Of a stretch of DNA of 64,000 nucleotides, positions 1-64,000 are shown piece by piece. Each line of letters opens with the position of its first letter. Within the stretch, counting starts at the first letter, position 1. Under the pieces are notes generated by a model. It had not been told where the DNA came from. It worked only from the letters and a program-made list of their open reading frames with translations, and made no database searches. The translations under genes were made by a program, and so were the position numbers. The stretch is from Anaerolinea thermolimosa (GTDB lineage: Bacteria > Chloroflexota > Anaerolineae > Anaerolineales > Anaerolineaceae), in contig NZ_DF967965.1 in assembly GCF_001050195.2 (NCBI RefSeq), forward strand, positions 2,205,035 through 2,269,034. Reading direction: 5' to 3'.

Positions 1-57
1 TTCAACTTTTGGTAAAATGAGGTTCAGGCGCATTCCAGGTGTGCCTCTCTGTTCGTC

Positions 58-91
58 GGATGTGGGGTGGCTTGCTAACTACCCCACATCC
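58..91. other. GC-rich hairpin without U-tract
   Basis: An 11-bp perfect inverted repeat (GGATGTGGGGT / ACCCCACATCC) closes a 12-nt loop. No clear T-run follows on either strand, so it may be a terminator-like or mRNA-end structure of a gene left of the window. The remaining bases 1-150 show no gene, only the promoter of the next gene. Confidence 0.5.
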
Positions 92-148
92 ATTTAACCA
101 CCTTTTTACCAGCTTTGGAACGATCACGAATGGGTTTCGCTTGCATGG

Positions 149-154
149 TATAAT
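149..154 (+). promoter_or_regulatory. Extended -10 promoter of CpXC gene
   Basis: A perfect TATAAT preceded by TG at the extended -10 position (TGGTATAAT). No good -35 is visible at the normal spacing. The start point would be near 161, giving a short leader that carries AAGGAA (175-180) six bases before the ATG at 187. Confidence 0.6.
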
Positions 155-186
155 CCTTGAAATTTGTATTTCTCAAGGAAATCCGT

Positions 187-1533
187 ATGCCTAAAGTCCA
201 GATGAGTTGTCCACGCTGCCACCAACCTCTCATTGCTGAAGTGGAGCAGGTTTTTGACCTCGGGGTAGACCCGCAGGCAAAACAGCGACTCCTTTCCGGC
301 CAGGTAAACATTGCCAACTGCCAGAATTGTGGTTATCAGGGACCACTTGCAACCCCCATCGTTTACCACGACCCCGGCAAAGAGCTTCTGCTCACTTATT
401 TTCCTCCTGAACTGGGGCTTTCGGTCAACGAGCAGGAACGGGTCATTGGCCCTTACCTGACCCAAATTACCAACCGTCTCCCTCCTGAGAAACGAAAGGC
501 TTACCTGCTTCGGCCACAATCCATGTTCACTTACCAGACGATGATCGACCGTATCTTGGAAGCAGACGGTATCACCCGTGAAATGATCGAAGCCTCCCAG
601 AAGCGCCTCAACCTGATCCAAAGGCTGCTCATGACCACCCCCTCCTCTCGCAGTGAAATCATTCACCAGGAAGAGGAGTTGATGGATGAATCTTTCTTTC
701 AGATGCTCAACCGGCTGATTGAGGCTTCACTGGCCGGTGGTGACCAGCAAACCGCACAGGCTCTTGCCCAACTCCAGCAGGAAATCCTTCCACAAACGGC
801 AGTCGGTCAGCGGCTGATGAACGAGTCTGCCGAGATGCAAAATGCCATGCGGATGCTCCAGGAAGCCAGCCAGAAAGGCCTCACCCGTGAGGGCCTCCTG
901 GATATCTTCCTGCAGCAAAAAAGTGAACCTGCCCTGGCCACTCTGGTGAGCCTGACACGCTCTGGCCTCGATTACGAATTCTTCGCCATCCTTTCTAAAC
1001 GCCTCGAAAGTGCCAGTGGAGAAGAAAAACAAAAACTTGCCGACCTGCGCCAGAAATTACTCGACCTCACCGCCGAGATTGATCGCCGAATGAAGGAACG
1101 CCTGGAGACCTCCCGGTTGCTCCTCTCAGAACTGCTGGACGCTCCGAATATCGACGAAGCTTTCCAGCAGCATATCGGTGAAATAGATGAGTTTTTTACT
1201 GAGGTACTCCAGCAGGAACTTCAGGACGCCCGTCAAAAAGGCGACCTCAACCGCAGTGCTCGCATTCAAAGAATTGTAGAACTCATTCAGCAGGCTTCAG
1301 CTCCCCCGGCTGAATTCGCCTTCATCGAGGAACTGCTGAGTGCCCAGAGTGAGGCTGATCGCCGTCGCCTCATGGAAACCAATCAGGAAAAAATTACCCC
1401 TGATTTTCTCCAGATGCTTAACGGGCTGGTTGCCCAGCTAGAGGCAGAAAACCAGAACGAAATGGCCACCCAGCTGCAAAGTATCTACCGGCAGGCGCTT
1501 CGGTATTCCATGGAAATGAATCTTAACCAGTAA
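187..1533 (+). CDS. CpXC domain protein
   Basis: A 448-aa soluble protein. The N-terminus has two CxxC pairs (CPRC near residue 8 and CQNC near residue 47), the layout of the CpXC domain, which probably binds a zinc ion. The rest is almost entirely charged alpha-helix rich in Gln, Glu and Leu, likely elongated or coiled. I chose ATG 187 rather than an upstream start at 157 because AAGGAA lies six bases before it and the promoter at 149-154 leaves no room for the earlier start. Function unknown; it stands alone and converges on the FHA regulator. The family is seen mainly in Chloroflexota and Firmicutes. Confidence 0.8.
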   Translation: MPKVQMSCPRCHQPLIAEVEQVFDLGVDPQAKQRLLSGQVNIANCQNCGYQGPLATPIVYHDPGKELLLTYFPPELGLSVNEQERVIGPYLTQITNRLPPEKRKAYLLRPQSMFTYQTMIDRILEADGITREMIEASQKRLNLIQRLLMTTPSSRSEIIHQEEELMDESFFQMLNRLIEASLAGGDQQTAQALAQLQQEILPQTAVGQRLMNESAEMQNAMRMLQEASQKGLTREGLLDIFLQQKSEPALATLVSLTRSGLDYEFFAILSKRLESASGEEKQKLADLRQKLLDLTAEIDRRMKERLETSRLLLSELLDAPNIDEAFQQHIGEIDEFFTEVLQQELQDARQKGDLNRSARIQRIVELIQQASAPPAEFAFIEELLSAQSEADRRRLMETNQEKITPDFLQMLNGLVAQLEAENQNEMATQLQSIYRQALRYSMEMNLNQ

Positions 1534-1545
1534 GTCAAAAGCCGA

Positions 1546-2211
1546 TTACGGCGTATTTTCTAACCGGAGGCCGTGGCCGCGAACCGTGACAATATAGGCA
1601 TGATCAGGGTCGGCATCAGCCAGACGATCGCGTAAGCGCCGAACCAGAGCATCGAAAGCCTGCTCGGTCACCCCCGCGGCCTCCTTTTCTCCCCAAACTT
1701 CCTCAATCAATTCCTGACGCGAAACCACCTGCCCCCTTCGCCGCTCCAGCGCCTGTAATAGCCGAAACTGCTGTGCAGAGAGCGGGGGATGGATTTCTTT
1801 TCCGTGAACCCATACCCGCCGGGAGCGGACATCCAGCCTCAAACCTTCAGAGGGCTTTTCCCCGGGGAGAAAGCCACTTTCCAGAGGCATGGTGGCATCA
1901 GAATTGAGAAACGCGAAGTGCTGGATCATGGCGATCAGAATCACGTCACCATCCTGCAGGACCACCGGATCCGAGACGCGTTCACCATTCCAGTACGTCC
2001 CGTTCTTGCTCCCCAGGTCTTCCAGCAAGACCCCCTGCCCGGTTTTTTGTAACCGCGCATGATACCGAGACACCTGGCGGTCGTTGATGATCAGGTCACA
2101 GGCCGGGTCGCGTCCAATGGTCAATGTTTCTTCCACCAGCCAACGTTGTCCCTCCAGCGGGCCTTTTTGCGCCACGAGGATCGGTAATTCCCCCCCACCA
2201 GATTGATTCAT
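1546..2211 (-). CDS. FHA domain-winged helix transcriptional regulator
   Basis: A 221-aa protein with an N-terminal forkhead-associated phosphothreonine-binding domain (residues ~10-105; conserved GR 33-34, SRxH 48-51, NG 70-71) and a C-terminal OmpR-type winged-helix DNA-binding domain (~125-218). ATG 2211 is preferred because GGAGGG lies just upstream; longer in-frame starts lack a binding site and would run through the promoter. It is divergent from a Ser/Thr kinase gene, suggesting that phosphorylation of a partner or of the regulator itself tunes transcription. EmbR of mycobacteria uses the same modules in the opposite order. Target genes are unknown. Confidence 0.85.
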   Translation of the reverse strand: MNQSGGGELPILVAQKGPLEGQRWLVEETLTIGRDPACDLIINDRQVSRYHARLQKTGQGVLLEDLGSKNGTYWNGERVSDPVVLQDGDVILIAMIQHFAFLNSDATMPLESGFLPGEKPSEGLRLDVRSRRVWVHGKEIHPPLSAQQFRLLQALERRRGQVVSRQELIEEVWGEKEAAGVTEQAFDALVRRLRDRLADADPDHAYIVTVRGHGLRLENTP

Positions 2212-2299
2212 GTTTCCCTCCGAATTTTCTTGCAGCGGGCTATCTCGATGATTCCCGGATTGGGGGTGGCGATTCTGATTCCATAGCACCATACGGTAT

Positions 2300-2328
2300 A
2301 ATATAGCAGAGAATCGGACTTTTGTTAA
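2300..2328 (-). promoter_or_regulatory. Promoter of FHA regulator gene
   Basis: On the minus strand TTAACA (2323-2328), a 17-bp spacer and TATATT (2300-2305), a near-consensus housekeeping promoter. The leader to ATG 2211 would be about 80 nt. A plus-strand TATAAT (2297-2302) overlaps it and could serve the divergent kinase gene, though its -35 is poor. Confidence 0.65.
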
Positions 2329-2454
2329 CCTTGGGATATGTGGCTGCAATGCCATCAGCGGTAAATCGCCGACTTCCAACCGCTCCATCGCCAGGGAGAT
2401 CACAAGGACAGGAATTGGATTGAGCCGGGAGTAGAACCCGGCCATGGGAGACGT

Positions 2455-3441
2455 ATGCCATTACCCATTAAAACCGGCGAGGTACTCCGCGGGCGCTACA
2501 AGATTCGCCGCGTCATCGGTCAGGGAGGCATGGGGTGCATCTACCTGGCAGATGATTTACGCCTCGAAGGTCGTAATTGCGCATTGAAAGAAGTGGAATA
2601 CGATCGCAGTTTACCCGCCGATCTTTTACGGGAGGCACGCGATCAATTTCTGCGCGAGGCCACAGTTCTGGCCCGCTTAGATCACCCAAACCTGCCCAAA
2701 GTATCCGACTTCTTCTCCATCAGCAGCCGCGACTACCTGGTCATGGATTATGTGCCCGGAAAGGACCTCCGTACCCTGATTCTCGAAAATCGCCAGGCGG
2801 GCACTTTCCTGGATGAGGAGGAGGTGCTTTTCTGGGCCAGTCAGCTCTGCGACGCCCTCGAATATCTCCATGGACAAAACCCGCCCATCCTCCACCGCGA
2901 TATCAAGCCCAGCAACCTTAAGCTCACCCCAAGCGGTTTGATTAAACTGGTAGACTTTGGGCTGGTAAAATTGGCCGCCCCCGGCGAAGTGACCATTACC
3001 GTTTTACAGGGACAGGGAACCGCTTTGTATACCCCCCTGGAGCAATACGGGGGCGACAGCGGCCACACCGATGTTCGTTCCGATATCTATGCCTTTGGCG
3101 CCACACTCTACCACCTGCTGACCAATCACCCACCCGTTGACGCCCGTGAAAGATTCCTCAACCCTGCCAGCCTGATCTCTCCCAGGCAGGTCAACCCCTC
3201 ACTGTCTCCCCGAATTGAACGGGCGATCCTCTGGGCCATGGCTCTCCACCCCGATGAACGCCCGGCCGACATCCGCCAGTTCCGTTCAGCCCTGCTGGGA
3301 GATGTTGAACCCATCTCCCGCCCGGTGCCACGTATTGTCCGATCCAGTACCCGATTCTGGAAACGTCAACCAGAACAGGCCCTTCTCATTGCCTCTGCCG
3401 GACTGCTCTTCTTGAGTTTCCTGGCCACACTAGCCCGATAA
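2455..3441 (+). CDS. Serine/threonine protein kinase
   Basis: A 328-aa Hanks-type kinase. Visible motifs: glycine-rich loop GQGGMG (22-27), ATP lysine K45 (ALKE), catalytic loop HRDIKPSN (147-154), DFG (167-169). The domain ends near residue 280; one hydrophobic segment near the C-terminus (~306-325) should anchor it with the kinase in the cytoplasm. No extracellular sensor such as PASTA repeats is present. It is divergent from the FHA-winged-helix gene, a natural substrate or reader. GGGAGA before ATG 2455 supports the start. Confidence 0.9.
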   Translation: MPLPIKTGEVLRGRYKIRRVIGQGGMGCIYLADDLRLEGRNCALKEVEYDRSLPADLLREARDQFLREATVLARLDHPNLPKVSDFFSISSRDYLVMDYVPGKDLRTLILENRQAGTFLDEEEVLFWASQLCDALEYLHGQNPPILHRDIKPSNLKLTPSGLIKLVDFGLVKLAAPGEVTITVLQGQGTALYTPLEQYGGDSGHTDVRSDIYAFGATLYHLLTNHPPVDARERFLNPASLISPRQVNPSLSPRIERAILWAMALHPDERPADIRQFRSALLGDVEPISRPVPRIVRSSTRFWKRQPEQALLIASAGLLFLSFLATLAR

Positions 3442-3447
3442 GCCCCT

Positions 3448-6243
3448 TCAACGGGCCGGGTGAGCACTCCGCTCAGCCAGCCACTGCCAGAACCACCCTA
3501 CCGCTCCTCCCAGCAAGGCTCCACAAAGCGTAAACAAAACGGCCATCGATTGCGTTCCCTGAGAGAAAACCCTCTCACTGCCGGGTAAATGAAGCGCCAG
3601 ATAGTTGTAAGCCAGCAGGCTGCCGATCAACACGCACAGACTCCAACGAATACCCCAGCGAATTCCTCCCAGGAGCGTTCCCAGCCAGTAACCCAGAGCA
3701 GCCCCCCCGAGAGAAATGGCCATCGCTACCACCCAATCACCCAGGGTTGGGTGAGGGGGCAGTGGGGGCATGGGAGTAGGAGTCGCCGTTGGCACAGGAG
3801 TTTCGGTAGGAGTGGGGGTGACGGTTTCTGTGGGAACAGCGGTAGGCACAATGGCCGTAATGGCGGCTGCCTCTGCGCCCGATATATTGATCTGCAATTT
3901 GTCTGATCGCAACGCCGGATCACTGTTAACACTGATCTCAAGCAAACCGCTCCGCTCAATCCGATAGCTTGCCCGGGCCACCCCCCCGACTGTGACTGTG
4001 TCTACGGTTTGCGCCAACCCCGATTCCCCCCCCGTGGCGAAAAGAAAACGAACCGGGGTGCCATCAGGAACCGGATGCCGGTTATGGTCAAAAATGACCC
4101 CGGTTTTCAAGGATATGGTATCTCCTACTTTGAAGGTCGGCACAGGTGTTGGCTCTGATGTTTCTTCGGGAGAAGGTGGAGGAGCTTCAGGCAGATCAAC
4201 CATTAACGGAATCACCTGATCAGGATTGGGGCTGGTTGCCCGAATCAAATCATACCCAACCCCTGGAATGGACACCGGAGATGCTCCCCCTGGGGTAATT
4301 TCCTGGAAGAGAATCTGAGCCGCCACCAGGATAAAAGCCGGAGCCTTGGAATACAGCGCATAATACGCCGTAATTTTAGAAAGATCCGTCGCGTCCAGAT
4401 AATACGGCGCGTTGAATGCAAAAACAATGACCCGTTTGTTTCTTAACAAATCGGAACGTTCAGAAAGCAACTTTTTCAGCGCCTGAGATTCAGGACGATC
4501 TGGTGAATGGTCAAGCGCACCGACCACAATCCAATCTGCCAGTTTCAGGTCATTTTCAATCGGCGAAGCCTCTTCCAGCTGATTCAAATAACGCCAGAGA
4601 TCCGTAAACGAGTACGAAGTCAGATAATTTCTTGAAACCTGCCCCCCCGAAAGAGGCCCATACAACCTCACCACCGCCGATTGTAAAGCATCTACAGCAA
4701 TCATCGGGCGGTCAGTACAGGCAGCGCACTGCCGGGCAACCACACTATCTGTGATGAAAACGATCCTTTCATTAAGCTGGGGAGGGCGCGGAAGAACATT
4801 CGGGAGTTCCTCACTGTCAGGGCTGATCAGGGTCACTGCCTGGCTGGCCACTTCGTACGTCAGCTGTTGCGATTGTCCAATCGAAGACAGTGCGCCGTCC
4901 GATGGCACCACCTGCTGGAAATCGAACTCGGGATACAACTTATATTTCAGCGTGAGGATACGCTCCACCGAAGCATCTACCCGCTGGGCAAAGGAAGGAT
5001 CTTCCCGGTACTTTTGGGCAAAGAATTCCAGGGTGCGTTTGAGCGTGGTGGTCATGTCTTCGTCACCGCTGGAGATAAAATCGTCCACGTAAAGCAAATC
5101 ATTCCCCGCCAGAAAAGCATCGCGAGCCACCAGACGTGCATCAAAACGGTTGCCGGTTGGGTCAAAGAACTTGCGGATGGCCGGGCTACCCAGGTTATCA
5201 CTCACCAACACCCCGCCCCGTTGACGCCACGGCACAAGCTCCGTAAGTGAAAGAATTTCATTGAGCGCTGATCGATCAAAACTCACCGGCAGTGTGGATT
5301 GACGAATGTTTCGTTGCAAACCCTGATACCGAATGTGCGAGAGGAGCAGCCCATCCGCGATGGCCAGTGGATCATTCTGGACATTGGTCACCGCAAAAAA
5401 GGGCGCGAGATCGATCAGCTTCAACTGCTCAAAGGTCTTTCGAATGGTGGCAATCTCAGCCTCCGGGGGACGGTCAGACCCACCCTGGCCAGGGAAATGC
5501 TTGGCGATGACAGCCATGTGGTTTTGTGATCCCTCGTGCAAACCGGCCAGGTACGCCTTTCCCATTTCACTGACCCAGTATGGGTCTCCGCCAAAAGTTC
5601 GCACCCCAAGATTTTCTCCCCCGGCAATATACATCACATCCAGCACATCCAGAGAAGGCCCCAGGTAAAAGTTGAAACCGAGCGCCGATAGTTCGCTCCC
5701 CATCACACTTCCTACCCGGCGAGCAAGATCCTTATTCCAGGTAGCCCCGATGGACATCAGGTCCGGCAGAGGAGTGAGGCCGCTTAAAATTTGATCGTTC
5801 GGGTAAAGATCACCTTCCTGAGAAATTCCAATAAACAATGGAATGTATACCGGAGCTGTTGGGTCAGCATCCGGGGCATCCCGGCTGGTTTCGTACTTCA
5901 CCTGCTGGAGGGTCGAAATTAACTGATGCGTACCCTGAAGAATATCTTCCTGATCGGAAAAATTGTTGTTCTTGCGCAGCAAAACAACCCCACCGACGTG
6001 ATAGCGGCTGATTAATTCATAAACCGGAGTGGTCTCGCCAACTTTCGAACCCGTAAATGTGATCAGGAACAGCTGCCCCACCCGTTCTTCCGGGGTCATA
6101 TTCGCAAGTAAAGCCTGAGCTTTTTGCTGGGGGTTGGCACTGGCAGGCAGAACCGAACCCTGGCTGGCATGCATCGGGATCATACCCAGCATCAACAGCA
6201 TGGTTAACACAGTATAAATTCGTATCAGGCGACTTCGCTTCAT
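3448..6243 (-). CDS. Glycoside hydrolase family 3-like envelope protein
   Basis: About 931 aa. A signal peptide or anchor (residues ~1-30) is followed by a GH3 N-terminal domain with the NagZ-like KHFPGQGGSD motif and a DNLGS segment, a GH3 C-terminal-like region, an Ig-like (Big_1) domain near residues 690-790, a Pro/Thr-rich linker and two or three C-terminal hydrophobic segments. GH3 enzymes of this branch usually hydrolyse beta-N-acetylglucosaminides, so peptidoglycan or glycan turnover is possible. The usual GH3 dyad histidine is not obvious after KHFPG, so activity is uncertain. ATG 6243 gives a normal signal peptide; a TTG at 6267 is an alternative. No clear ribosome site is seen for either. 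Confidence 0.75.
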   Translation of the reverse strand: MKRSRLIRIYTVLTMLLMLGMIPMHASQGSVLPASANPQQKAQALLANMTPEERVGQLFLITFTGSKVGETTPVYELISRYHVGGVVLLRKNNNFSDQEDILQGTHQLISTLQQVKYETSRDAPDADPTAPVYIPLFIGISQEGDLYPNDQILSGLTPLPDLMSIGATWNKDLARRVGSVMGSELSALGFNFYLGPSLDVLDVMYIAGGENLGVRTFGGDPYWVSEMGKAYLAGLHEGSQNHMAVIAKHFPGQGGSDRPPEAEIATIRKTFEQLKLIDLAPFFAVTNVQNDPLAIADGLLLSHIRYQGLQRNIRQSTLPVSFDRSALNEILSLTELVPWRQRGGVLVSDNLGSPAIRKFFDPTGNRFDARLVARDAFLAGNDLLYVDDFISSGDEDMTTTLKRTLEFFAQKYREDPSFAQRVDASVERILTLKYKLYPEFDFQQVVPSDGALSSIGQSQQLTYEVASQAVTLISPDSEELPNVLPRPPQLNERIVFITDSVVARQCAACTDRPMIAVDALQSAVVRLYGPLSGGQVSRNYLTSYSFTDLWRYLNQLEEASPIENDLKLADWIVVGALDHSPDRPESQALKKLLSERSDLLRNKRVIVFAFNAPYYLDATDLSKITAYYALYSKAPAFILVAAQILFQEITPGGASPVSIPGVGYDLIRATSPNPDQVIPLMVDLPEAPPPSPEETSEPTPVPTFKVGDTISLKTGVIFDHNRHPVPDGTPVRFLFATGGESGLAQTVDTVTVGGVARASYRIERSGLLEISVNSDPALRSDKLQINISGAEAAAITAIVPTAVPTETVTPTPTETPVPTATPTPMPPLPPHPTLGDWVVAMAISLGGAALGYWLGTLLGGIRWGIRWSLCVLIGSLLAYNYLALHLPGSERVFSQGTQSMAVLFTLCGALLGGAVGWFWQWLAERSAHPAR

Positions 6244-6342
6244 GAAACCAGCCAACCAGGCCCTCAACAGGGATAACCCATTCTACCATGCCTCCCTTTC
6301 CCACCAACAGGGAGTTTCCCCCTCTGCCTGACGATGAAAAGA

Positions 6343-7098
6343 TCAGGCAGTTGCAAGTGCCTGCCGGGCTGTGGGTGGATCATCCGTGATCAGTCCATCC
6401 ACACCGTCTTTGACCAGACGGAGCATATCTTCCAGTTCGTTCACTGTCCACACATTCACCCTTCGGTTATAGGTGTGCTGGCGAGCCACGTACCTGGCGG
6501 TAGTATCGGTAAAGTACGGATGAACAAACCAGGGAGAGACCTGGCGCATCCACCCGGCACGCGCCCACCACCCGGCTCGCCCGGGCAACGCCAGGATCGC
6601 CGTGGGTACTTGCGGAAGCAGGCGCCGTGCCCGAATTAAATTCAACGGATGGAAAGAGGAAAAAAGAACGCGTTCTTCTAAATTGTATTTTTTTACCAGA
6701 GCGGCCACTTTCTCTACCAGAGCGTCTCCCGGAGAAGTGTAGTTGGTCAATTCCACATTGATCAACACGTGCTCCCCCACTGCCTCAAAAACCTCGGCCA
6801 GTGTCGGGATGGACTCTCCCTTAAATTGAGTTGAGAAAAAGCTCCCGGCATCGAGAGACTTCAACTGCCCGAGCGAGAGCTGGCGCACCTCACCCCGAAA
6901 GCCGGTCGTTCGATCAGTGGTGGGGTCATGAATCACCACCACTTCACCATCAGCACTCAGTTTGGCATCCAGTTCTACAGCATCAGCGCCCTGCTCAGCA
7001 GCCAGGCGAAATGCCGCCAGTGTGTTTTCCGGAGCATATCGAGAAGCGCCTCGATGGGCAATCACCAGTGGACGTTGTGATAACAGGAATCCGTTCAT
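6343..7098 (-). CDS. Glycerophosphodiester phosphodiesterase
   Basis: A 251-aa cytosolic GDPD-family TIM barrel without signal peptide. The N-terminus shows IAHRGAS and the ENTLAAF segment, followed by AVELDAKLSADGEVVVIHD, the catalytic His/metal signature. It hydrolyses glycerophosphodiesters to glycerol-3-phosphate and an alcohol. Its ATG overlaps the TGA of the AAA ATPase gene (ATGA, 7095-7098), so translation is likely coupled. An 8-bp hairpin (CTGCCTGA / TCAGGCAG) at 6324-6350 overlaps its stop codon. Confidence 0.9.
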   Translation of the reverse strand: MNGFLLSQRPLVIAHRGASRYAPENTLAAFRLAAEQGADAVELDAKLSADGEVVVIHDPTTDRTTGFRGEVRQLSLGQLKSLDAGSFFSTQFKGESIPTLAEVFEAVGEHVLINVELTNYTSPGDALVEKVAALVKKYNLEERVLFSSFHPLNLIRARRLLPQVPTAILALPGRAGWWARAGWMRQVSPWFVHPYFTDTTARYVARQHTYNRRVNVWTVNELEDMLRLVKDGVDGLITDDPPTARQALATA

Positions 7099-8456
7099 AG
7101 ATCCACAAAGAAGGAACGCGCTGCCCGGTCGATTAACTCGCGGCTCATGGCCGGTTCGACATTCAAATACTGGGCAATATCCAGAATCTGATCACATAAA
7201 TCACGGGGATGAGATGCGCGTAATTTACGATCTGGCTTGATATACCATTCCTGCAACAGGTAAGCCAACCCCTGGTCACTGTAGGTTACCCCTTTGGCCG
7301 CCGCCACCCGCCGGAAAATTTCCCGATACTCCTCATAGGTTGGATCCACAATCTCAATCTTGTGGCGTAAACGGCGAAGAAAGGCTTCATCCACCAGGTC
7401 TTTCGGCGGCAGATTGGTAGAAAAGACCACCAGCACGTCAAAAGGAATCTCAATCTTCCGCCCTGTGTGCAGGGTCAGGTAGTCGATACGATTTTCGAGA
7501 GGCACAATCCAACGGTTGAGCAAATCTCGAGGGCGAACCATTTGGCGGCCAAAATCGTCGATGAGCAAAATTCCGCCATTCGCCTTCACCTGGAATGGCG
7601 CTTCATAATATTTCAAGGTGTCATCAAAGACCAGGTCAAGCCCTGCCAGGGTTAACTCGCCGCCAGTTACAATAAACGGGCGGCGGATGCGCACCCAACG
7701 CGTATCCCGACGTGACCCTGCTCGCAGAGAACTGGTTCCCCCGTGTGTACCTTCATCCTCTTCTGCCAGGGTGTGGTTCACAGAGTCATATAATTTAATC
7801 ACCTGCCCATCCACATAAATGGCATAGGGAATGAAAATGGACTGGGTTTGAATCATACTGCCGATCGCCCGCGCCACACTGGTCTTCCCGTTGCCGGGCG
7901 GGCCATAGAGGAAAATCGAGGTGCCAGAATTAACCGCCGGGCCAAGGTTTTGAAAAGTGGTCTCCGAAAGCACCAGGTTCGAGAGCACCTGACGCATCAT
8001 CCGATTCGTGACTGTCATGCGCGTCCGGGCCTGTTTACGGATGGAATCGACATAAACATTCAAAGGCACCGGGGCGGGCCCGGCATACTGACTGCGTTCC
8101 AGGGCTTCACGTGCCCGGGCGATCCCTGCCCCGGTAATCGCGTACAGGTAAGCCCCCTCCCCAAGCCCCATCTGTGAGGAGCGAACTTCAATCAATTTCT
8201 CACGTTTCAGAGCTTCAAGAATCTGGTCAACTACCCCGGAAAACGGTAAAGCCACTTCCTCGGCAATTTTGTAGCCAGTCAGATAGCCCTGAAAGTACAT
8301 TACCTTTAAAACCAGGTCCTGCAACCACAACGGTGAAAGCCCCGTATCCTCCAGGTTCATTAATGGCGGCGGTGTAAAAGGAACAGACGCGGATGGAGCG
8401 GGTGCAATCGCACCTGTAGCAGGTTTTCCGGTTGTACGAGCCGGAGCATTGGTCAT
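7095..8456 (-). CDS. AAA ATPase with N-terminal winged-helix-like region
   Basis: A 453-aa protein. A Pro/Ala-rich start is followed by a helical, winged-helix-like region (~40-125) and one AAA module: Walker A GPPGNGKT (185-192), Walker B ILLIDDF (296-302), sensor-1-like VVFSTNL (343-349) and an RR pair at 361-362 that may supply the arginine finger. GGAGGTG just before ATG 8456 fixes the start. It is first in a two-gene operon with the GDPD. No protease or known partner is encoded next to it, so its substrate is unknown. Confidence 0.8.
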   Translation of the reverse strand: MTNAPARTTGKPATGAIAPAPSASVPFTPPPLMNLEDTGLSPLWLQDLVLKVMYFQGYLTGYKIAEEVALPFSGVVDQILEALKREKLIEVRSSQMGLGEGAYLYAITGAGIARAREALERSQYAGPAPVPLNVYVDSIRKQARTRMTVTNRMMRQVLSNLVLSETTFQNLGPAVNSGTSIFLYGPPGNGKTSVARAIGSMIQTQSIFIPYAIYVDGQVIKLYDSVNHTLAEEDEGTHGGTSSLRAGSRRDTRWVRIRRPFIVTGGELTLAGLDLVFDDTLKYYEAPFQVKANGGILLIDDFGRQMVRPRDLLNRWIVPLENRIDYLTLHTGRKIEIPFDVLVVFSTNLPPKDLVDEAFLRRLRHKIEIVDPTYEEYREIFRRVAAAKGVTYSDQGLAYLLQEWYIKPDRKLRASHPRDLCDQILDIAQYLNVEPAMSRELIDRAARSFFVDL

Positions 8457-8559
8457 GACTCACCTCCATCTCTGGTCATGAAATAAACAATAAAGGACAG
8501 CCACTTTGGTCGCAAAATATTGGATTAGATCGTTTCACAAATTGGATAGCCCAGAAAGA

Positions 8560-8587
8560 ATTATAGCACGCAGCGACCCTTGGCCAA
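8560..8587 (-). promoter_or_regulatory. Candidate promoter of AAA-GDPD operon
   Basis: On the minus strand TTGGCC (8582-8587), a 16-bp spacer and TATAAT (8560-8565), about 100 nt upstream of ATG 8456. The -10 is perfect and the -35 moderate. The rest of 8457-8681 shows nothing else. Confidence 0.5.
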
Positions 8588-8681
8588 CGGATACAGGCAT
8601 TTCAAATCTGCAAAGTGGCATTTCTTTCTCGATTTAGGAAAAATTTTTAGGGCAACTACCCTCCGAAAAAAGTTTATCCTG

Positions 8682-8687
8682 TATAAT
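8682..8687 (+). promoter_or_regulatory. -10 box 7 nt before GT2 start codon
   Basis: A perfect TATAAT ends seven bases before ATG 8695. The start point would fall on or next to the ATG, and no Shine-Dalgarno sequence is present, so a leaderless mRNA is predicted. No good -35 is seen. Confidence 0.55.
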
Positions 8688-8694
8688 TCCCCCC

Positions 8695-9378
8695 ATGGAA
8701 CTCACCGTGATCATCCCTGTATACAACGAAATTAAAACCATCGCCGAGATCATCCGAAGGGTTGAGGCAACCGGAGTCGTACGGGAGATCGTCATCGTGG
8801 ATGATGGCTCCACAGACGGTACCCGGGAATTCCTCGCCACCCTGCATGACCGCCCCCACATTCGAGTCATCTATCACGAACGCAACCAGGGGAAGGGTGC
8901 GGCTGTCCGAACGGGTATTCAGGCGGCAAAGGGAGAATGGCTCATCATTCAAGACGCCGATCTGGAATACGACCCGCGCGATTTTCCAGCCCTCATGCAA
9001 CCGGCGGAAGAGGGAATTGCCGACGTGGTCTTCGGATCCCGTTTCCTCGGCGCCGGGCGCCGCCCCATCCTCTTCTGGAATATGGTAGCCAACAAGATCC
9101 TCACCTTTTTAACCAATGTGTTGTACAACAATATCCTGACGGATATGGAAACCGGCTACAAGCTCTTCCGTCGCGACATTGCCCTCAACATGCCTCTGCA
9201 TGCACGCGGCTTTGAGTTTGAGCCTGAGTTCACTGCAAAATTACTCAAGCGGCATGTCAGAATCTACGAAGTACCCATCCGATTTAACCCCCGGGAATAC
9301 TCGGAAGGGAAAAAAATAAAGATGAAAGACGCCTTCATTGCCGTCTGGGCACTTTTAAAATATCGCTTCGTTGACTGA
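8695..9378 (+). CDS. Family 2 glycosyltransferase (DPM1-like)
   Basis: A 227-aa single-domain GT-A glycosyltransferase. VIIPVYNE near the start, VDDGSTDGT around residue 38 and the metal-binding DADLEYDP segment around residue 89 mark the GT2 fold. The absence of membrane segments and the length match dolichol- or undecaprenyl-phosphate sugar transferases, which load a sugar onto a lipid carrier at the inner face of the membrane. The Agl23-like gene at 27859 could use such lipid-linked sugars (inference). It is a single-gene unit ending at a strong bidirectional terminator. Confidence 0.85.
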   Translation: MELTVIIPVYNEIKTIAEIIRRVEATGVVREIVIVDDGSTDGTREFLATLHDRPHIRVIYHERNQGKGAAVRTGIQAAKGEWLIIQDADLEYDPRDFPALMQPAEEGIADVVFGSRFLGAGRRPILFWNMVANKILTFLTNVLYNNILTDMETGYKLFRRDIALNMPLHARGFEFEPEFTAKLLKRHVRIYEVPIRFNPREYSEGKKIKMKDAFIAVWALLKYRFVD

Positions 9379-9388
9379 CCAAAATTTG

Positions 9389-9418
9389 TCAAAAAAGGGG
9401 GGATCCCCCCTTTTTTGA
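9389..9418. terminator. Perfect 30-bp palindromic bidirectional terminator
   Basis: The 30 bases are a perfect palindrome: TCAAAAAAGGGGGG then ATCCCCCC and TTTTTTGA. The GC core flanked by A6 and T6 gives a U-tract on both strands. It separates the convergent GT2 and recJ genes and touches the recJ stop codon at 9419. Confidence 0.85.
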
Positions 9419-11116
9419 TTAGCCTTCCGCAGGGCGCAGATCGCGAATATGCAATTGGAGGGAAGTGCGCCCATTATATTCGTTCCGCTGGTATTGATAT
9501 AGGATATCCACCCGTTCAGGCATCTGTTCAGCCCAGAAACCCATCCCAAATCCAATAGCATCATAAGTGATCCAGCCATCGGTAAGCGTCATTTTCAAAT
9601 GACTCTGGTCACTCCCGATGCGTCTTGCTGAAGCCACCTTCAATCCCCGGGTAACAAAAGCCACACCAGGGTTCCCCTGACCGGTGGGTTCCAGCTGATC
9701 CAGCAGTGGTAACAAATCAGGACGCAAATCGCGTAAAGGAATTTCTACATCGAATCGTAAAACAGGGACGAGTTCCTGACCGGCCAATCTTTCCCGGGCA
9801 ACCTCCGTCAGGCGCTCTCTGAGGGCGGGAATATTTTCATTGCGCACAGTAAAACCTGCTGCCAGAGAGTGCCCCCCGTGCCGTACCAATAAATCGCGGC
9901 AGGCATCCAGCGCCTGCGTGATATGAAACTCCGGAATGGATCGGCAGGAAGCGCGCGTGACTTCTGCTTCCACCTGCCCAACCACTGCAGGGCGATAGAA
10001 AGCCTCCACCAGTTTGGAAGCCGTCAGGCCAACCACCCCGGCGTTGAAGTCTGGAGAGAAAGCAAAAAGAAGCGTGTCTTGCTCTTCGGTTTCTGCTATG
10101 CGCACCGCCTCTTCCTGCATACGGCGTGTCAATTCCTGCCGTTCACGATTCTGTCGGTCGAGTTTCTGTGCCAGGCGGCCAGCTTCTTCCACCTCCCGTG
10201 TCATCAAGAGGCGAAGCGCATCCAGAGCCGATTCCAAACGGCCAGACGCATTCAACCGCGGTCCAAGTTTAAAGCCCACATCGCCAACGTTAAGCTGGCT
10301 TAAGTTAATCCCCGCTACTCCCGCCAGAGAAACAATTCCCTGCCGGGCTCGTTGCCTCAATTGCTCCATTCCGCGGTGTACCAGCACGCGGTTCTCGCCC
10401 CTCAGCGGCACAATATCTGCAATGGTTCCAAGGGCTACCAGTTCCAGCCAGTCATCTGCCCGGTGATCAGCATGTGGGCGCGCTTCAAACAATCCCTGGG
10501 CAATCTTGTAAGCCAACCCCACACCCGAAAGATCATCTTCCGGGTAGGGATCATCCTCTCGCTTGGGGCAAATTACTGCCAGGGCTTCGGGAAGTTCCCT
10601 GGCCGGGTGGTGATGGTCACTGATGATCAGGTCCATCCCCAGAGTGTGAGCAAATTCTGCCTCTCGTGGTGAGCGGATTCCACAATCCACGGTCACCACC
10701 ACGCTCACTCCTTCTACCGCCAGCTTTGCCAGTGCATCCTGGTTCAAGCCATACCCTTCATCGAAGCGATTGGGGATATACGGGCGTGCATCTGCCCCAA
10801 AACAACGGAGCACCTCAACCAGGAGAGCTGTGGCTGTCACCCCATCCACATCATAATCGCCGTAAACTGCAATGGCCTCTTTTCTGTCAATCGCCCTGAG
10901 CAGGCGTTCCACGGCCTGTTGGAGATCCCGAAGCTGGAATGGATCACCCAATTCACCTGAAACCATCAGATACCGGCTGGCAGAACCCGCATCCAGAATC
11001 CCGCGGTTATAGAGAATCTGTTGAACAACCGGCGGATACATCGCCAGGGCCTCTTTCACCTCATCCGGCACCGCCGAATATCCCTTCCACCGCTTCTGTT
11101 GGGCAGGCAGGATCAT
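9419..11116 (-). CDS. recJ: Single-stranded-DNA-specific exonuclease RecJ
   Basis: A 565-aa protein of the usual RecJ size. The DHH phosphoesterase motifs are clear: DYDVDG (87-92), a VDCG segment and DHH (167-169) bind the two metal ions, and the DHHA1 and OB-fold regions follow. It degrades ssDNA 5' to 3' in recombination and mismatch repair. ATG 11116 overlaps the alr TGA (ATGA, 11113-11116), so it is co-transcribed and probably coupled with alr; a longer in-frame start at 11179 would lie inside alr and is rejected. Confidence 0.93.
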   Translation of the reverse strand: MILPAQQKRWKGYSAVPDEVKEALAMYPPVVQQILYNRGILDAGSASRYLMVSGELGDPFQLRDLQQAVERLLRAIDRKEAIAVYGDYDVDGVTATALLVEVLRCFGADARPYIPNRFDEGYGLNQDALAKLAVEGVSVVVTVDCGIRSPREAEFAHTLGMDLIISDHHHPARELPEALAVICPKREDDPYPEDDLSGVGLAYKIAQGLFEARPHADHRADDWLELVALGTIADIVPLRGENRVLVHRGMEQLRQRARQGIVSLAGVAGINLSQLNVGDVGFKLGPRLNASGRLESALDALRLLMTREVEEAGRLAQKLDRQNRERQELTRRMQEEAVRIAETEEQDTLLFAFSPDFNAGVVGLTASKLVEAFYRPAVVGQVEAEVTRASCRSIPEFHITQALDACRDLLVRHGGHSLAAGFTVRNENIPALRERLTEVARERLAGQELVPVLRFDVEIPLRDLRPDLLPLLDQLEPTGQGNPGVAFVTRGLKVASARRIGSDQSHLKMTLTDGWITYDAIGFGMGFWAEQMPERVDILYQYQRNEYNGRTSLQLHIRDLRPAEG

Positions 11117-12222
11117 CGATACACCCTCGGAACACGTGCTCCCAGCCCGCAAACCACTTCGTAACCAATCGTCCCCCATTGCCGGGCAATTTCTTCTGCG
11201 CTGATCATTTCCTCCCCTTCACGGCCGATTAAAATGACTTCATCCCCGATTCTGGCGTCTTGCACCTCGTCAAGCTGTACCAGGCATTGATCCATGCATA
11301 CTGCTCCGACTACCGGAACTCGTTTCCCGCGCACCAGAACCTGGTTTCCCGCCACCCGCCTGAAACCATCCGCATAACCCACGGTTACCACGCCAATACG
11401 TTCTTCGCGGGTGGTGAAATACTGGTAGTTATAGCTCAAACCGTGTCCAGGCGGAAACATTTTGACCGATGCCAGGCGGGCCTTCCAGCACAGGGCAGGA
11501 CGAAAACCCGACGGCAGGGGAGCAGTGGGAGAGGGTTGTAACCCGTATACGGCAATACCCGGGCGCACCAGATTATAACGCGCCTGCGGAAACAGGATGG
11601 TGGCCGCAGAATTCGCTGCATGCACCAGTGGTGGGCGTAACCCGGCCGCGTTGAGCCCCTGCAAAAGCTCGTCAAACACTGCCAGCTGTTTCAATGTGGT
11701 GGGTTTTTGAGGTTCGTCAGCTTCTGCAAAATGGGTAAAGACCCCTTCTACTTGAACATGAGGTAAACCTTTTAACCAGTGGATGAATTCCACACCGTCT
11801 TTCGGCGAATGCCCTAACCGGCCCATGCCTGTATCGAACTTGGCATGAACATATAAAGGGCTCCCTGCATTCTTCGCCCCAGCAGCATAAGCCTCAGCGA
11901 CCATACGATCGTATACCGCCAGCCGCACTCCCTGATTTGCCGCTTCGCACGCCCTTTCCGGTTCGGTATACCCTAAAACAACAGGAGTGGCTGGAATCCC
12001 CGCCTGCACAAGGGTCAAAGCCTCATCGATCCTTGCCACCCCCAGCCAGGTAGCTCCTCCTTCAACCGCCGCACGACTGGCCTCAACCAGTCCGTGCCCA
12101 TACGCATTGGCCTTGACTACCGCCATCACCTGAACACCGGTGATCTGAAGCAACCGCCTCACATTTTGCCGGATGGCCTCAAGGTCCACTTCTATCCAGT
12201 TGGTTTGTCCATTGGAAGGCAT
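11113..12222 (-). CDS. alr: Alanine racemase
   Basis: A 369-aa PLP enzyme that makes D-alanine for peptidoglycan. The PLP lysine sits in VVKANAYGHG (K37), and the catalytic tyrosine segment LSYNYQYF is followed by GYADGFRR. I chose ATG 12222 because it gives the normal family length and lies 7 nt after a perfect -10 box; the longer start at 12318 would run through the promoter and overlap tgt on the other strand. No ribosome site precedes it, so a leaderless message is likely. First gene of alr-recJ. Confidence 0.93.
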   Translation of the reverse strand: MPSNGQTNWIEVDLEAIRQNVRRLLQITGVQVMAVVKANAYGHGLVEASRAAVEGGATWLGVARIDEALTLVQAGIPATPVVLGYTEPERACEAANQGVRLAVYDRMVAEAYAAGAKNAGSPLYVHAKFDTGMGRLGHSPKDGVEFIHWLKGLPHVQVEGVFTHFAEADEPQKPTTLKQLAVFDELLQGLNAAGLRPPLVHAANSAATILFPQARYNLVRPGIAVYGLQPSPTAPLPSGFRPALCWKARLASVKMFPPGHGLSYNYQYFTTREERIGVVTVGYADGFRRVAGNQVLVRGKRVPVVGAVCMDQCLVQLDEVQDARIGDEVILIGREGEEMISAEEIARQWGTIGYEVVCGLGARVPRVYR

Positions 12223-12229
12223 GGGCAAA

Positions 12230-12278
12230 ATTATACTTTGATTTAGCCAGTGGGCGGTTACAAAAAAGCAGTTATAAT
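12230..12278. promoter_or_regulatory. Back-to-back leaderless promoters of alr and tgt
   Basis: The 64-bp gap between alr and tgt has a minus-strand TATAAT (12230-12235, 7 nt before the alr ATG) and a plus-strand TATAAT (12273-12278, 8 nt before the tgt ATG). The expected -35 zones of the two promoters overlap around 12250-12258, so only one may be occupied at a time. No good -35 hexamer and no Shine-Dalgarno is seen for either gene. Confidence 0.6.
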
Positions 12279-12286
12279 TCCAGCCA

Positions 12287-13432
12287 ATGCCTGCATTTAA
12301 CTTTGATTTACTTACCACCAGTGGAAAGGCCCGCGCTGGCGTCTTCCATACCCCTCATGGTGACCTACCGACACCCATTTTCGCCCCGGTAGGCACCCAG
12401 GCTACGGTCAAAGCCCTCACTCCGGCTCAACTCGAAGAAGTGGGAGCGGTGCTGGTTCTTTCCAATACCTATCACCTCTACTTACGCCCCGGAGCCGAAC
12501 TGGTTGAGGCCATGGGGGGGCTCCACCAGTTCATGCAATGGCCACATCCCATCCTGACCGATTCCGGGGGGTTTCAGGTCTTCTCGCTGGCACAAATGCG
12601 CCAGATTGATGAAGACGGCGTCACTTTTAAAAGCCATATCGACGGCTCCATGCATCGCTTTACCCCTGAAGTTTCGATTCAAGTGCAGGAAAAACTCGGC
12701 GCCGACATCATCATGGCTTTTGACGAATGTGCCCCACCTTATGATCGGGCTTACAACGAACAGGCGGTTGCCCGCACCCATGCCTGGGCAGAACGTTGTC
12801 TACGGGCTAAAACCCGCAGTGATCAGGCACTCTTTGGTATTGTACAGGGTGGGGTGTTTCCAGACCTCCGAGAACACTCGGCGGAGTACCTTTCCAGCCT
12901 GGGTTTTCCTGGCTATGCCATCGGCGGACTTTCAGTTGGAGAAACCAAAGCTGAAATGCACGCCATGCTCGAGCTTGTCAATGACATTCTTCCGGCAGAT
13001 AAACCACGTTACCTCATGGGAGTTGGCTCACCCGAAGATCTGATCCACGCCATTGCCCGCGGGGTAGATATTTTCGATTGTGTCTTACCCACCCGCCTGG
13101 CCCGTCATGCCGCTGCTATAACCTTCCGGGGAAGGCTGAACCTCATCAATGCTGTCTTCGCGCGCGATCCTGCTCCCATCGATGAGCAATGCACCTGCTA
13201 CACCTGCCGCCACTTTTCTCGCGCCTACCTGAGGCACTTATTTGTGGCCAGAGAAATGCTCGCCTCCACCCTGCTTTCGATTCATAACATTCACTCCCTG
13301 CTCGAGCTGGTGCGGCAGGCACGCCAGGCCATCCTCGAACAACGTTATGCCGACTTCGCCGATCAATTCCTCGCCAGCTACCAACCTCGAGTCACCCGGA
13401 ATCCATCTCCACAACTACGGAAACAACCATGA
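12287..13432 (+). CDS. tgt: tRNA-guanine(34) transglycosylase
   Basis: A 381-aa enzyme that swaps guanine 34 in tRNAs with GUN anticodons for the queuine precursor preQ1. It shows LSNTYHLYLRPG, the LTDSGGFQVFSL active-site segment, GIVQGGVF, GGLSVGE, DCVLPTRLARH and the zinc site CTCYTC with a following His near residue 305. Its stop overlaps the uppP start (ATGA). The start codon is 8 nt after a TATAAT, with no ribosome site. Confidence 0.95.
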   Translation: MPAFNFDLLTTSGKARAGVFHTPHGDLPTPIFAPVGTQATVKALTPAQLEEVGAVLVLSNTYHLYLRPGAELVEAMGGLHQFMQWPHPILTDSGGFQVFSLAQMRQIDEDGVTFKSHIDGSMHRFTPEVSIQVQEKLGADIIMAFDECAPPYDRAYNEQAVARTHAWAERCLRAKTRSDQALFGIVQGGVFPDLREHSAEYLSSLGFPGYAIGGLSVGETKAEMHAMLELVNDILPADKPRYLMGVGSPEDLIHAIARGVDIFDCVLPTRLARHAAAITFRGRLNLINAVFARDPAPIDEQCTCYTCRHFSRAYLRHLFVAREMLASTLLSIHNIHSLLELVRQARQAILEQRYADFADQFLASYQPRVTRNPSPQLRKQP

Positions 13433-14253
13433 GCCTTCTACAAGCCATCCTGCTCGGTATCATTCAGGGCCTGACGGAATTTCTGCCCATCTCCAGCTCG
13501 GCACACCTGGTGATTGCTCCATTTCTTTTGAACTGGCAACTCGACCCGCAGATCACCTTCACCTTTGATGTTCTGGTACAGAATGGCACTCTGGTGGCAG
13601 TGGTAATTTACTTCTGGAAAGATCTCTGGGCCATCCTCCGCGCCTTTGTTCTGGGATTGATTCACAGGCAGCCTTTTACCGACCCTGACTCGCGGCTGGG
13701 CTGGTTCATTCTGCTGGCAAGCCTTCCAGCAGGCATTCTGGGAATATCCATAAAACCGCTGGTTGAGGCCGCTTTCAATTCAATTCTGGCAACGGGTTTG
13801 TTCCTGGGCGTTACGGCCGTCCTCTTGCTCGTGGCCGAGTGGCTGGGCAGGCGGAATCGCCCGCTGGAATCCATCCGCTGGCTCGATGCACTGGTGATGG
13901 GCTTCTTCCAGGCACTGGCCATCTTTCCCGGGATTTCTCGCTCCGGAGCTACCATCAGCGGCGGGATGCTGTGCAATCTCAATCGCCGGGCTGCAGCGCG
14001 GTTTTCTTTTCTCATGTCCGTTCCCATCATGCTCGCGGCTGGCGGACTGGAAACGCTCGACGCTCTGAAGGTTCCCGGTAGTACCCACTTTCTCTTGCCC
14101 ATTCTTGCCGGTTTCATTGCAGCAGCTATTACAGGATATCTGGCCATTCACTGGCTGCTGGGATATCTCCAAAAACACCCTTTGAGATGGTTTGCCATCT
14201 ATTGCCTGGTAGCGGGCGGGCTAACCATCGCAGTATACTTCCTGCGTGGATAA
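13429..14253 (+). CDS. uppP: Undecaprenyl-diphosphatase
   Basis: A 274-aa integral membrane protein (BacA/UppP family) that dephosphorylates undecaprenyl diphosphate outside the membrane to recycle the cell-wall lipid carrier. The signatures E17-FLPISSSAH and FPGISRSGAT are present, with about eight hydrophobic segments. ATG overlaps the tgt stop, and the last codons overlap the next gene's GTG. Proximity to alr, another wall gene, fits. Confidence 0.95.
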   Translation: MSLLQAILLGIIQGLTEFLPISSSAHLVIAPFLLNWQLDPQITFTFDVLVQNGTLVAVVIYFWKDLWAILRAFVLGLIHRQPFTDPDSRLGWFILLASLPAGILGISIKPLVEAAFNSILATGLFLGVTAVLLLVAEWLGRRNRPLESIRWLDALVMGFFQALAIFPGISRSGATISGGMLCNLNRRAAARFSFLMSVPIMLAAGGLETLDALKVPGSTHFLLPILAGFIAAAITGYLAIHWLLGYLQKHPLRWFAIYCLVAGGLTIAVYFLRG

Positions 14254-15013
14254 ATTCCTTCCTTTACGATTGAGGGTGCTTCATTTTGTCCTTCGAGAAG
14301 TTCCTGCTCTTCTTGGGGCCCTCGGAATAGCCGCCTGTGGGTCGCTCCCGACTCCGCTTCCCCCTCCGCCCACCGAATGGATTCGGCTACAGATCAGCCC
14401 GACGCTGGCCAATCAAACAGAGCTCTTCTCCACCTGCACTCCCCCGGGCTTTGGGCTGGCAGTACAACAGGCCGGGGGTGTTTCCTTCACCGCAGGGCAA
14501 ACCGATCTCATCTTACAATGGGGCGCTCCTGAACCTGTCTCCGGCTTCGCCAGCATCCTCGGCACAGATTCCCTCACAGTGGTTGTTCACCCGGATAACC
14601 CCGCGACCAGTCTCTCCCTGGACGCCCTGTTGACCACTTACGCCGGGAAGCTCCCTGCCTGGGATTGGGATTACCTCGGCCAAAACCCTGCCCCCCTGAC
14701 GGCCTATGCCTATTCACCAACCCTGGACATCCAGCGAATCTTTAACTCAGCCTGGCCAACAGCACCCTCCTCCCTTAACCGCGAGGTAGTGCTGGTGCCA
14801 GGCCCTGCCGAAATGCGCACCACCATTGCCACGGATCGAAGCGCCCTGGGGTTCCTCCCCAGCACCTGGGTTGATTCTTCCGTAAAGCCCATCCGCATTG
14901 ATCCCACCCCACCTTCCTGGCAAAAGCAACCCATTCTTGCCATCAGCGCATTGGAACCCCAGGATGCCTCACGTGCATTTCTCCTCTGTGTGCAGCAAGG
15001 GATGGAACCCTGA
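14246..15013 (+). CDS. Substrate-binding lipoprotein (PstS-like fold)
   Basis: A 255-aa protein starting at GTG 14246, overlapping uppP by 8 bp. A signal peptide ends in a lipobox (GIAAC, C31), so the mature protein should be lipid-anchored outside the cell. The rest resembles a phosphate/anion-type periplasmic-binding domain (a domain that keeps 'TDLILQWG', 'LTVVVHPDNPA' and 'SALGFLPSTW' style segments). No permease or ATPase gene lies nearby. The ligand is unknown. The next gene, a ThiS-like protein, starts one base after its stop. Confidence 0.6.
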   Translation: MDKFLPLRLRVLHFVLREVPALLGALGIAACGSLPTPLPPPPTEWIRLQISPTLANQTELFSTCTPPGFGLAVQQAGGVSFTAGQTDLILQWGAPEPVSGFASILGTDSLTVVVHPDNPATSLSLDALLTTYAGKLPAWDWDYLGQNPAPLTAYAYSPTLDIQRIFNSAWPTAPSSLNREVVLVPGPAEMRTTIATDRSALGFLPSTWVDSSVKPIRIDPTPPSWQKQPILAISALEPQDASRAFLLCVQQGMEP

Positions 15014-15014
15014 C

Positions 15015-15209
15015 ATGGGCGTCGTAGTGGTCCTCCGGGGCGAAGAACACCTTCTTCCAGCCCCCATCACCCTCGGGGAGGCGTTGCATCTGCTTAACCT
15101 TCCCCCGGAGCTTTATCTGGCTGTGCGAAATGGAGAAATGATCGGCGAAGACACGCTCCTGGAACACGGCGACCGCGTGCAACTGGTGAGTGTCATCTCT
15201 GGCGGTTAG
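15015..15209 (+). CDS. ThiS/MoaD-like sulfur carrier protein
   Basis: A 64-aa beta-grasp protein ending in GG, the C-terminal diglycine that is thiocarboxylated in ThiS and MoaD. The DRVQLVSVISGG ending is typical. ATG 15015 follows the lipoprotein stop by one base. Which pathway it serves (thiamine, molybdopterin or another) cannot be told because no adenylyltransferase or synthase is adjacent. Its stop codon directly abuts the stop of the convergent GlnE gene. Confidence 0.75.
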   Translation: MGVVVVLRGEEHLLPAPITLGEALHLLNLPPELYLAVRNGEMIGEDTLLEHGDRVQLVSVISGG

Positions 15210-18200
15210 TTACCGCAGCAGGCGAGCATTGATCTCCCGGACGTCTTCGGTGTAGCGCTGTAATTCACTTGCAAGCGTGGCTGGATCAGCATAATGCAAA
15301 CGTCGCGCCAGAAAGGCAAATTCCTCACTGTTAACCGGGGGTACCGTAACATCCCGCGCATTTCCTCTCACTACCCGCAATGAATCAATTAACCAGCGTA
15401 AAAAGGTATGCGCTTTACGCAACCGCCTGTAATCCTCCTGCGAAAGGATGCCCGCTCTGGCAAGGCGTGCCATGGCCTCTCGCGTGTTCGTGTGACGCAC
15501 TTCAGGCAAGCGCGCTCCGTAGGTAATTTGCAATCCCTGCACCAGATATTCCACATCCACCAGGCCCCCCAGACTGTACTTAAGGTTAAACAACCCGCCC
15601 TGCACCAGGTGACGCAACTGGCGTTCGCGCATGGCGCGCATAGCAGTGACATCGAATGGTTCGCCGGTGTATATAAACTCATCCCGCAACTTTTCAATCT
15701 GGTGACCCAATGCTTCATTACCCGCCACTGCCCGTAATTTAACCAATGCTTGGCGTTCATAAGCCCAGGCTGGCCCCTGCGGAGCGAAATATCGCTTAAA
15801 GGAGTCTAATGAAACCGCCAGGGAGCCTGCTTTACCATAGGGACGAAGCTGCAAATCGACTTCAAAGATCCCCTCCCGCCGGGCACGCATGGCTCCCACA
15901 AAAGCCACCACAAGGTTTTCATAAAACTCAGCCGTGCTGATCTTTTTCGGCCCGTCGGTTTCGCCATTTTCCTCATAAATGAACATCAATTCCACGTCTG
16001 AGGCAAAACCCATCTCCTGCCCGCCAAACTTGCCCAGTGCCACCACGCTCATCTCACAGATTCCACCATCTGCACGATGGGGTGTCCCATAAACCAGGCG
16101 GAGATCTTCGTGACAGAGGTGATACGTGACATTGGTCACCACTTCTGCCAGGTCAGTCAGTTCCGCAGCGAAGTCCCAGAATTCACGTGTATGCCCCAGG
16201 ATATGCCGCATATCGATGCGGAACATCTCACGGTCACGCCAGGCGGTTAATAAATCTATCCAGGGAGCATTTTCACTGGGAGTTTGTGGCCCGGCATGAA
16301 CATGCCTCAGCGCACGGGCCAACTCGGCTTCCAGTTGCTTTCTGGATTTGGCCGTCTGCAGGGCATCCATATCGGTAACCACAGGGAAGAGATTGGTGTA
16401 CTGCATGCGCAGGAAATCGTCCCAGAGGAAATCGCTCACTCCCAGCACACGCGCCAGCGCATGGAGCACCTCCGGTCGCTGCAAGGAAATAAGCTCATCG
16501 GGCCAATCTGGCTGGCGGAAGAGCGTCTCGGTGAAATCTCGGAAATGTACCAGTGCCGATTCGGGATTAGGAGAATAGGGTAAAAGGTGGGTGAAGTGCT
16601 TAATGAGCACCACCGCTGCCCGAAGCTCCCGCTGTTTGTCCGGGCGTTCAATTTTCTGGCCGTTTCGATCGGTGACAAACAAGACGTCCTTCACCCGGTT
16701 GCCTACCGTCTCGATGGTCATGCGGTGAATATAAATGCCGCTTACTGCCAGAGCGTTGGTCAACTCATACAGAAAACCCACCGTATCCTGTCCGTCGATA
16801 CGTAGAACGGTGTGGGTGTCGTTGGCCTCATTATCAATTTCGATTTCAACCGGGTACAGAGTCGGCACAACACCTGCAACCGCCCCACGCTTCTCGCGCT
16901 GACGCAACGTGGTAGCTACCCTGCGGGTAAGCTCACCCTGCATCTCACTGCGTCGGCCACTTCGCACCATGCGCTGGCACAGGGTCAAATCGGCGGCATA
17001 TTGAGTCCATGTTTCAGGCTGCAGGGTCACCCCTTCCACCGGCTCTACCGTAAATACATCCACAATTTTTTGCCGGTTCACCTGCTCAGCCTGCCCGGGA
17101 AGCGGCTCATAGGTAAACACCTCACCTTCCAGAATGTTCAGACCATGTACCACCATCAACCCGGAAATGACCGATAGCTCACCCGGGAAGTCATACGCCA
17201 CTACTGTTACCCGCCAGGTTGCTCCCTGAGCTGGCTGGGCATGGATCACCACAGGTGTATCCTCGTTGAGCCGTGCCGCCAGGCTGGCATGAACAGCAAT
17301 CTCCTCAGTCGAATACAACTCAGAATAGGAAGGCGACATTCGGTCGATGTGGCGGTGAAGCTGGAACGGATCGTTGCCTTTTGAATCGGGGTTTTGCGAA
17401 CCATCAGGCATCTGGGTCATTTCCACACCTCCCACGTAGCGCAAATAAATTGCCCGGATGGCATTGATATGCTGGGTATACCGTTCCAGGAATTTCTCAC
17501 CGGGTTTTTCACCAGAAAAACGAAGCCTGCGCGCCAGGGCAATGAGAGCCGATGAATCCTCAGGCAGGCTATGAGTTTGCCGGTAATCCATCATCTGCAA
17601 GTAGTGTTCAATCGTACGGAGAAAAAGATACCCTTCCGTAAGAATACGATATTCTTCTACCCGGATCAATTCAGCCGCTGCCAGGCGCACCAGAGCATCC
17701 AGCGTGTTGGCCGAAAGGATTTCAGGATGAGTCACGCCATAAGCGAGCTGTAAAAATTGAACGGTGAATTCTATATCTCGAATAGAACCTTCACCCAGCT
17801 TCACCTCACCCCAGATCCGCCCGCTCTGCCGAAGCTGGATTTCGGTGCGATGTTTCATGTTAAAAACGGCTTGTTGCAACTCAGGAAGGGTGCTCCCAAA
17901 AAGATGGGGGCGCACAGATTCCAGGAGAGACCTTCCCAGCTCATGATTGCCCGCGATCACACGCGCCTTGAGTAAGGCCTGCTTCTCCCATAGTCTCGCA
18001 TTCTGAGTGAGGTAGGTGAGAAACCCCTTTACAGATGATACCAGCGGTCCAACCCGTCCCCAAGGACGCAGACGCATGTCTACCCGGTAGAGAAAGCCTT
18101 CTCCTGTAGCCCGCGCCAGGGCATCGATCAGCCGTTCCCCTATCCGTTGCCCAAGTTCAATATTCTCATCCCTTGAAATGAACAGCAGATCAATGTCTGA

Positions 18201-18893
18201 GCTGTAATTTAATTCCCGGCCGCCGAGCTTACCCATACCCAGCACAGTTAGCTGGTGAGGATCACCGCCTGCCTGCACTGCCGCAAGCTTGAGGCACATA
18301 CGAATCATCGCATCGGCCAAATTTGAAAGCTGCCGCGTCACTGCGGGTAGATCATATAAATCCAGGAGATCACATGTACCAATGCGCAACATTTCCCAGC
18401 TCTGAAAACGCCGCAGGGCATCCAGCTGGTCGTTAAAGTTTTCTACCCCGCCAAGGGCAAGCTGGGCTTCATTGTAGAGCTGTTCCACGCTTTTGGGCCG
18501 CGACAACTGGCGATACGCCACCAGCCGCTCGAAAGCATCCGGGTTGCGAAGGAGAATTTCTGTGAGGAACTGACTGCCAGCAAAGAGGACAACCAGGATT
18601 TCTACCGCCCGTGGATTGCCTGCCAGTACCCACAGTACGGGCAGAGGGTCAGTAAAGCGGCCCAGAAACCGCTCAAAGCTCACCAGCACACGTTCCGGGT
18701 CTGCCGCTTCAGACAAAGCCGCCAGAAAATGCGGAAGGAACTGTTTAAAGGCGGCCACCCTTTCAGGTTCTCCGGCCAACATGCGGGTAAAAGTCCCCCG
18801 CAACCGATCCAGGCCAGTGAAGCCTGCCGCCGAGAGATATTCATCGCTGAGGATGGTCTCCGATAAAGAATCTGCTCTGATGTCTGCACTCAT
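15210..18893 (-). CDS. glnE: Glutamine synthetase adenylyltransferase with two ACT domains
   Basis: A 1227-aa protein, well above the ~950 aa of classical GlnE. Two GlnE-type nucleotidyltransferase modules are visible: GKLGGRELNYSSDIDLLF (221-238) with GSIRDIEF (~369), and GKFGGQEMGFASDVELMF (954-971) with GGLVDVEYL near 1120. Between them lie two GlnD-like ACT domains, roughly 560-600 (DFPGELSVISG) and 695-745 (TVGFLYELTNALAVSGIYIH). GlnE adds or removes AMP on glutamine synthetase; ACT domains usually bind an amino acid, so direct glutamine sensing is inferred. The target glnA is 3.2 kb away. It has its own promoter at 18940-18969. Confidence 0.85.
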   Translation of the reverse strand: MSADIRADSLSETILSDEYLSAAGFTGLDRLRGTFTRMLAGEPERVAAFKQFLPHFLAALSEAADPERVLVSFERFLGRFTDPLPVLWVLAGNPRAVEILVVLFAGSQFLTEILLRNPDAFERLVAYRQLSRPKSVEQLYNEAQLALGGVENFNDQLDALRRFQSWEMLRIGTCDLLDLYDLPAVTRQLSNLADAMIRMCLKLAAVQAGGDPHQLTVLGMGKLGGRELNYSSDIDLLFISRDENIELGQRIGERLIDALARATGEGFLYRVDMRLRPWGRVGPLVSSVKGFLTYLTQNARLWEKQALLKARVIAGNHELGRSLLESVRPHLFGSTLPELQQAVFNMKHRTEIQLRQSGRIWGEVKLGEGSIRDIEFTVQFLQLAYGVTHPEILSANTLDALVRLAAAELIRVEEYRILTEGYLFLRTIEHYLQMMDYRQTHSLPEDSSALIALARRLRFSGEKPGEKFLERYTQHINAIRAIYLRYVGGVEMTQMPDGSQNPDSKGNDPFQLHRHIDRMSPSYSELYSTEEIAVHASLAARLNEDTPVVIHAQPAQGATWRVTVVAYDFPGELSVISGLMVVHGLNILEGEVFTYEPLPGQAEQVNRQKIVDVFTVEPVEGVTLQPETWTQYAADLTLCQRMVRSGRRSEMQGELTRRVATTLRQREKRGAVAGVVPTLYPVEIEIDNEANDTHTVLRIDGQDTVGFLYELTNALAVSGIYIHRMTIETVGNRVKDVLFVTDRNGQKIERPDKQRELRAAVVLIKHFTHLLPYSPNPESALVHFRDFTETLFRQPDWPDELISLQRPEVLHALARVLGVSDFLWDDFLRMQYTNLFPVVTDMDALQTAKSRKQLEAELARALRHVHAGPQTPSENAPWIDLLTAWRDREMFRIDMRHILGHTREFWDFAAELTDLAEVVTNVTYHLCHEDLRLVYGTPHRADGGICEMSVVALGKFGGQEMGFASDVELMFIYEENGETDGPKKISTAEFYENLVVAFVGAMRARREGIFEVDLQLRPYGKAGSLAVSLDSFKRYFAPQGPAWAYERQALVKLRAVAGNEALGHQIEKLRDEFIYTGEPFDVTAMRAMRERQLRHLVQGGLFNLKYSLGGLVDVEYLVQGLQITYGARLPEVRHTNTREAMARLARAGILSQEDYRRLRKAHTFLRWLIDSLRVVRGNARDVTVPPVNSEEFAFLARRLHYADPATLASELQRYTEDVREINARLLR

Positions 18894-18910
18894 CCTGATA
18901 AATACTTTCC

Positions 18911-18928
18911 ATTACCCATCGGGGTAAT
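18911..18928 (-). promoter_or_regulatory. Inverted repeat in glnE leader
   Basis: ATTACCC-ATCG-GGGTAAT is an 18-bp inverted repeat lying between the predicted start point (~18933) and the glnE ATG (18893). AGGAG immediately precedes it in the mRNA. It could be an operator or an RNA hairpin affecting translation; it cannot be assigned to a known regulator. Confidence 0.45.
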
Positions 18929-18939
18929 CTCCTGGGGAC

Positions 18940-18969
18940 ATTATAGAGAATCCAGCCTGAAGATGTCAA
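18940..18969 (-). promoter_or_regulatory. Consensus promoter of glnE
   Basis: On the minus strand a perfect TTGACA (18964-18969), an 18-bp spacer and a perfect TATAAT (18940-18945). The leader would be about 40 nt. Confidence 0.8.
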
Positions 18970-19089
18970 TTCAACAGGTAAAAAATGACCCGCGTTTTGC
19001 TCCGTGTGGGTACTAGATTCCGCGATACCCTCTCCATACAATGACGGAGACCTGATCAATGAATCCTTTCGTATTGGAGAGAACCTTTC

Positions 19090-20340
19090 ATGCCCACCAC
19101 TTTGAGTTTACTTCTTCCTCTGGCTGGCATTCTGGCTGGTGCACGGGGCGCCGCTCTCCTCAGCCGACGCCTGGGCTTCCCGGCCGTGTTTGGTGAATTA
19201 ATCCTTGGCTTCCTGGTCGGCCCGGCATTGCTCAACCTCCTCCAACCCTCCGAGCTCATTCATTTTCTTGCCGATATCGGCGTTATCCTGCTCATGTTTC
19301 TGGCCGGTCTGGAAACAGACCTTCACACGGTGCGTTCTGTGGGCAGAGCTGCGGCCCTCGCTGCACTTGGAGGAGTGATTCTTCCCCTTGCGGGAGGCTT
19401 TGCCCTGGGAATCGGTTCAGGCATACCCGCCAGGAATGCTCTCTTCCTCGGTGCAGTATTGACTGCCACCAGTGTCAGCGTTTCAGTGCAAACACTCCGC
19501 GATCTTGGAAAATTGAACTCCCCCCAGGGTGCAGCTATCCTCAGCGCGGCGATCATCGACGATCTTCTCGGAGTGATTGTTTTTGCCATTGTAATGAGCC
19601 TGGAAAGCGGCAGTCCTCTGTTAACCACCCTCCTTCGTATGAGCCTCTTTCTCCCTGCCGCCTGGATTGCAGGAAACTGGCTGCTTCCCAGACTCCTCCA
19701 ATGGGAAAAACGCTCTGGCCACCGGGAAGCTTCTCTGGGAATAGTGGTGGCTCTGGTACTTCTTTACGCCTGGGCTGCTGAAGCGCTGGGGAGTGTCGCC
19801 ACAATCACCGGGGCTTACATCCTGGGGACAATTGTTGGCCGTCACATCGATGAAAGCCATCCGATTCATCAGGGAATTTCCGCTCTCAGTTTTGGCTTCT
19901 TTGTCCCGGTCTTCTTTGTCAATATCGGATTACAGGCCCGTTTGGATGGATTCCTGGCTTCGCCAGTGCTCACCCTTGGGCTCACAGGTATCGCCACGAT
20001 CAGCAAGATCATCGGCAGCGGGCTGGGCGCCCGGCTGGGTGGAATGTCTGCCGGACAGGCGCTTCAGGTAGGTTGTGGAATGGTATCTCGAGGTGAGGTA
20101 GCCCTGGTCATTGCAGGGGCAGGGATGGCAGGGGGCCTCCTCGACTCCACCATTTTCTCCATCCTTATCCTCGTCACACTGACCACCACCCTGATCACCC
20201 CGCCACTACTGCGCCTTGCTGCCAACCTTTCCTCGTTGCGTTCCCTGCGCTTCCCGTCGCTGCCTGTGGCCAACTGGCGCGACTACTGCGTAGATGAACA
20301 ACCACCATCTTTCATTCCATCTCTGGAGGAGACATCATGA
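19090..20340 (+). CDS. Cation:proton antiporter (CPA2/KefB type)
   Basis: A 416-aa membrane protein with about 12 hydrophobic segments. The N-terminal LGFPAVFGELILGFLVGPALL segment, the SAAIIDDLLGVIVFA segment with the conserved Asp pair (near residue 157) and SRGEVALVIAG near residue 335 are typical of CPA2 Na+(K+)/H+ antiporters. No C-terminal RCK/TrkA-N domain is present. It overlaps amtB by ATGA (20337-20340), so the two are co-translated; perhaps it balances charge or pH during ammonium uptake (inference). TACAAT at 19037-19042 may be its -10. Confidence 0.88.
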   Translation: MPTTLSLLLPLAGILAGARGAALLSRRLGFPAVFGELILGFLVGPALLNLLQPSELIHFLADIGVILLMFLAGLETDLHTVRSVGRAAALAALGGVILPLAGGFALGIGSGIPARNALFLGAVLTATSVSVSVQTLRDLGKLNSPQGAAILSAAIIDDLLGVIVFAIVMSLESGSPLLTTLLRMSLFLPAAWIAGNWLLPRLLQWEKRSGHREASLGIVVALVLLYAWAAEALGSVATITGAYILGTIVGRHIDESHPIHQGISALSFGFFVPVFFVNIGLQARLDGFLASPVLTLGLTGIATISKIIGSGLGARLGGMSAGQALQVGCGMVSRGEVALVIAGAGMAGGLLDSTIFSILILVTLTTTLITPPLLRLAANLSSLRSLRFPSLPVANWRDYCVDEQPPSFIPSLEETS

Positions 20341-21722
20341 TCCGTACACTTCGTAAAGCTCTTGTGTTATCCACTTTTCTTATCGCAGCCATCGCTGCAC
20401 CGGTACTGGCCGGTGGTCCCGACCCAACCGGCACAACCACCGCTGAAGCCAACCCCTCAGCCCCACTAAACTTTGCCTGGACGTTAATCGCGGGTTTCCT
20501 GGTATTTTTCATGCAGGCGGGGTTTGCCATGGTTGAGGTAGGGTTCAGCCGTAAGAAAAACGCTGTTGCCGTACTCACGAAAAATTACATGGATGCATTG
20601 ATCGGTGGCCTGGCCTTCTGGGCTTTCGGGTTTGCCTTCATGTTTGGTGGGTCAGCCCTCGCACCGGGCCTTGAGCAGGGCAATTCCCTGATCGGCCTTT
20701 CAGGGTTCCTGCTGGCAGGTAACGCTTACGATGTTACTACTATGGAACTCTGGTTCTTCCAGATGGTCTTCGCCGCCACCGCCGCGACCATTGTCTCCGG
20801 TGCAGTTGCCGAACGCACCAAAGTCACGGCCTATCTTGCCTACAGTTTCCTCATCTCAGCCATTGTTTACCCCATTTACGGTCACTGGGTGTGGGGCGGC
20901 GGCTGGCTGGCCAATCTTCCTTTTGGCGCGGGTGCGCGTGACTTTGCCGGTTCAGGAGTTGTGCACGCTGTGGGTGGCTTCGTTGCCCTGGCAGGAGCAG
21001 CGATGGTTGGCCCGCGCCTTGGAAAATACAAACCGGATGGTACCCCCAATACGATCCCCGGCCACAACCTGACATTCGCTGCACTGGGAACCTTCATCCT
21101 GTTCTTTGGCTGGTTTGGCTTCAACCCGGGGTCAACGCTCGCCGCTACCGATCTGCGCATCTCGGTCATTGCCGTTAACACTTTTCTGGCCGGTGCGGCG
21201 GCTTCTGTGGCAGGTGTGTATTACAGCCTGCTTAAAAATGGGCTGATCGACCTGCCCCTCACCCTCAATGCCGGCCTGGCCGGGCTGGTGGGCATCACCG
21301 CCGGGTGTGCTTACGTGCCTTCCTGGGCGGCAGTGATCATAGGTATAGTATCTGCGCTGGTTATGATCTGGGCTCTGGGCTTCGTCGAACGCACCCTCAA
21401 GGTAGATGACGTGGTGGGGGCGGTTTCAGTGCACGGGTTTGGTGGTCTGTGGGGATTGCTTGCGGTAGGAATTTTTGCCGACGGAACCTACGGAGGTGTC
21501 AGCGGCCTGATCGTCGGAGAGACCGGACAGATCATTGCCCAGTTGATCAACATTGTCACAGTCGTGGTTTGGAGTCTGGGTATGGGCTTCCTGGTCTTCT
21601 GGGTACTGAAGAAAACCATGGGCATTCGCGCCTCGCGCACGGAAGAAATTAAAGGCCTGGACCTGACGGAACATGGGATGGAAGCCTACCCGGCCTCTGC
21701 GGAGCAGGCCGAAGCCGCCTGA
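20337..21722 (+). CDS. amt: Ammonium transporter AmtB
   Basis: A 461-aa Amt/Rh-family channel with a cleavable signal peptide (~1-25) and about 11 membrane segments. The conserved pore twin histidines are H210 (SGVVHAVGG) and H366 (VSVHGFGG). GGAGGAG precedes the ATG. In most bacteria amtB is paired with the PII gene glnK; here the next reading frame is a 38-aa membrane peptide, and no PII gene occurs in the window. Confidence 0.94.
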   Translation: MIRTLRKALVLSTFLIAAIAAPVLAGGPDPTGTTTAEANPSAPLNFAWTLIAGFLVFFMQAGFAMVEVGFSRKKNAVAVLTKNYMDALIGGLAFWAFGFAFMFGGSALAPGLEQGNSLIGLSGFLLAGNAYDVTTMELWFFQMVFAATAATIVSGAVAERTKVTAYLAYSFLISAIVYPIYGHWVWGGGWLANLPFGAGARDFAGSGVVHAVGGFVALAGAAMVGPRLGKYKPDGTPNTIPGHNLTFAALGTFILFFGWFGFNPGSTLAATDLRISVIAVNTFLAGAAASVAGVYYSLLKNGLIDLPLTLNAGLAGLVGITAGCAYVPSWAAVIIGIVSALVMIWALGFVERTLKVDDVVGAVSVHGFGGLWGLLAVGIFADGTYGGVSGLIVGETGQIIAQLINIVTVVVWSLGMGFLVFWVLKKTMGIRASRTEEIKGLDLTEHGMEAYPASAEQAEAA

Positions 21723-21786
21723 AGATCGTAAACCGGTGCATCTTCTCTCTAATCTTTGTCCAAAACCAAACTACAGGAGGTTCAAC

Positions 21787-21903
21787 ATGTCTGTAACTCT
21801 GGAAGTCATTCTTGGAATTGCTGCCTTCGTTCTCTTTTTCATCCTCTGGGTGATCGTCCCCACCCGGATTCACAAAAAACACCCGGAGGAAGAAGAATTG
21901 TAA
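21787..21903 (+). CDS. Small single-pass membrane protein after amtB
   Basis: A 38-aa peptide with an excellent ribosome site (AGGAGG, 21775-21780) at ideal spacing before ATG 21787. It has one hydrophobic helix (~8-26) followed by a charged tail (RIHKKHPEEEEL). It lies 64 bp after amtB, before a GC-rich hairpin. No family is recognised. It may be a subunit or regulator of AmtB or of the antiporter, or an unrelated small membrane protein. Confidence 0.65.
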   Translation: MSVTLEVILGIAAFVLFFILWVIVPTRIHKKHPEEEEL

Positions 21904-21936
21904 ACTCCATACATGGGGGAAACAGACACATTTCAA

Positions 21937-21964
21937 CCGGGGCTGATTTTTCGATCAGCCCCGG
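21937..21964. terminator. GC-rich hairpin after amt operon, no U-tract
   Basis: An 11-bp perfect stem (CCGGGGCTGAT / ATCAGCCCCGG) with loop TTTTCG. No T-run follows on the plus strand, so it is an atypical terminator or an mRNA-stabilising end. Confidence 0.55.
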
Positions 21965-22026
21965 CCATAATCAGGAAGGGCTAAAAAAGTACCCGAATGG
22001 GTCATATCTCGCCAGTACACTTTCTG

Positions 22027-22032
22027 TATAAT
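22027..22032 (+). promoter_or_regulatory. -10 box of glnA
   Basis: A perfect TATAAT preceded by TG. No recognisable -35. The start point near 22039 gives a leader of about 78 nt ending with GGAGG ten bases before the glnA ATG. Confidence 0.5.
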
Positions 22033-22116
22033 CTTGGCAACTTACCCTGAGACACGTAAAAACCCTGTCATCTTCAGTCAGAAAAGCATTTTGCCAGAAC
22101 CGGAGGAACTTTACTC

Positions 22117-23532
22117 ATGGCAACAACAGTCGCTGATATTATGAAAATGAAAAAAGATATTCAGATGGTCGACCTGCGGTTTACCGACATGCCCGGTACT
22201 TGGCAGCATTTCACCATCACCGCCCGCGAACTGACCGAGAGCCTTTTTGAAGAAGGAATTGGCTTTGACGGCTCTTCCATCCGTGGCTTCAAAGAAATTC
22301 ACGAATCCGATATGCTTCTGATGCTCGACCCATCCACCGCCTTCATCGACCCGGTGCTTGAGGTGCCTACCCTCGCCATCACCTGCGACATTTACGACCC
22401 GGTCACCCGCCAGCCCTACAGCCGAGACCCGCGGTACGTGGCCCGCAAGGCCGAAGCCTACCTCAAACAAACTGGAATTGCCACCACCAGCTTCTGGGGT
22501 CCTGAACCGGAGTTCTTCCTGTTCAATGATGTGCGATACGGCGGCGGCACCAATTCTTCGTTTTATTTTATTGACTCCAACGAAGGCTGGTGGAAGAGCG
22601 GTGAAGATCTGCGCCCTAACCTGGGAGCCCAGATTCAGCCCAAACGCGGGTACTTCCCGGTTCCTCCTGCCGATACCCTGCAGGACGTCCGCAGTCGTAT
22701 CGTCCTGGCCCTCGAAAAAGTGGGGGTAGAAGTCGAAGTTCACCACCACGAAGTAGCCACCGCCGGGCAGGCCGAAATTGACATGCGCTTCAACACCCTG
22801 GTGCGAATGGCCGATAACGTCATGGTGTACAAATACATCGTCAAGAATGTAGCCCGCCAGAATGGTCTGACCGCCACCTTTATGCCCAAACCCATTTTCG
22901 GGGACAACGGCTCCGGAATGCATGTGCATCAATCACTCTGGAATGACTCAGTCAATCTCTTTTATGATCCAGCCGGGTATGCGTCGCTGTCAGATATGGC
23001 GAAATATTATATCGGTGGCTTACTCAAACATGCCCCGGCCCTTCTGGCTATCGTTGCCCCCACCACCAACTCCTACCGCAGGCTCGTTCCGGGGTATGAA
23101 GCCCCTGTGAACCTGGCATACTCTCAACGCAATCGCTCGGCCATCTGCCGTATTCCGGTTTACTCCAAGAGCCCCAAGGCCAAACGCGTTGAGTTCCGCG
23201 CTCCCGACCCTTCGGCCAACCCTTACCTCACTTTTGCCGCTCTGCTCATGGCTGGCCTGGATGGCATCCAGAACCGAATCGACCCCGGTGAACCTGCCGA
23301 TAAAGACCTCTACGAGCTCCCTCCAGACGAAGCCAAACAGATCAAGCAGGTTCCTGGTTCTCTTTCCGATGTACTCAAAGCGTTGGAGCAAGATCATGAA
23401 TTTCTCCTCAAAGGTGATGTCTTCACCACGGATCTGCTCGAAGCTTATATTGCCTATAAGTACGATAACGAGGTCGATCCAATTCGAATGCGTCCGCATC
23501 CTTATGAGTTCACCCTGTATTACGATGTGTAG
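22117..23532 (+). CDS. glnA: Glutamine synthetase type I
   Basis: A 471-aa GSI subunit that makes glutamine from glutamate, ammonia and ATP and assembles as a dodecamer. Seen: FDGSSIRGF, the glutamate/metal segment [19 protein letters not shown] and the ATP-site [10 protein letters not shown]. Near the C-terminus, [10 protein letters not shown] carries Tyr399 in the place of the adenylylated tyrosine of E. coli GlnA (NLYDLPPEEA), so this is the adenylylatable class and a fitting target for the GlnE gene at 15210-18893. GGAGG precedes the ATG. It forms a single-gene unit ending at the hairpin 23567-23593. Confidence 0.95.
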
Positions 23533-23566
23533 GCGGTGCCATCGTTACAGTCATTATCGGTGAACG

Positions 23567-23593
23567 GGAGGCCGGGTTTTCACCCCGGCCTCC
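23567..23593. terminator. GC-rich hairpin after glnA, no U-tract
   Basis: A 10-bp stem (GGAGGCCGGG / CCCGGCCTCC) with a 7-nt loop, 35 bp after the glnA stop. No T-run follows on the plus strand, as for the hairpin after the amt operon. Confidence 0.55.
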
Positions 23594-23649
23594 TCTGTTG
23601 AAAACAATTTCATCGATGATCATCCGGTAACACTGTACACTGTTTATGT

Positions 23650-23655
23650 TATGAT
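23650..23655 (+). promoter_or_regulatory. -10 box 6 nt before rsmI-like start
   Basis: TATGAT ends six bases before ATG 23662; GTAACA at 23627-23632 is at 17-bp spacing and could be a weak -35. No ribosome site is present, so a leaderless message is likely. Confidence 0.5.
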
Positions 23656-23661
23656 CGTTTT

Positions 23662-24333
23662 ATGAGCATAGAGAAAAAACGCCTTTACGTAGTTGCCACC
23701 CCTATCGGCAATCCCCGTGACATTACCCTGCGTGCCCTGGATGTACTTCAGCAAGTGGATGCCGTTATTTGCGAAGAGCAGCGGCAGGGAAGTACTCTTT
23801 TAAAAAAACTGGGAATCACCACCCCCATCATCCTGCTCAACGAACACAACGAAGCCGAACAGGCCAGTCTGATCGCTCAACGCATTCATCGCGGTGAGGC
23901 CATGGCGCTCATTTCTGACTGCGGCACTCCCGTCTTTGCCGACCCTGGCGCCACGCTCATTGCCCGCCTGGTAGAAATGGGAGTTCCAGTGACTCCGGTG
24001 CCCGGACCCTCATCACTTATGGCCGCCCTCTCGATCCTGGATGTCTCCCTCGACCGTTTTCTTTACGCCGGATTCCTCCCGCGTGAGAAAAACGAACGCC
24101 GAAACGCGCTGAAATATTTACGCGGGTTGCGTATTCCCCTCGTGATTATGGACGCCCCCTACCGGCTGGTGCAGGTGCTGGATGATGTCGAGCAGGTTTT
24201 TGGCGGAAGCCGGCGCATCTCCCTTTGCCTCGATCTCACCCTGCCCACGGAGAAAGTTCTCCGCGGCCCGCTCCACGAAGTGCGCACCCAGGTTGGAGAA
24301 CGAAAAAGCGAATTTGTGCTGATCATCCACTGA
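23662..24333 (+). CDS. RsmI-like tetrapyrrole-methylase family methyltransferase
   Basis: A 223-aa SAM-dependent methylase. LYVVATPIGNPRDITLRAL at the N-terminus and ISDCGTPVFADPGATLI with VPVTPVPGPSS are the RsmI signatures (2'-O-methylation of C1402 in 16S rRNA). Two deviations: the usual EDTR(x)T(x)xLL segment reads EEQRQGSTLL, and at 223 aa it lacks the extra C-terminal domain of longer RsmI proteins. It may be true RsmI or a divergent paralogue. It is followed by an MFS gene 24 bp downstream. Confidence 0.75.
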   Translation: MSIEKKRLYVVATPIGNPRDITLRALDVLQQVDAVICEEQRQGSTLLKKLGITTPIILLNEHNEAEQASLIAQRIHRGEAMALISDCGTPVFADPGATLIARLVEMGVPVTPVPGPSSLMAALSILDVSLDRFLYAGFLPREKNERRNALKYLRGLRIPLVIMDAPYRLVQVLDDVEQVFGGSRRISLCLDLTLPTEKVLRGPLHEVRTQVGERKSEFVLIIH

Positions 24334-24357
24334 ACGTGAAACCGGAGAAGACCAACC

Positions 24358-25545
24358 ATGTCCAGAACCGCTCGCTTTACATTCTTCGGTCTGATCTATT
24401 TCGCCGAAGGCGCTATTCTCAGCTACTTTACCGCCCTTAACGCCATTTATCTGCTCTCTTTCAAGGTCAGTCTGAGTCAGATCGGCCTGATGGGTTCCAT
24501 CGCATTAATCCCCTTTGTCCTGAAAATCTTTCTCGGGGTGCTCAGCGACCGGGTTAATCTCTTCCGATCAGGCCACCGAAAACCATACATCATTCTGGGC
24601 CTACTCCTTCAGGCCTTCTGCCTGTTGATCGTACCACTCATCGACCCCGGAAAACAATTTGGCTGGTTTGCCCTTCTCGGATTCGTGCTTATGTCGGGAC
24701 AGGCACTTTACGATACCTGCACCGACGGGTATGCTCTGGATACCACACCTCCCGAAGAAGAAGGCACCATCCAGGGAATCATGGTTGGCGGACGCGCTCT
24801 GGGAGTAGTGCTCATATCTGCTACGATTGGGTTAATTGCCCAGCATGCTTCATGGCCGGCGGCTTTTTACACACTGGCAGCGCTCACTTTGCTCCCCCTC
24901 CCTCTGGCGCTCGGCATTCGTGAAATTCAACGCACCCCTGATCGTCGTTTCGATTGGAAGGCCTTCTCGGCTTTTGGCCGCCGGGAAGTAATTGCCCTCG
25001 CGGGCCTCGGAGCCTTATACTCTTTGATTATTAATGCAACCAATCAGCTGGTTAACCCATTCATGCAGGACGAATTTGGGATCGGCATTTCCACGGCGGG
25101 CTTTCTCACCACCGTCTGGGGGATCGGTGTCGTATTCGGGGGAGTAATCGGGGGGCGGCTGGCCGACCGATTGGGCCAACGTCGGGCGGTGCTTATGGCC
25201 CTCCTGCTGGCTCTCCTTGCAATCTTCGGCCTTACCCTGGTTTTCCACCCCTGGGCAGCCTGGCCGATGATCGCCCTGTTCGGGCTGGCGTTTGGTTTTT
25301 ATGAAACTGTCTTTTTCGCCATTTCCATGCGCGTCACTGATCCCCGCATTGCGGCCTCCATGTTCGCTATTCTTATGGCTGTTGCCAACCTTGGAACCGG
25401 CATCGGGTTAGGGATCAGTGGTGCCATGGCCGAGGCTCTGGGTTTCCGCACCGCCTTTGTCATCTTCGCCGCCTTAAACCTGGCCGTTCTGCCCCTTCTG
25501 CCTATCGTTTTTTCGCGAAACGTCTCTCAAAAAGCACTCACCTGA
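24358..25545 (+). CDS. MFS transporter
   Basis: A 395-aa major facilitator with about 12 membrane segments. The loop 2-3 motif LGVLSDRVNLFRSGHRKPY and its repeat GGRLADRLGQRRAV (loop 8-9) are visible. The arrangement with 'DTCTDGYALDTTPPEEEGTIQG' style segment recalls the AmpG/folate-biopterin branch, but the substrate cannot be told. GGAG lies upstream of the ATG; it probably belongs to the rsmI-like operon. Confidence 0.85.
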   Translation: MSRTARFTFFGLIYFAEGAILSYFTALNAIYLLSFKVSLSQIGLMGSIALIPFVLKIFLGVLSDRVNLFRSGHRKPYIILGLLLQAFCLLIVPLIDPGKQFGWFALLGFVLMSGQALYDTCTDGYALDTTPPEEEGTIQGIMVGGRALGVVLISATIGLIAQHASWPAAFYTLAALTLLPLPLALGIREIQRTPDRRFDWKAFSAFGRREVIALAGLGALYSLIINATNQLVNPFMQDEFGIGISTAGFLTTVWGIGVVFGGVIGGRLADRLGQRRAVLMALLLALLAIFGLTLVFHPWAAWPMIALFGLAFGFYETVFFAISMRVTDPRIAASMFAILMAVANLGTGIGLGISGAMAEALGFRTAFVIFAALNLAVLPLLPIVFSRNVSQKALT

Positions 25546-25580
25546 TTAACCTCATCCTACAAAAATGAAAAGAGATCATC

Positions 25581-26060
25581 ATGAAACCTAAAACTTCTTC
25601 CTCACGTCCCCTGGGGATTGCCTTACTCATCATTGGGTTAATCGCCTGTGCGGGTATCTCTGCTTTCGGACTTCTCATTCAACTGGTGCCCTACGGACGC
25701 AATCACACCAACCCGCCTGTCCTCTCAGAACCCAACTGGGATAGCCCCCAGACTCGCGAACTGGCGCGCCGGGCCTGTTTTGACTGCCACAGCAACCAGA
25801 CAGTATGGCCATGGTACAGTAATATTGCCCCCATGAGCTGGCTGGTTCAGAAAGATGTGGATGAAGGCCGCGAGAAACTGAATTTTTCAGAGTGGGGAAA
25901 AGGCGGAGGTGAGCGGGAACGAGAAACAGACGAAATTGGAGAGGTTATCCGGGAAGGAAGGATGCCCCCCTCCAGTTACCTGCTCTTGCACCCCGACGCG
26001 CGGCTTTCACAGGCCGAAAAGGACGCTCTCATCCAGGGGTTGGAATCTTCTCTCCGATGA
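25581..26060 (+). CDS. Haem-binding domain protein (CxxCH)
   Basis: A 159-aa protein with one N-terminal membrane segment or signal anchor (~12-35) and a single CFDCH c-type haem motif within the conserved ACFDCHSNQTVWPWYS context of the 'haem_bd' family, followed by WLVQKDVDEGR and GRMPPSSYLLLHPDARLS. It should sit outside the membrane and carry one covalent haem; electron transfer or sensing is possible. It is last in the rsmI-MFS-haem group and converges on the next gene. Confidence 0.8.
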   Translation: MKPKTSSSRPLGIALLIIGLIACAGISAFGLLIQLVPYGRNHTNPPVLSEPNWDSPQTRELARRACFDCHSNQTVWPWYSNIAPMSWLVQKDVDEGREKLNFSEWGKGGGERERETDEIGEVIREGRMPPSSYLLLHPDARLSQAEKDALIQGLESSLR

Positions 26061-26083
26061 CTCTTCCTTGATGAAGCTGAAGC

Positions 26084-27571
26084 TCATTGAGCTGGCAAAT
26101 TGAAGTAGTTATACACCGCTTCTGAAAGCTTACTCACCATCAGGTTCGCCGGATCCCAGAGTAACTGCCTGGGATCGTGCATGTAAATACAAATAACGTA
26201 GTTTCCACCCGGCGAATACACAATCCCGGCATCAGAGATGGTGTGCATCAGGTTGTCCGACTCAATAATCCACCCGTGTTTATGAGCTATCTGAACTGAT
26301 TCGGGTAAACCGGCCTCAATCAACACCCCATTTCGATTCTTCGAGAGAAAAGCGATCATTTGCCGACATTCATCCTGGCTCATCTGACCAGGGAAAACCG
26401 CCGCAAAAGTTCCCCCACCATTCTGAGCACAATAATAGATATCCTCCAACAGCATTCCCATATCGGCAGGGGTCGTCTGATTATACACATCTGGATCGGT
26501 GTTGACATCGGTACGCTGATTGGCGGGTGTCTGAAAACGTTTTAAGAGCGGGGCACCGGGGTAAAAATATCCTCCTAAAAAGGTATTTTCCAACCCCAAG
26601 GTCTGCATATCCTCCGTCACCTGCAACGGGCCAAGGTTTCGGTCGAGTACGGTCTCCATTAACTTATCAGCCGGGCCATTCTCTGAATATTCGATCATCA
26701 GAGCAATGAGATCGCTTATTTCTTGAGGAAGTGGCTCAGGCTGACGCAAAAACACAGAAGTCATGATTGGAATTTTCATCGTGCTGGCCGCCGTGAAGGC
26801 AATTCCTGGCGGAACCAGCTGCCCCTGATCATAAGCAAAATGAATCTCTTGCCCGGTCTGCAGGTCATTAATATACATTTCGATGGTTCCAGTATAGCTG
26901 GCACCCTCAACGATCTGTTCCAGAAGCAATTTAAGATTCTCGATCGACGGGCGCGGGGGTTTCACCCTGCTGAACGAGAGGTTGACCTGCCGGGCTGAGG
27001 GAGAACGCAGTGCATCGCTAATTAATACCACCGCCCGGTCAATATCCAGCACAGTGCCCGCCTGCCCGGGCTGGAAAGTGGTACTTCCCGGTATGGGTAA
27101 TGAGGGCGAGGGGGGCTGGTCGTAGCGAGCCGCTATTTCATCCTTTAAGAAAGCACGCAAGCGCTCCTCTGAAAAAGTGGCTATCAAAGGCACAGGCTGC
27201 GGAACAGGCAGGCGATTCCAGAGATAATCCCAGAAACCAATCCAGAACGGCTGACTGACACGCTCCAGATCAGCAGCGGCAATCATCGACTCAAGATCGA
27301 GTTTAAACCCCACTGCCGACGGTTTAATCTGGATCACGGCATCACGGTAGCGTAATTCCACCGGAACGCCGGTATAAGCCTGAAGAAGACGCTCCGCCGC
27401 TTGCTGAGAATTTAACCCCCCTACCGGGATTCCGGCAATCACCATTCCCGGTGGAAAATTGGCCCGAATGCGACTGTAACGTACCAGTTGAATGGCGGTC
27501 AGAGCCACAGCTAAAAATACAAATAAAATGGAAACCCATCTTAATGGAAATACCGGACTACGGTTTCGCAT
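26084..27571 (-). CDS. Membrane-anchored class A beta-lactamase-fold protein
   Basis: A 495-aa protein with an N-terminal anchor (~10-30), a VanW/YoaR-associated peptidoglycan-binding-type region (~35-200) and a C-terminal class A beta-lactamase-like serine hydrolase domain: STMK (S263-K266) as SxxK, YSEN (295-298) at the SDN position and HKHGW near 433 at the KTG position. It could act on beta-lactams or, more likely given the fusion, on peptidoglycan. ATG 27571 sits seven bases after an extended -10 box, with no ribosome site. Confidence 0.8.
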   Translation of the reverse strand: MRNRSPVFPLRWVSILFVFLAVALTAIQLVRYSRIRANFPPGMVIAGIPVGGLNSQQAAERLLQAYTGVPVELRYRDAVIQIKPSAVGFKLDLESMIAAADLERVSQPFWIGFWDYLWNRLPVPQPVPLIATFSEERLRAFLKDEIAARYDQPPSPSLPIPGSTTFQPGQAGTVLDIDRAVVLISDALRSPSARQVNLSFSRVKPPRPSIENLKLLLEQIVEGASYTGTIEMYINDLQTGQEIHFAYDQGQLVPPGIAFTAASTMKIPIMTSVFLRQPEPLPQEISDLIALMIEYSENGPADKLMETVLDRNLGPLQVTEDMQTLGLENTFLGGYFYPGAPLLKRFQTPANQRTDVNTDPDVYNQTTPADMGMLLEDIYYCAQNGGGTFAAVFPGQMSQDECRQMIAFLSKNRNGVLIEAGLPESVQIAHKHGWIIESDNLMHTISDAGIVYSPGGNYVICIYMHDPRQLLWDPANLMVSKLSEAVYNYFNLPAQ

Positions 27572-27578
27572 GGCAGGA

Positions 27579-27584
27579 ATTCTA
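27579..27584 (-). promoter_or_regulatory. Extended -10 box 7 nt before start codon
   Basis: Minus-strand TGGTAGAAT (extended -10) ends seven bases before ATG 27571. Predicted start point falls at the ATG, so the message should be leaderless. Confidence 0.5.
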
Positions 27585-27784
27585 CCAGAGTTTTAGGCAG
27601 TGAGGAGAACCTGCCTTTTTCAGCACATGTTGAAAGAAGAGGTGTTCGCCGTCGATCCAGGATCGATCCACAAGCCCCCCCCTCAGCTTTCTTTCAGGAA
27701 ACGAAACAACGCCTCTACGTACCAATCATTGACTGGGTTACCCGGCCAATGAAACCCTGTCATTTTCGCTTCTCCCTTGCCATC

Positions 27785-27813
27785 TTGCCTGAAAGCACAT
27801 TTTCAAGTATAGT
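27785..27813 (+). promoter_or_regulatory. Promoter of Agl23-like gene
   Basis: TTGCCT (27785-27790), 17-bp spacer, TATAGT (27808-27813). Start point near 27820, leader about 39 nt. The rest of the gap 27585-27784 shows no gene or clear structure. Confidence 0.6.
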
Positions 27814-27858
27814 GTCAGGTATTACAGCATCCGCACTGAAGGAGCAGCAGTTTACGCC

Positions 27859-30800
27859 ATGTCTGTGGAATCCCCTACCCCCTCCTGGCTGGATCGCCCC
27901 CTTTTCAAGGAAAATTCGGGTTTAAAAATTGAAACCATTCTGATCACGCTCATCATTCTCCTGGCAGTGATCAGCCGCTTTGCCATGCTGGGAGAGCGTG
28001 TCATGAGCCATGACGAGGTGAATCACGTCTGGCCCTCGTATGATTTCTTCAAGGGGAAAGGCTATGCGCACAACCCCGTTACTCACGGGCCTTTTCAGTT
28101 CCACATCATCGCCCTCAGTTATTTCCTCTTCGGAGATAGCGACTTCACCTCGCGCGTGCCCGCTGCACTCTTCAGCACTGCTGCGGTCGTTTTCGTCCTC
28201 TTTGCCTACCGCCGTTACCTCGGTCGTGCAGGTGCCCTGATCGCCGGGTTTCTTTTCCTGATCTCTCCTTATCTGCTTTTCTACGGACGTTACGCCCGCA
28301 ATGAGGGGTTTATCGAGCTTTACCTGGTGGTGATGCTATTCGCCGTGCTGCGGCACTTAGAAAAGGGAGATCATCTCTCCCTGTACCTCCTGACGGGTAC
28401 CATTGTCATGCACTTCATCACCAAAGAAACCTCCTATATCTACGTCGCTCAACTGTTAATTTTCCTGACCCTGCTCTTCCTTAAAGAAGTTCAGCGCGCC
28501 GAGCGCTTGCACCCCGCGCGTTACACCCGGTTTGTCTTACTGGTGGGAGTAGCCATCTTGCTTATTCTTGCCGCTGTAGGTTTGGGCGCAGCAAATGCCA
28601 GACCGGCCAATCAGGCCACACCTGCCGGGAATATCGCTCCCGGGGCTGAAACAACAGCCACAACTTCCTCCTCCAACCTTTTTGGAAAGATCAATCTGGC
28701 CATCGAATTGGTCCTTGTGCTTGGCGCACTGGGAGCAGCCGGTGTGGGGTTTTTCTTCCTCATCAAAGAGCTTGGCTGGAAGCAGTTACGCGCTTTGCGC
28801 TCTTTTAACATGCTCGTACTCACCGGAACTCTCGTCTTGCCTCAGTTAGCCGCCTTCCCGGTCAAAATGCTTGGATATGATCCCCTGGATTATTCTTCAT
28901 CGGCTGGCTTACTGCGCACCGGTTCTGTACTTTTCCTTTTCCTTCTCCTTTCAGCAGTCATTGGCTGGTTATGGAACCCGCGTCTATGGTTTAAGCACGC
29001 GGCTCTCTTTTATGCCGTGTACATCTTCTTCTACACCTCGATGTTCACCAACGGGAGCGGTTTCTTCAGTGGAATCATCGGCTCACTGGGATACTGGTTA
29101 AACCAGCAGGGTGAGCACCGGGGTGGGCAGCCCTGGTATTACTTTGCGTTTTTACAGATCCCGATCTACGAATATTTAGCCCTCCTTGGAGCCTTCCTGG
29201 CCCTTTATCTTGGCCTCCGGCATGACCGGTTTTCACACCTGCCCGGGCAAGACCTCAGCGCCCCTCAACCCGGTGATTCAGAAGAAGCCATCAAAGACCA
29301 GGCCCAGGCCGCCCCCCCAGAAGAGCCACCCTTCTCCCTGGAAGAATTCTACAATACGCCTCAGCGTCTCCCTGTGCTGGGGTTATTCCTCTTCTGGTCT
29401 GTCACCAGCCTGATTGCCTTCAGCCTGGCTGGCGAGAAAATGCCCTGGCTCACCGTGCACATTGCCCTTGGGCTGCTGCTTGCGGCGGCATGGGGGCTTG
29501 GGTATCTGGTCGAAACCACTGCATGGAAAAAGATTCTCAACCGTGAGGGAATCCTGGCGCTGGCCCTCCTGCCGGTCTTTTTTACCAGCGTCAGTGCCAC
29601 GGCAGGCATTCTCCTCGGAAGTAACCCACCCTTCGCTGGTAATACCCTCGAACAGTTACAGGTTACGGGCCTGTTCTTCTTTTCAGTCCTGGCAAGCATC
29701 GGGAGCGGAATCGGAATTTTATACCTTATGCGTGGCTGGCAGACCGGTCAAATCATCCGGTTGGCCACCCTTACCGTGTTTGCCATGCTCGCCATCCTCA
29801 CCGCTCGCACAGCTTACCTTGCCTCTTTTGTGAATTATGACCACCCCACGGAATTTCTCGTTTACGCTCATGCCGCCCGTGGCCCCAAAGACATCCTTGC
29901 CCAGATCGAAGAAATTTCACGGCGCACCACACGCGGAAAAGACATTGTGGTGGCTTACTCCGGTGATGCTCAGTACCCTTACCTCTGGTATTTGCGTGAT
30001 TATCCGAACATTCGCTGGTTTGGAGACAAACCCACCCGCGACCTCCGTGATGCCCCCATTATTCTGGCCGGCGAGGATGTATTCACCAAAATGGACGCCG
30101 TGGTGGCTGACCAGTACGTCATGTTCGAGTACATGCGCCTCTGGTGGCCCATGCAGGATTACTGGAATCTCAATTGGAAACGCATCAGCTACGCCTTGAG
30201 TGACCCCAATTACCGCCAGGCCCTCTGGGAAATCTGGCTTAACCGCGATTACACCCGCTACGCGAAACTCACCAACAACCCCAACCTCACCCTGGAAAAC
30301 TGGCAACCCAGTGCACGCATTCGCATGTACATTCGCAAAGATATTGTGGCCCAGATGTGGGATTACGGAGCTCAGCCCGTGGTGGTCAGTGAAACCCAGA
30401 GCGATCCCTATGCCGGGAAGATGATGGAATTGCTGGCCGATTTCACCTTTGGGCAACCGGGCAGCGCTCTGGGTGAACTTCAGGCACCGCGCGGGTTGGC
30501 CCTTGCCCCCGATGGCAGCCTCTACGTGGCCGATTCACGGAATCATCGCATCCAGCATTTCGCACCTGATGGCTCTTTCATCCAGGCCTGGGGGAGTTTT
30601 GCCGATATAGCCGCTGGTGAGGCGCCCGGGGGTACCTTCTATGAGCCCTGGGACGTGGCCGTAGCCGCGGATGGAAGCGTGTTTGTTTCCGATACCTGGA
30701 ACCACCGCATTCAAAAATTTACTGCCGATGGCCGCTTCTTGCAAATGTGGGGGTATTTTGGCCAGGGTGAAACCCCCGAAGCCTTCTGGGGACCCCGCGG

Positions 30801-31320
30801 GTTGGCCATTGATGCTCGCGGTCGCCTCTATGTGGCCGATACGGGCAATAAGCGCATTGTCATCTTTGAACCCGATGGCACGTATGTAGCCCAATTTGGA
30901 ACCGCAGGGCTGGAGGCGGGTCAATTCGACGAGCCTACCGGGATTGCCATTGCCCCCGATGGCCTGATTTATGTCGCCGATACCTGGAATCAGCGAGTGC
31001 AGGTGTTCTCATCTGATGCTGAAGGGAAAACCTTCACTCCGGTGCGTCAGTGGGATATTCGCGGCTGGTACGGACAATCGCTGGATAATAAACCCTATCT
31101 GAAAGTTTCTCCCACGAGCGGAAATGTGCTGGTGGCTGACCCCGAAGGTAATCGCATTCTGGAATTCACCCCGGATGGCACTTTCGTTCGCGGCTGGGAG
31201 GCTTACCAGAGCCAGGGAGATTCCGTCGGGCTGGCGGCAGGGCTGGCTGTGGACGCCAAAGGCGGTGTTTGGGTCAGCGACGCGGCAAATCACCGCATCC
31301 TGCACTTCACTTTACCCTGA
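27859..31320 (+). CDS. Agl23-like membrane glycosyltransferase with NHL beta-propeller
   Basis: A 1153-aa protein. The N-terminal ~690 residues hold many membrane segments and a GT39/ArnT-like start: first luminal loop with MSHDEVNHVWPSYDFFKG and THGPFQFH, acidic residues used by lipid-sugar-dependent transferases. A soluble stretch follows, then from about residue 860 a series of NHL repeats (each with a 'LYVADSxNHRIQ..F..DG' core) forming an extracytoplasmic propeller. The family is named flippase-activity-associated Agl23 in archaea and occurs in Chloroflexota. Likely role: protein or lipid glycosylation at the outer face of the membrane. Single-gene unit. Confidence 0.88.
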   Translation: MSVESPTPSWLDRPLFKENSGLKIETILITLIILLAVISRFAMLGERVMSHDEVNHVWPSYDFFKGKGYAHNPVTHGPFQFHIIALSYFLFGDSDFTSRVPAALFSTAAVVFVLFAYRRYLGRAGALIAGFLFLISPYLLFYGRYARNEGFIELYLVVMLFAVLRHLEKGDHLSLYLLTGTIVMHFITKETSYIYVAQLLIFLTLLFLKEVQRAERLHPARYTRFVLLVGVAILLILAAVGLGAANARPANQATPAGNIAPGAETTATTSSSNLFGKINLAIELVLVLGALGAAGVGFFFLIKELGWKQLRALRSFNMLVLTGTLVLPQLAAFPVKMLGYDPLDYSSSAGLLRTGSVLFLFLLLSAVIGWLWNPRLWFKHAALFYAVYIFFYTSMFTNGSGFFSGIIGSLGYWLNQQGEHRGGQPWYYFAFLQIPIYEYLALLGAFLALYLGLRHDRFSHLPGQDLSAPQPGDSEEAIKDQAQAAPPEEPPFSLEEFYNTPQRLPVLGLFLFWSVTSLIAFSLAGEKMPWLTVHIALGLLLAAAWGLGYLVETTAWKKILNREGILALALLPVFFTSVSATAGILLGSNPPFAGNTLEQLQVTGLFFFSVLASIGSGIGILYLMRGWQTGQIIRLATLTVFAMLAILTARTAYLASFVNYDHPTEFLVYAHAARGPKDILAQIEEISRRTTRGKDIVVAYSGDAQYPYLWYLRDYPNIRWFGDKPTRDLRDAPIILAGEDVFTKMDAVVADQYVMFEYMRLWWPMQDYWNLNWKRISYALSDPNYRQALWEIWLNRDYTRYAKLTNNPNLTLENWQPSARIRMYIRKDIVAQMWDYGAQPVVVSETQSDPYAGKMMELLADFTFGQPGSALGELQAPRGLALAPDGSLYVADSRNHRIQHFAPDGSFIQAWGSFADIAAGEAPGGTFYEPWDVAVAADGSVFVSDTWNHRIQKFTADGRFLQMWGYFGQGETPEAFWGPRGLAIDARGRLYVADTGNKRIVIFEPDGTYVAQFGTAGLEAGQFDEPTGIAIAPDGLIYVADTWNQRVQVFSSDAEGKTFTPVRQWDIRGWYGQSLDNKPYLKVSPTSGNVLVADPEGNRILEFTPDGTFVRGWEAYQSQGDSVGLAAGLAVDAKGGVWVSDAANHRILHFTLP

Positions 31321-31348
31321 TTGTAACCACGGGGCTTTCCACAAAAAA

Positions 31349-31382
31349 TTGAGCCGGTCTTCGTTAATGAAGACCGGCTCAA
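31349..31382 (-). terminator. Terminator of mutL-degV operon
   Basis: A 14-bp perfect stem (TTGAGCCGGTCTTC / GAAGACCGGCTCAA) with loop GTTAAT. On the minus strand it is followed by TTTTTT, so it is a good intrinsic terminator after the DegV gene; on the plus strand the Agl23-like gene ends just before it. Confidence 0.8.
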
Positions 31383-31389
31383 TCACGCG

Positions 31390-32247
31390 CTATATTTCGT
31401 AAATTTCTGCCGGACCGGCACAAATGCCTGCCAGGCTTCCTCCGGTGTGCGCTCCCAGAATGGGCCCCACCACTGCCGTCGGCAACCAGACACACTCAAA
31501 CAGTTTTGAAACCATATCCCGCAACATGGCTACCGCATCGGGATTTTTACCGTGCAAGAGTTGCACCCGCAGGCGGCTTCCTTCAGGGTAGAATTTTAAC
31601 AGTGCGCTGGCCATCGCTTGCAGGGCTTTCTTTGGAGTGCGCTCTTGCCCCAGCATATAATACTTTCCTTCATCCTTGCTGACCCCAATCACCGGACGAA
31701 TGTGAAGCAACGACGCCAGCAGTCCCTTAAGATGACTGATCCGTCCACCGTGAATCAGATACTTTAACGTATCCAGAGTGAACATCCCCTCCGTGGCGGC
31801 TCGAATGCGCTCTAACCGTTCTAAAACCTGCTGGAGCGGCCACCCAACCTGAAGTGCCCGCGCGGCGAATTCCACCTGCCAGGCCTGCGGGCAGGAGAGC
31901 GTTTTACTATCCCAGAAGGTCACTCTGGCTTCCGGGGTCATCTCAGCACCAGAACGGGCCGAATCCAGCGTTCCGCTCAACCCAGAAGATATATGGATAG
32001 AAAGAATCTCTGGATCGGTTTGCGCGAGCCTCCGATAAAGCGCGGCAAAGTCACCCGCCGATGCCTGGGATGTGGTAGGGTAAGCTTCTGTTTTCTCGAG
32101 CAATTCATAAAAGGCCGCGGGGGTAAGGTCTTCACCACTCGAATAGGTACGCCCATCCAGGCTCAAGCGCATCGGAACAAATTGGACATTCAATCCTTCC
32201 AGTTGCTCCGCGGAGAAATCCGCCCCGCGATCGGTCACAACCCACAT
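31390..32247 (-). CDS. DegV family fatty-acid-binding protein
   Basis: A 285-aa DegV protein. Conserved features: VTDRGADF near the N-terminus, YPTTSQAS (the TSQPS ligand segment), SIHISSGLSGT, and TLKYLIHGGRI. DegV/FakB proteins bind a fatty acid and, with FakA kinase, form acyl-phosphate; no fakA is nearby. Two ATGs occur (32253 and 32247); 32247 is preferred because GGGAGGG ends six bases before it. It follows mutL by 24 bp. Confidence 0.9.
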   Translation of the reverse strand: MWVVTDRGADFSAEQLEGLNVQFVPMRLSLDGRTYSSGEDLTPAAFYELLEKTEAYPTTSQASAGDFAALYRRLAQTDPEILSIHISSGLSGTLDSARSGAEMTPEARVTFWDSKTLSCPQAWQVEFAARALQVGWPLQQVLERLERIRAATEGMFTLDTLKYLIHGGRISHLKGLLASLLHIRPVIGVSKDEGKYYMLGQERTPKKALQAMASALLKFYPEGSRLRVQLLHGKNPDAVAMLRDMVSKLFECVWLPTAVVGPILGAHTGGSLAGICAGPAEIYEI

Positions 32248-32271
32248 CGTCATCCCTCCCAGGTAAAAAAA

Positions 32272-34071
32272 TTATCTTGCTCCACGTCTTCCGAACTGCC
32301 GCTCGAGCACATCCACCGGCAAATGGATCATCGTCGGGCGGCCATGCGGACAAGTACGTGGCGACTGACAACGCTCAAGGTCGCGCAATAATGCCCGTTG
32401 TTCCTCAACAGAAAGAATTTGCCCGGCCTTAACCGCACTGCGTTTACAAATACGTGCCACCAGGCGTGCTTCTACTTCCGATTGCAACGGAGATTCATCT
32501 TCTTCAAAGTCCTCCACCACCACTCTCACCACTGAAGCCGGATCAGCGCCAGCAAAGATTGCTGGAATGGCCCGGATACGAAAAGTATTCGGGCCAAAAA
32601 CTTCTACTTCAAAGCCCAGCTTTCCCATCACCTTCAATTGCCCCTCCAGCAACACTGCCTGAGCAGGAGGCAGGGTGAGTAAAACCGGCTCGAGTAACGC
32701 CTGAGATGCAGGAGATTTTCCTCCCAGCTCCAAAAATCGCTCGAAGAGCACACGTTCATGCGCCGCATGTTGGTCAATTAAATACAGGCCATCCGGGCCT
32801 TCTGCCACCAGATAGGATGCTCCCACCTGCCCTACCAGGCGCAGGAGTGGAATGGCTCCGGCTGGAAAACGAGATTGCTCCATAACCTCCGGAGAGTTCT
32901 CATCTTCGCGCACAGCACCTTCCCCGCCAGGCTCTCCCACCGTACCAGGCTCATCCGCCTGAGCGGCCATTTCCCAGGCCGGGTCAATCAGGCGATTCTC
33001 TGATGGAGCAGTGGAGTTGTCAACCGTACCGACCTTCCTCCACCCACCCTGCCAGACGGGGGGCGAAACCAGAGAAGGAGCAGGAGAATAGGCCAGTAGT
33101 GCTCGGCGCGCCGCCCGCGAAACAGCGCTAAAAACCTCATCCTGATCTCTGAAGCGCACCTCAGCCTTTGCCGGATGCACGTTTACATCGACCGCATCAG
33201 GTGGCAGGTTGATAAAGAGCGCCGCAATTGGAAAACGCCCCACCATCAAGAGCGTGTGATAAGCCTGTAAAAGAGCCGCTGAAAGGGAAGCATCCTGCAC
33301 CCAGCGCCCGTTGACAAAGAAAGTCAACTCCCGCCGGTTCGAACGGGTCAACGCTACCGGGCTGATAAAGCCAGTCACACTGAGACGCCCGTCCTGATAA
33401 TCCACTTCGAGCATTTGCCGGGCCACGTCAACCCCGTACAGGCTGGCCAGAACCTCACGGCGGTCACCCTTTCCACTTGTCTGAAGGGTGGGGCGCCCCT
33501 CATGAAACAGGTGGAATCGCACGTGCGGATATGCCAGGGCATAGCGAGTCACCAGGCCATCGATCTGCTGCCGTTCGGTAAGGTCACGCTTAAGGAATTT
33601 CAGACGTGCCGGTACATTATAGAAAAGATCCTCCACGCGCACCAGCGTTCCTGGTGGGCCGCCTGCCGCTTCCAGGGGAGCCAGCTTTCCCCCTTCCACC
33701 TGGATACGCCCTCCCACCGCAGAATCGGTAGTGCGTGAAGTAAGCGTGAGGCGCGACACCGACGCAATGGAGGCCAGCGCTTCACCCCGAAACCCCAGGG
33801 TGGTGATGTGAAAGAGATCGGCTGCACTTTGTAACTTACTGGTAGCATGGCGAGCCACCGCCAGTGAGAGTTCCTCAGGTGAAATGCCACACCCATCGTC
33901 AGTTACTTCGATAAGCCGACGCCCCGCCTCCACAATCCGGATTTCCACCTGCCTTGCCCCGGCATCCAGCGCATTTTCCATCAATTCTTTGACCACCGAA
34001 GCGGGCCGCTCGATGACCTCACCGGCGGCAATTTGCGAAGCTACAGCATCATCCAGAATATGAATGGGCAT
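32272..34071 (-). CDS. mutL: DNA mismatch repair protein MutL
   Basis: A 599-aa protein. The GHKL ATPase half shows IAAGEVIERPASVVKELMENALDAGA, TDDGCGI, RHATSK and GFRGEALASI. The C-terminal half has QAALLEP-like and a DQHAAHERVLFE metal-site segment with CRSPRTCPHGRPT-like cysteine/histidine residues, the signature of endonuclease-type MutL found in bacteria without MutH. It couples MutS mismatch recognition to strand cutting. ATG 34071 chosen; TTG at 34080 is only two bases after the -10 box. Divergent from the HAD gene. Confidence 0.95.
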   Translation of the reverse strand: MPIHILDDAVASQIAAGEVIERPASVVKELMENALDAGARQVEIRIVEAGRRLIEVTDDGCGISPEELSLAVARHATSKLQSAADLFHITTLGFRGEALASIASVSRLTLTSRTTDSAVGGRIQVEGGKLAPLEAAGGPPGTLVRVEDLFYNVPARLKFLKRDLTERQQIDGLVTRYALAYPHVRFHLFHEGRPTLQTSGKGDRREVLASLYGVDVARQMLEVDYQDGRLSVTGFISPVALTRSNRRELTFFVNGRWVQDASLSAALLQAYHTLLMVGRFPIAALFINLPPDAVDVNVHPAKAEVRFRDQDEVFSAVSRAARRALLAYSPAPSLVSPPVWQGGWRKVGTVDNSTAPSENRLIDPAWEMAAQADEPGTVGEPGGEGAVREDENSPEVMEQSRFPAGAIPLLRLVGQVGASYLVAEGPDGLYLIDQHAAHERVLFERFLELGGKSPASQALLEPVLLTLPPAQAVLLEGQLKVMGKLGFEVEVFGPNTFRIRAIPAIFAGADPASVVRVVVEDFEEDESPLQSEVEARLVARICKRSAVKAGQILSVEEQRALLRDLERCQSPRTCPHGRPTMIHLPVDVLERQFGRRGAR

Positions 34072-34082
34072 TTCAGCCAAAA

Positions 34083-34119
34083 ATTATACCCCATCTGGCA
34101 TCCTCCCTTGCGATATAAT
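34083..34119. promoter_or_regulatory. Interlocked divergent promoters of mutL and HAD genes
   Basis: Minus-strand TATAAT (34083-34088, 11 nt before mutL ATG) and plus-strand TATAAT (34114-34119, 8 nt before HAD ATG 34128) are only 25 bp apart, so the expected -35 region of each promoter reaches the -10 region of the other. Neither gene has a ribosome site. Confidence 0.6.
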
Positions 34120-34127
34120 CACAACGT

Positions 34128-34787
34128 ATGTCTATTTCTACCATTTTCTTTGATCTGGATGATACCCTTTACCCGCCATCCAGCGGGGTTTGGGAGGCGA
34201 TTGGAGAGCGCATTAACCTGTATATGTGCCAGCGGGTTGGCATCTCTCCTGACGAGGTCACCGCATTGCGTGAGCATCTTTATCATACTTATGGCACAAC
34301 TCTTCGTGGTCTCACCCTTACCCGCGGCATCGACCCGCGAGATTACCTGGCTTTTGTCCACGATATCCCCTTGCAGGACTATCTTACCCCCGACCCTTCA
34401 TTGCCTTCCTTGCTGAAAAGCATTACACTTCGTAAAGTAATATTTACCAACGCTGATCGCGCCCACGCTCACCGGGTGCTTTCTATTCTCGGAGTAGAGG
34501 ATTGTTTCGATCAAATCATTGATGTACTCGATGTGGCACCTTACTGCAAACCCATGACGGAAGCTTTCTTACGTGCCATGGAACTGGCCGGTGTGAACAG
34601 TCCCGCTGAAGCCATTTTCATCGATGATGCTACCCACAATCTTCGCGCGGCGCGGGCACTGGGTTTTTACACCATTCGTATGGGCAATGCCTCCGCTGAT
34701 GGTTGTTGCCACGCTGTTATCCAATCCCTCCATGATCTCCCGGCATTGCTCGTTTCACTCCAATCACCAAAATCGGAGGAACCATGA
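34128..34787 (+). CDS. HAD-family pyrimidine 5'-nucleotidase-like phosphatase
   Basis: A 219-aa haloacid-dehalogenase hydrolase. Motif I is FFDLDDTLYPP (nucleophile D9, acid D11), motif II VIFTNAD, motif III the Lys in PYCKP and motif IV FIDDATHNL. The YPP after motif I and the helical cap match the SDT1/pyrimidine 5'-nucleotidase branch. Substrate remains a guess. It overlaps the next gene by ATGA and is probably leaderless. Confidence 0.82.
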   Translation: MSISTIFFDLDDTLYPPSSGVWEAIGERINLYMCQRVGISPDEVTALREHLYHTYGTTLRGLTLTRGIDPRDYLAFVHDIPLQDYLTPDPSLPSLLKSITLRKVIFTNADRAHAHRVLSILGVEDCFDQIIDVLDVAPYCKPMTEAFLRAMELAGVNSPAEAIFIDDATHNLRAARALGFYTIRMGNASADGCCHAVIQSLHDLPALLVSLQSPKSEEP

Positions 34788-35038
34788 ACCCTGGTTCTCT
34801 CTCCCTCCTGGCCTGGTGTGGAATCGGATTCATTATCCTGGTAGTGGTTTCCATTAACGTATGGCTCCTCTCTCTTCTCCGCCACCGGGGAACCGCACCA
34901 TCCGAATCCATCTGGAAGCGCACCACAGAAGCGTTGCGCAATCCCTTTGCCAGAGAGGATCAGGCCTTAAATGAGTTATCCAGAAGGGTTGCTTCTTTAC
35001 GGAATTCTTCGCCAGAGGACCGACCGCCCACATCCTGA
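34784..35038 (+). CDS. Small single-pass membrane protein
   Basis: An 84-aa protein: one N-terminal hydrophobic helix (~8-30) then a charged, probably helical cytoplasmic tail with Arg/Glu-rich segments. ATG overlaps the HAD gene stop (34784-34787), which supports expression. No family is recognised and no function can be given. Confidence 0.65.
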   Translation: MNPGSLSLLAWCGIGFIILVVVSINVWLLSLLRHRGTAPSESIWKRTTEALRNPFAREDQALNELSRRVASLRNSSPEDRPPTS

Positions 35039-35145
35039 CCGGGGATCTGGAAAACTCTCAACAGGCCTCATCTCAGATTAAGTAAATCGTGATAAGCTTG
35101 ATTTAAGACGAAAATGATTGCTTTAGGATAGGAGACCGTAATTGT

Positions 35146-36417
35146 ATGAACAAAAGTGTCCGGATATTTCTGGGGGTGATGATTGTTTTATTGTTACTCG
35201 CGGGCGCTTTTTCTGGAGGGTTGGTGGTAGGGTGGTTGCTGCCTGACCGGGCTCAGGCGGCCTTCCCGCTCATCGGCACGAACTCCACAGGCGCACAATC
35301 CGATACCGCCACCGACCCTGGCAGCAGCGCCGGTACCCCCACCCAGTACAAGGAATTATTTAAACCCTTCTGGGAAGCCTGGCAGATCGTCAAAGACCAG
35401 TACGTCGACCAGCCAGTCGATGAGCAAAAAATGATGCAAGGCGCCATTCGAGGGATGCTGGAATCTCTGGGAGATCCTCACACATCCTATATGGACCCCG
35501 ACGAATACCGCCAGGCCAACCTGCCCATGAATGGCGAGTATGAGGGGATCGGGGCCTGGGTCGATACCACTGGAGATTACGTCAAAATTGTCAGCCCTAT
35601 GCCTGGCTCTCCTGCTGAGAAGGCCGGATTGAAGGCCAATGACATCATCATCAAGGTGGATGGCGAGGACATGACCGGCATCGACGGAAATCTGGTGTTA
35701 CGCCGTATTCTTGGCCCGGCTGGTACCAGTGTGACCCTCACCATCCAACGTGAAGGGCTGGATGCACCTTTCGATGTGACCATTACACGCGCCAAAATTA
35801 TCATTCCTTCGGTTGAAGGAAAAATGCTGGACGGGAACATCGCCTACATTCAACTCTTCACCTTTGGTGAAAAGACTACCGGAGAATTAAAGACCAAACT
35901 TCGTGAGCTGATGGCCCAGAACCCCAAAGGGCTGATCCTTGACCTGCGCAACAACGGCGGGGGCTACCTCAATACTGCCATTGAGGTCGTCTCGCAATTT
36001 ATCGACAAGGGTGTGGTGATGTATGAAGAATACGGGAACGGTCAGCGAAAAACCTTCCAGGCACTACCGGGCGGGCTGGCCACGAAAATTCCCCTCGTCG
36101 TCCTCGTCAACGAGGGCACTGCTTCAGCATCCGAAATTACCGCCGGTGCCATTCAGGACTACGGACGTGGAATCCTGGTAGGGGTAACCACGTACGGGAA
36201 AGGTTCCGTGCAGAACTGGATCCCTCTGGAAAACAATCAGGGGGCCGTCAGGGTAACCATCGCACGCTGGCTGACCCCCAAAGAGCGCCAGATCTCCAAA
36301 ATCGGGTTGAAACCCGATGTTGAGGTACCGCTCACTGAAGAGGATATCAAAAACGGGAAAGACCCTCAGCTCGATAAAGCCATCGAGATTATCAACCAGG
36401 GCGGGGTAAACCCCTGA
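35146..36417 (+). CDS. ctpA: C-terminal processing peptidase (S41 family)
   Basis: A 423-aa exported protease with an N-terminal anchor or signal peptide (~5-30), a PDZ domain (~120-200; GIGAWVDTTGDYVKIV, PGSPAEKAGLKANDII) and an S41 catalytic domain. The Ser-Lys dyad is Ser327 (NEGTASASEI) and Lys352 (TYGKGSV), exactly 25 residues apart as in other CtpA proteins. It would cleave proteins from their C-termini outside the membrane. AGGAG lies upstream of ATG 35146, and the gene ends at an intrinsic terminator. Confidence 0.93.
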   Translation: MNKSVRIFLGVMIVLLLLAGAFSGGLVVGWLLPDRAQAAFPLIGTNSTGAQSDTATDPGSSAGTPTQYKELFKPFWEAWQIVKDQYVDQPVDEQKMMQGAIRGMLESLGDPHTSYMDPDEYRQANLPMNGEYEGIGAWVDTTGDYVKIVSPMPGSPAEKAGLKANDIIIKVDGEDMTGIDGNLVLRRILGPAGTSVTLTIQREGLDAPFDVTITRAKIIIPSVEGKMLDGNIAYIQLFTFGEKTTGELKTKLRELMAQNPKGLILDLRNNGGGYLNTAIEVVSQFIDKGVVMYEEYGNGQRKTFQALPGGLATKIPLVVLVNEGTASASEITAGAIQDYGRGILVGVTTYGKGSVQNWIPLENNQGAVRVTIARWLTPKERQISKIGLKPDVEVPLTEEDIKNGKDPQLDKAIEIINQGGVNP

Positions 36418-36423
36418 CACTCG

Positions 36424-36453
36424 ATGGGCTGGCATTTTACCAGCCCATTTTTT
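36424..36453 (+). terminator. Intrinsic terminator of ctpA
   Basis: A 9-bp stem (ATGGGCTGG / CCAGCCCAT), 7-nt loop, then a run of T. The T-rich tail merges with the promoter of the next gene, whose -10 is at 36458-36463. Confidence 0.85.
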
Positions 36454-36457
36454 ATTT

Positions 36458-36463
36458 TATAAT
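36458..36463 (+). promoter_or_regulatory. -10 box 6 nt before flippase-like start
   Basis: TATAAT ends six bases before GTG 36470, with no ribosome site; another predicted leaderless start. It lies right after the ctpA terminator. Confidence 0.5.
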
Positions 36464-36469
36464 CATCTC

Positions 36470-37486
36470 GTGCGGAAATTCATCATCGCCCTCATCCTGC
36501 TTCTGGGGGTCCTGTTTCTCATCACACGCTTCACCGAGATGCAGGATGTGGTTGCAATCTTTCAACGCGGCAATTTTTATCTGGTCTCTCTGGCATTGGT
36601 CTTCCAGCTTCTCTGGCTTTTCAATTTAGGGCTCACCTATCAATCCATCTTCTCTCTTCTCCATGAGAAAGTAGGGGCAATGTATATGGCGCGGGTGGCT
36701 ACGGCCTCCATGTTTATCGGGGTTGTTGCTCCTTCCGGAGGGTTGAGCGGTGGTGCCTATTTGCTGGCCAATGCCCGGAGCCAGGGGCGCTCTATCGGGC
36801 GTGCCGCGGTTGCGGGCGTACTATTTGTCCTTCTGGAATACACTGCAACCCTTTTAACCCTCATCTTTGGCCTGGCAGAACTGGCCCGGCGTAATAAACT
36901 CCACTGGTCCGAAATCACAGCCTCGCTTATTTTGCTCCTGGGTGCTCTGGGACTGGCTCTGCTCCTCTATCTGGGAATGAAATCCGCGTCCTTGCTTGCT
37001 CGCCTGCTTGCCTGGGGAGCGCGCATGATCAATCGCCTGTTCCATCCATTTCTTCACCATAATTACCTCTCCGAAGCACGGGCGCATTCGTTTGCCTTTG
37101 AGGCCGCAGAGGGCATTGCTGCTCTGCGCTCCAATCCCCGCCAGGTGCTGCGCCCGGTCTTTCACGCCATCCTGAACAAAGGGATTCTCATTGGCATCCT
37201 GGCCCTCGTCTTTATGGCGTTTAAAATAGAAGTCCCTTTTACTACGGTACTGGCTTGTTTCAGCATTGCCTACCTTTTCTTAATCGTATCACCCACCCCC
37301 GCCGGGATCGGTGTGGTCGAAGGAGTGATGACAGTAGCCTTTGGTTCTCTTCAGGTGCCATTAGAAGCTTCTGCAGTGGTAACCATGGCCTATCGCGGGT
37401 TGACTTTCTGGGTGCCCGTTCTCCTCGGCCTCTTCGCCTTTCGCAGTCTGCATCTGGAGACCAGTGCACCTCTTGAGGGAAAATGA
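36470..37486 (+). CDS. UPF0104/LPG-synthase-like membrane protein
   Basis: A 338-aa integral membrane protein with about eight hydrophobic segments. VAPSGGLSGGAYLLA and SPTPAGIGVVEGVMT are the typical signatures of the lysylphosphatidylglycerol-synthase membrane (flippase-like) family. The soluble aminoacyl-transfer domain of MprF is absent, so it is more likely a lipid translocase or glycolipid-related protein. Starts at GTG directly after a -10 box. Confidence 0.85.
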   Translation: MRKFIIALILLLGVLFLITRFTEMQDVVAIFQRGNFYLVSLALVFQLLWLFNLGLTYQSIFSLLHEKVGAMYMARVATASMFIGVVAPSGGLSGGAYLLANARSQGRSIGRAAVAGVLFVLLEYTATLLTLIFGLAELARRNKLHWSEITASLILLLGALGLALLLYLGMKSASLLARLLAWGARMINRLFHPFLHHNYLSEARAHSFAFEAAEGIAALRSNPRQVLRPVFHAILNKGILIGILALVFMAFKIEVPFTTVLACFSIAYLFLIVSPTPAGIGVVEGVMTVAFGSLQVPLEASAVVTMAYRGLTFWVPVLLGLFAFRSLHLETSAPLEGK

Positions 37487-37519
37487 TTCCATTACAGGGG
37501 AGAAATTCATCAATATTGC

Positions 37520-37548
37520 TTGTCCTCGCTCCACAATTATGCTAGACT
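37520..37548 (+). promoter_or_regulatory. Promoter of REC-ATPase/sirtuin operon
   Basis: TTGTCC (37520-37525), 17-bp spacer ending in TGC, and TAGACT (37543-37548), an extended -10 arrangement. Leader about 36 nt with AAGGGGA before ATG 37591. Confidence 0.5.
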
Positions 37549-37590
37549 TTTCACAAGGGACTCTCAAGGTGGTGTTCCAAGGGGACGAAA

Positions 37591-38736
37591 ATGGCAGAGA
37601 AAATTTTGATCGTTGATGACGACGTACAAACCCTGCGTCTGGTGGGGCTCATGCTCGAAAGACAGGGATACAAAATTCTAGCCGCCAGCAACGGAGCACA
37701 GGCCATCGGAATGGCACGGACAGAGCAACCCGACCTGATCCTTCTGGATATCATGATGCCCGATGTCGATGGCCTTTCGGTGGCCCGAACTCTACGTAAA
37801 GAACCAGAAACGGCCAATATCCCCATCCTCATGTTCACTGCTCGTGCCCAGGTAGAGGACAAGATCGCCGGTTATGAAGCCGGTGCGGATGATTACCTCA
37901 CCAAACCTATTCATCCGGCTGAACTTACTGCTCACCTGCGTGCCATCCTTTCCAGGAGTAAATCTCGCGAGGGGGTTCCGCTGGAACGCGGTTACACAGT
38001 TGGAGTCATGGCCGCCAAAGGGGGCCTGGGGGTTTCTACCCTGGTGCTTAACCTTGCCATTAATTACTTCCAGAACACCCGACAGGAAGTCATCGCGGCA
38101 GAAATGCGCCCCGGGCAGGGTAGTTGGAGCACAGAACTCGGCTTACCCAATCACGAAGGGCTCAATAACCTGTTAAGGCTTCATCCCAATGATATCAACA
38201 CCACCACCATCGAAAACGAACTGGTGCGTGTCCCTTATGGGGTGCGGTTACTCCTCGCCTCGCCCTATACCCGAGATGCTTCATTGATCAAAAACGCCGC
38301 CAATTTTGAGGCAATTGTCGATCATCTTTCCCTCATGGCCCGGCTTATCCTTCTGGATATCGGTTTAAATACCCATCTCGCCTGCGATGAAATCCTCAAC
38401 CAGTGTAAAGAGGTCATCGTGGTGACCGAGCCATTCCCTGGAACCATCAACCGCACCCGTCTCCTGCTCGAGGATCTGAAACAGCATGGTTTCGGGGGGA
38501 ACAAACTCATCACTCTGGTTCTGGTCAATCGCATCCGGGCAGATGTGCAACTTTCAGTTACCCAGGTGCAAGAGGCTCTGGGGGTTCCTGTTGCCCAGGT
38601 CATCCCACCTGCGCCAGAGGTATCCTTCCAGGCCGCGACCCGCAACCTGCCCATGATCCAGGTGCAAATCGGCGGGATGCTCAGCCTGCAATTTAGTCGT
38701 CTGGCTGAAGCCGTTGCTGAACGTGTAGCGGCATGA
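37591..38736 (+). CDS. Response regulator receiver-MinD/CpaE-like ATPase
   Basis: A 381-aa two-domain protein. Residues ~1-122 form a receiver domain (DDD near 9-11, phospho-acceptor in LILLDIMMPD at about 53, Thr in MFTARA, Lys in YLTKPIHP). Residues ~130-380 form a MinD/ParA-type ATPase with the deviant P-loop AAKGGLGVST. The layout is that of CpaE, which localises Flp/Tad pilus machinery, but no other tad genes are in the window. It overlaps the sirtuin gene by ATGA. Confidence 0.82.
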   Translation: MAEKILIVDDDVQTLRLVGLMLERQGYKILAASNGAQAIGMARTEQPDLILLDIMMPDVDGLSVARTLRKEPETANIPILMFTARAQVEDKIAGYEAGADDYLTKPIHPAELTAHLRAILSRSKSREGVPLERGYTVGVMAAKGGLGVSTLVLNLAINYFQNTRQEVIAAEMRPGQGSWSTELGLPNHEGLNNLLRLHPNDINTTTIENELVRVPYGVRLLLASPYTRDASLIKNAANFEAIVDHLSLMARLILLDIGLNTHLACDEILNQCKEVIVVTEPFPGTINRTRLLLEDLKQHGFGGNKLITLVLVNRIRADVQLSVTQVQEALGVPVAQVIPPAPEVSFQAATRNLPMIQVQIGGMLSLQFSRLAEAVAERVAA

Positions 38737-39491
38737 TCTCTCCCGAAATCCAGCAACGCATCGATTACGCCCGGCAAATCATCCGCCAGGCGCGGCATCT
38801 GGTGGTATTTACCGGCGCGGGCATCTCGACCCCCTCTGGAATCCCCGATTTCCGCTCTAAAGGGAGCGGTTTATGGGAACAATACGATCCCATGGAAGTG
38901 GCCTCACTGACCACCTTTCGCAATTACCCGGAACGTTTCTGGGAATGGAAGCGCCCCCTCATGTTAAAAATTTGGGATGCTCACCCCAACCCGGCCCACC
39001 AGGCACTGGCCCGGTTAGAAACTCAAGGCAAAGTGCGCGCCGTAATCACCCAGAACATTGACGGACTTCACCAGCGAGCCGGATCTCAAAACGTGCTCGA
39101 GCTCCACGGGAGCATAGAGACGATGAACTGCCCGGGCTGTGCCAGAAGATATCCCTCCTTACAATTTCGTCCGCTCCTGGAGCAAGGTCAAGACCTTCCC
39201 CGTTGCCCGGTATGTCAGCGAATCTTGAAACCCGATGTTGTTCTTTTTGAAGAAATGCTCCCTCATGATACCTGGCAAGCCGCAGAGGAACACTGTGCCC
39301 GGGCTGACGCCATCCTGGTGGCAGGCTCTTCTCTTGAAGTCTGGCCGGCGGCGCAACTCCCCGAAATGGCGGTATCTCACGGGGCAACCCTGATCCTGGT
39401 CAATCTCTCCCCCACCCACCTTGATACCCGCGCCGAAGTTCTTTTACCCCTGGATGTTTCAGAAGCCATCCCTCAGCTGGCCCAGCTGTGA
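38733..39491 (+). CDS. NAD-dependent protein deacylase (sirtuin)
   Basis: A 252-aa Sir2 protein. FTGAGISTPSGIPDFRS binds NAD, TQNIDGLHQRAG follows, the catalytic His is in LELHGSIE, and two Cys pairs (CPGC and CPVC) bind zinc; KPDVVLFEEMLP is the substrate-side segment. It removes acyl groups from lysines using NAD. Translation is coupled to the REC-ATPase gene, which may be a functional or only an operonic link. Confidence 0.92.
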   Translation: MISPEIQQRIDYARQIIRQARHLVVFTGAGISTPSGIPDFRSKGSGLWEQYDPMEVASLTTFRNYPERFWEWKRPLMLKIWDAHPNPAHQALARLETQGKVRAVITQNIDGLHQRAGSQNVLELHGSIETMNCPGCARRYPSLQFRPLLEQGQDLPRCPVCQRILKPDVVLFEEMLPHDTWQAAEEHCARADAILVAGSSLEVWPAAQLPEMAVSHGATLILVNLSPTHLDTRAEVLLPLDVSEAIPQLAQL

Positions 39492-39521
39492 CCCGCGAAC
39501 TAAAACGTGACGTTCATTCTA

Positions 39522-39550
39522 TTGACAAATGGCTTAAACCTGCGTATCAT
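39522..39550 (+). promoter_or_regulatory. Consensus promoter of liv operon
   Basis: A perfect TTGACA (39522-39527), 17-bp spacer and TATCAT (39545-39550). Start point near 39557. This is the strongest promoter signal in the window, fitting a highly expressed transporter. Confidence 0.8.
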
Positions 39551-39556
39551 CAGGCA

Positions 39557-39821
39557 ATATTAATCTTATTATCATTGTTCACGTTTCCATCGCTACACGC
39601 TTCAGGCAATTAAAATAATTTTCTTTCGTGAGCCCACGGGTCTCAGGGCCAGCGATAGCCCAATCTACCCGTTTTCTACGACGATCAGTTTCCCGTGAAA
39701 GGAGGTGACGCCGGATAGCAGAGAATATCTTCCCTGTTATCACACCTGGAGAACGTTCCCATCGCAGAGAAGTCACTTTAATCGATTTACGTTCAATCAA
39801 TCCAAAGGAGGAATCTCTATT
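39557..39821 (+). promoter_or_regulatory. Long leader of livJ with extra anti-SD complement
   Basis: About 265 nt separate the promoter from ATG 39822. The true ribosome site is AAAGGAGG at 39804-39811. A second, stronger match to the 16S rRNA tail, AAAGGAGGTGA, lies at 39699-39709 with no usable ATG within ten bases downstream (a GTG overlaps it). No known riboswitch or T-box motif was recognised. It may be a ribosome standby or attenuation element. Confidence 0.45.
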
Positions 39822-40958
39822 ATGAAGACGCGTGTCGCTATTTTTGTGCTCTTGATCGTCGCCCTGCTGGTGACGGCCTGCCAGCCAGGAGCAGCAGGTG
39901 GCGGAACGATTAAAATCGCCATTCTGGCTCCCCTGAGCGGTCCAGTGCCTACCTTCGGCGTTTCTACCCGCGATGGTGCTCTGCTCGCCATCGAAGAAGC
40001 CAATGCCAAAGGTGGCGTTCTCGGGAAAAAGATCGAGGCCATCGTCGCCGATAGCCAGTGCACCCCCGACCCGGCGGTCAACGCTATGAACAAGGTCATC
40101 GAGCAGGATAAGGTGCACTATGTCGTGGGTGAGGTTTGCTCCAAGGCTTCCATCCCCATTTCGGAAATCGCCGAGAAAAACAAGGTCGTGATGATCAGCC
40201 CCACCTCGACCAACCCCACAGTTACCCTCAATGCCGATGGCTCAACCAAGAAATACGTCTTCCGCGCCTGCTTCATTGACCCCTTCCAGGGAACCGTGAT
40301 GGCCAAATTTGCCCTCTCCAAAGGTTACAAGACGGCCTTCATCCTCTTCGATCAGGGCAATGACTACGTTCGCGGCCTCGCCGAGTTCTTTGAGAAAGCC
40401 TTTACCGAAAATGGTGGTCAGATTGTAGGCAAAGAAACCTACACCGCTCAGGACACCGACTTCTCCGCCATTTTGACCAAGGTTGCCGAATCCAAGGCTG
40501 AAGTGCTCTTTGTCCCCGATTACTATAACATCGTCAACCTGGTCGGTGCTCAGGCGAAAGAAAAGGGCGTTACCGCTGTGATGATGGGTGGTGATGGCTG
40601 GGATTCTGCTGACCTCGACAAGAATGCAGCCAATGGCGGCTTCTTCTCCAATCACTATTCACCAGAAGATACCCGCCCCATCGTGCAACAGTGGGTAGCC
40701 AATTACCAGAAGAAATACAATTCCGTGCCCGATGCGCTGGCGACCCTTGGGTATGACGCCACCAATCTGCTCATCGCCGCCATCGAAAAAGCTGGCGTGG
40801 ATGATCCCACCAAAGTCGCAGAGGCCATGGAAAAACTGGAATACGAGGCTGTCTCAGGCAAAGTAACCTTCGACGCTCAACACAACCCCATCAAGAGCGC
40901 CGTTGTGCTCGCAGTCAAAGATGGCAAAGTATCATTTGCCGCTTCCGTTGCTCCATAA
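39822..40958 (+). CDS. livJ: Branched-chain amino acid ABC substrate-binding lipoprotein
   Basis: A 378-aa Leu/Ile/Val-binding-type protein. A short signal peptide ends in a lipobox (LLVTAC, C20), so it is anchored to the outer face of the membrane. IKIAILAPLSGPVPTFG, GVLGKKIEAIVADSQ and the DFSAILTKV segment are typical of LivJ. ATG 39822 is fixed by AAAGGAGG; longer readings run through the leader. First gene of the liv operon. The amino-acid specificity is not certain; related systems carry urea, amides or other amino acids. Confidence 0.9.
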   Translation: MKTRVAIFVLLIVALLVTACQPGAAGGGTIKIAILAPLSGPVPTFGVSTRDGALLAIEEANAKGGVLGKKIEAIVADSQCTPDPAVNAMNKVIEQDKVHYVVGEVCSKASIPISEIAEKNKVVMISPTSTNPTVTLNADGSTKKYVFRACFIDPFQGTVMAKFALSKGYKTAFILFDQGNDYVRGLAEFFEKAFTENGGQIVGKETYTAQDTDFSAILTKVAESKAEVLFVPDYYNIVNLVGAQAKEKGVTAVMMGGDGWDSADLDKNAANGGFFSNHYSPEDTRPIVQQWVANYQKKYNSVPDALATLGYDATNLLIAAIEKAGVDDPTKVAEAMEKLEYEAVSGKVTFDAQHNPIKSAVVLAVKDGKVSFAASVAP

Positions 40959-40977
40959 TCGACTGGAACCTTATCAA

Positions 40978-41143
40978 GAGAGGCGGGGTAATCCCGCCTC
41001 TCTGCCTGAGGTTTCATCCGGGCTGGGCAACGAGAGCCCGGTTCTCTCTGGGAGTTTTCCTGGCTCCCACTGGCCTCGCTCGAACAGCTTTATGGTTTTT
41101 CTCTTACCGTGAAGCAGGCTTGAGAAAAACCATAAAGCCGTTC
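40978..41143. repeat. Cluster of inverted repeats between livJ and livH
   Basis: Three stem-loops in the 215-bp gap: GAGAGGCGGG/CCCGCCTCTC (40978-41002), CCGGGCT/AGCCCGG (41018-41041), and a long one with 17-bp perfect arms (41087-41103 and 41122-41138), extended by four more pairs after one mismatch (41082-41143) around an 18-nt loop. None is followed by a T-run on the plus strand. Likely role: protect the abundant livJ mRNA and lower expression of the downstream permease genes. Confidence 0.7.
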
Positions 41144-41173
41144 CTCCACCAATGATCTTTCCCGGGGTTTTGT

Positions 41174-42301
41174 ATGAATTCATCAAAAGCGGTTCCTTCA
41201 ACCCCTTCTTTTCTCGATTTTCTCGTCCGTCGTAAAATTCTGGGTCTTCTTTTGCTGATTCTGATCCTTCTTCTGGTTCTCTGGAAGCTGGGATCAGAAC
41301 TGGTGACCAACCCCACCCTTTTCTTGCAACAGGTCATTAATGGCCTGCAACTGGGATTTGTGTACGCCCTGATTGCGCTGGGATACACCATGGTGTATGG
41401 CATCGTTCGGCTGATCAACTTCGCTCATGGCGATGTCTTCATGGTGGGGGCATTTATGAGCTATTACGCCATTGCTCGCGTCCAGCTCCACACCTGGCCA
41501 GCCAAAGTTTTCCCCAATCTGTCGCCCGGACTTTCGATAGGAATTGGCTCGATTACCGTGATCCTTCTCTCCATGGCCATTTGTGCCCTGGTTGCTATTA
41601 CAATTGAACGGGTAGCCTACAAACCCCTGCGCAATGCCCCTCGCATTTCAGCACTCATCACCGCCATTGGTGTTTCTTTCTTCCTGGAATATTTTGGGGC
41701 TTTAAATTTTGTGTTTTCTCCCAATTTCATCACCTATAAACGGCCATTCGATGTAACCACCTGGATGGTCAGCGCCCAGGGAGTTCAGGCATTACAGAAA
41801 GGGCAAGCCATCCCGGAAAAAACCGTCATTTTCTCCAACATCTCCATCATCATCGTTGTGGTTTCCATTCTCCTGCTGGTTGTTCTCCAGTACATCGTGG
41901 GTAAAACCAAAATCGGCAAGGCCATGCGCGCCGTGGCTTATGATAAACAGACCGCGCGGCTCATGGGCATCAACGTAGATAGCGTAATCTCGGTCACGTT
42001 TGCCATCGGGGCGGCTCTGGCAGGGGCGGCAGGCATGCTCTACGCCATTGCCTTTCCCCAGGTATTCTTCTGGATGGGCATCATTCCCGGCCTGAAGGCA
42101 TTTGTAGCTGCTGTGCTGGGTGGGATTGGAAGCATCCCCGGGGCACTGGTCGGCGCTTTGATCATGGGGCAGGCAGAGGTGCTCAGTGCGGCGTATATCT
42201 CAACTCCCATGCGAGACGCCATCGCTTTCACCATTCTGATCATCGTGTTACTGGTCAGGCCAACCGGGATTTTTGGCGAAGCACAACGGGAGAAAGCGTA
42301 A
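41174..42301 (+). CDS. livH: Branched-chain amino acid ABC permease LivH
   Basis: A 375-aa inner-membrane permease with an N-terminal extension carrying one extra hydrophobic segment (~20-45) before the LivH core. GLQLGFVYALIALGYTMVYGIVRLINFAHGD is the classic beginning (here around residues 58-88), and the EAA-like loop contains AVAYDKQTARLMGIN. Pairs with LivM to form the channel. Four bases separate it from livM. Confidence 0.93.
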   Translation: MNSSKAVPSTPSFLDFLVRRKILGLLLLILILLLVLWKLGSELVTNPTLFLQQVINGLQLGFVYALIALGYTMVYGIVRLINFAHGDVFMVGAFMSYYAIARVQLHTWPAKVFPNLSPGLSIGIGSITVILLSMAICALVAITIERVAYKPLRNAPRISALITAIGVSFFLEYFGALNFVFSPNFITYKRPFDVTTWMVSAQGVQALQKGQAIPEKTVIFSNISIIIVVVSILLLVVLQYIVGKTKIGKAMRAVAYDKQTARLMGINVDSVISVTFAIGAALAGAAGMLYAIAFPQVFFWMGIIPGLKAFVAAVLGGIGSIPGALVGALIMGQAEVLSAAYISTPMRDAIAFTILIIVLLVRPTGIFGEAQREKA

Positions 42302-42304
42302 CCT

Positions 42305-43573
42305 ATGTTCAAGAAAATTGACCGCAGCTCTTTGCTCTTCCTCGGCGGTGCGCTGGCTTTCTTCATAGTCGTGCAGGCGCTGATCAGCCTGAATGTCCTC
42401 ACCGCCTTCTGGAATACTATTTTGCGCATCGGTGGTGTCATGGCCATTGTAAGCATTGGCCTCAACCTGATCTATGGCTTTAACGGGCAATTCTCATTGG
42501 GCCAGTGGGGTTTCTACGCGATCGGGGCCTATTCCGCTGCCGACATCACTTATCGCTGGACCAATAATGCCAGCACCGATGGTTTGATCGTCCTGCTCCT
42601 GATTGTGCTCCTGGTCGGCACGTCCATTCTTCTGCTATATCGCCTGCTGAGCCGCATCCGTGGTTTGGATGCACTCTCAGCCTTCACGGTCTATCTTCTG
42701 GCCGCCATTGGCCTTTCTGTGGCTTCGGTTCAATTGGGCCGTGTGATTGCCCCGCCGGTAAATGGGCTCCTTCAGGCCCTGCCGCCGGATGTTGCTACCA
42801 CCATCGTTTTCATTCTGGCCGTGCTCATCGGCGGGTTACTGGCTGCAGAAGTTAGCTTCCTCTTCGGGTTACCCGTGCTCACACTGGGTTCCGATTACTT
42901 CGGCATCGCCACCCTCGGCTTTACTATCATCGTCAAGGTACTGCTGGACAACTCGGACACCCTGCTTGGATTCACAGAAATGAAGGGCGCTCGTGGAATG
43001 ATTGGCATTCCCAAGGTCACCAGCTGGTTCTGGGTTATGTTCTTCCTGGTGCTTGTCCTGGTCATCACCCGCAACCTGATCCACTCCAGTACCGGGCGCG
43101 CCATCATCTCGGTGCGAGAGGATGAAATCGCCGCCAAAGCCATGGGGATCGATGTGGGCTACTTCAAAACCCTCACCTTTGTCCTCGGCTCATTATTCGC
43201 CGGTCTGGCTGGTGGGTTGTATGCCCATGTCAATGGCTTTTTACACCCCGACACCTTCAACTTCATCAAATCCTTCGACCCGATGATCATTGTGGTCTTT
43301 GGGGGATTGGGGAGCATCACCGGCACGGTGTTTGCCTCATTTGCCTGGGCGCTCGTCCTGGAAGGCTTCTTACGGCTCTTACTCCCTTCAGGTTTTGAGA
43401 CCTGGAGATTTGTGGTCTACCCGTTGCTTCTGCTCATCATGATGTTGCTCAAACCCAACGGCCTGTTCGGTAATTTCGAGATGCCCTACCTGCGGCAGAT
43501 CCTTCCCCCCTTACGTAAAAAGACCTCCCAACCCCAATCCGAGGGCATTACCGTCAAGGAGGCCAATGTATGA
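42305..43573 (+). CDS. livM: Branched-chain amino acid ABC permease LivM
   Basis: A 422-aa permease with about ten hydrophobic segments. GLNLIYGFNGQFSLGQWGFYAIGAY near the start, the SDYFGIATLGFTIIVK segment and the VREDEIAAKAMGIDV loop are LivM hallmarks. It is longer than usual because of an added hydrophobic region (~95-165). ATGA overlap with livG at 43570-43573. Confidence 0.93.
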   Translation: MFKKIDRSSLLFLGGALAFFIVVQALISLNVLTAFWNTILRIGGVMAIVSIGLNLIYGFNGQFSLGQWGFYAIGAYSAADITYRWTNNASTDGLIVLLLIVLLVGTSILLLYRLLSRIRGLDALSAFTVYLLAAIGLSVASVQLGRVIAPPVNGLLQALPPDVATTIVFILAVLIGGLLAAEVSFLFGLPVLTLGSDYFGIATLGFTIIVKVLLDNSDTLLGFTEMKGARGMIGIPKVTSWFWVMFFLVLVLVITRNLIHSSTGRAIISVREDEIAAKAMGIDVGYFKTLTFVLGSLFAGLAGGLYAHVNGFLHPDTFNFIKSFDPMIIVVFGGLGSITGTVFASFAWALVLEGFLRLLLPSGFETWRFVVYPLLLLIMMLLKPNGLFGNFEMPYLRQILPPLRKKTSQPQSEGITVKEANV

Positions 43574-44412
43574 GCGATTTTCAGTTTACACCTTCTCCCG
43601 ATGGACGGGAAGAAATTTTGAGGATCGAAGGCCTCACTAAATTATTCGGGGGGTTGCGCGCGGTCAATAACTTTTCCCTCCAGCTCCACCGCGGCGATTT
43701 GAATGGCCTGATCGGGCCGAACGGCGCAGGGAAAACCACCGTTTTTAACATGATCACCGGCGTCTATACCCCCACCACCGGAAGTATCCAATTTCGGGGG
43801 CAAGAAATTACCGGCCTGGAGCCCTTTCAGATCAACCAGATGGGCATCGCACGTACATTCCAGAATATTCGCCTGTTCCCCAACCTCACGGTGCTGGATA
43901 ATGTACGCATTGCGTACCATCCTCACGCCGGTTATAACCTGCTCGATGGCATCTTCCGAAATGAACGTTTTCAGGTTAAAGAGAAGGAATTAACCGAGAG
44001 GGCCCAGGAATTTCTCTCGGTGTTTGGCCTGGAAGACCGTCAGGGTGAGATTGCCAAAAATCTGCCCTACGGCGAGCAACGCCGCCTTGAAATCGCCCGG
44101 GCTCTGGCAGCCGAACCAAAGCTGCTTCTTCTAGACGAACCCGCCGCCGGGATGAATCCGGCCGAAACCGTCGCCCTGATGGATCTGATCCACTTCATCC
44201 GGGAACGGTTTAACCTCACCATTTTGCTGATCGAACATCAAATGCGCGTGGTGATGGGAATTTGCGAATACATCACCGTGATGGATTTTGGAGAAGTGAT
44301 CGCCCGTGGAACACCTGCCGAAATTCAGGCCAATCCGCGGGTGGTTGAAGCCTATCTTGGCCCGGGTGCAGCTGCACTATCCGAAAAATTCCGACGGAAG
44401 AAAACCGTATGA
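43570..44412 (+). CDS. livG: Branched-chain amino acid ABC ATPase LivG
   Basis: A 280-aa ATPase: Walker A GPNGAGKT, the LivG-type long insertion before the signature, LPYGEQRRLEIARAL as the signature, Walker B LLLLDEPAAGMNP and switch His in LIEHQM. It energises transport from the cytoplasmic face with LivF. Overlaps livF by ATGA. Confidence 0.95.
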   Translation: MSDFQFTPSPDGREEILRIEGLTKLFGGLRAVNNFSLQLHRGDLNGLIGPNGAGKTTVFNMITGVYTPTTGSIQFRGQEITGLEPFQINQMGIARTFQNIRLFPNLTVLDNVRIAYHPHAGYNLLDGIFRNERFQVKEKELTERAQEFLSVFGLEDRQGEIAKNLPYGEQRRLEIARALAAEPKLLLLDEPAAGMNPAETVALMDLIHFIRERFNLTILLIEHQMRVVMGICEYITVMDFGEVIARGTPAEIQANPRVVEAYLGPGAAALSEKFRRKKTV

Positions 44413-45122
44413 TGCTCGAAGTCAAAGACCTCAATGTATATTATGGAGCCATCCACGCCTTGCGTGGGATAAACTTCCACCTGGAAAAAGGGGAAATTGT
44501 CACCCTCATTGGCGCGAACGGAGCCGGAAAGTCAACCACGCTCAATACCATATCCGGTCTGTTGCGCGCTCGCTCCGGTCAGATCCTTTTCCAGGGTGAA
44601 GACATTACCTATACCGAGGCGCAGGATATCGTCCGCAAGGGGATTATCCAGGTGCCAGAGGGCCGAAAAATTTTTGCAACGCTCTCCGTCATCGAAAACC
44701 TGGAGATGGGCGCCTACCTGCAAACCGACCAGGCTCAAATTCAATCAGACCTGGAAGCCGTGCTCAAGCGCTTCCCTCGCCTGCGCGAACGCCGGAAGCA
44801 GTTCGGTGGCACACTTTCTGGCGGCGAACAGCAAATGCTTGCCATCGCCCGCGGGTTGATGTCACGTCCCAGCCTGTTACTGCTCGATGAGCCTTCCATG
44901 GGCCTCTCCCCCATTCTGGTCGAGCAGATCTTTGAGATCATCCGCGACATCAATGAGCAGGGCACCAGCATTCTCCTGGTAGAACAAAATGCCCAGATGG
45001 CGCTTTCAATTGCAGACCGCGGTTATGTCCTTGAAACTGGACGGGTTGTACTTGAAGGCCCAGCTCAGGAACTGCTTCATAACCCGATGGTTATTGAAGC
45101 CTATCTCGGTGGGCACGGATAG
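44409..45122 (+). CDS. livF: Branched-chain amino acid ABC ATPase LivF
   Basis: A 237-aa ATPase with Walker A GANGAGKS, LSGGEQQMLAIARGLM signature, Walker B LLLLDEPSMGLSP and LVEQNA with the usual Gln-Asn switch. The gene begins ATGATG; either Met may be used. AGGAGG for the next gene starts right at its stop. Confidence 0.95.
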   Translation: MMLEVKDLNVYYGAIHALRGINFHLEKGEIVTLIGANGAGKSTTLNTISGLLRARSGQILFQGEDITYTEAQDIVRKGIIQVPEGRKIFATLSVIENLEMGAYLQTDQAQIQSDLEAVLKRFPRLRERRKQFGGTLSGGEQQMLAIARGLMSRPSLLLLDEPSMGLSPILVEQIFEIIRDINEQGTSILLVEQNAQMALSIADRGYVLETGRVVLEGPAQELLHNPMVIEAYLGGHG

Positions 45123-45132
45123 GAGGTTCAGC

Positions 45133-45486
45133 ATGACTACGATGCAACGCCTTTTCCTGTTCTTCCTTTTACCTGCAATCGCGATGCTGTCTTACCCCCC
45201 CACAGTGTTATTCTCCGGTGCGGGTGTGCTGGTCATTGCCATCGGCCTGTTCGTTGGGCTGGGCTTCCTTATGTCCCGTGGTCGTCTACTCGCTCTGACC
45301 TTCAGCATCTTCTTACAGGGCCTCAACGTAATCATCCGGGTGATGATGTTCTGGAGCAATGGCTTTTCCAATCAGGGCATACCCAATTATCCCTTTATCA
45401 TCACCAGTTTGCTTGGCCTGTTCCTTTCCCTCTGGTTGCTCATGCGGCTTGATCAACAAGATATCCGAAACCGAATGTACCGCTAA
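45133..45486 (+). CDS. Small membrane protein at end of liv operon
   Basis: A 117-aa protein with three or four hydrophobic segments and a short charged C-terminus (RLDQQDIRNRMYR). AGGAGG at 45121-45126 and 10-bp spacing to the livF stop show it is expressed with the transporter. No family is recognised; it might be a structural or regulatory partner of the liv complex or an unrelated passenger. Confidence 0.7.
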   Translation: MTTMQRLFLFFLLPAIAMLSYPPTVLFSGAGVLVIAIGLFVGLGFLMSRGRLLALTFSIFLQGLNVIIRVMMFWSNGFSNQGIPNYPFIITSLLGLFLSLWLLMRLDQQDIRNRMYR

Positions 45487-45494
45487 CTCGCAAC

Positions 45495-45536
45495 GAAAAA
45501 GAAACTGCCCGGCAAAGTTCGGGCAGTTTCTTTTTC
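45495..45536. terminator. Bidirectional terminator between liv operon and ftsK
   Basis: A 17-bp perfect stem (arms 45495-45511 and 45520-45536) with an 8-nt loop. The arms start with GAAAAAG, giving U-runs on both strands. Confidence 0.85.
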
Positions 45537-45568
45537 CAGAACCAGATCCTGAGATCATTCTATCGAAT

Positions 45569-47989
45569 TTACCCCTGATCGTCTCCATTGCTCTGAAGCA
45601 CCTCACGCACCTGTGAGGTGGGTTGAGCCGGGCCAACAATCCCCTGATCTTCCATCGCATCAATCAATCGCGCCGCGCGCGTGTATCCGATGCGTAATTT
45701 CCGCTGCAGCATCGAGATCGAAGCCCTGCCTTCCTCACGGACAATCCGGATCGCCTCTTCCAGTAAGGGATCACCGCTTTTCGAACCGAGCTCTTCATCA
45801 AACAACGGCGCCTGGGTCAACGGGGTACTGAGCGGAAGATCCATTCTGACCGGTTCGGCGGTGCCATCGGCTGCCGGAGCCTGGCGTGCTAACCTCAGGT
45901 TATAATCTTGAATTTTCCAGAAGTCCACCAGCCGTTGAATTTCGGTATCGGCTACATGCACCCCCTGCAAACGTACCGGTGCAGGAGCATCAGGTGCCTG
46001 AAAGAGCATATCACCTCGCCCAAGCAATCTTTCAGCGCCAGGTTGATCAAGGATCACCCGGCTATCAATGCCTGAAGCCACTGCAAAAGCAATCCGCGCC
46101 GGGAAGTTGGCTTTAATCAACCCGGTAACCACATCTACCGAGGGACGTTGTGTGGCCAGGACGAGATGAATGCCGGTTGCCCGGGCCAGCTGTGCAAGAC
46201 GGGTGAGGCTTCGTTCCGTCTCATCGGGTGCGAGCATCATTAAATCAGCCAGTTCGTCCACAAGCACCACGAGGTAGGGTAAACCCGGCGTATTCTTGCG
46301 ATTATATTCGGCAATATTCCGCACCCCCACCTGAGAAAAGCGATGGTACCGGGCATCCATTTCGCGTTGCACCCATTGAAGAGCCCCCACCACACGCTCT
46401 GCGTCCACTACCACCGGCGCCAGTAAATGCGGAATGCCATTGTAACCGGTAAGCTCCACTCGTTTAGGATCCACCAGGATCAACCGCAATTCATTGGGTG
46501 AATTCTGGATCAACAGACACGTCAAAAGCGCATTAACACATACCGACTTACCCGACCCCGTGGTTCCGGCGATCAAGAGATGAGGCATTGCTGTGAGATC
46601 ATATGCCACTGGTTTCCCGGCCACATCTTTTCCAATGGCAATCCGCAAAGGAGAGTTGATTTTCTTAAAAGCCTCACTCTCCATCACCTCACGGAGCTTC
46701 ACCCGGCTCACCTCAACATTGGGCACCTCAATTCCCACGTAACTGCGTCCAGGTACCGGCGCCTGAATGCGAATTCGTGGCGCAGCCAGTGCAAGAGCCA
46801 GATCATCTGCCAGGGATACGATCTTGCTCACTCGCACGCGCATTCGCCCTGAGCGGGATTCAACAAAATCGGGTTCAACTCCATATTGAGTGACGGTAGG
46901 GCCATGGTGAATTTCAACCACATGGGCTGGAGCACCAAAGGAGGCCAGGGTTTCTTCGATCAACCTGGCTCGTTCCTGCTCTGCGGTAGACTTGATCACT
47001 TCGGGGCTGGGTGGATCCAGGATTTCATCCAGGGGAGGAAGCGCCCAGGCCGGCCCGCGGGGTGGTTCTGGCTCTTGACTCTGCGAGGGAGCAGGTTTGG
47101 AAGGTTCAGCCCCACTTCGGCCTCCTGCCATCGGTGTCTCTCGTGTTTTCACCCGGGGTGTCGGTGAGGAAGAGGTCTCCTTTGTGCCTGTTTCCTTTAA
47201 TGGTTGCAGGGGAATGAAATCAGGCGGAAGCTCGCTGGAGCCAGCCTCAACTTCCGGCTCGTCGGGAATCACCCTGCGGACAGAACGTGGCTGCGGCACC
47301 TGAGAGCCTGAGGGTTTTGATCGGGTCAGAGAAGCCACTGCTCTTGAAACAGCGGAGGCCAGATCATTGATGGAAATATCCAGAACAAAGGCAATCCCTA
47401 ACACCAGCCAGGTTATCACCACCACCCATGCCCCGCCATTCCCCAGACCAGAAACCAGCATTCTTTCAAAAAATGCTCCAATATACCCCCCTCCATTCCC
47501 GGCAGCCGCCATCTCCCATCCACCGCCAAATGCCAGGTGTAAAATGGTTAAAAAGTTGGTATAAAGCAGGAAAAACCCTGCCAACCGCTCAGCTGACGGC
47601 GCCGGAATCCGCTCGATTTTGCGGAGCACCAACCAGATACCGCTTAACAACGCCGCCACCGGAAGGATGAAGGCCCCATGCCCCCCCACCTGGCGCATCA
47701 CTGTCACCCACCAGCGAGTGAGCACCCCGTGCTCTTTAGACAAAAGGCTTAAGAGCGAAAGGAACCCTGCGAACGCCAGAAGAATCCCCAGCAGGTCTAA
47801 TTTTCGCTCTGCAGATAATTGACTCCACCAGCCAGGCCGCGTGGGCGAAAAGGTCTGTCCCCCGCCCCGGCGGTGGGCGCTAGAGCGGGTATTTTTCGAA
47901 CTCTGCCTTTTACTGGTGGTTCGCTCCCCTGCAGACCGGTGTTGAGATTTCCCTTTCGGCAAAGGGGTGGAATGTTTCGTTTTTGGCAA
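45569..47989 (-). CDS. ftsK: DNA translocase FtsK/SpoIIIE
   Basis: An 806-aa motor. A basic, Ser/Arg-rich start is followed by four membrane segments (~60-200), a Pro-rich linker, and a RecA-type motor with Walker A AGTTGSGKS and Walker B LVVLVDELADLMM. The C-terminal gamma domain (SISMLQRKLRIGYTRAARLID) reads KOPS-type sequences. It pumps DNA at the division septum. I place the start at TTG 47989: GGAGG (47996-48000) lies six bases upstream, whereas the more upstream TTG at 48007 overlaps the -10 box. Confidence 0.92.
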   Translation of the reverse strand: MPKTKHSTPLPKGKSQHRSAGERTTSKRQSSKNTRSSAHRRGGGQTFSPTRPGWWSQLSAERKLDLLGILLAFAGFLSLLSLLSKEHGVLTRWWVTVMRQVGGHGAFILPVAALLSGIWLVLRKIERIPAPSAERLAGFFLLYTNFLTILHLAFGGGWEMAAAGNGGGYIGAFFERMLVSGLGNGGAWVVVITWLVLGIAFVLDISINDLASAVSRAVASLTRSKPSGSQVPQPRSVRRVIPDEPEVEAGSSELPPDFIPLQPLKETGTKETSSSPTPRVKTRETPMAGGRSGAEPSKPAPSQSQEPEPPRGPAWALPPLDEILDPPSPEVIKSTAEQERARLIEETLASFGAPAHVVEIHHGPTVTQYGVEPDFVESRSGRMRVRVSKIVSLADDLALALAAPRIRIQAPVPGRSYVGIEVPNVEVSRVKLREVMESEAFKKINSPLRIAIGKDVAGKPVAYDLTAMPHLLIAGTTGSGKSVCVNALLTCLLIQNSPNELRLILVDPKRVELTGYNGIPHLLAPVVVDAERVVGALQWVQREMDARYHRFSQVGVRNIAEYNRKNTPGLPYLVVLVDELADLMMLAPDETERSLTRLAQLARATGIHLVLATQRPSVDVVTGLIKANFPARIAFAVASGIDSRVILDQPGAERLLGRGDMLFQAPDAPAPVRLQGVHVADTEIQRLVDFWKIQDYNLRLARQAPAADGTAEPVRMDLPLSTPLTQAPLFDEELGSKSGDPLLEEAIRIVREEGRASISMLQRKLRIGYTRAARLIDAMEDQGIVGPAQPTSQVREVLQSNGDDQG

Positions 47990-48006
47990 AGAGAACCTCC
48001 GCTTCA

Positions 48007-48012
48007 ATTATA
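48007..48012 (-). promoter_or_regulatory. -10 box of ftsK
   Basis: Minus-strand TATAAT; start point near 48000 gives a leader of only about 11 nt that contains GGAGG. An inverted repeat TAAGCC-N6-GGCTTA (around 48021-48038) sits in the -35 zone. Confidence 0.5.
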
Positions 48013-48131
48013 AGCGAGAGTAAGCCAGCTCCGGCTTAAAAAAGACAGGGGCTACGTCTTTCTCCGTATACCCTGCCATTATTATTGAACTCCCCATGCT
48101 CATCCGGGGCAAATATCAGTGGGGCTCCAAA

Positions 48132-49091
48132 TCACCACCAGATACGGAAGGATGTCGAGGTAACCACATGGTCAGCGTTATTCACATCGACATTGATTTC
48201 AACCTTAACCAGATCCCCCGGTTTGAATGATCCAACCTCGAACGTGGCTCTGGTAAGCCCTTTATCATCCGTCTCCGGCAGGCGTAGATTGATGACCTGA
48301 CGATCAGGCAGAATCACGGATAATCTGACCAGCGCACCTGATACCGGATGAAATCCCTGATCACGCACAATAACATTGATGGTTTGCTGGCTGGCAGGAG
48401 CAATAAAGGGGCGGGCCGGAAAAGCATAGACCACCAACCGAAACGCTGTCGGGGCAATCTGATCATTAACCTGGCCGCGGCGGACGCGATCAAAATCAAG
48501 TTGTCCCACATTGGTCAGCACAACCCGGGCACCCGCCGGGTTTTCAGGCCACCATTCCATGCGCGAGCGTTCAAAATACTGCACCAGGCGACCATTGGCC
48601 AGCTTTTCCAAGCCAGAAATGGGTTCGCCAAAGTACAGGGCTCCATTGTGTTCCTCGTAGAACTTGAGGAACTCATAGCATACCGCAAACCCTTTACTCC
48701 CCATAAGCCGGCACGCTCCCGGCGTGAAGGGTAAGTTAACTCCTTCGCCGCGCCGGGTTTCATCATACAACCACACTCCCAGCGGTGCCAGACGTACCCG
48801 TTTTCCTTCCGGTTCATTGGGGTACAACTCCATACGCGCCCGCTGAAAATATTGCACTTTCACGCCGGGCAGCACCGGGTGGTTCTCAACGCCAGAAATT
48901 GCATCGCCAAAGAGAATCAGAGGGTCATCTGCCTGTTGGTAGAAATCGAGAAACTCCCCCGACACCACCTGCCCTGTACGTTCAAAAATGAGCCCCCCTT
49001 CCCCTGTCGACTGCGGTAGAGGCCGGGCAGAGATACCTGCCAGCATTCCAACTAAAGCAAGAAAGGATCCAATGCGCAATCGAAAGCTCAT
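48132..49091 (-). CDS. Secreted protein with two internal repeats and Ig-like domain
   Basis: A 319-aa exported protein with a signal peptide (~1-24). Two ~55-residue repeats follow (about 45-110 and 120-185), each with a core like 'FY...LxFGxxISGxE......VQYFxRxRME' and an 'RVxLxxxG' end. The C-terminal third (~200-319) looks like an Ig-like/Big domain. The repeat is common in extracellular Chloroflexota proteins as I recall, but its ligand is unknown. The -10 box CATAAT (49098-49103) ends six bases before the ATG, with TTGTCG at 17-bp spacing; no ribosome site. Confidence 0.7.
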   Translation of the reverse strand: MSFRLRIGSFLALVGMLAGISARPLPQSTGEGGLIFERTGQVVSGEFLDFYQQADDPLILFGDAISGVENHPVLPGVKVQYFQRARMELYPNEPEGKRVRLAPLGVWLYDETRRGEGVNLPFTPGACRLMGSKGFAVCYEFLKFYEEHNGALYFGEPISGLEKLANGRLVQYFERSRMEWWPENPAGARVVLTNVGQLDFDRVRRGQVNDQIAPTAFRLVVYAFPARPFIAPASQQTINVIVRDQGFHPVSGALVRLSVILPDRQVINLRLPETDDKGLTRATFEVGSFKPGDLVKVEINVDVNNADHVVTSTSFRIWW

Positions 49092-49097
49092 GGTTCT

Positions 49098-49126
49098 ATT
49101 ATGGTACAGGATCGACTCTTCGACAA
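49098..49126 (-). promoter_or_regulatory. Promoter of secreted repeat protein, leaderless
   Basis: Minus-strand TTGTCG (49121-49126), 17-bp spacer, CATAAT (49098-49103), six bases before ATG 49091. Confidence 0.55.
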
Positions 49127-49264
49127 GTCCTTCAGATACACGAAACCCTTAAAATTCGGCTTTTTTATTAAGATTTAACCTATTGCAATGAAATTGTAAT
49201 TATGTTATAGTAACAATGTCTCTCCAGCCGGTAGCCCCCCTCTACTGGCCGGGGAGATACCTTT

Positions 49265-50011
49265 TTACGGGAGCGTTTTATTGTTCACCCGCCGCCGATT
49301 CTGCTCCTGCTGTCTTTCCCATTCACTTACTGCACTGCGAAGCAAAGCTTTAATCTCCCCTTCAGGTACTGCACCAACCCCTTCATAAAGATCATTGCCG
49401 ATCCGAACAATAACCCCGTGCCGGGTATCCTCTGCTATATAGATCTTCTGATTTTCATACGGGGTGCCAACGAGCATGGATTGGAAGATAGCATCGATCT
49501 GCTCCACAATGCTTTTAGGAGTTTCCACCTTCGCCGTTGGCTGTAATACATCAGCCAGTGCATTGGTCATCCCGGCTACCACGCTCGGAGGGCGAACCGG
49601 CTCAGCAGGTGGCTCTTTTGGAACCACCGGCACCGCCCCGGTGACCGTCTCGCGGAGAGAATACGTCCATCCCATCCACTGTGCAGTGCGGCGCAAGGCG
49701 CTCTCCACCTCTGCCCGATCTTCCAGCGTTAAATCTTCCACCCGGGAAAAGGTCTTGCCCCTCACCTCGATGAGCAAATCATTGCTTTCTGGCTTCTGAG
49801 AAAGACGTAAGAGTGAGGAAGGTGCCTCGGCTGGCTTTTCCACAGGAATTGCCCGGGCAAGTTCATCCGCGGGCCGATCTTCTGAAGTTCGTTTTTCATC
49901 CCGGCTGTGTTGGAGCGAGGAAATCAGCCAGCCAAAAACATAGCCAATGGTGATACACACCAGGGCAATAATCAACAACAACGAAGTGGAAGGAGCAGCA
50001 CTTGCGGGCAT
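49265..50011 (-). CDS. Membrane-anchored protein of unknown function
   Basis: A 248-aa protein with one N-terminal membrane helix (~8-30), a low-complexity Pro/Glu-rich linker, and a mixed alpha/beta C-terminal part (~165-235, 'IVEQIDAIFQSML', 'IYIAEDTRHGVIVRIGNDLYEGVGAVP'). AGGGGAT before ATG 50011 supports the start. No family recognised. It lies downstream of mutM but has its own -10 at 50054-50059. The gap 49092-49264 after it holds an imperfect GC-rich inverted repeat (~49217-49258). Confidence 0.65.
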   Translation of the reverse strand: MPASAAPSTSLLLIIALVCITIGYVFGWLISSLQHSRDEKRTSEDRPADELARAIPVEKPAEAPSSLLRLSQKPESNDLLIEVRGKTFSRVEDLTLEDRAEVESALRRTAQWMGWTYSLRETVTGAVPVVPKEPPAEPVRPPSVVAGMTNALADVLQPTAKVETPKSIVEQIDAIFQSMLVGTPYENQKIYIAEDTRHGVIVRIGNDLYEGVGAVPEGEIKALLRSAVSEWERQQEQNRRRVNNKTLP

Positions 50012-50053
50012 TTCTACATCCCCTCTGGTAAAAGATACGCATGGGATGATCCG

Positions 50054-50059
50054 ATTATA
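50054..50059 (-). promoter_or_regulatory. -10 box upstream of 49265-50011 gene
   Basis: Minus-strand TATAAT, about 40 nt upstream of ATG 50011; -35 not convincing. Confidence 0.4.
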
Positions 50060-50117
50060 GCATATCGTTCCCGGAGATAACCAAAAAATTACCCATCCGA
50101 TCTACAATTTTGTTAAT

Positions 50118-50945
50118 TCATTCTTCCCATGGAGGTTGGCAAACCGGACAAAAATACGTTCCCCTCTGTCCAACCACCATGCGTTGAATGGCACTGCCAC
50201 AAACAGAGCACGGCATCCCGGCACGTTGATACACCCGGAAATGGTGCTGAAATTCTCCCCCGCGGTATACCCAGTCGATGCTCGCCCCATTCCGGCGAAT
50301 TCCCTCCATCAACACCGAGCGGATTGCTCTCCACAGATGTACCACCTGCTCCGCAGACAGCTTCCAGGCCGGTGCCAGAGGATGGATTCCGGCCAGGTGC
50401 AGAGCCTCATCTGTATAAATATTCCCGAGTCCGGCAAGGAAGGTCTGATCGAGCAAAAGAGGTTTAATCCTGCGCCGGGTCATCCCGAGTCGCTGTGCAA
50501 GCTCATCCGCCGTAAACTTCTCATCCAGTGGTTCAGGGCCAAGGCCAGCCAGGAACTTTTGCCAGTCCTCCACCAGCCAGACCCGCCCGAACTTCCGCGG
50601 ATCATTAAATACCAGGCTCAACCCACCCGAAAGAAAAAAGCGAATGCGATCGTGAGGAAGTTTTCTTTCTCCCGTAGTTTCTACACGTAAATCACCGCTC
50701 ATCCTGAGGTGAATGAGAAGCGCCTGCGTGTCCAGGGGAAGAACCACAAACTTTCCACGCCTGGTGACAGTTTCGATCCTCTGCCCGACAACCTGGCGGG
50801 TTAATACTTCAACCGAAGGCTCAGCCACGCTCCTTGGCCAGCTTACATCTACCCCCTCAATCCGATGCCCCGGCACAGCCTCTCCACCCCGCCCACCTTC
50901 ACGTAGCGCACGAACGATGGTTTCAACTTCAGGTAGTTCTGGCAT
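50118..50945 (-). CDS. mutM: Formamidopyrimidine-DNA glycosylase
   Basis: A 275-aa Fpg. The mature N-terminus must be PELPEVE, whose proline is the catalytic nucleophile, so ATG 50945 is the start; a longer frame beginning further upstream is rejected. The helix-two-turn-helix segment and the C-terminal zinc finger CSVCG...FCPVCQ are present. It removes 8-oxoguanine and nicks the strand. No ribosome site is obvious. It follows prs by 43 bp on the minus strand. Confidence 0.94.
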   Translation of the reverse strand: MPELPEVETIVRALREGGRGGEAVPGHRIEGVDVSWPRSVAEPSVEVLTRQVVGQRIETVTRRGKFVVLPLDTQALLIHLRMSGDLRVETTGERKLPHDRIRFFLSGGLSLVFNDPRKFGRVWLVEDWQKFLAGLGPEPLDEKFTADELAQRLGMTRRRIKPLLLDQTFLAGLGNIYTDEALHLAGIHPLAPAWKLSAEQVVHLWRAIRSVLMEGIRRNGASIDWVYRGGEFQHHFRVYQRAGMPCSVCGSAIQRMVVGQRGTYFCPVCQPPWEE

Positions 50946-50988
50946 ACTGATATACCAGAAACCGCCTCTCGGCGGTCTGGAAGGCTCC

Positions 50989-51972
50989 TTATTCGTTGAA
51001 CATTTCACCAACACTGCGCCCCTGATTGGCACGCAGAATCACTTCTCCCAGCAAAGGTGCCACCGAGAGGATCTTCAAGCGATCGCCGAAAGGCGCGCGC
51101 TTCTCCTGCGAAAGAGGCACCGTATCGGTGGTGATGAATTCAGCCACCGGTAATGCCGAAAGCCTTGCAACAGCATTTGCGGAAAAGACCGGGTGAACAA
51201 AAATCATATAGATATTACGTGCGCCGTAATCCTTGAGCAAATTTACTGCCTGCACCATGGTACCGCCGGTGTCGATTTCGTCATCGACAAGCACGCAATC
51301 CCGATCCTTCACGTCGCCAATGATCGTCAGAGCTTCGGCTTTGGCGTCGTTGGCCACCCGCCGTTTTTCGATGAAAGCCATCGGAGCATTAATTCCGGCG
51401 GCAAAGTTTCGCCCCTTCTTGGCAAAACCAAGGTCTGCGGTCACTACCACGGGTGAATGCATGCGGTGTTTAATCGAGTTCAGGTAATCCAGTAAAATAT
51501 GGAACGCGGTCAGCACATCACCCGGAATGGTGAAAAAGCCCTGAATCTGCCCGGCATGCAGATCGAGAGTGATATACCGGTCAGCACCGGCCACTTCGAT
51601 CATGTCCGCGATCAGCCGGGCCGTGATGGGCACACGCGGCTGATCTTTTTTATCTGAACGTGCATAACACAGGTAAGGGATCACAGCAGTAATCCGTGCG
51701 GCCGAGTCCAGGCGCAGGGTTTGCAACATGATCAACAGTTCCATCAGGTTGCGGTGCACCGGCGCAGAAGTTGTCTGAATGACATAACAATCCTGGCCCC
51801 GCACACTGCTATGGAGTTTGACAAACAAATTTTCATTGGGAAAAGAGACTACATCGCGCCCGCACAGCGTAACTCCAAGGTATTCTGCCACCTTGGTAGC
51901 CAGCTCCGGCGAGGCCGTCCCCGCGTACAGCTTAATATCACCGTACATTTTCTCATGACGCAAATGGTGCAT
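50989..51972 (-). CDS. prs: Ribose-phosphate pyrophosphokinase
   Basis: A 327-aa PRPP synthetase that makes PRPP from ribose-5-phosphate and ATP. Visible: DLHAGQIQGFF (metal and ribose site), the PRPP loop CVLVDDEIDTGGTM and the flexible RSDKKDQPR segment. The start is set at ATG 51972 because GGAG lies eight bases upstream; ATG 51948 (MYGDIKLYAG) would match the usual family start and is the alternative. A GNAT gene ends 17 bp upstream. Confidence 0.93.
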   Translation of the reverse strand: MHHLRHEKMYGDIKLYAGTASPELATKVAEYLGVTLCGRDVVSFPNENLFVKLHSSVRGQDCYVIQTTSAPVHRNLMELLIMLQTLRLDSAARITAVIPYLCYARSDKKDQPRVPITARLIADMIEVAGADRYITLDLHAGQIQGFFTIPGDVLTAFHILLDYLNSIKHRMHSPVVVTADLGFAKKGRNFAAGINAPMAFIEKRRVANDAKAEALTIIGDVKDRDCVLVDDEIDTGGTMVQAVNLLKDYGARNIYMIFVHPVFSANAVARLSALPVAEFITTDTVPLSQEKRAPFGDRLKILSVAPLLGEVILRANQGRSVGEMFNE

Positions 51973-51989
51973 TCGAACCACTCCGCTTC

Positions 51990-52541
51990 TTAACCCAGAG
52001 ATTGATCGCCATCCTGCCATTCTTCTCGCAGGACAGACATTATTAACATATCGTAAAAGCGCCCTTCCCGATACACCGCCTGCCGTAAGCGACCTTCGTG
52101 AATAAATCCCGCCCGCTCATAGGCGCGAATGCCACGCAGGTTGTCTTCGTGCACACGCAGGAAAATTCGATGAAGGTTAAGAGTCTGGAATCCATGGCGC
52201 AGGAGAAGTTTGACAGCTTCTGTGCCATACCCCTTACCCCACTCTTCTTTCTCACCGATAAAGAGCCCCAGCTCTGCTGAACGTTCAATCCATTGAATAT
52301 CCATCAGAGATATATTGCCAATCGGCTTCCATCCATCCCCTTGCCTGATCTCAATAACCATCACATGCTCTGCCGCCGGGTCTTTCAACATGCGTTCAAA
52401 CCATTCCTCTTCCTCTGCTTTTGAAAGGGGATAGATCAAGGATAAATGGCGGCGCACGTCAGGATCATTCAACCAGGTCACAAACCGGGGAATATCTTCG
52501 CGTTCAGCAGCACGAAATCGCAGACGATGAGAATAAATCAT
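51990..52541 (-). CDS. GNAT-family N-acetyltransferase (RimJ/RimL type)
   Basis: A 183-aa acetyltransferase. LRFRAAEREDIPRFVTWLNDPDVRRHLS at the start, GLFIGEKEEWGKGYGTEA (acetyl-CoA loop) and LHRIFLRVHEDNLRGIRAYERAGF near the C-terminus match the RimJ/RimL/SpeG branch. The acceptor may be a protein N-terminus or a polyamine. It lies between aspS and prs in a minus-strand cluster with short gaps. Confidence 0.88.
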   Translation of the reverse strand: MIYSHRLRFRAAEREDIPRFVTWLNDPDVRRHLSLIYPLSKAEEEEWFERMLKDPAAEHVMVIEIRQGDGWKPIGNISLMDIQWIERSAELGLFIGEKEEWGKGYGTEAVKLLLRHGFQTLNLHRIFLRVHEDNLRGIRAYERAGFIHEGRLRQAVYREGRFYDMLIMSVLREEWQDGDQSLG

Positions 52542-52550
52542 ACCTTCGAC

Positions 52551-54326
52551 TTATCCCTGTTCCTCTTTGGGCAATTCCACGCGAATATGCAATTCTGCAA
52601 GCTGCTTATCGGTAGCCGGAGAAGGAGCATCGGCCATCAGGTCACGGGCTGCCTGATTCTTCGGGAAAGCAATTACTTCACGAATATTCGGCTCGTCGGC
52701 CAGTAACATCACCAGACGATCGATGCCGGGGGCGATTCCACCATGAGGCGGCGCTCCATACTCAAAAGCTTCCAGCATGTGCCCAAATTTTTGTTGAATA
52801 TCCGCTTCCTTCAGACCAAGGAGCTGGAAGATTTTAAATTGAATATCACGCCGGTGGATACGAATGGATCCCGAAGCCATCTCATACCCGTTGCAAACCA
52901 TGTCGTAGGCGTCCGAAAGAATTGAGCCCGGATCGGTATCAAACTTTGAGAGGTCCTCAAGGCGTGGCATGGTGAAAGGATGATGGGCAGCATCCCACTT
53001 CTGTTCTTCTTCATTCCATTCAAACATTGGAAAATCCACAATCCACGCAAAGGCCATCGTATTCCGATCAGCAAGTTGCAGACGGTCGCGGAACAGCAAC
53101 CGTAACGCGCTCAGGGTTTTATTCGCCACCGTTTTTTGATCGGCCACGAAGAGGATTAAATCCCCTTCGCCTGCGCCCGTCCGTTCGCGGAGAGCGGCCG
53201 TTTCTTCAGATGTGATAAATTTCTGGGCCGTTCCTTTAACCCCTTCAGCGGTAAGCGCCAGAGTGGCCAGGCCTTTTGCGCCCTGCTCTCTGGCAAAAGA
53301 AGTCAGGTCGTCCACTTCTTTCCGGGTGTATTCAGCGCACCCCGGCACCACAATGCACTTAATCACTCCGCCAGTTTTGAGGGTGTTCTGAAACACCATG
53401 AAACCACTGCTGGCAAAAATATCCGAAACATCGTACAGTTCCATCCCGAAGCGTAGATCGGGCTTATCGGTACCGAAACGTTCCAGCGCCTCGGTATACG
53501 AGAGCTTCGGCCAGGGGCTGGCAAGCAGTTTTTTATGCGGCGCCACCACCGGGAGCATGGCGGTAAATAACCCTTCCACCATGTTCAGCACATCATCCCG
53601 GTGGACAAAGGACATTTCCAGGTCGAGCTGAGTGAACTCTGGCTGGCGGTCTCCGCGCAGGTCTTCATCTCGAAAACAGCGGGCAATCTGGAAGTAGCGA
53701 TCGACCCCGGCTACCATCAATAATTGTTTTAACTGTTGAGGTGATTGAGGCAGCGCGTAAAAACACCCCGGGTGCACCCTTGACGGCACCAGATAATCTC
53801 GTGCCCCTTCAGGTGTGGTTTTAAATAGGATCGGTGTTTCTACCTCAATAAAACCCTGCTGGTCAAGGTAATCTCGAATGAATTTAACCACCCGATGGCG
53901 CAGAATCAAATTGCGTTGCATGCGCTCGCGCCGCAGGTCGAGATACCGGTATTTAAGGCGAACATTTTCATCCACATCTTCATCTTTGTTCACCACAAAG
54001 GGCAATGGCTTGGCCGGGTTGAGGGCTTCGCATTCGAGCACCTCAACCTCCACCTCGCCGGTTGGCAGGTTGGGGTTCTCTGCCCCCTCCGGACGACGGC
54101 GAACCATCCCCGTAACCTGAAGCACCCACTCTACACGTGCCTCTCGAATCATCGCGGCGCCTGGCACCTCGGGGTTGCCCACAATTTGCACCACCCCTGA
54201 ACGATCTCGCAGATCGATAAAAGTCACACCACCATGATCACGCTGCCGATGAACCCACCCGGCCAGGGTCACCTTCTGGCCAATGTGAGAAGGTCGCAGT
54301 TCGCCGCAATACATCGTTCGATACAT
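52551..54326 (-). CDS. aspS: Aspartyl-tRNA synthetase
   Basis: A 591-aa bacterial-type class II synthetase: OB-fold anticodon-binding domain (~1-110), motif 1-2 core with [25 protein letters not shown] and [23 protein letters not shown], a GAD insertion (~290-410) and motif 3 [16 protein letters not shown] precedes the ATG. A minus-strand TTGACC-N15-TATAAG about 15-40 nt upstream is a possible promoter. Without gatCAB in view, whether it also charges tRNA-Asn cannot be said. Confidence 0.95.
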
Positions 54327-54403
54327 AAAAGCTTCCTTATAAAGTGATGTTTATGAGGTCAATGGGTAATTTTAACACACCCTGCACTCTTCAGACCGGG
54401 CAG

Positions 54404-55387
54404 TTATTCTGAAATCATGGAATCTCTCTCAAGAAGCTTTTTGACTGCCTGCCAGGGCGAAATCTGCCGCCGGGTTAGCTGAGAGAGGGTCTGCTGATAG
54501 GCCTCTTCTCCAACTTGATCGCGCCAGCGGGCCAGTAAGGCCGCCTGCAACAGAGACTCAAATTCCCCCCACAAGCGGGCTTCCTCCCGCTTTGCCCAGC
54601 TGCCGGTTTTAACCAGGAAATCTTTATGAGCTTCAATAGCCTGGATGATCTCAGGTATTCCTTCACCGGTTGAAGCAACCGCCCGCACCAGAGATGGCCG
54701 CCAGAGGCCCTCTCGTTCTTCCGGGAAGGTCAGATCGAGCATCAGCCGCAAATTACGAAATGTATTCTCTGCCCCTGGAAGATCGGCCTTATTGACAACC
54801 AGAATATCGGCGATCTCTAAAATACCCGCCTTAATCGCCTGAATATCATCTCCCAGACCCGGGGCATCTACTACGATCACCGTATGCGCCAGGCGGGCCA
54901 CTTCAACTTCAGATTGCCCGGCCCCGACCGTTTCTATCAATACCTTCTCAAAGCCTGCGGCATCCAGCACCTGAGCCATCGCCGCTGTAGTTCGCGCCAG
55001 CCCCCCCACAGCCCCACGGGACGCCATGGAGCGGATGAACACTCCAGGATCGCCAGTCACATCCTTCATCCGTAAACGATCACCCAGGAGGGCCCCCCCA
55101 CTGAACGGGCTGGTTGGGTCTACTGCCAGCACGGCCACACGGGGTGGTTCCCGATGATCCAACTTTCGATAAGCCATCGCCAGCCGGTTGGCCAGAGAAG
55201 ATTTTCCCGTGCCCGGCGCGCCAGTAATTCCCACAAGGTGAGCCCGTCCGGTGAATGGGAACAATCGCTCCAGGGCTTCCCGGCCGACAGGAGTATCATT
55301 CTCAACATGGGTGAGCAGGCGCGCAAGAGCCAGCCGCTCACCGGCCAGCACCCGCTCCACAAGGTCTGAATCAGTGGACTTCCTCAC
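54404..55387 (-). CDS. meaB: Methylmalonyl-CoA mutase-associated GTPase MeaB
   Basis: A 327-aa G3E GTPase. P-loop [35 protein letters not shown], the [12 protein letters not shown] switch and NKAD base-recognition motif identify MeaB/ArgK, which protects and reloads the B12 cofactor of methylmalonyl-CoA mutase. The start is taken at GTG 55387, overlapping the upstream B12 subunit gene by 17 bp; an upstream TTG (55417) is the alternative. Confidence 0.92.
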
Positions 55388-55781
55388 CCAGAACCGCCTG
55401 TCTGATAGCTTCGGCAACCTCGCGCGTGGAAGTACCCGGGCCGTATACTTCGGTCACTCCCGCTGCCTTTAACACAGGCACATCTTCTTCCGGAATAATT
55501 CCCCCCACAAACACTTTGACGTGTTCCTGTCCGTTGGCGCGTAGCAGTTCAATGATCCTGGGAACCAACGCTAAATGCGCCCCGGAAAGGATCGAAAGGC
55601 CAACCACATCCACATCTTCTTGCAGAGCCGCTTCGGCGATCATTTCCGGGCTCTGGCGCAGGCCGGTGTAGATCACCTCCATACCCGCATCGCGTAATGC
55701 CTGAGCGATAATCTTTGCCCCGCGATCATGGCCATCCAGTCCCGGTTTTGCAATGAGAACACGTATCTTTCTTTCCTCCAT
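55371..55781 (-). CDS. Methylmalonyl-CoA mutase B12-binding subunit
   Basis: A 136-aa stand-alone cobalamin-binding domain, as in the split mutases of archaea and some bacteria. The base-off/His-on motif DxHxxG is D16-G-H18-DRG21, followed by LSILSG and a GGIIPEEDV segment. It should pair with a catalytic subunit encoded elsewhere and with MeaB. GGAG before the ATG overlaps a 10-bp palindrome CCTGATCAGG (55790-55799). Confidence 0.92.
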
Positions 55782-55807
55782 GCTTCACTCCTGATCAGGT
55801 TAACTGG

Positions 55808-55813
55808 ATTATA
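55808..55813 (-). promoter_or_regulatory. -10 box of B12 subunit-meaB operon
   Basis: Minus-strand TATAAT; start point near 55801 leaves a ~20-nt leader containing GGAG. No clear -35. Confidence 0.5.
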
Positions 55814-55879
55814 CCCGCTGGAGACACCCCCATATCAGGAAGAAAATCCATATTTTTCCGATCGACCTTCCACACAATC

Positions 55880-55929
55880 TTGAGAATCTGACCTTTTTCG
55901 AGTACACTTGTTCTTGCAATTATTTGCAA
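55880..55929 (+). promoter_or_regulatory. fur-cbiMQO promoter with Nur-box-like operator
   Basis: TTGAGA (55880-55885), 17-bp spacer, TACACT (55903-55908). A 16-bp inverted repeat TTGCAA-TTAT-TTGCAA (55914-55929) begins right at the predicted start point (~55915). The half-site TTGCAA is that of the Nur box of Streptomyces (TTGCAA-N5-TTGCAA), with one base less in the spacer. Position predicts repression by the downstream Fur-family protein when metal is bound. Confidence 0.7.
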
Positions 55930-55942
55930 CTGCAGGTTTTCT

Positions 55943-56386
55943 ATGCGACTCGAACAGCTCACCGAACGGCTCAAAAAACTGGGATACCGCCTCACCCCTC
56001 AACGACTGGTAGTCCTTCAGGTGCTCGAAGACACCCCCCATCACCTCAACGCCGCAGAAGTTTATCAGCTCGTCAGCCAGCGTCTCCCGGGTGTCAATGA
56101 AGCTACCATCTACCGAACACTGGATTTTCTTGTGGGGCACGGGCTCGCCCTGGCCGCTCACATCGGCAGCGGGAGGATCGTCTACGAGTCAACCGCCCAC
56201 GAGCACCATCATCTTATTTGCCGTCGGTGCGGCCAGACAACAGAAATTGATCACAGTGAACTCGCCCCGCTTTTTGAACATTTTGAGCAGACCACCGGTT
56301 ATCACATCGATTCAAGTCATGTGACCTTCTTTGGTTTATGCCCGCACTGTCTCGCCGACAGGCAGGGATCATCATTTATTTCATAA
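55943..56386 (+). CDS. Fur-family metal-responsive repressor (Nur-like)
   Basis: A 147-aa Fur-family regulator: N-terminal winged helix with LTPQRLVVLQVL and NEATIYRTLDFL, then a metal domain with HEHHHLICRRCG and a second CPHC pair forming the structural zinc site. Metal specificity cannot be read from the sequence alone, but the nickel/cobalt-type ECF genes directly downstream and the Nur-like operator point to nickel or cobalt. Ribosome site weak (CAGG). It starts the operon and should repress itself. Confidence 0.85.
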   Translation: MRLEQLTERLKKLGYRLTPQRLVVLQVLEDTPHHLNAAEVYQLVSQRLPGVNEATIYRTLDFLVGHGLALAAHIGSGRIVYESTAHEHHHLICRRCGQTTEIDHSELAPLFEHFEQTTGYHIDSSHVTFFGLCPHCLADRQGSSFIS

Positions 56387-56396
56387 GGAGGAACCT

Positions 56397-57344
56397 ATGC
56401 TCTACTCACCTGCACCCATGCACATTCCCGATGGATTTCTCTCCATCCCCGTGGCCATCATCCTCTGGATCCTTTCCATCGCTCTTATTGCAATTGCTTT
56501 CCGAAGGGTCAGTTCAGATCTCGGTGAACGGGAAGTGCCTGTAATGGGGGTTCTGGCGGCGGCCATTTTTGCCGGACAAATGCTTAACTTCAGTGTCACA
56601 GGGGGCACTTCAGGGCACCTGCTGGGTGCGGCCCTGGCTACCATTCTCCTCGGCCCATGGGCTTCTATTCTTGTGCTCACCTGTGTGGTTGGCATCCAGG
56701 CTCTCATCTTCCAGGATGGCGGGCTGGTTGTGCTTGGCGCCAATATTTTCAATATGGCCATCGTAGGAAGTTTCGTCGCCTATGCAGTAGTCCGCCTCTT
56801 CCAGCGGCTTTCCGGCGGTCGCCGCTGGGGAATCATCGGGGGGAGCTTTGCCGCCGGGTGGGCTTCCATTTTTATCGCGGCACTTGCCTGTGCACTGGAA
56901 CTGGCTCTATCAGGAACTTCTCCGGCCAATATTGCAGTCCCCGCTATGGGAGGTATCCATGCATTAATCGGCATTGGCGAAGGGTTGATCACCCTGGGTG
57001 CGGTAACCCTGGTGCTGGCTGCCCGACCTGACCTGTTGAAATCGGGGCAGGAGCACGCTCGCGCCACCGTGTGGGTCTGGGTTACCGGCGGGTTGATCAC
57101 GCTCGTCCTTGCTGTTCTTTCTCCACTTGCCTCCAGCCATCCCGATGGCCTGGAATGGGTCGCTGAACAGGCGGGCTTCCTGGAAAAGGCACGAGAACCC
57201 GGCCTATCCATCATTCCCGATTACACCTTTCCCGGCATTTCCAATGAGGCGGTAGCTACCATTCTCGCCGGGATTGTTGGGAGCCTCCTTGTGCTCGCCG
57301 TAGCCCTGCTGGTAGCCTATTCTCGCCGACGGAAATCGACCTGA
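56397..57344 (+). CDS. cbiM: CbiM-PDGLE nickel/cobalt ECF substrate component
   Basis: A 315-aa membrane protein. The N-terminal ~220 residues are CbiM/NikM (MHIPDGFLS with metal-binding His, then seven or so membrane segments); the C-terminus (~235-315) has the SHPDGLEWVAE start of a PDGLE (CbiN-like) domain with a final membrane helix, so CbiM and CbiN are fused. AAGGAGG at 56385-56391 directs ATG 56397, adding seven residues before the conserved MHIPDG; an internal ATG at 56418 would give the canonical N-terminus. Takes up Ni2+ or Co2+. Confidence 0.9.
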   Translation: MLYSPAPMHIPDGFLSIPVAIILWILSIALIAIAFRRVSSDLGEREVPVMGVLAAAIFAGQMLNFSVTGGTSGHLLGAALATILLGPWASILVLTCVVGIQALIFQDGGLVVLGANIFNMAIVGSFVAYAVVRLFQRLSGGRRWGIIGGSFAAGWASIFIAALACALELALSGTSPANIAVPAMGGIHALIGIGEGLITLGAVTLVLAARPDLLKSGQEHARATVWVWVTGGLITLVLAVLSPLASSHPDGLEWVAEQAGFLEKAREPGLSIIPDYTFPGISNEAVATILAGIVGSLLVLAVALLVAYSRRRKST

Positions 57345-57394
57345 TGGAATCACTCTTTAGAAAATCCGCCGCACCAGAGCAGGAATGAGACCCC

Positions 57395-58192
57395 ATGCAT
57401 GCGAACTTCCTTGATCCCTATCAGGAGGGCACCAGTCCTGTTCACAGGCTGGATGCACGCATCAAACTCATCCTGGTGATTGCCTTCATCCTCACCTCTG
57501 CCCTCACTCCTGCCGGAGCCTGGCCGATTTTCACTCTCCTTTTATCTCTCGTTCTTTCGGCAGAGCTGCTCAGCGACCTGGGAATTGTTTTTTTTATGAA
57601 ACGTGCCCTGCTGGCATTGCCCTTCGTCCTGGCAGCTCTGCCACTTCTGGTGACGGTGGATGGGGTTGTGCTCCTGGCTTTACCTCTTGGGCTTTCAATC
57701 ACTCAGCAGGGATTAGAACGTTTTATAAGCATTTCGCTGCGGTCGTGGATTTCCGTCCAGGCCGCCGTTCTGCTTGCTTCCACCACAACCTTCCCCGAAA
57801 TCCTCCATGCCATGCGTGCTCTGGGTCTACCCAGGTTAATGGTGGCAATCATCGGGTTGATGTGGCGATACCTTTTCGTGATGGTTGATGAGGTGCTGCG
57901 GATGTTACGCGCTCGCACAGCACGCAGTGGCGAAAGTGAATTCTCCGGGCATCGTGCAGGGGGCACCATTTTCTGGCGCTCACAGGTGGCCGGAGGTATG
58001 GCCGGCAGTCTCTTTTTGCGATCTCTGGAACGCTCCGATCGCATTTACCACGCCATGCTCGCCCGCGGTTATGATGGCGAAATCCGCAGCCTGCCCCAGC
58101 CCGGCCTGCGGCCTGTGGACTGGCTGGTATTGTTCATCGTTCTTCTCCTTCTTTTATCTCTGCTGGTTTTAAGCCGTATCCTCTGGGGGTAA
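57395..58192 (+). CDS. cbiQ: ECF transporter transmembrane component CbiQ
   Basis: A 265-aa T-component. DPYQEGTSPVHRLDARIKLI opens it, several membrane segments follow, and two cytoplasmic coupling motifs (ALGLPRLM and the RSLERSDRIYHAMLARGYDGE segment) contact the ATPase. It lies 50 bp after cbiM and 6 bp before cbiO. Confidence 0.93.
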   Translation: MHANFLDPYQEGTSPVHRLDARIKLILVIAFILTSALTPAGAWPIFTLLLSLVLSAELLSDLGIVFFMKRALLALPFVLAALPLLVTVDGVVLLALPLGLSITQQGLERFISISLRSWISVQAAVLLASTTTFPEILHAMRALGLPRLMVAIIGLMWRYLFVMVDEVLRMLRARTARSGESEFSGHRAGGTIFWRSQVAGGMAGSLFLRSLERSDRIYHAMLARGYDGEIRSLPQPGLRPVDWLVLFIVLLLLLSLLVLSRILWG

Positions 58193-58198
58193 ATCGCT

Positions 58199-58909
58199 AT
58201 GAGCTGCGTCGTAGAAATTCGGGATCTCTCTTTCACCTATCCCGACGGGCACAAAGCCCTGGATCATATCACGCTGGATCTGGCCCATGGCGAGAAAGTT
58301 GCCCTGGTCGGGCCAAACGGAGCAGGCAAATCCACCCTTCTCCTTCATTTAAATGGTATTTTACCCCGTCAAACGGGTGAAATTCGGGTAAGCGGGCTGG
58401 ATGTTTCGGGCAAAAACCTGGGGCGCGTCCGCGCACTGGTAGGGCTGGTCTTCCAATCTCCCGACGACCAGCTCTTCTCACCCACCGTTTTCGACGATGT
58501 TGCTTATGGCCCCATCTATCAGGGGTTACCCGCAGAAGAAGTGCGCCAGCGCGTTCAAGAAGCCCTCGAGCGGGTGAAAATGAGCGAATATAGCTCAAGA
58601 GTCTCTCATCATCTCAGCGTAGGTGAGAAAAAGCGCATCGCCATCGCCACTGTCCTTTCTATGAAGCCTGCCGTGCTGGTGCTGGATGAACCCACCGCCG
58701 GGCTCGATCCGCGCGCTCGCCGTACTCTCATTGAACTGTTACGAGAGCTACCCATAACCATGATCGTGGCTTCTCACGATCTCCCTATGGTAAGGGAACT
58801 ACTCCCCCGCACGGTCGTCATGGATCAGGGGCGCATTGTTGCTGACGGCCCCACAGCAACCATCCTCTCAGATCCTGACCTGCTCGCCCGCCATGGTCTG
58901 GAACAATAA
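58199..58909 (+). CDS. cbiO: ECF transporter ATPase CbiO
   Basis: A 236-aa ATPase with Walker A GPNGAGKST (38-46), Q-loop GLVFQSPDDQLFS typical of ECF ATPases, signature LSVGEKKRIAIA and Walker B VLVLDEPTAGLDP. It powers CbiMQ from the cytoplasmic side. Last gene of the fur-cbiMQO operon. Confidence 0.94.
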   Translation: MSCVVEIRDLSFTYPDGHKALDHITLDLAHGEKVALVGPNGAGKSTLLLHLNGILPRQTGEIRVSGLDVSGKNLGRVRALVGLVFQSPDDQLFSPTVFDDVAYGPIYQGLPAEEVRQRVQEALERVKMSEYSSRVSHHLSVGEKKRIAIATVLSMKPAVLVLDEPTAGLDPRARRTLIELLRELPITMIVASHDLPMVRELLPRTVVMDQGRIVADGPTATILSDPDLLARHGLEQ

Positions 58910-58969
58910 TTACTTCCTTCCAGAATCGTAAAGTAACGCAACTCTCCATCCACTGCCATTAATTTATGG

Positions 58970-58975
58970 TATGAT
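58970..58975 (+). promoter_or_regulatory. Extended -10 of hypothetical gene 59036
   Basis: TGGTATGAT (extended -10); leader about 54 nt with GGAG at 59024-59027. Confidence 0.45.
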
Positions 58976-59035
58976 TTTCCCGCACTTGCCAACCGGCTGT
59001 GCACTGCCTTTTTAAGCATAGTTGGAGTGAACGTT

Positions 59036-59398
59036 ATGGACGAAAAAATCACCATCATCGAAGGCCCACCACCAGTTTTTGAGTCGGTTATGGATGGCTG
59101 GGCGCTGGGTTTGAATGAGAGTCCTCGCCTTTACAACCTGATGCTCACCCGTGTGCGAACTTTCAACGGGCATGCACTGGTTGAGCGTTGTAATCGAGCC
59201 TGGCGGTCAAAAGGGGTCATTTATCTGCATTACCGCAACCCCCTGGGAATGGAAGAACGTGCCCCCATTCTCGCCGCCCGCAACGTAGAAACTGAGGAAG
59301 GCCATGTACTCCTCCTGTGGTGCCGCCGCCGTCCAGAAGATATCGATGAAGAACTCGATTTCGGTGATGAAAACGACCAGGAAGAAGACGAATCATGA
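59036..59398 (+). CDS. Hypothetical acidic protein upstream of aminotransferase
   Basis: A 120-aa soluble protein: a mixed N-terminal part with an RVRTFNGHALVERC segment and a strongly acidic C-terminus (EELDFGDENDQEEDES). GGAG eight bases before ATG 59036 sets the start. No family recognised. Its stop overlaps the start of the class V aminotransferase by ATGA (59395-59398), so the two are coupled. Its last two thirds are part of the 583-bp tandem duplication. Confidence 0.7.
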   Translation: MDEKITIIEGPPPVFESVMDGWALGLNESPRLYNLMLTRVRTFNGHALVERCNRAWRSKGVIYLHYRNPLGMEERAPILAARNVETEEGHVLLLWCRRRPEDIDEELDFGDENDQEEDES

Positions 59399-60342
59399 CG
59401 CTTGACATTGCTGCCATTCGTTCCCATTTTCCGGCACTTCAACAGCCGGCAATCTTTTTAGACAACCCCGGCGGAACACAAATTGCCCGCCAGAGTCTTG
59501 AACGGATACATACCTATCTGACCAGGACCAATGCCAATCACGGGGGTGAGTTCGCAACCAGCCGGGCCTCAGATGCCACCATCGATGCCGCCCGTGCCGC
59601 CATGGCCGATTTTCTCAACGCTTCACGTCCTGAGGAAATCGTTTTTGGCCCCAACATGACATCGCTCACCTTTAACCTCAGTCGAGCCCTGGCACGAACC
59701 TTCCAACCGGGAGACCTTCTGGTAGTCACTCATCTCGACCACGATGCAAATATTTCTCCCTGGTTGAGCGTTGTAATCGAGCCTGGCGGTCAAAAGGGGT
59801 CATTTATCTGCATTACCGCAACCCCCTGGGAATGGAAGAACGTGCCCCCATTCTCGCCGCCCGCAACGTAGAAACTGAGGAAGGCCATGTACTCCTCCTG
59901 TGGTGCCGCCGCCGTCCAGAAGATATCGATGAAGAACTCGATTTCGGTGATGAAAACGACCAGGAAGAAGACGAATCATGACGCTTGACATTGCTGCCAT
60001 TCGTTCCCATTTTCCGGCACTTCAACAGCCGGCAATCTTTTTAGACAACCCCGGCGGAACACAAATTGCCCGCCAGAGTCTTGAACGGATACATACCTAT
60101 CTGACCAGGACCAATGCCAATCACGGGGGTGAGTTCGCAACCAGCCGGGCCTCAGATGCCACCATCGATGCCGCCCGTGCCGCCATGGCCGATTTTCTCA
60201 ACGCTTCACGTCCTGAGGAAATCGTTTTTGGCCCCAACATGACATCGCTCACCTTTAACCTCAGTCGAGCCCTGGCACGAACCTTCCAACCGGGAGACCT
60301 TCTGGTAGTCACTCATCTCGACCACGATGCAAATATTTCTCC
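59177..60342 (+). repeat. Perfect tandem duplication, 583-bp unit
   Basis: Copy 1 is 59177-59759 and copy 2 is 59760-60342; I see no difference between them. CTGGTT occurs at the left edge, the joint (59760-59765) and the right edge (60343-60348), so the event used 6-bp microhomology or is an assembly loop. The unit spans the end of the hypothetical gene and the start of the aminotransferase gene, leaving both genes intact once each and a broken hybrid between them. Confidence 0.95.
59395..59871 (+). pseudogene. Truncated 5' copy of class V aminotransferase
   Basis: The first 123 codons equal those of the intact gene at 59978. At the duplication joint the frame runs into the copied 3' part of the hypothetical gene in a wrong frame and stops after 158 aa in total. 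It lacks the PLP lysine and cannot be active. The copied tail of the hypothetical gene (59766-59981) follows as a second fragment without a start. Confidence 0.9.
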
Positions 60343-61237
60343 CTGGTTACATGTGGCTGAAGATCGTGGGTGTCGGGTACGTTGGGTCGATTTTAACCCC
60401 CATACGGGCATGCTAGACCTGGATGACTTCCGCTCCGCATTGGAAGAAAGGCCCAAACTGGTAGCCTTTGGATATGCCTCCAATGCGCTGGGGACGATTA
60501 ACCCGGTCTATGAGATGACCTCTCTGGCTAAAAGAGCCGGGGCTCTGGTATACATCGATGCGGTGCAATACGCCGCCCACGGGCCCATCGATGTGCAGAA
60601 AATCGGGTGTGACTTTTTAGTCTGTTCGGCTTACAAATTCTTCGGGCCACATGTGGGTGTGCTCTACGGGCGGTATGACCTGCTGGACCGCCTGTCAGCC
60701 TACCGGGTGCGTCCGGCACCGGCTGACCCACCGGGTAAATTTGAAACAGGCACCGGTAACTTTGAGGGGTATGCCGGGGTGCTTGGCGCTTTAGAATATT
60801 TTGAATGGCTTGGCAAGAATTTTGGCCATGACTTTCTCGAACTCTATTCGGGTGAATACACAGGCAGAAGGCTGGTCTTCAAACAGGCCATGGCGGCGGT
60901 GCGGGCCTATGAAGCTGAACTCTCGCGCGCCATTCTAGAGGGGCTCCACTCTATCCCGGGCGTTCATATCTACGGCCCTGCCACCCCAGACCTGATTGAT
61001 CATCGTGTGCCTACCATTTCTTTCACCATGGAGGGGCATTCACCGCAGGAGATTGCCCGCAGGCTTGACCAAGAGGGAATTTACGTCTGGAATGGGAACT
61101 TCTACGCTCTTGCCGTCACCACCCGCCTTGGACTGGAAGACAAAGGCGGCCTGCTGCGAGTTGGCGCCACCCATTACAATTCTCTGGATGAAATAGCCCG
61201 CCTCATCACCGCTCTCGAGCGAATGGCTTCAAAATAA
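59978..61237 (+). CDS. Class V aminotransferase, cysteine desulfurase-like
   Basis: A 419-aa PLP-dependent protein. The PLP lysine is in CSAYKFFGPHVGVLYG, preceded by YIDAVQYAAHGPIDV with the cofactor Asp and a His; these match the cysteine-desulfurase-like subfamily with 'KFFGPH'. No Cys is evident at the persulfide loop position of true NifS/IscS, so the reaction is uncertain. It follows the duplication, keeps its ATGA overlap with the copied fragment of the hypothetical gene, and ends at a terminator. Confidence 0.88.
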   Translation: MTLDIAAIRSHFPALQQPAIFLDNPGGTQIARQSLERIHTYLTRTNANHGGEFATSRASDATIDAARAAMADFLNASRPEEIVFGPNMTSLTFNLSRALARTFQPGDLLVVTHLDHDANISPWLHVAEDRGCRVRWVDFNPHTGMLDLDDFRSALEERPKLVAFGYASNALGTINPVYEMTSLAKRAGALVYIDAVQYAAHGPIDVQKIGCDFLVCSAYKFFGPHVGVLYGRYDLLDRLSAYRVRPAPADPPGKFETGTGNFEGYAGVLGALEYFEWLGKNFGHDFLELYSGEYTGRRLVFKQAMAAVRAYEAELSRAILEGLHSIPGVHIYGPATPDLIDHRVPTISFTMEGHSPQEIARRLDQEGIYVWNGNFYALAVTTRLGLEDKGGLLRVGATHYNSLDEIARLITALERMASK

Positions 61238-61244
61238 CCTTGAA

Positions 61245-61275
61245 GGGTCGCCTCAACAGCGACCCTGTCTTTTTA
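61245..61275 (+). terminator. Intrinsic terminator after aminotransferase
   Basis: A 7-bp stem (GGGTCGC / GCGACCC) with a 7-nt loop followed by TGTCTTTTT. A second, imperfect inverted repeat follows at about 61279-61311. Confidence 0.75.
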
Positions 61276-61404
61276 AATGGCAAACGCCAGAGTGAGGGGG
61301 GCACCCTGACGTTTACCGGGATTATTTTACCCCAACTTTCTGAAAACATCAAGCGGAAACATTACAATTTCATAATTAAATACTAATTTTAATCGCACAT
61401 CACC

Positions 61405-61647
61405 CACACCCTTCCGGGTGCTCTCAACCTGGATAAAAAAAATGCCCCAGGAGGGATTCGAATACCACACCCTTCCGGGTGCTCTCAACCTGGATAAAAA
61501 AAATGCCCCGGGAGGGATTCGAATACCACACCCTTCCGGGTACTCTCAACCTGGATAAAAAAAATGTCCCAGGCGGGATTCGAATACCACACCCTTCCGG
61601 GTGCTCTCAACCTGAATAAAAAAATGCCCCAGGAGGGATTCGAACTC
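61405..61647 (-). repeat. 61-bp tandem array derived from tRNA-Arg 3' half
   Basis: Four units begin at 61405, 61466, 61527 and 61588 (plus-strand coordinates), period 61 bp, with only a few substitutions. Read on the minus strand, downstream of the tRNA, each complete unit holds the variable-loop and T-stem start (AGGTTGAGAG), a 19-nt insert with hairpin CACCC-GGAA-GGGTG (GNRA loop), then TTCGAATCCCTCCTGGGGCA (T-loop to acceptor end) and a run of seven or eight T. The plus-strand-first unit is partial. The last unit merges into the real tRNA 3' end. Confidence 0.9.
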
Positions 61648-61698
61648 TCAACCTAGGCGTTAGGAGTGCCTTGCTCTGTCCTGTTGAGCTACTGGGGC
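61625..61698 (-). tRNA. tRNA-Arg (anticodon CCU)
   Basis: A 74-nt cloverleaf on the minus strand without encoded CCA: acceptor GCCCCAG/CTGGGGC, D-stem GCTC/GAGC, anticodon loop CTCCTAA (anticodon CCT), T-loop TTCGAAT, discriminator A. There is one A-C mismatch at the bottom of the anticodon stem and one in the T-stem, so it may be slightly degenerate. A -10 box lies nine bases upstream, and T7 follows the 3' end. It decodes AGG. Confidence 0.88.
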
Positions 61699-61707
61699 GT
61701 CTTCCCA

Positions 61708-61720
61708 ATTATACTATAAT
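61708..61720. promoter_or_regulatory. Divergent -10 boxes for tRNA-Arg and MFS gene
   Basis: Minus-strand TATAAT at 61708-61713 (nine bases before the tRNA) and plus-strand TATAAT at 61715-61720 (for the MFS gene) are separated by one base. -35 elements are not convincing. Confidence 0.55.
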
Positions 61721-61757
61721 ACTCCCAAGACTGAATCGCCTGAGGGAGCCCCTTTCT

Positions 61758-63065
61758 ATGGATGAAAAACAACATAAACGAGCTATCTGGGCCTGGACGT
61801 TCTACGACTGGGCCAATTCGGCCTTTGCCACGACCATCATGGCCGCCGTTTTACCCGTGTATTATGCCTCAGTAGCCGGCGCTACCCTGCCAGGTAACCT
61901 GGCCACGGTTTACTGGGCCTACACAACATCCATCAGTCTGCTCATCGCGGCGGTGCTTAGCCCCATCCTGGGCGCAGTTGCCGACTTCACCGGGGGTAAA
62001 AAGCGTTTTCTTACCATCTTTATGCTCCTCGGGGTAGCTGGAACAGCCCTGTTATACTTCGTCCGCACCGGTGACTGGCTCATGGCTTCCATTTTCTTCA
62101 TTCTTGGAGATGTCGGTTTTGCCGGTTCCCTCGTGTTCTACGACGCTCTCCTTCCTCATGTGGCACGACCCGACGAAATTGATCAGGTCTCTTCGCGTGG
62201 ATATGCCATCGGGTACCTGGGCGGAGGACTGCTTCTGGCCATCAATCTGGCAATGATCATGCTGGCGCCCCCCGAATTAACCGGCCTCATGACCCGGCTT
62301 TCGTTTCTCAGTGTTGCCCTCTGGTGGTTTGTATTTTCCATTCCCCTCCTGCGCATCGTTCAGGAACCCCCACGCCGCATTCAGGCCGGTGAACTGGGGG
62401 TTAATCCGGTGCGGGTATCATTTCAGCGACTGGCGCACACCTTTCGCGAAATCACCCACTTTCGCGATCTGTTCCTTTTCCTGGTCGCCTTCTGGTTCTA
62501 CAACGACGGCATTGGTACCATTATTAAAATGGCCACCATTTACGGCGCCGAGATTGGAATTGGCCAGACCACCCTCATTGGAACGCTCCTCATGGTGCAA
62601 TTCGTGGGCATTCCTTTTGCGTTTCTTTTCGGCTGGCTGGCCAAACGGATTGGGACGAAAACCTCCATCTACATCAGCCTGCTGGTTTACACGGGTATTT
62701 CCATTGCAGGCTTTTTTATGTCGCAAGAATGGCATTTTTGGGCGCTGGGGTTCGCTGTGGCTACCGTACAGGGGGGCAGTCAGGCACTCAGTCGCTCGTT
62801 GTTTGGCCGCATGGTGCCCCGCAGTAAGTCTGCCGAATTTTTTGGTTTCTTCTCGGTGAGTGAAAAATTCGCTGGCATTGCTGGCCCATTTGTCTTTGGT
62901 GTAGTTGGGCAGATTGTCGGCCACAGCCGGTTGAGTATTATTTCGCTGATCATCTTCTTTGTTATCGGGGCGGCTCTGCTCACCCGTGTCAATGAACAGG
63001 AAGGCATCCGGGCCGCAGAAGCTGAAGAGACCAGCTTAATTGCCGCCTCGATGCCAACTCAATAA
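61758..63065 (+). CDS. MFS transporter, UMF1/Atg22-like
   Basis: A 435-aa membrane protein with about 12 hydrophobic segments. AWTFYDWANSAFATTIMAAVLPVYY near the N-terminus and GAVADFTGGKKR in loop 2-3 are typical of the UMF1 (Atg22-like) MFS branch, possibly an amino-acid or peptide exporter. GAGGGAG nine bases before ATG 61758 sets the start. From 62215 onward the gene lies in the 1025-bp duplication; this copy is intact. Confidence 0.88.
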   Translation: MDEKQHKRAIWAWTFYDWANSAFATTIMAAVLPVYYASVAGATLPGNLATVYWAYTTSISLLIAAVLSPILGAVADFTGGKKRFLTIFMLLGVAGTALLYFVRTGDWLMASIFFILGDVGFAGSLVFYDALLPHVARPDEIDQVSSRGYAIGYLGGGLLLAINLAMIMLAPPELTGLMTRLSFLSVALWWFVFSIPLLRIVQEPPRRIQAGELGVNPVRVSFQRLAHTFREITHFRDLFLFLVAFWFYNDGIGTIIKMATIYGAEIGIGQTTLIGTLLMVQFVGIPFAFLFGWLAKRIGTKTSIYISLLVYTGISIAGFFMSQEWHFWALGFAVATVQGGSQALSRSLFGRMVPRSKSAEFFGFFSVSEKFAGIAGPFVFGVVGQIVGHSRLSIISLIIFFVIGAALLTRVNEQEGIRAAEAEETSLIAASMPTQ

Positions 63066-64000
63066 CCCGGAGGAGGATCATGATGCCCCAAGACCCCATT
63101 CGTGTGGCCATTGTCGGAACCAGCAAGCGTTCCAGTTATTTATACGCTCCCCTGCTTCGCGCTTTACCCCGCGAAGTAAAACTTGTCTCCATCTGGGGGC
63201 GCAGTGAAGCGAGCGCCCGGGCCCTGGGAGAACAACTCAACCTGGGCGGAGGACTGCTTCTGGCCATCAATCTGGCAATGATCATGCTGGCGCCCCCCGA
63301 ATTAACCGGCCTCATGACCCGGCTTTCGTTTCTCAGTGTTGCCCTCTGGTGGTTTGTATTTTCCATTCCCCTCCTGCGCATCGTTCAGGAACCCCCACGC
63401 CGCATTCAGGCCGGTGAACTGGGGGTTAATCCGGTGCGGGTATCATTTCAGCGACTGGCGCACACCTTTCGCGAAATCACCCACTTTCGCGATCTGTTCC
63501 TTTTCCTGGTCGCCTTCTGGTTCTACAACGACGGCATTGGTACCATTATTAAAATGGCCACCATTTACGGCGCCGAGATTGGAATTGGCCAGACCACCCT
63601 CATTGGAACGCTCCTCATGGTGCAATTCGTGGGCATTCCTTTTGCGTTTCTTTTCGGCTGGCTGGCCAAACGGATTGGGACGAAAACCTCCATCTACATC
63701 AGCCTGCTGGTTTACACGGGTATTTCCATTGCAGGCTTTTTTATGTCGCAAGAATGGCATTTTTGGGCGCTGGGGTTCGCTGTGGCTACCGTACAGGGGG
63801 GCAGTCAGGCACTCAGTCGCTCGTTGTTTGGCCGCATGGTGCCCCGCAGTAAGTCTGCCGAATTTTTTGGTTTCTTCTCGGTGAGTGAAAAATTCGCTGG
63901 CATTGCTGGCCCATTTGTCTTTGGTGTAGTTGGGCAGATTGTCGGCCACAGCCGGTTGAGTATTATTTCGCTGATCATCTTCTTTGTTATCGGGGCGGCT
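62215..64000 (+). repeat. Tandem duplication, 1025-bp unit, runs off window
   Basis: Copy 1 is 62215-63239; copy 2 starts at 63240 and continues to the window end with no difference seen. Identity begins at ACCTGGGCGG on both sides, while the bases before it differ. The second copy would end near 64264. As with the 583-bp event, the unit covers the end of one gene (MFS) and the start of the next (oxidoreductase). Confidence 0.93.
63080..64000 (+). pseudogene. Oxidoreductase N-terminus fused in frame to MFS tail
   Basis: AGGAGG precedes ATG 63080. The first ~54 codons encode a Rossmann start (IRVAIVGTSKRSSYLYAP, then SIWGRSEASARALGEQL) like Gfo/Idh/MocA dehydrogenases. At 63240 the sequence jumps into the MFS copy in the same reading frame (AAC CTG GGC GGA), so an open chimeric frame runs past the window; it should end at about 64090 (336 aa). 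The intact oxidoreductase is expected to start near 64105. Confidence 0.8.

Follow-up and report, generated by a model that had tools for sequence, protein, structure and literature searches.

The window, a 64,000-nucleotide stretch of the Anaerolinea thermolimosa genome, carries on its minus strand a tRNA-Arg(CCU) gene (61625-61698; called by ARAGORN as tRNA-Arg(CCT), 61 bits with the Rfam tRNA model) that is the parent of a tandem array. The gene is followed by a trailer with a T7 run (61614-61624, minus strand), and the sequence and TRF place an equivalent of this trailer after every full unit. Read on the minus strand, a unit consists of a lead AGGTTGAGAG (tRNA nt ~44-53), a 19-nt insert CACCCGGAAGGGTGTGGTA, a tail TTCGAATCCC..GGGGCA (tRNA nt 54-73) and a T7-8 run. 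In unit 1 (61565-61613) the lead lies at 61604-61613, the hairpin insert at 61585-61603 and the tRNA tail at 61565-61584; the same layout is found in unit 2 (61504-61552, insert 61524-61542) and unit 3 (61443-61491, insert 61463-61481). After these three full 61-bp units comes a partial fourth one (61404-61430), which has its lead (61421-61430) and a hairpin from 61420 but no tail, and gives way to unique flank; all four units are on the minus strand. TRF reports the tandem array at 61404-61644 with a period of 61, 4.0 copies, 94% matches, no indels and a score of 440, and it is the sole array reported in the window. ARAGORN, TRF and the minus-strand reading thus bear out what a sequence-only reading had described here, tandem tRNA-Arg 3'-half units with a split T-arm. 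The insert, CACCC-GGAA-GGGTG-TGGTA, sits between the 5' strand of the T-stem and the T-loop. Its loop is GGAA in all window units, and a C to T change in the stem of unit 2 leaves a U-G wobble when the tRNA strand is read. The GGAA tetraloop is of the GNRA type, which across the surveyed loci accounts for only 14 of the 34 four-base loops.

The array is one member of a real Anaerolineales-specific repeat family. When the genome and its relatives were searched for the unit, as the sequence-only reading had proposed, core patterns allowing ≤3 mismatches, which detect the commonest unit type only, were found at 33 places in the same genome and at least once in 31 of 147 same-family genomes, and the reversed-pattern control gave 0. 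Tail copies follow 11 of the 47 tRNA genes of the A. thermolimosa genome, 7 of 70 entries in G001 (a large tRNA cluster being among them), 3 of 44 in G003, 6 of 48 in G007 and 8 of 44 in G024, where identical gene copies were counted once and tail copies were picked by the last 17 letters of the tRNA alone (≤3 mismatches, first copy within 250 nt). Reading loci across the A. thermolimosa genome, isolates and MAGs, we found units at 22 anticodons and 13 amino acids in all: Arg (CCU, UCG, GCG), Gly (UCC), Ser (GGA, CGA, GCU), Met, Lys (CUU, UUU), Val (CAC, GAC, UAC), Glu (UUC, CUC), Asn, Asp, His, Gln (CUG), Cys and Pro (CGG, GGG). An exact-core scan of an 84,980-species GTDB collection returned 26 stretches, 25 of them titled Anaerolineales or Chloroflexota and including the cultured Bellilinea caldifistulae GOMI-1 and Levilinea saccharolytica KIBI-1. 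The remaining stretch, from a "gammaproteobacterial" contig, matches an Anaerolineales contig at 100% identity over 2,940 bp and is therefore probably misbinned. Among 400 Chloroflexota genomes, the core is present in 16 of the 36 belonging to the order of the window (Anaerolineales) and in 0 of the 364 outside it. Within the A. thermolimosa genome, 21 of 22 matches to the bare hairpin are in tRNA tails; we considered a freely dispersed hairpin element and rejected it, matches away from tRNAs being mostly single, chance-like sites.

Comparison of these loci gives a common anatomy. Each unit holds the 3' part of the neighbouring tRNA, starting at the 5' strand of one arm, with a hairpin in the loop of that arm, followed by the remainder of the tRNA and a copy of the trailer of that tRNA; units are ~55-130 bp long and occur singly or in tandem, from 1 to about 14. 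The usual type starts at the T-arm and has its hairpin on the 5' side of the T-loop. The hairpin is inside the T-loop or on its 3' side at Gln (G000, G001, G024), Cys (G007), Pro-CGG (G024) and Ser-GCU (G003), and at His in G065 the insert lies a few bases further 5'. At Glu-UUC (gene TTC) in G001 and G024 the units start in the anticodon arm and carry the hairpin in the anticodon loop, at Glu-UUC in G007 both the anticodon and the T loop contain inserts, and at one Cys locus (G003) the start is in the D-arm and the hairpin in the D-loop. Some units at Glu-CUC in G064 (L062) have oppositely oriented hairpins flanking TTCGAA. As a rule, then, the tRNA copy is truncated at its 5' end and the hairpin occupies the loop of whichever arm comes first. 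Within one array the loop and spacer of the units are mostly the same; between species they differ.

Several loci show further small structures. Some Val and Arg units (L070, L084, L068) have an apparent second small hairpin in the acceptor strand, and L173 and L084 have another at the junction of trailer and lead. Tandem ~19-22-bp GGGGATGNTA hairpins were seen at L147 (~1460-1590), L169 (~980-1060, shown strand minus) and L170; the first two had no tRNA in the fetched stretch, and the third adjoins a tRNA-Leu gene.

The association of hairpin and tail was measured in five genomes, at loci chosen without a hairpin criterion. Counting as a hairpin any stem of four or more Watson-Crick pairs within the 45 nt that precede a copy, we found one before the tail at 33 of 35 loci, or 108 of 116 copies, versus 181 of 838 background windows taken 3' of tail-less tRNAs (p=4e-19 by locus). 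The two loci that fail the rule are Glu-UUC/TTC arrays, with an anticodon-loop hairpin in G024 and, in G007, a T-loop hairpin whose stem is too short to be scored. For covariation we used the 34 of 48 distinct segments that have a four-base loop and the full linker, so the alignment is gap-free. The closing pair in these 34 segments is TA 17 times, CG 8, CA 4, GA 4 and AA 1, leaving 9 unpaired; T/C versus A/G across the pair gives a Fisher p=1e-4, and the unit finder did not require a closing pair. Over the five stem pairs, 94.7% of cells are paired compared with 88.5% in shuffles, and 11 cells are doubly changed compared with 3.2, values reached by 0/500 shuffles in both cases, although these counts lean towards pairing because the units were collected with the hairpin rule. 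Two of the five measures, the number of pairs with a double change (114/500) and the pair types (496/500), did not exceed the shuffles. The presence of the hairpin at 33 of 35 tail-copy loci, together with the covariation of the closing pair, supports a structural constraint on the hairpin.

Stem conservation inside arrays is only modest. In 15 arrays comprising 72 units picked by tail alone, after removal of 4 tail copies below 70% identity and of one array thereby reduced to 2 units, 11 of 704 stem letters vary, alongside 11/314 in the loop, 18/720 in the lead, 14/339 in the linker, 13/504 in the T-loop and 43/1035 in the T-stem 3' plus acceptor strand, which is no less variable than the rest. 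The stem differs from everything else combined (11/704 versus 99/2912, p=0.01), with 4 of its 11 changes (L063) resembling alignment shifts at a shorter loop, and in separate comparisons its variation is not significantly below that of the lead (p=0.26), of the T-loop (p=0.22) or of the hairpin loop (p=0.06). A cruder stem count, false copies included, gave 45/878 (p=0.24 versus the loop). We withdrew a much stronger contrast (4/670 versus 151/3402, p=3e-8), for which units had been picked and registered by a hairpin rule that favours intact stems. The selection on structure that had been read from the wobble pair in unit 2 thus gains support from the tail-copy loci and the closing pair, and only modest support from variation within arrays.

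Units were also compared with their parent tRNAs. The tail stays close to the parent and the lead drifts, which fits homogenisation with the tRNA, although the figure for the tail is biased because ≤4 mismatches were allowed in 16 tail letters and the tail was also used to find the units; in this comparison and in the T-stem counts, a one-base register shift is possible for a few leads. These counts cover the 52 loci left after 11 of 63 tRNA rows (neighbouring true tRNAs or chance) had been dropped, and the 52 are not independent, since some are orthologues or come from close relatives. T-stem position 52 is changed in 17 of the 52, and in 14 of these it has become C or T, either of which is able to pair with the G that follows the stem. 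Among changed T-stem pairs 56 are broken and 11 kept. This loss of T-stem pairing argues against the idea that the units are tRNA mimics, or sponges, for RNase P, RNase Z or modifying enzymes. As mimicry would have it, most T-loop letters are retained, in units that were picked partly by tail similarity; however, the acceptor 5' strand is absent from the units and the T-stem 3' and acceptor letters vary as much as the others. We regard mimicry, one of the suggestions made from the letters of this locus, as very improbable.

A role in RNA is the main rival to the explanation we come to below, because some arrays keep terminators in nearly every unit. Read-through from the tRNA promoter would carry the units into a transcript in which the hairpin, with or without a terminator, acts as one of several stacked stops, as a barrier fixing the 3' end or as part of small tail RNAs. 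A stem followed by a T-run is found in units of the Glu (two), Ser, Gln, Pro and Asp arrays of Levilinea, a Glu array of Bellilinea, a Ser array of another MAG and the Val array of the A. thermolimosa genome. By a rule asking for a stem directly followed by a T-run, most units qualify in 9 of 10 other arrays examined and none in L080. Where units differ, the terminator stem is mostly kept: L247 has three different stems, L195 has differences that preserve pairing as G-U, and in one L065 unit the terminator has been replaced. Preservation of stem and T-run across differing units points to transcription of at least those arrays, and the recurrence of the hairpin as a structure would also suit an action in RNA. 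However, the trailers of other arrays (e.g. L005, L049, L060, L201) have neither a terminator nor a T-run, and the terminal units of L234, L244 and L247 are without their T-run or escape the terminator call. In the window itself no terminator was called on the array (minus) strand, and single units fold no better than shuffles (z -0.66, -1.29 and -0.80), so the compact fold proposed from CCAGG/CCTGG pairing confers no excess stability on them. The suggestion of stacked terminators therefore fits some arrays and does not fit those that are without terminators, and we consider an action in RNA possible but on the unlikely side.

The history of the locus can be followed in relatives. An IMG/VR contig (L093) carries the orthologous locus, 84.7% identical to the window over 1,619 bp and also array-bearing; both of its units have an AAAA loop in place of GGAA, and non-matching sequence flanks the array on the tRNA side. 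In G003, of the same genus, a tRNA-Arg(CCU) with a homologous upstream flank has no tails, and downstream homology resumes 64 nt past the tRNA, compared with 272 nt in the window genome. In G001, also of the same genus, a 51-kb interval lies between tRNA-Arg(CCU) and its unit; it begins, adjoining the tRNA, with a gene with resolvase and recombinase domains (a large serine recombinase), and no hairpin is seen at the junction there. From these three comparisons it follows that arrays are gained, lost and homogenised, and that the tRNA stays open to foreign DNA in spite of them. Carriage by viruses was also considered and rejected: the strict pattern matched 0 IMG/VR contigs and a looser one 3, of which two (L094, L095) are chance-like matches without tRNA or hairpin and the third is the orthologue of the window locus.

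The independent orthologous contig, together with arrays at other tRNAs in two cultured isolates, indicates that the array is not an assembly artefact. Several arrays do stand at contig ends in fragmented MAGs, as such an artefact would predict, but the independent assemblies, the isolates and the orthologous locus are all array-bearing, and we give an artefact practically no credence.

The relatives also bear on whether the units are scars of mobile elements, left when integrases cutting in tRNA loops produced partial copies, with the hairpin a degraded part of an attachment site. Integrases that use tRNA genes cross over in the T and anticodon loops, and the hairpins occur in these two loops and in the D loop. 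Other DNA does get in at tRNA-Arg(CCU), as the serine-recombinase interval of G001 and the non-matching sequence of L093 show. In both relatives, however, this DNA lies between the tRNA and an already existing unit, which does not support the units being remnants of repeated integration as it had been put, and the G001 junction lacks the hairpin. Units hold no cargo, no gene fitting inside one, and the hairpin interrupts the tRNA core and does not flank it. An island attachment site would appear as a displaced tail ending an integrase island, whereas here the units are short and the foreign DNA is outside them. Scars of this kind seem to us quite unlikely.

Tandem duplication alone, by slippage or unequal crossing-over, could have carried the hairpin of a single founder along as an inert passenger. 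It would account for the variable copy number and for units that are largely uniform within arrays, and sits well with the modestly low variation of the stem. In the A. thermolimosa genome whole blocks of tRNA-Ser genes and arrays are themselves duplicated in tandem (L049, L051). Duplication leaves unexplained, however, why a similar hairpin is found in the loops of different arms at 22 anticodons, why it is there at 33 of 35 loci and why its closing pair covaries. The simple slippage suggested at first can thus explain how many units there are but not what they share, and as a full account we think it improbable.

The explanation that we favour, tentatively and at somewhat less than even odds, is that the arrays are hairpin-tagged tandem copies of tRNA tails that are homogenised with the tRNA and in which the hairpin is needed to make or keep the unit. 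The part to the right of the hairpin would be homogenised with the tRNA by recombination between direct repeats. Like REP-like palindromic elements, a unit may depend on the folded hairpin, as single-stranded DNA or as RNA, for its creation, amplification or persistence, and on that view the array need not serve the host. Against this explanation stand the terminators found in nearly every unit of most examined arrays, which a purely selfish DNA repeat would not require, the only modestly low variation of stems within arrays, the two covariation measures that stay within the shuffles, the hairpin-rule bias in the pair counts, and the Y1 proteins, candidates for the enzyme, whose occurrence follows that of the arrays loosely at best (figures below).

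Among known systems, the closest in layout are the tyrT repeats of E. coli, which encode rtT RNA and are tandem repeats directly downstream of a tRNA gene, each with the tRNA 3' end; they occur at one locus, with ~178-bp units that contain a 19-bp tRNA piece, and to our knowledge have no hairpin in a tRNA loop. The Anaerolineales arrays are likewise tandem repeats 3' of a tRNA, each with its 3' end, but unlike the tyrT repeats they are found at 22 anticodons, in units of ~55-130 bp with a hairpin in the first-arm loop; an Rfam scan of 61200-61800 in the window (E<=10) gave no rtT match. The small dispersed repeats of cyanobacteria are very small mobile repeats with a ~20-nt hairpin element at structured sites, whereas the Anaerolineales hairpins are tied to tRNA-tail copies. 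REP elements and BIMEs, which are associated with RAYT transposases, are also short GC-rich hairpins in copies or tandems (PMC3733652, PMC3116915), and Y1 proteins are present in most genomes here. The GTAG or CGTC tag of the REP elements in PMC3733652 has few counterparts: GTAG/CTAC adjoins the hairpin in 0 of 52 loci and CGTC/GACG in 5 of 52. Unlike dispersed extragenic REPs, the hairpin copies of the A. thermolimosa genome are, with one exception, in tRNA tails. Islands integrated at tRNA genes also leave partial 3' copies downstream of the tRNA, as described for Islander (PMC4383910) and in the Haloquadratum study (PMC3119063), and at least one array tRNA seems to be used by an island as well; by comparison, the units here are head-to-tail, without cargo, and have a core interrupted by a hairpin. 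The arrays belong with tandem repeats built on the tRNA 3' end, since they share that defining feature and the comparisons with REP elements, island attachment sites and tRNA mimics fail. Among the open-access papers listed in the literature searches we saw no description of such arrays, which is weak evidence since only open-access sources were covered.

A bolder proposal, which we hold to be unlikely but worth stating, is that these arrays form a hairpin-directed micro-cassette system anchored in Anaerolineales tRNA genes. A putative enzyme would recognise the folded single-stranded hairpin and the loops of tRNA arms, the tRNA 3' end with its trailer would be repeatedly copied or inserted beside the gene to give integron-like arrays without cargo, and array tails would exchange with the working tRNA. 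Y1 (HUH) proteins were found in 14 of 16 genomes tested, array-bearing or not. A protein with a receiver-like N-terminal part and a C-terminal Y1_Tnp-like domain (L368, 640-2082 on the plus strand, with the N-terminal part lacking in its frame, and L369-L378) is encoded in 68 of the 147 family genomes. This receiver-Y1 protein is only loosely associated with the arrays: it occurs in 20 of 31 genomes with core matches and 48 of 116 without (p=0.026, ignoring kinship), and is missing from 4 of the 19 genomes with two or more core matches. The HUH motif was not apparent by eye in the shared Y1_Tnp-like domain, and the protein is possibly a domesticated transposase. We rejected an origin of the units from reverse-transcribed tRNA fragments because the array-rich A. 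thermolimosa genome gave no RVT_1 match; RVT_1 is present in 8 of the 16 tested genomes.

tRNA genes rank among the main sites at which mobile DNA docks in bacteria. In Anaerolineales, including cultured isolates, about a tenth to a quarter of tRNA genes (3/44 to 11/47 in five genomes) are followed by a structured repeat derived from the gene's own tail. Should the hairpin drive copying, the repeat would be a palindromic unit of a new kind, one linked to tRNA loops; should the hairpin act in RNA, the repeat would be a new downstream element of tRNA transcription units. In practical terms, tRNA-tail repeats can break assemblies.

Two neighbouring observations deserve mention. Contig C61 of G001 holds, at about 5.5-9.2 kb, a dense cluster of about 30 tRNA genes, as in phages or tRNA islands. 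In the window, a 12-bp hairpin with a C-rich loop (GTG-CCCCCCT-CAC) lies on the minus strand at 61283-61313, behind a promoter-like box pair (61352-61324, minus strand), and gave no Rfam match in the scan of 61200-61800 (E<=10); it is probably an unrecognised small RNA. Its pattern, with ≤2 mismatches, is present in 92 of 147 same-family genomes at 1-3 copies each, with controls at 0. Among 49 variants, typed from part of the match list, 48 or 49 keep the pairing at 10 of the 12 pair positions, several two-sided changes occur, and the loop is CCCCCCT in 48. A -10-like box stands ~10 nt upstream of hairpins of this type in the four loci inspected by eye.
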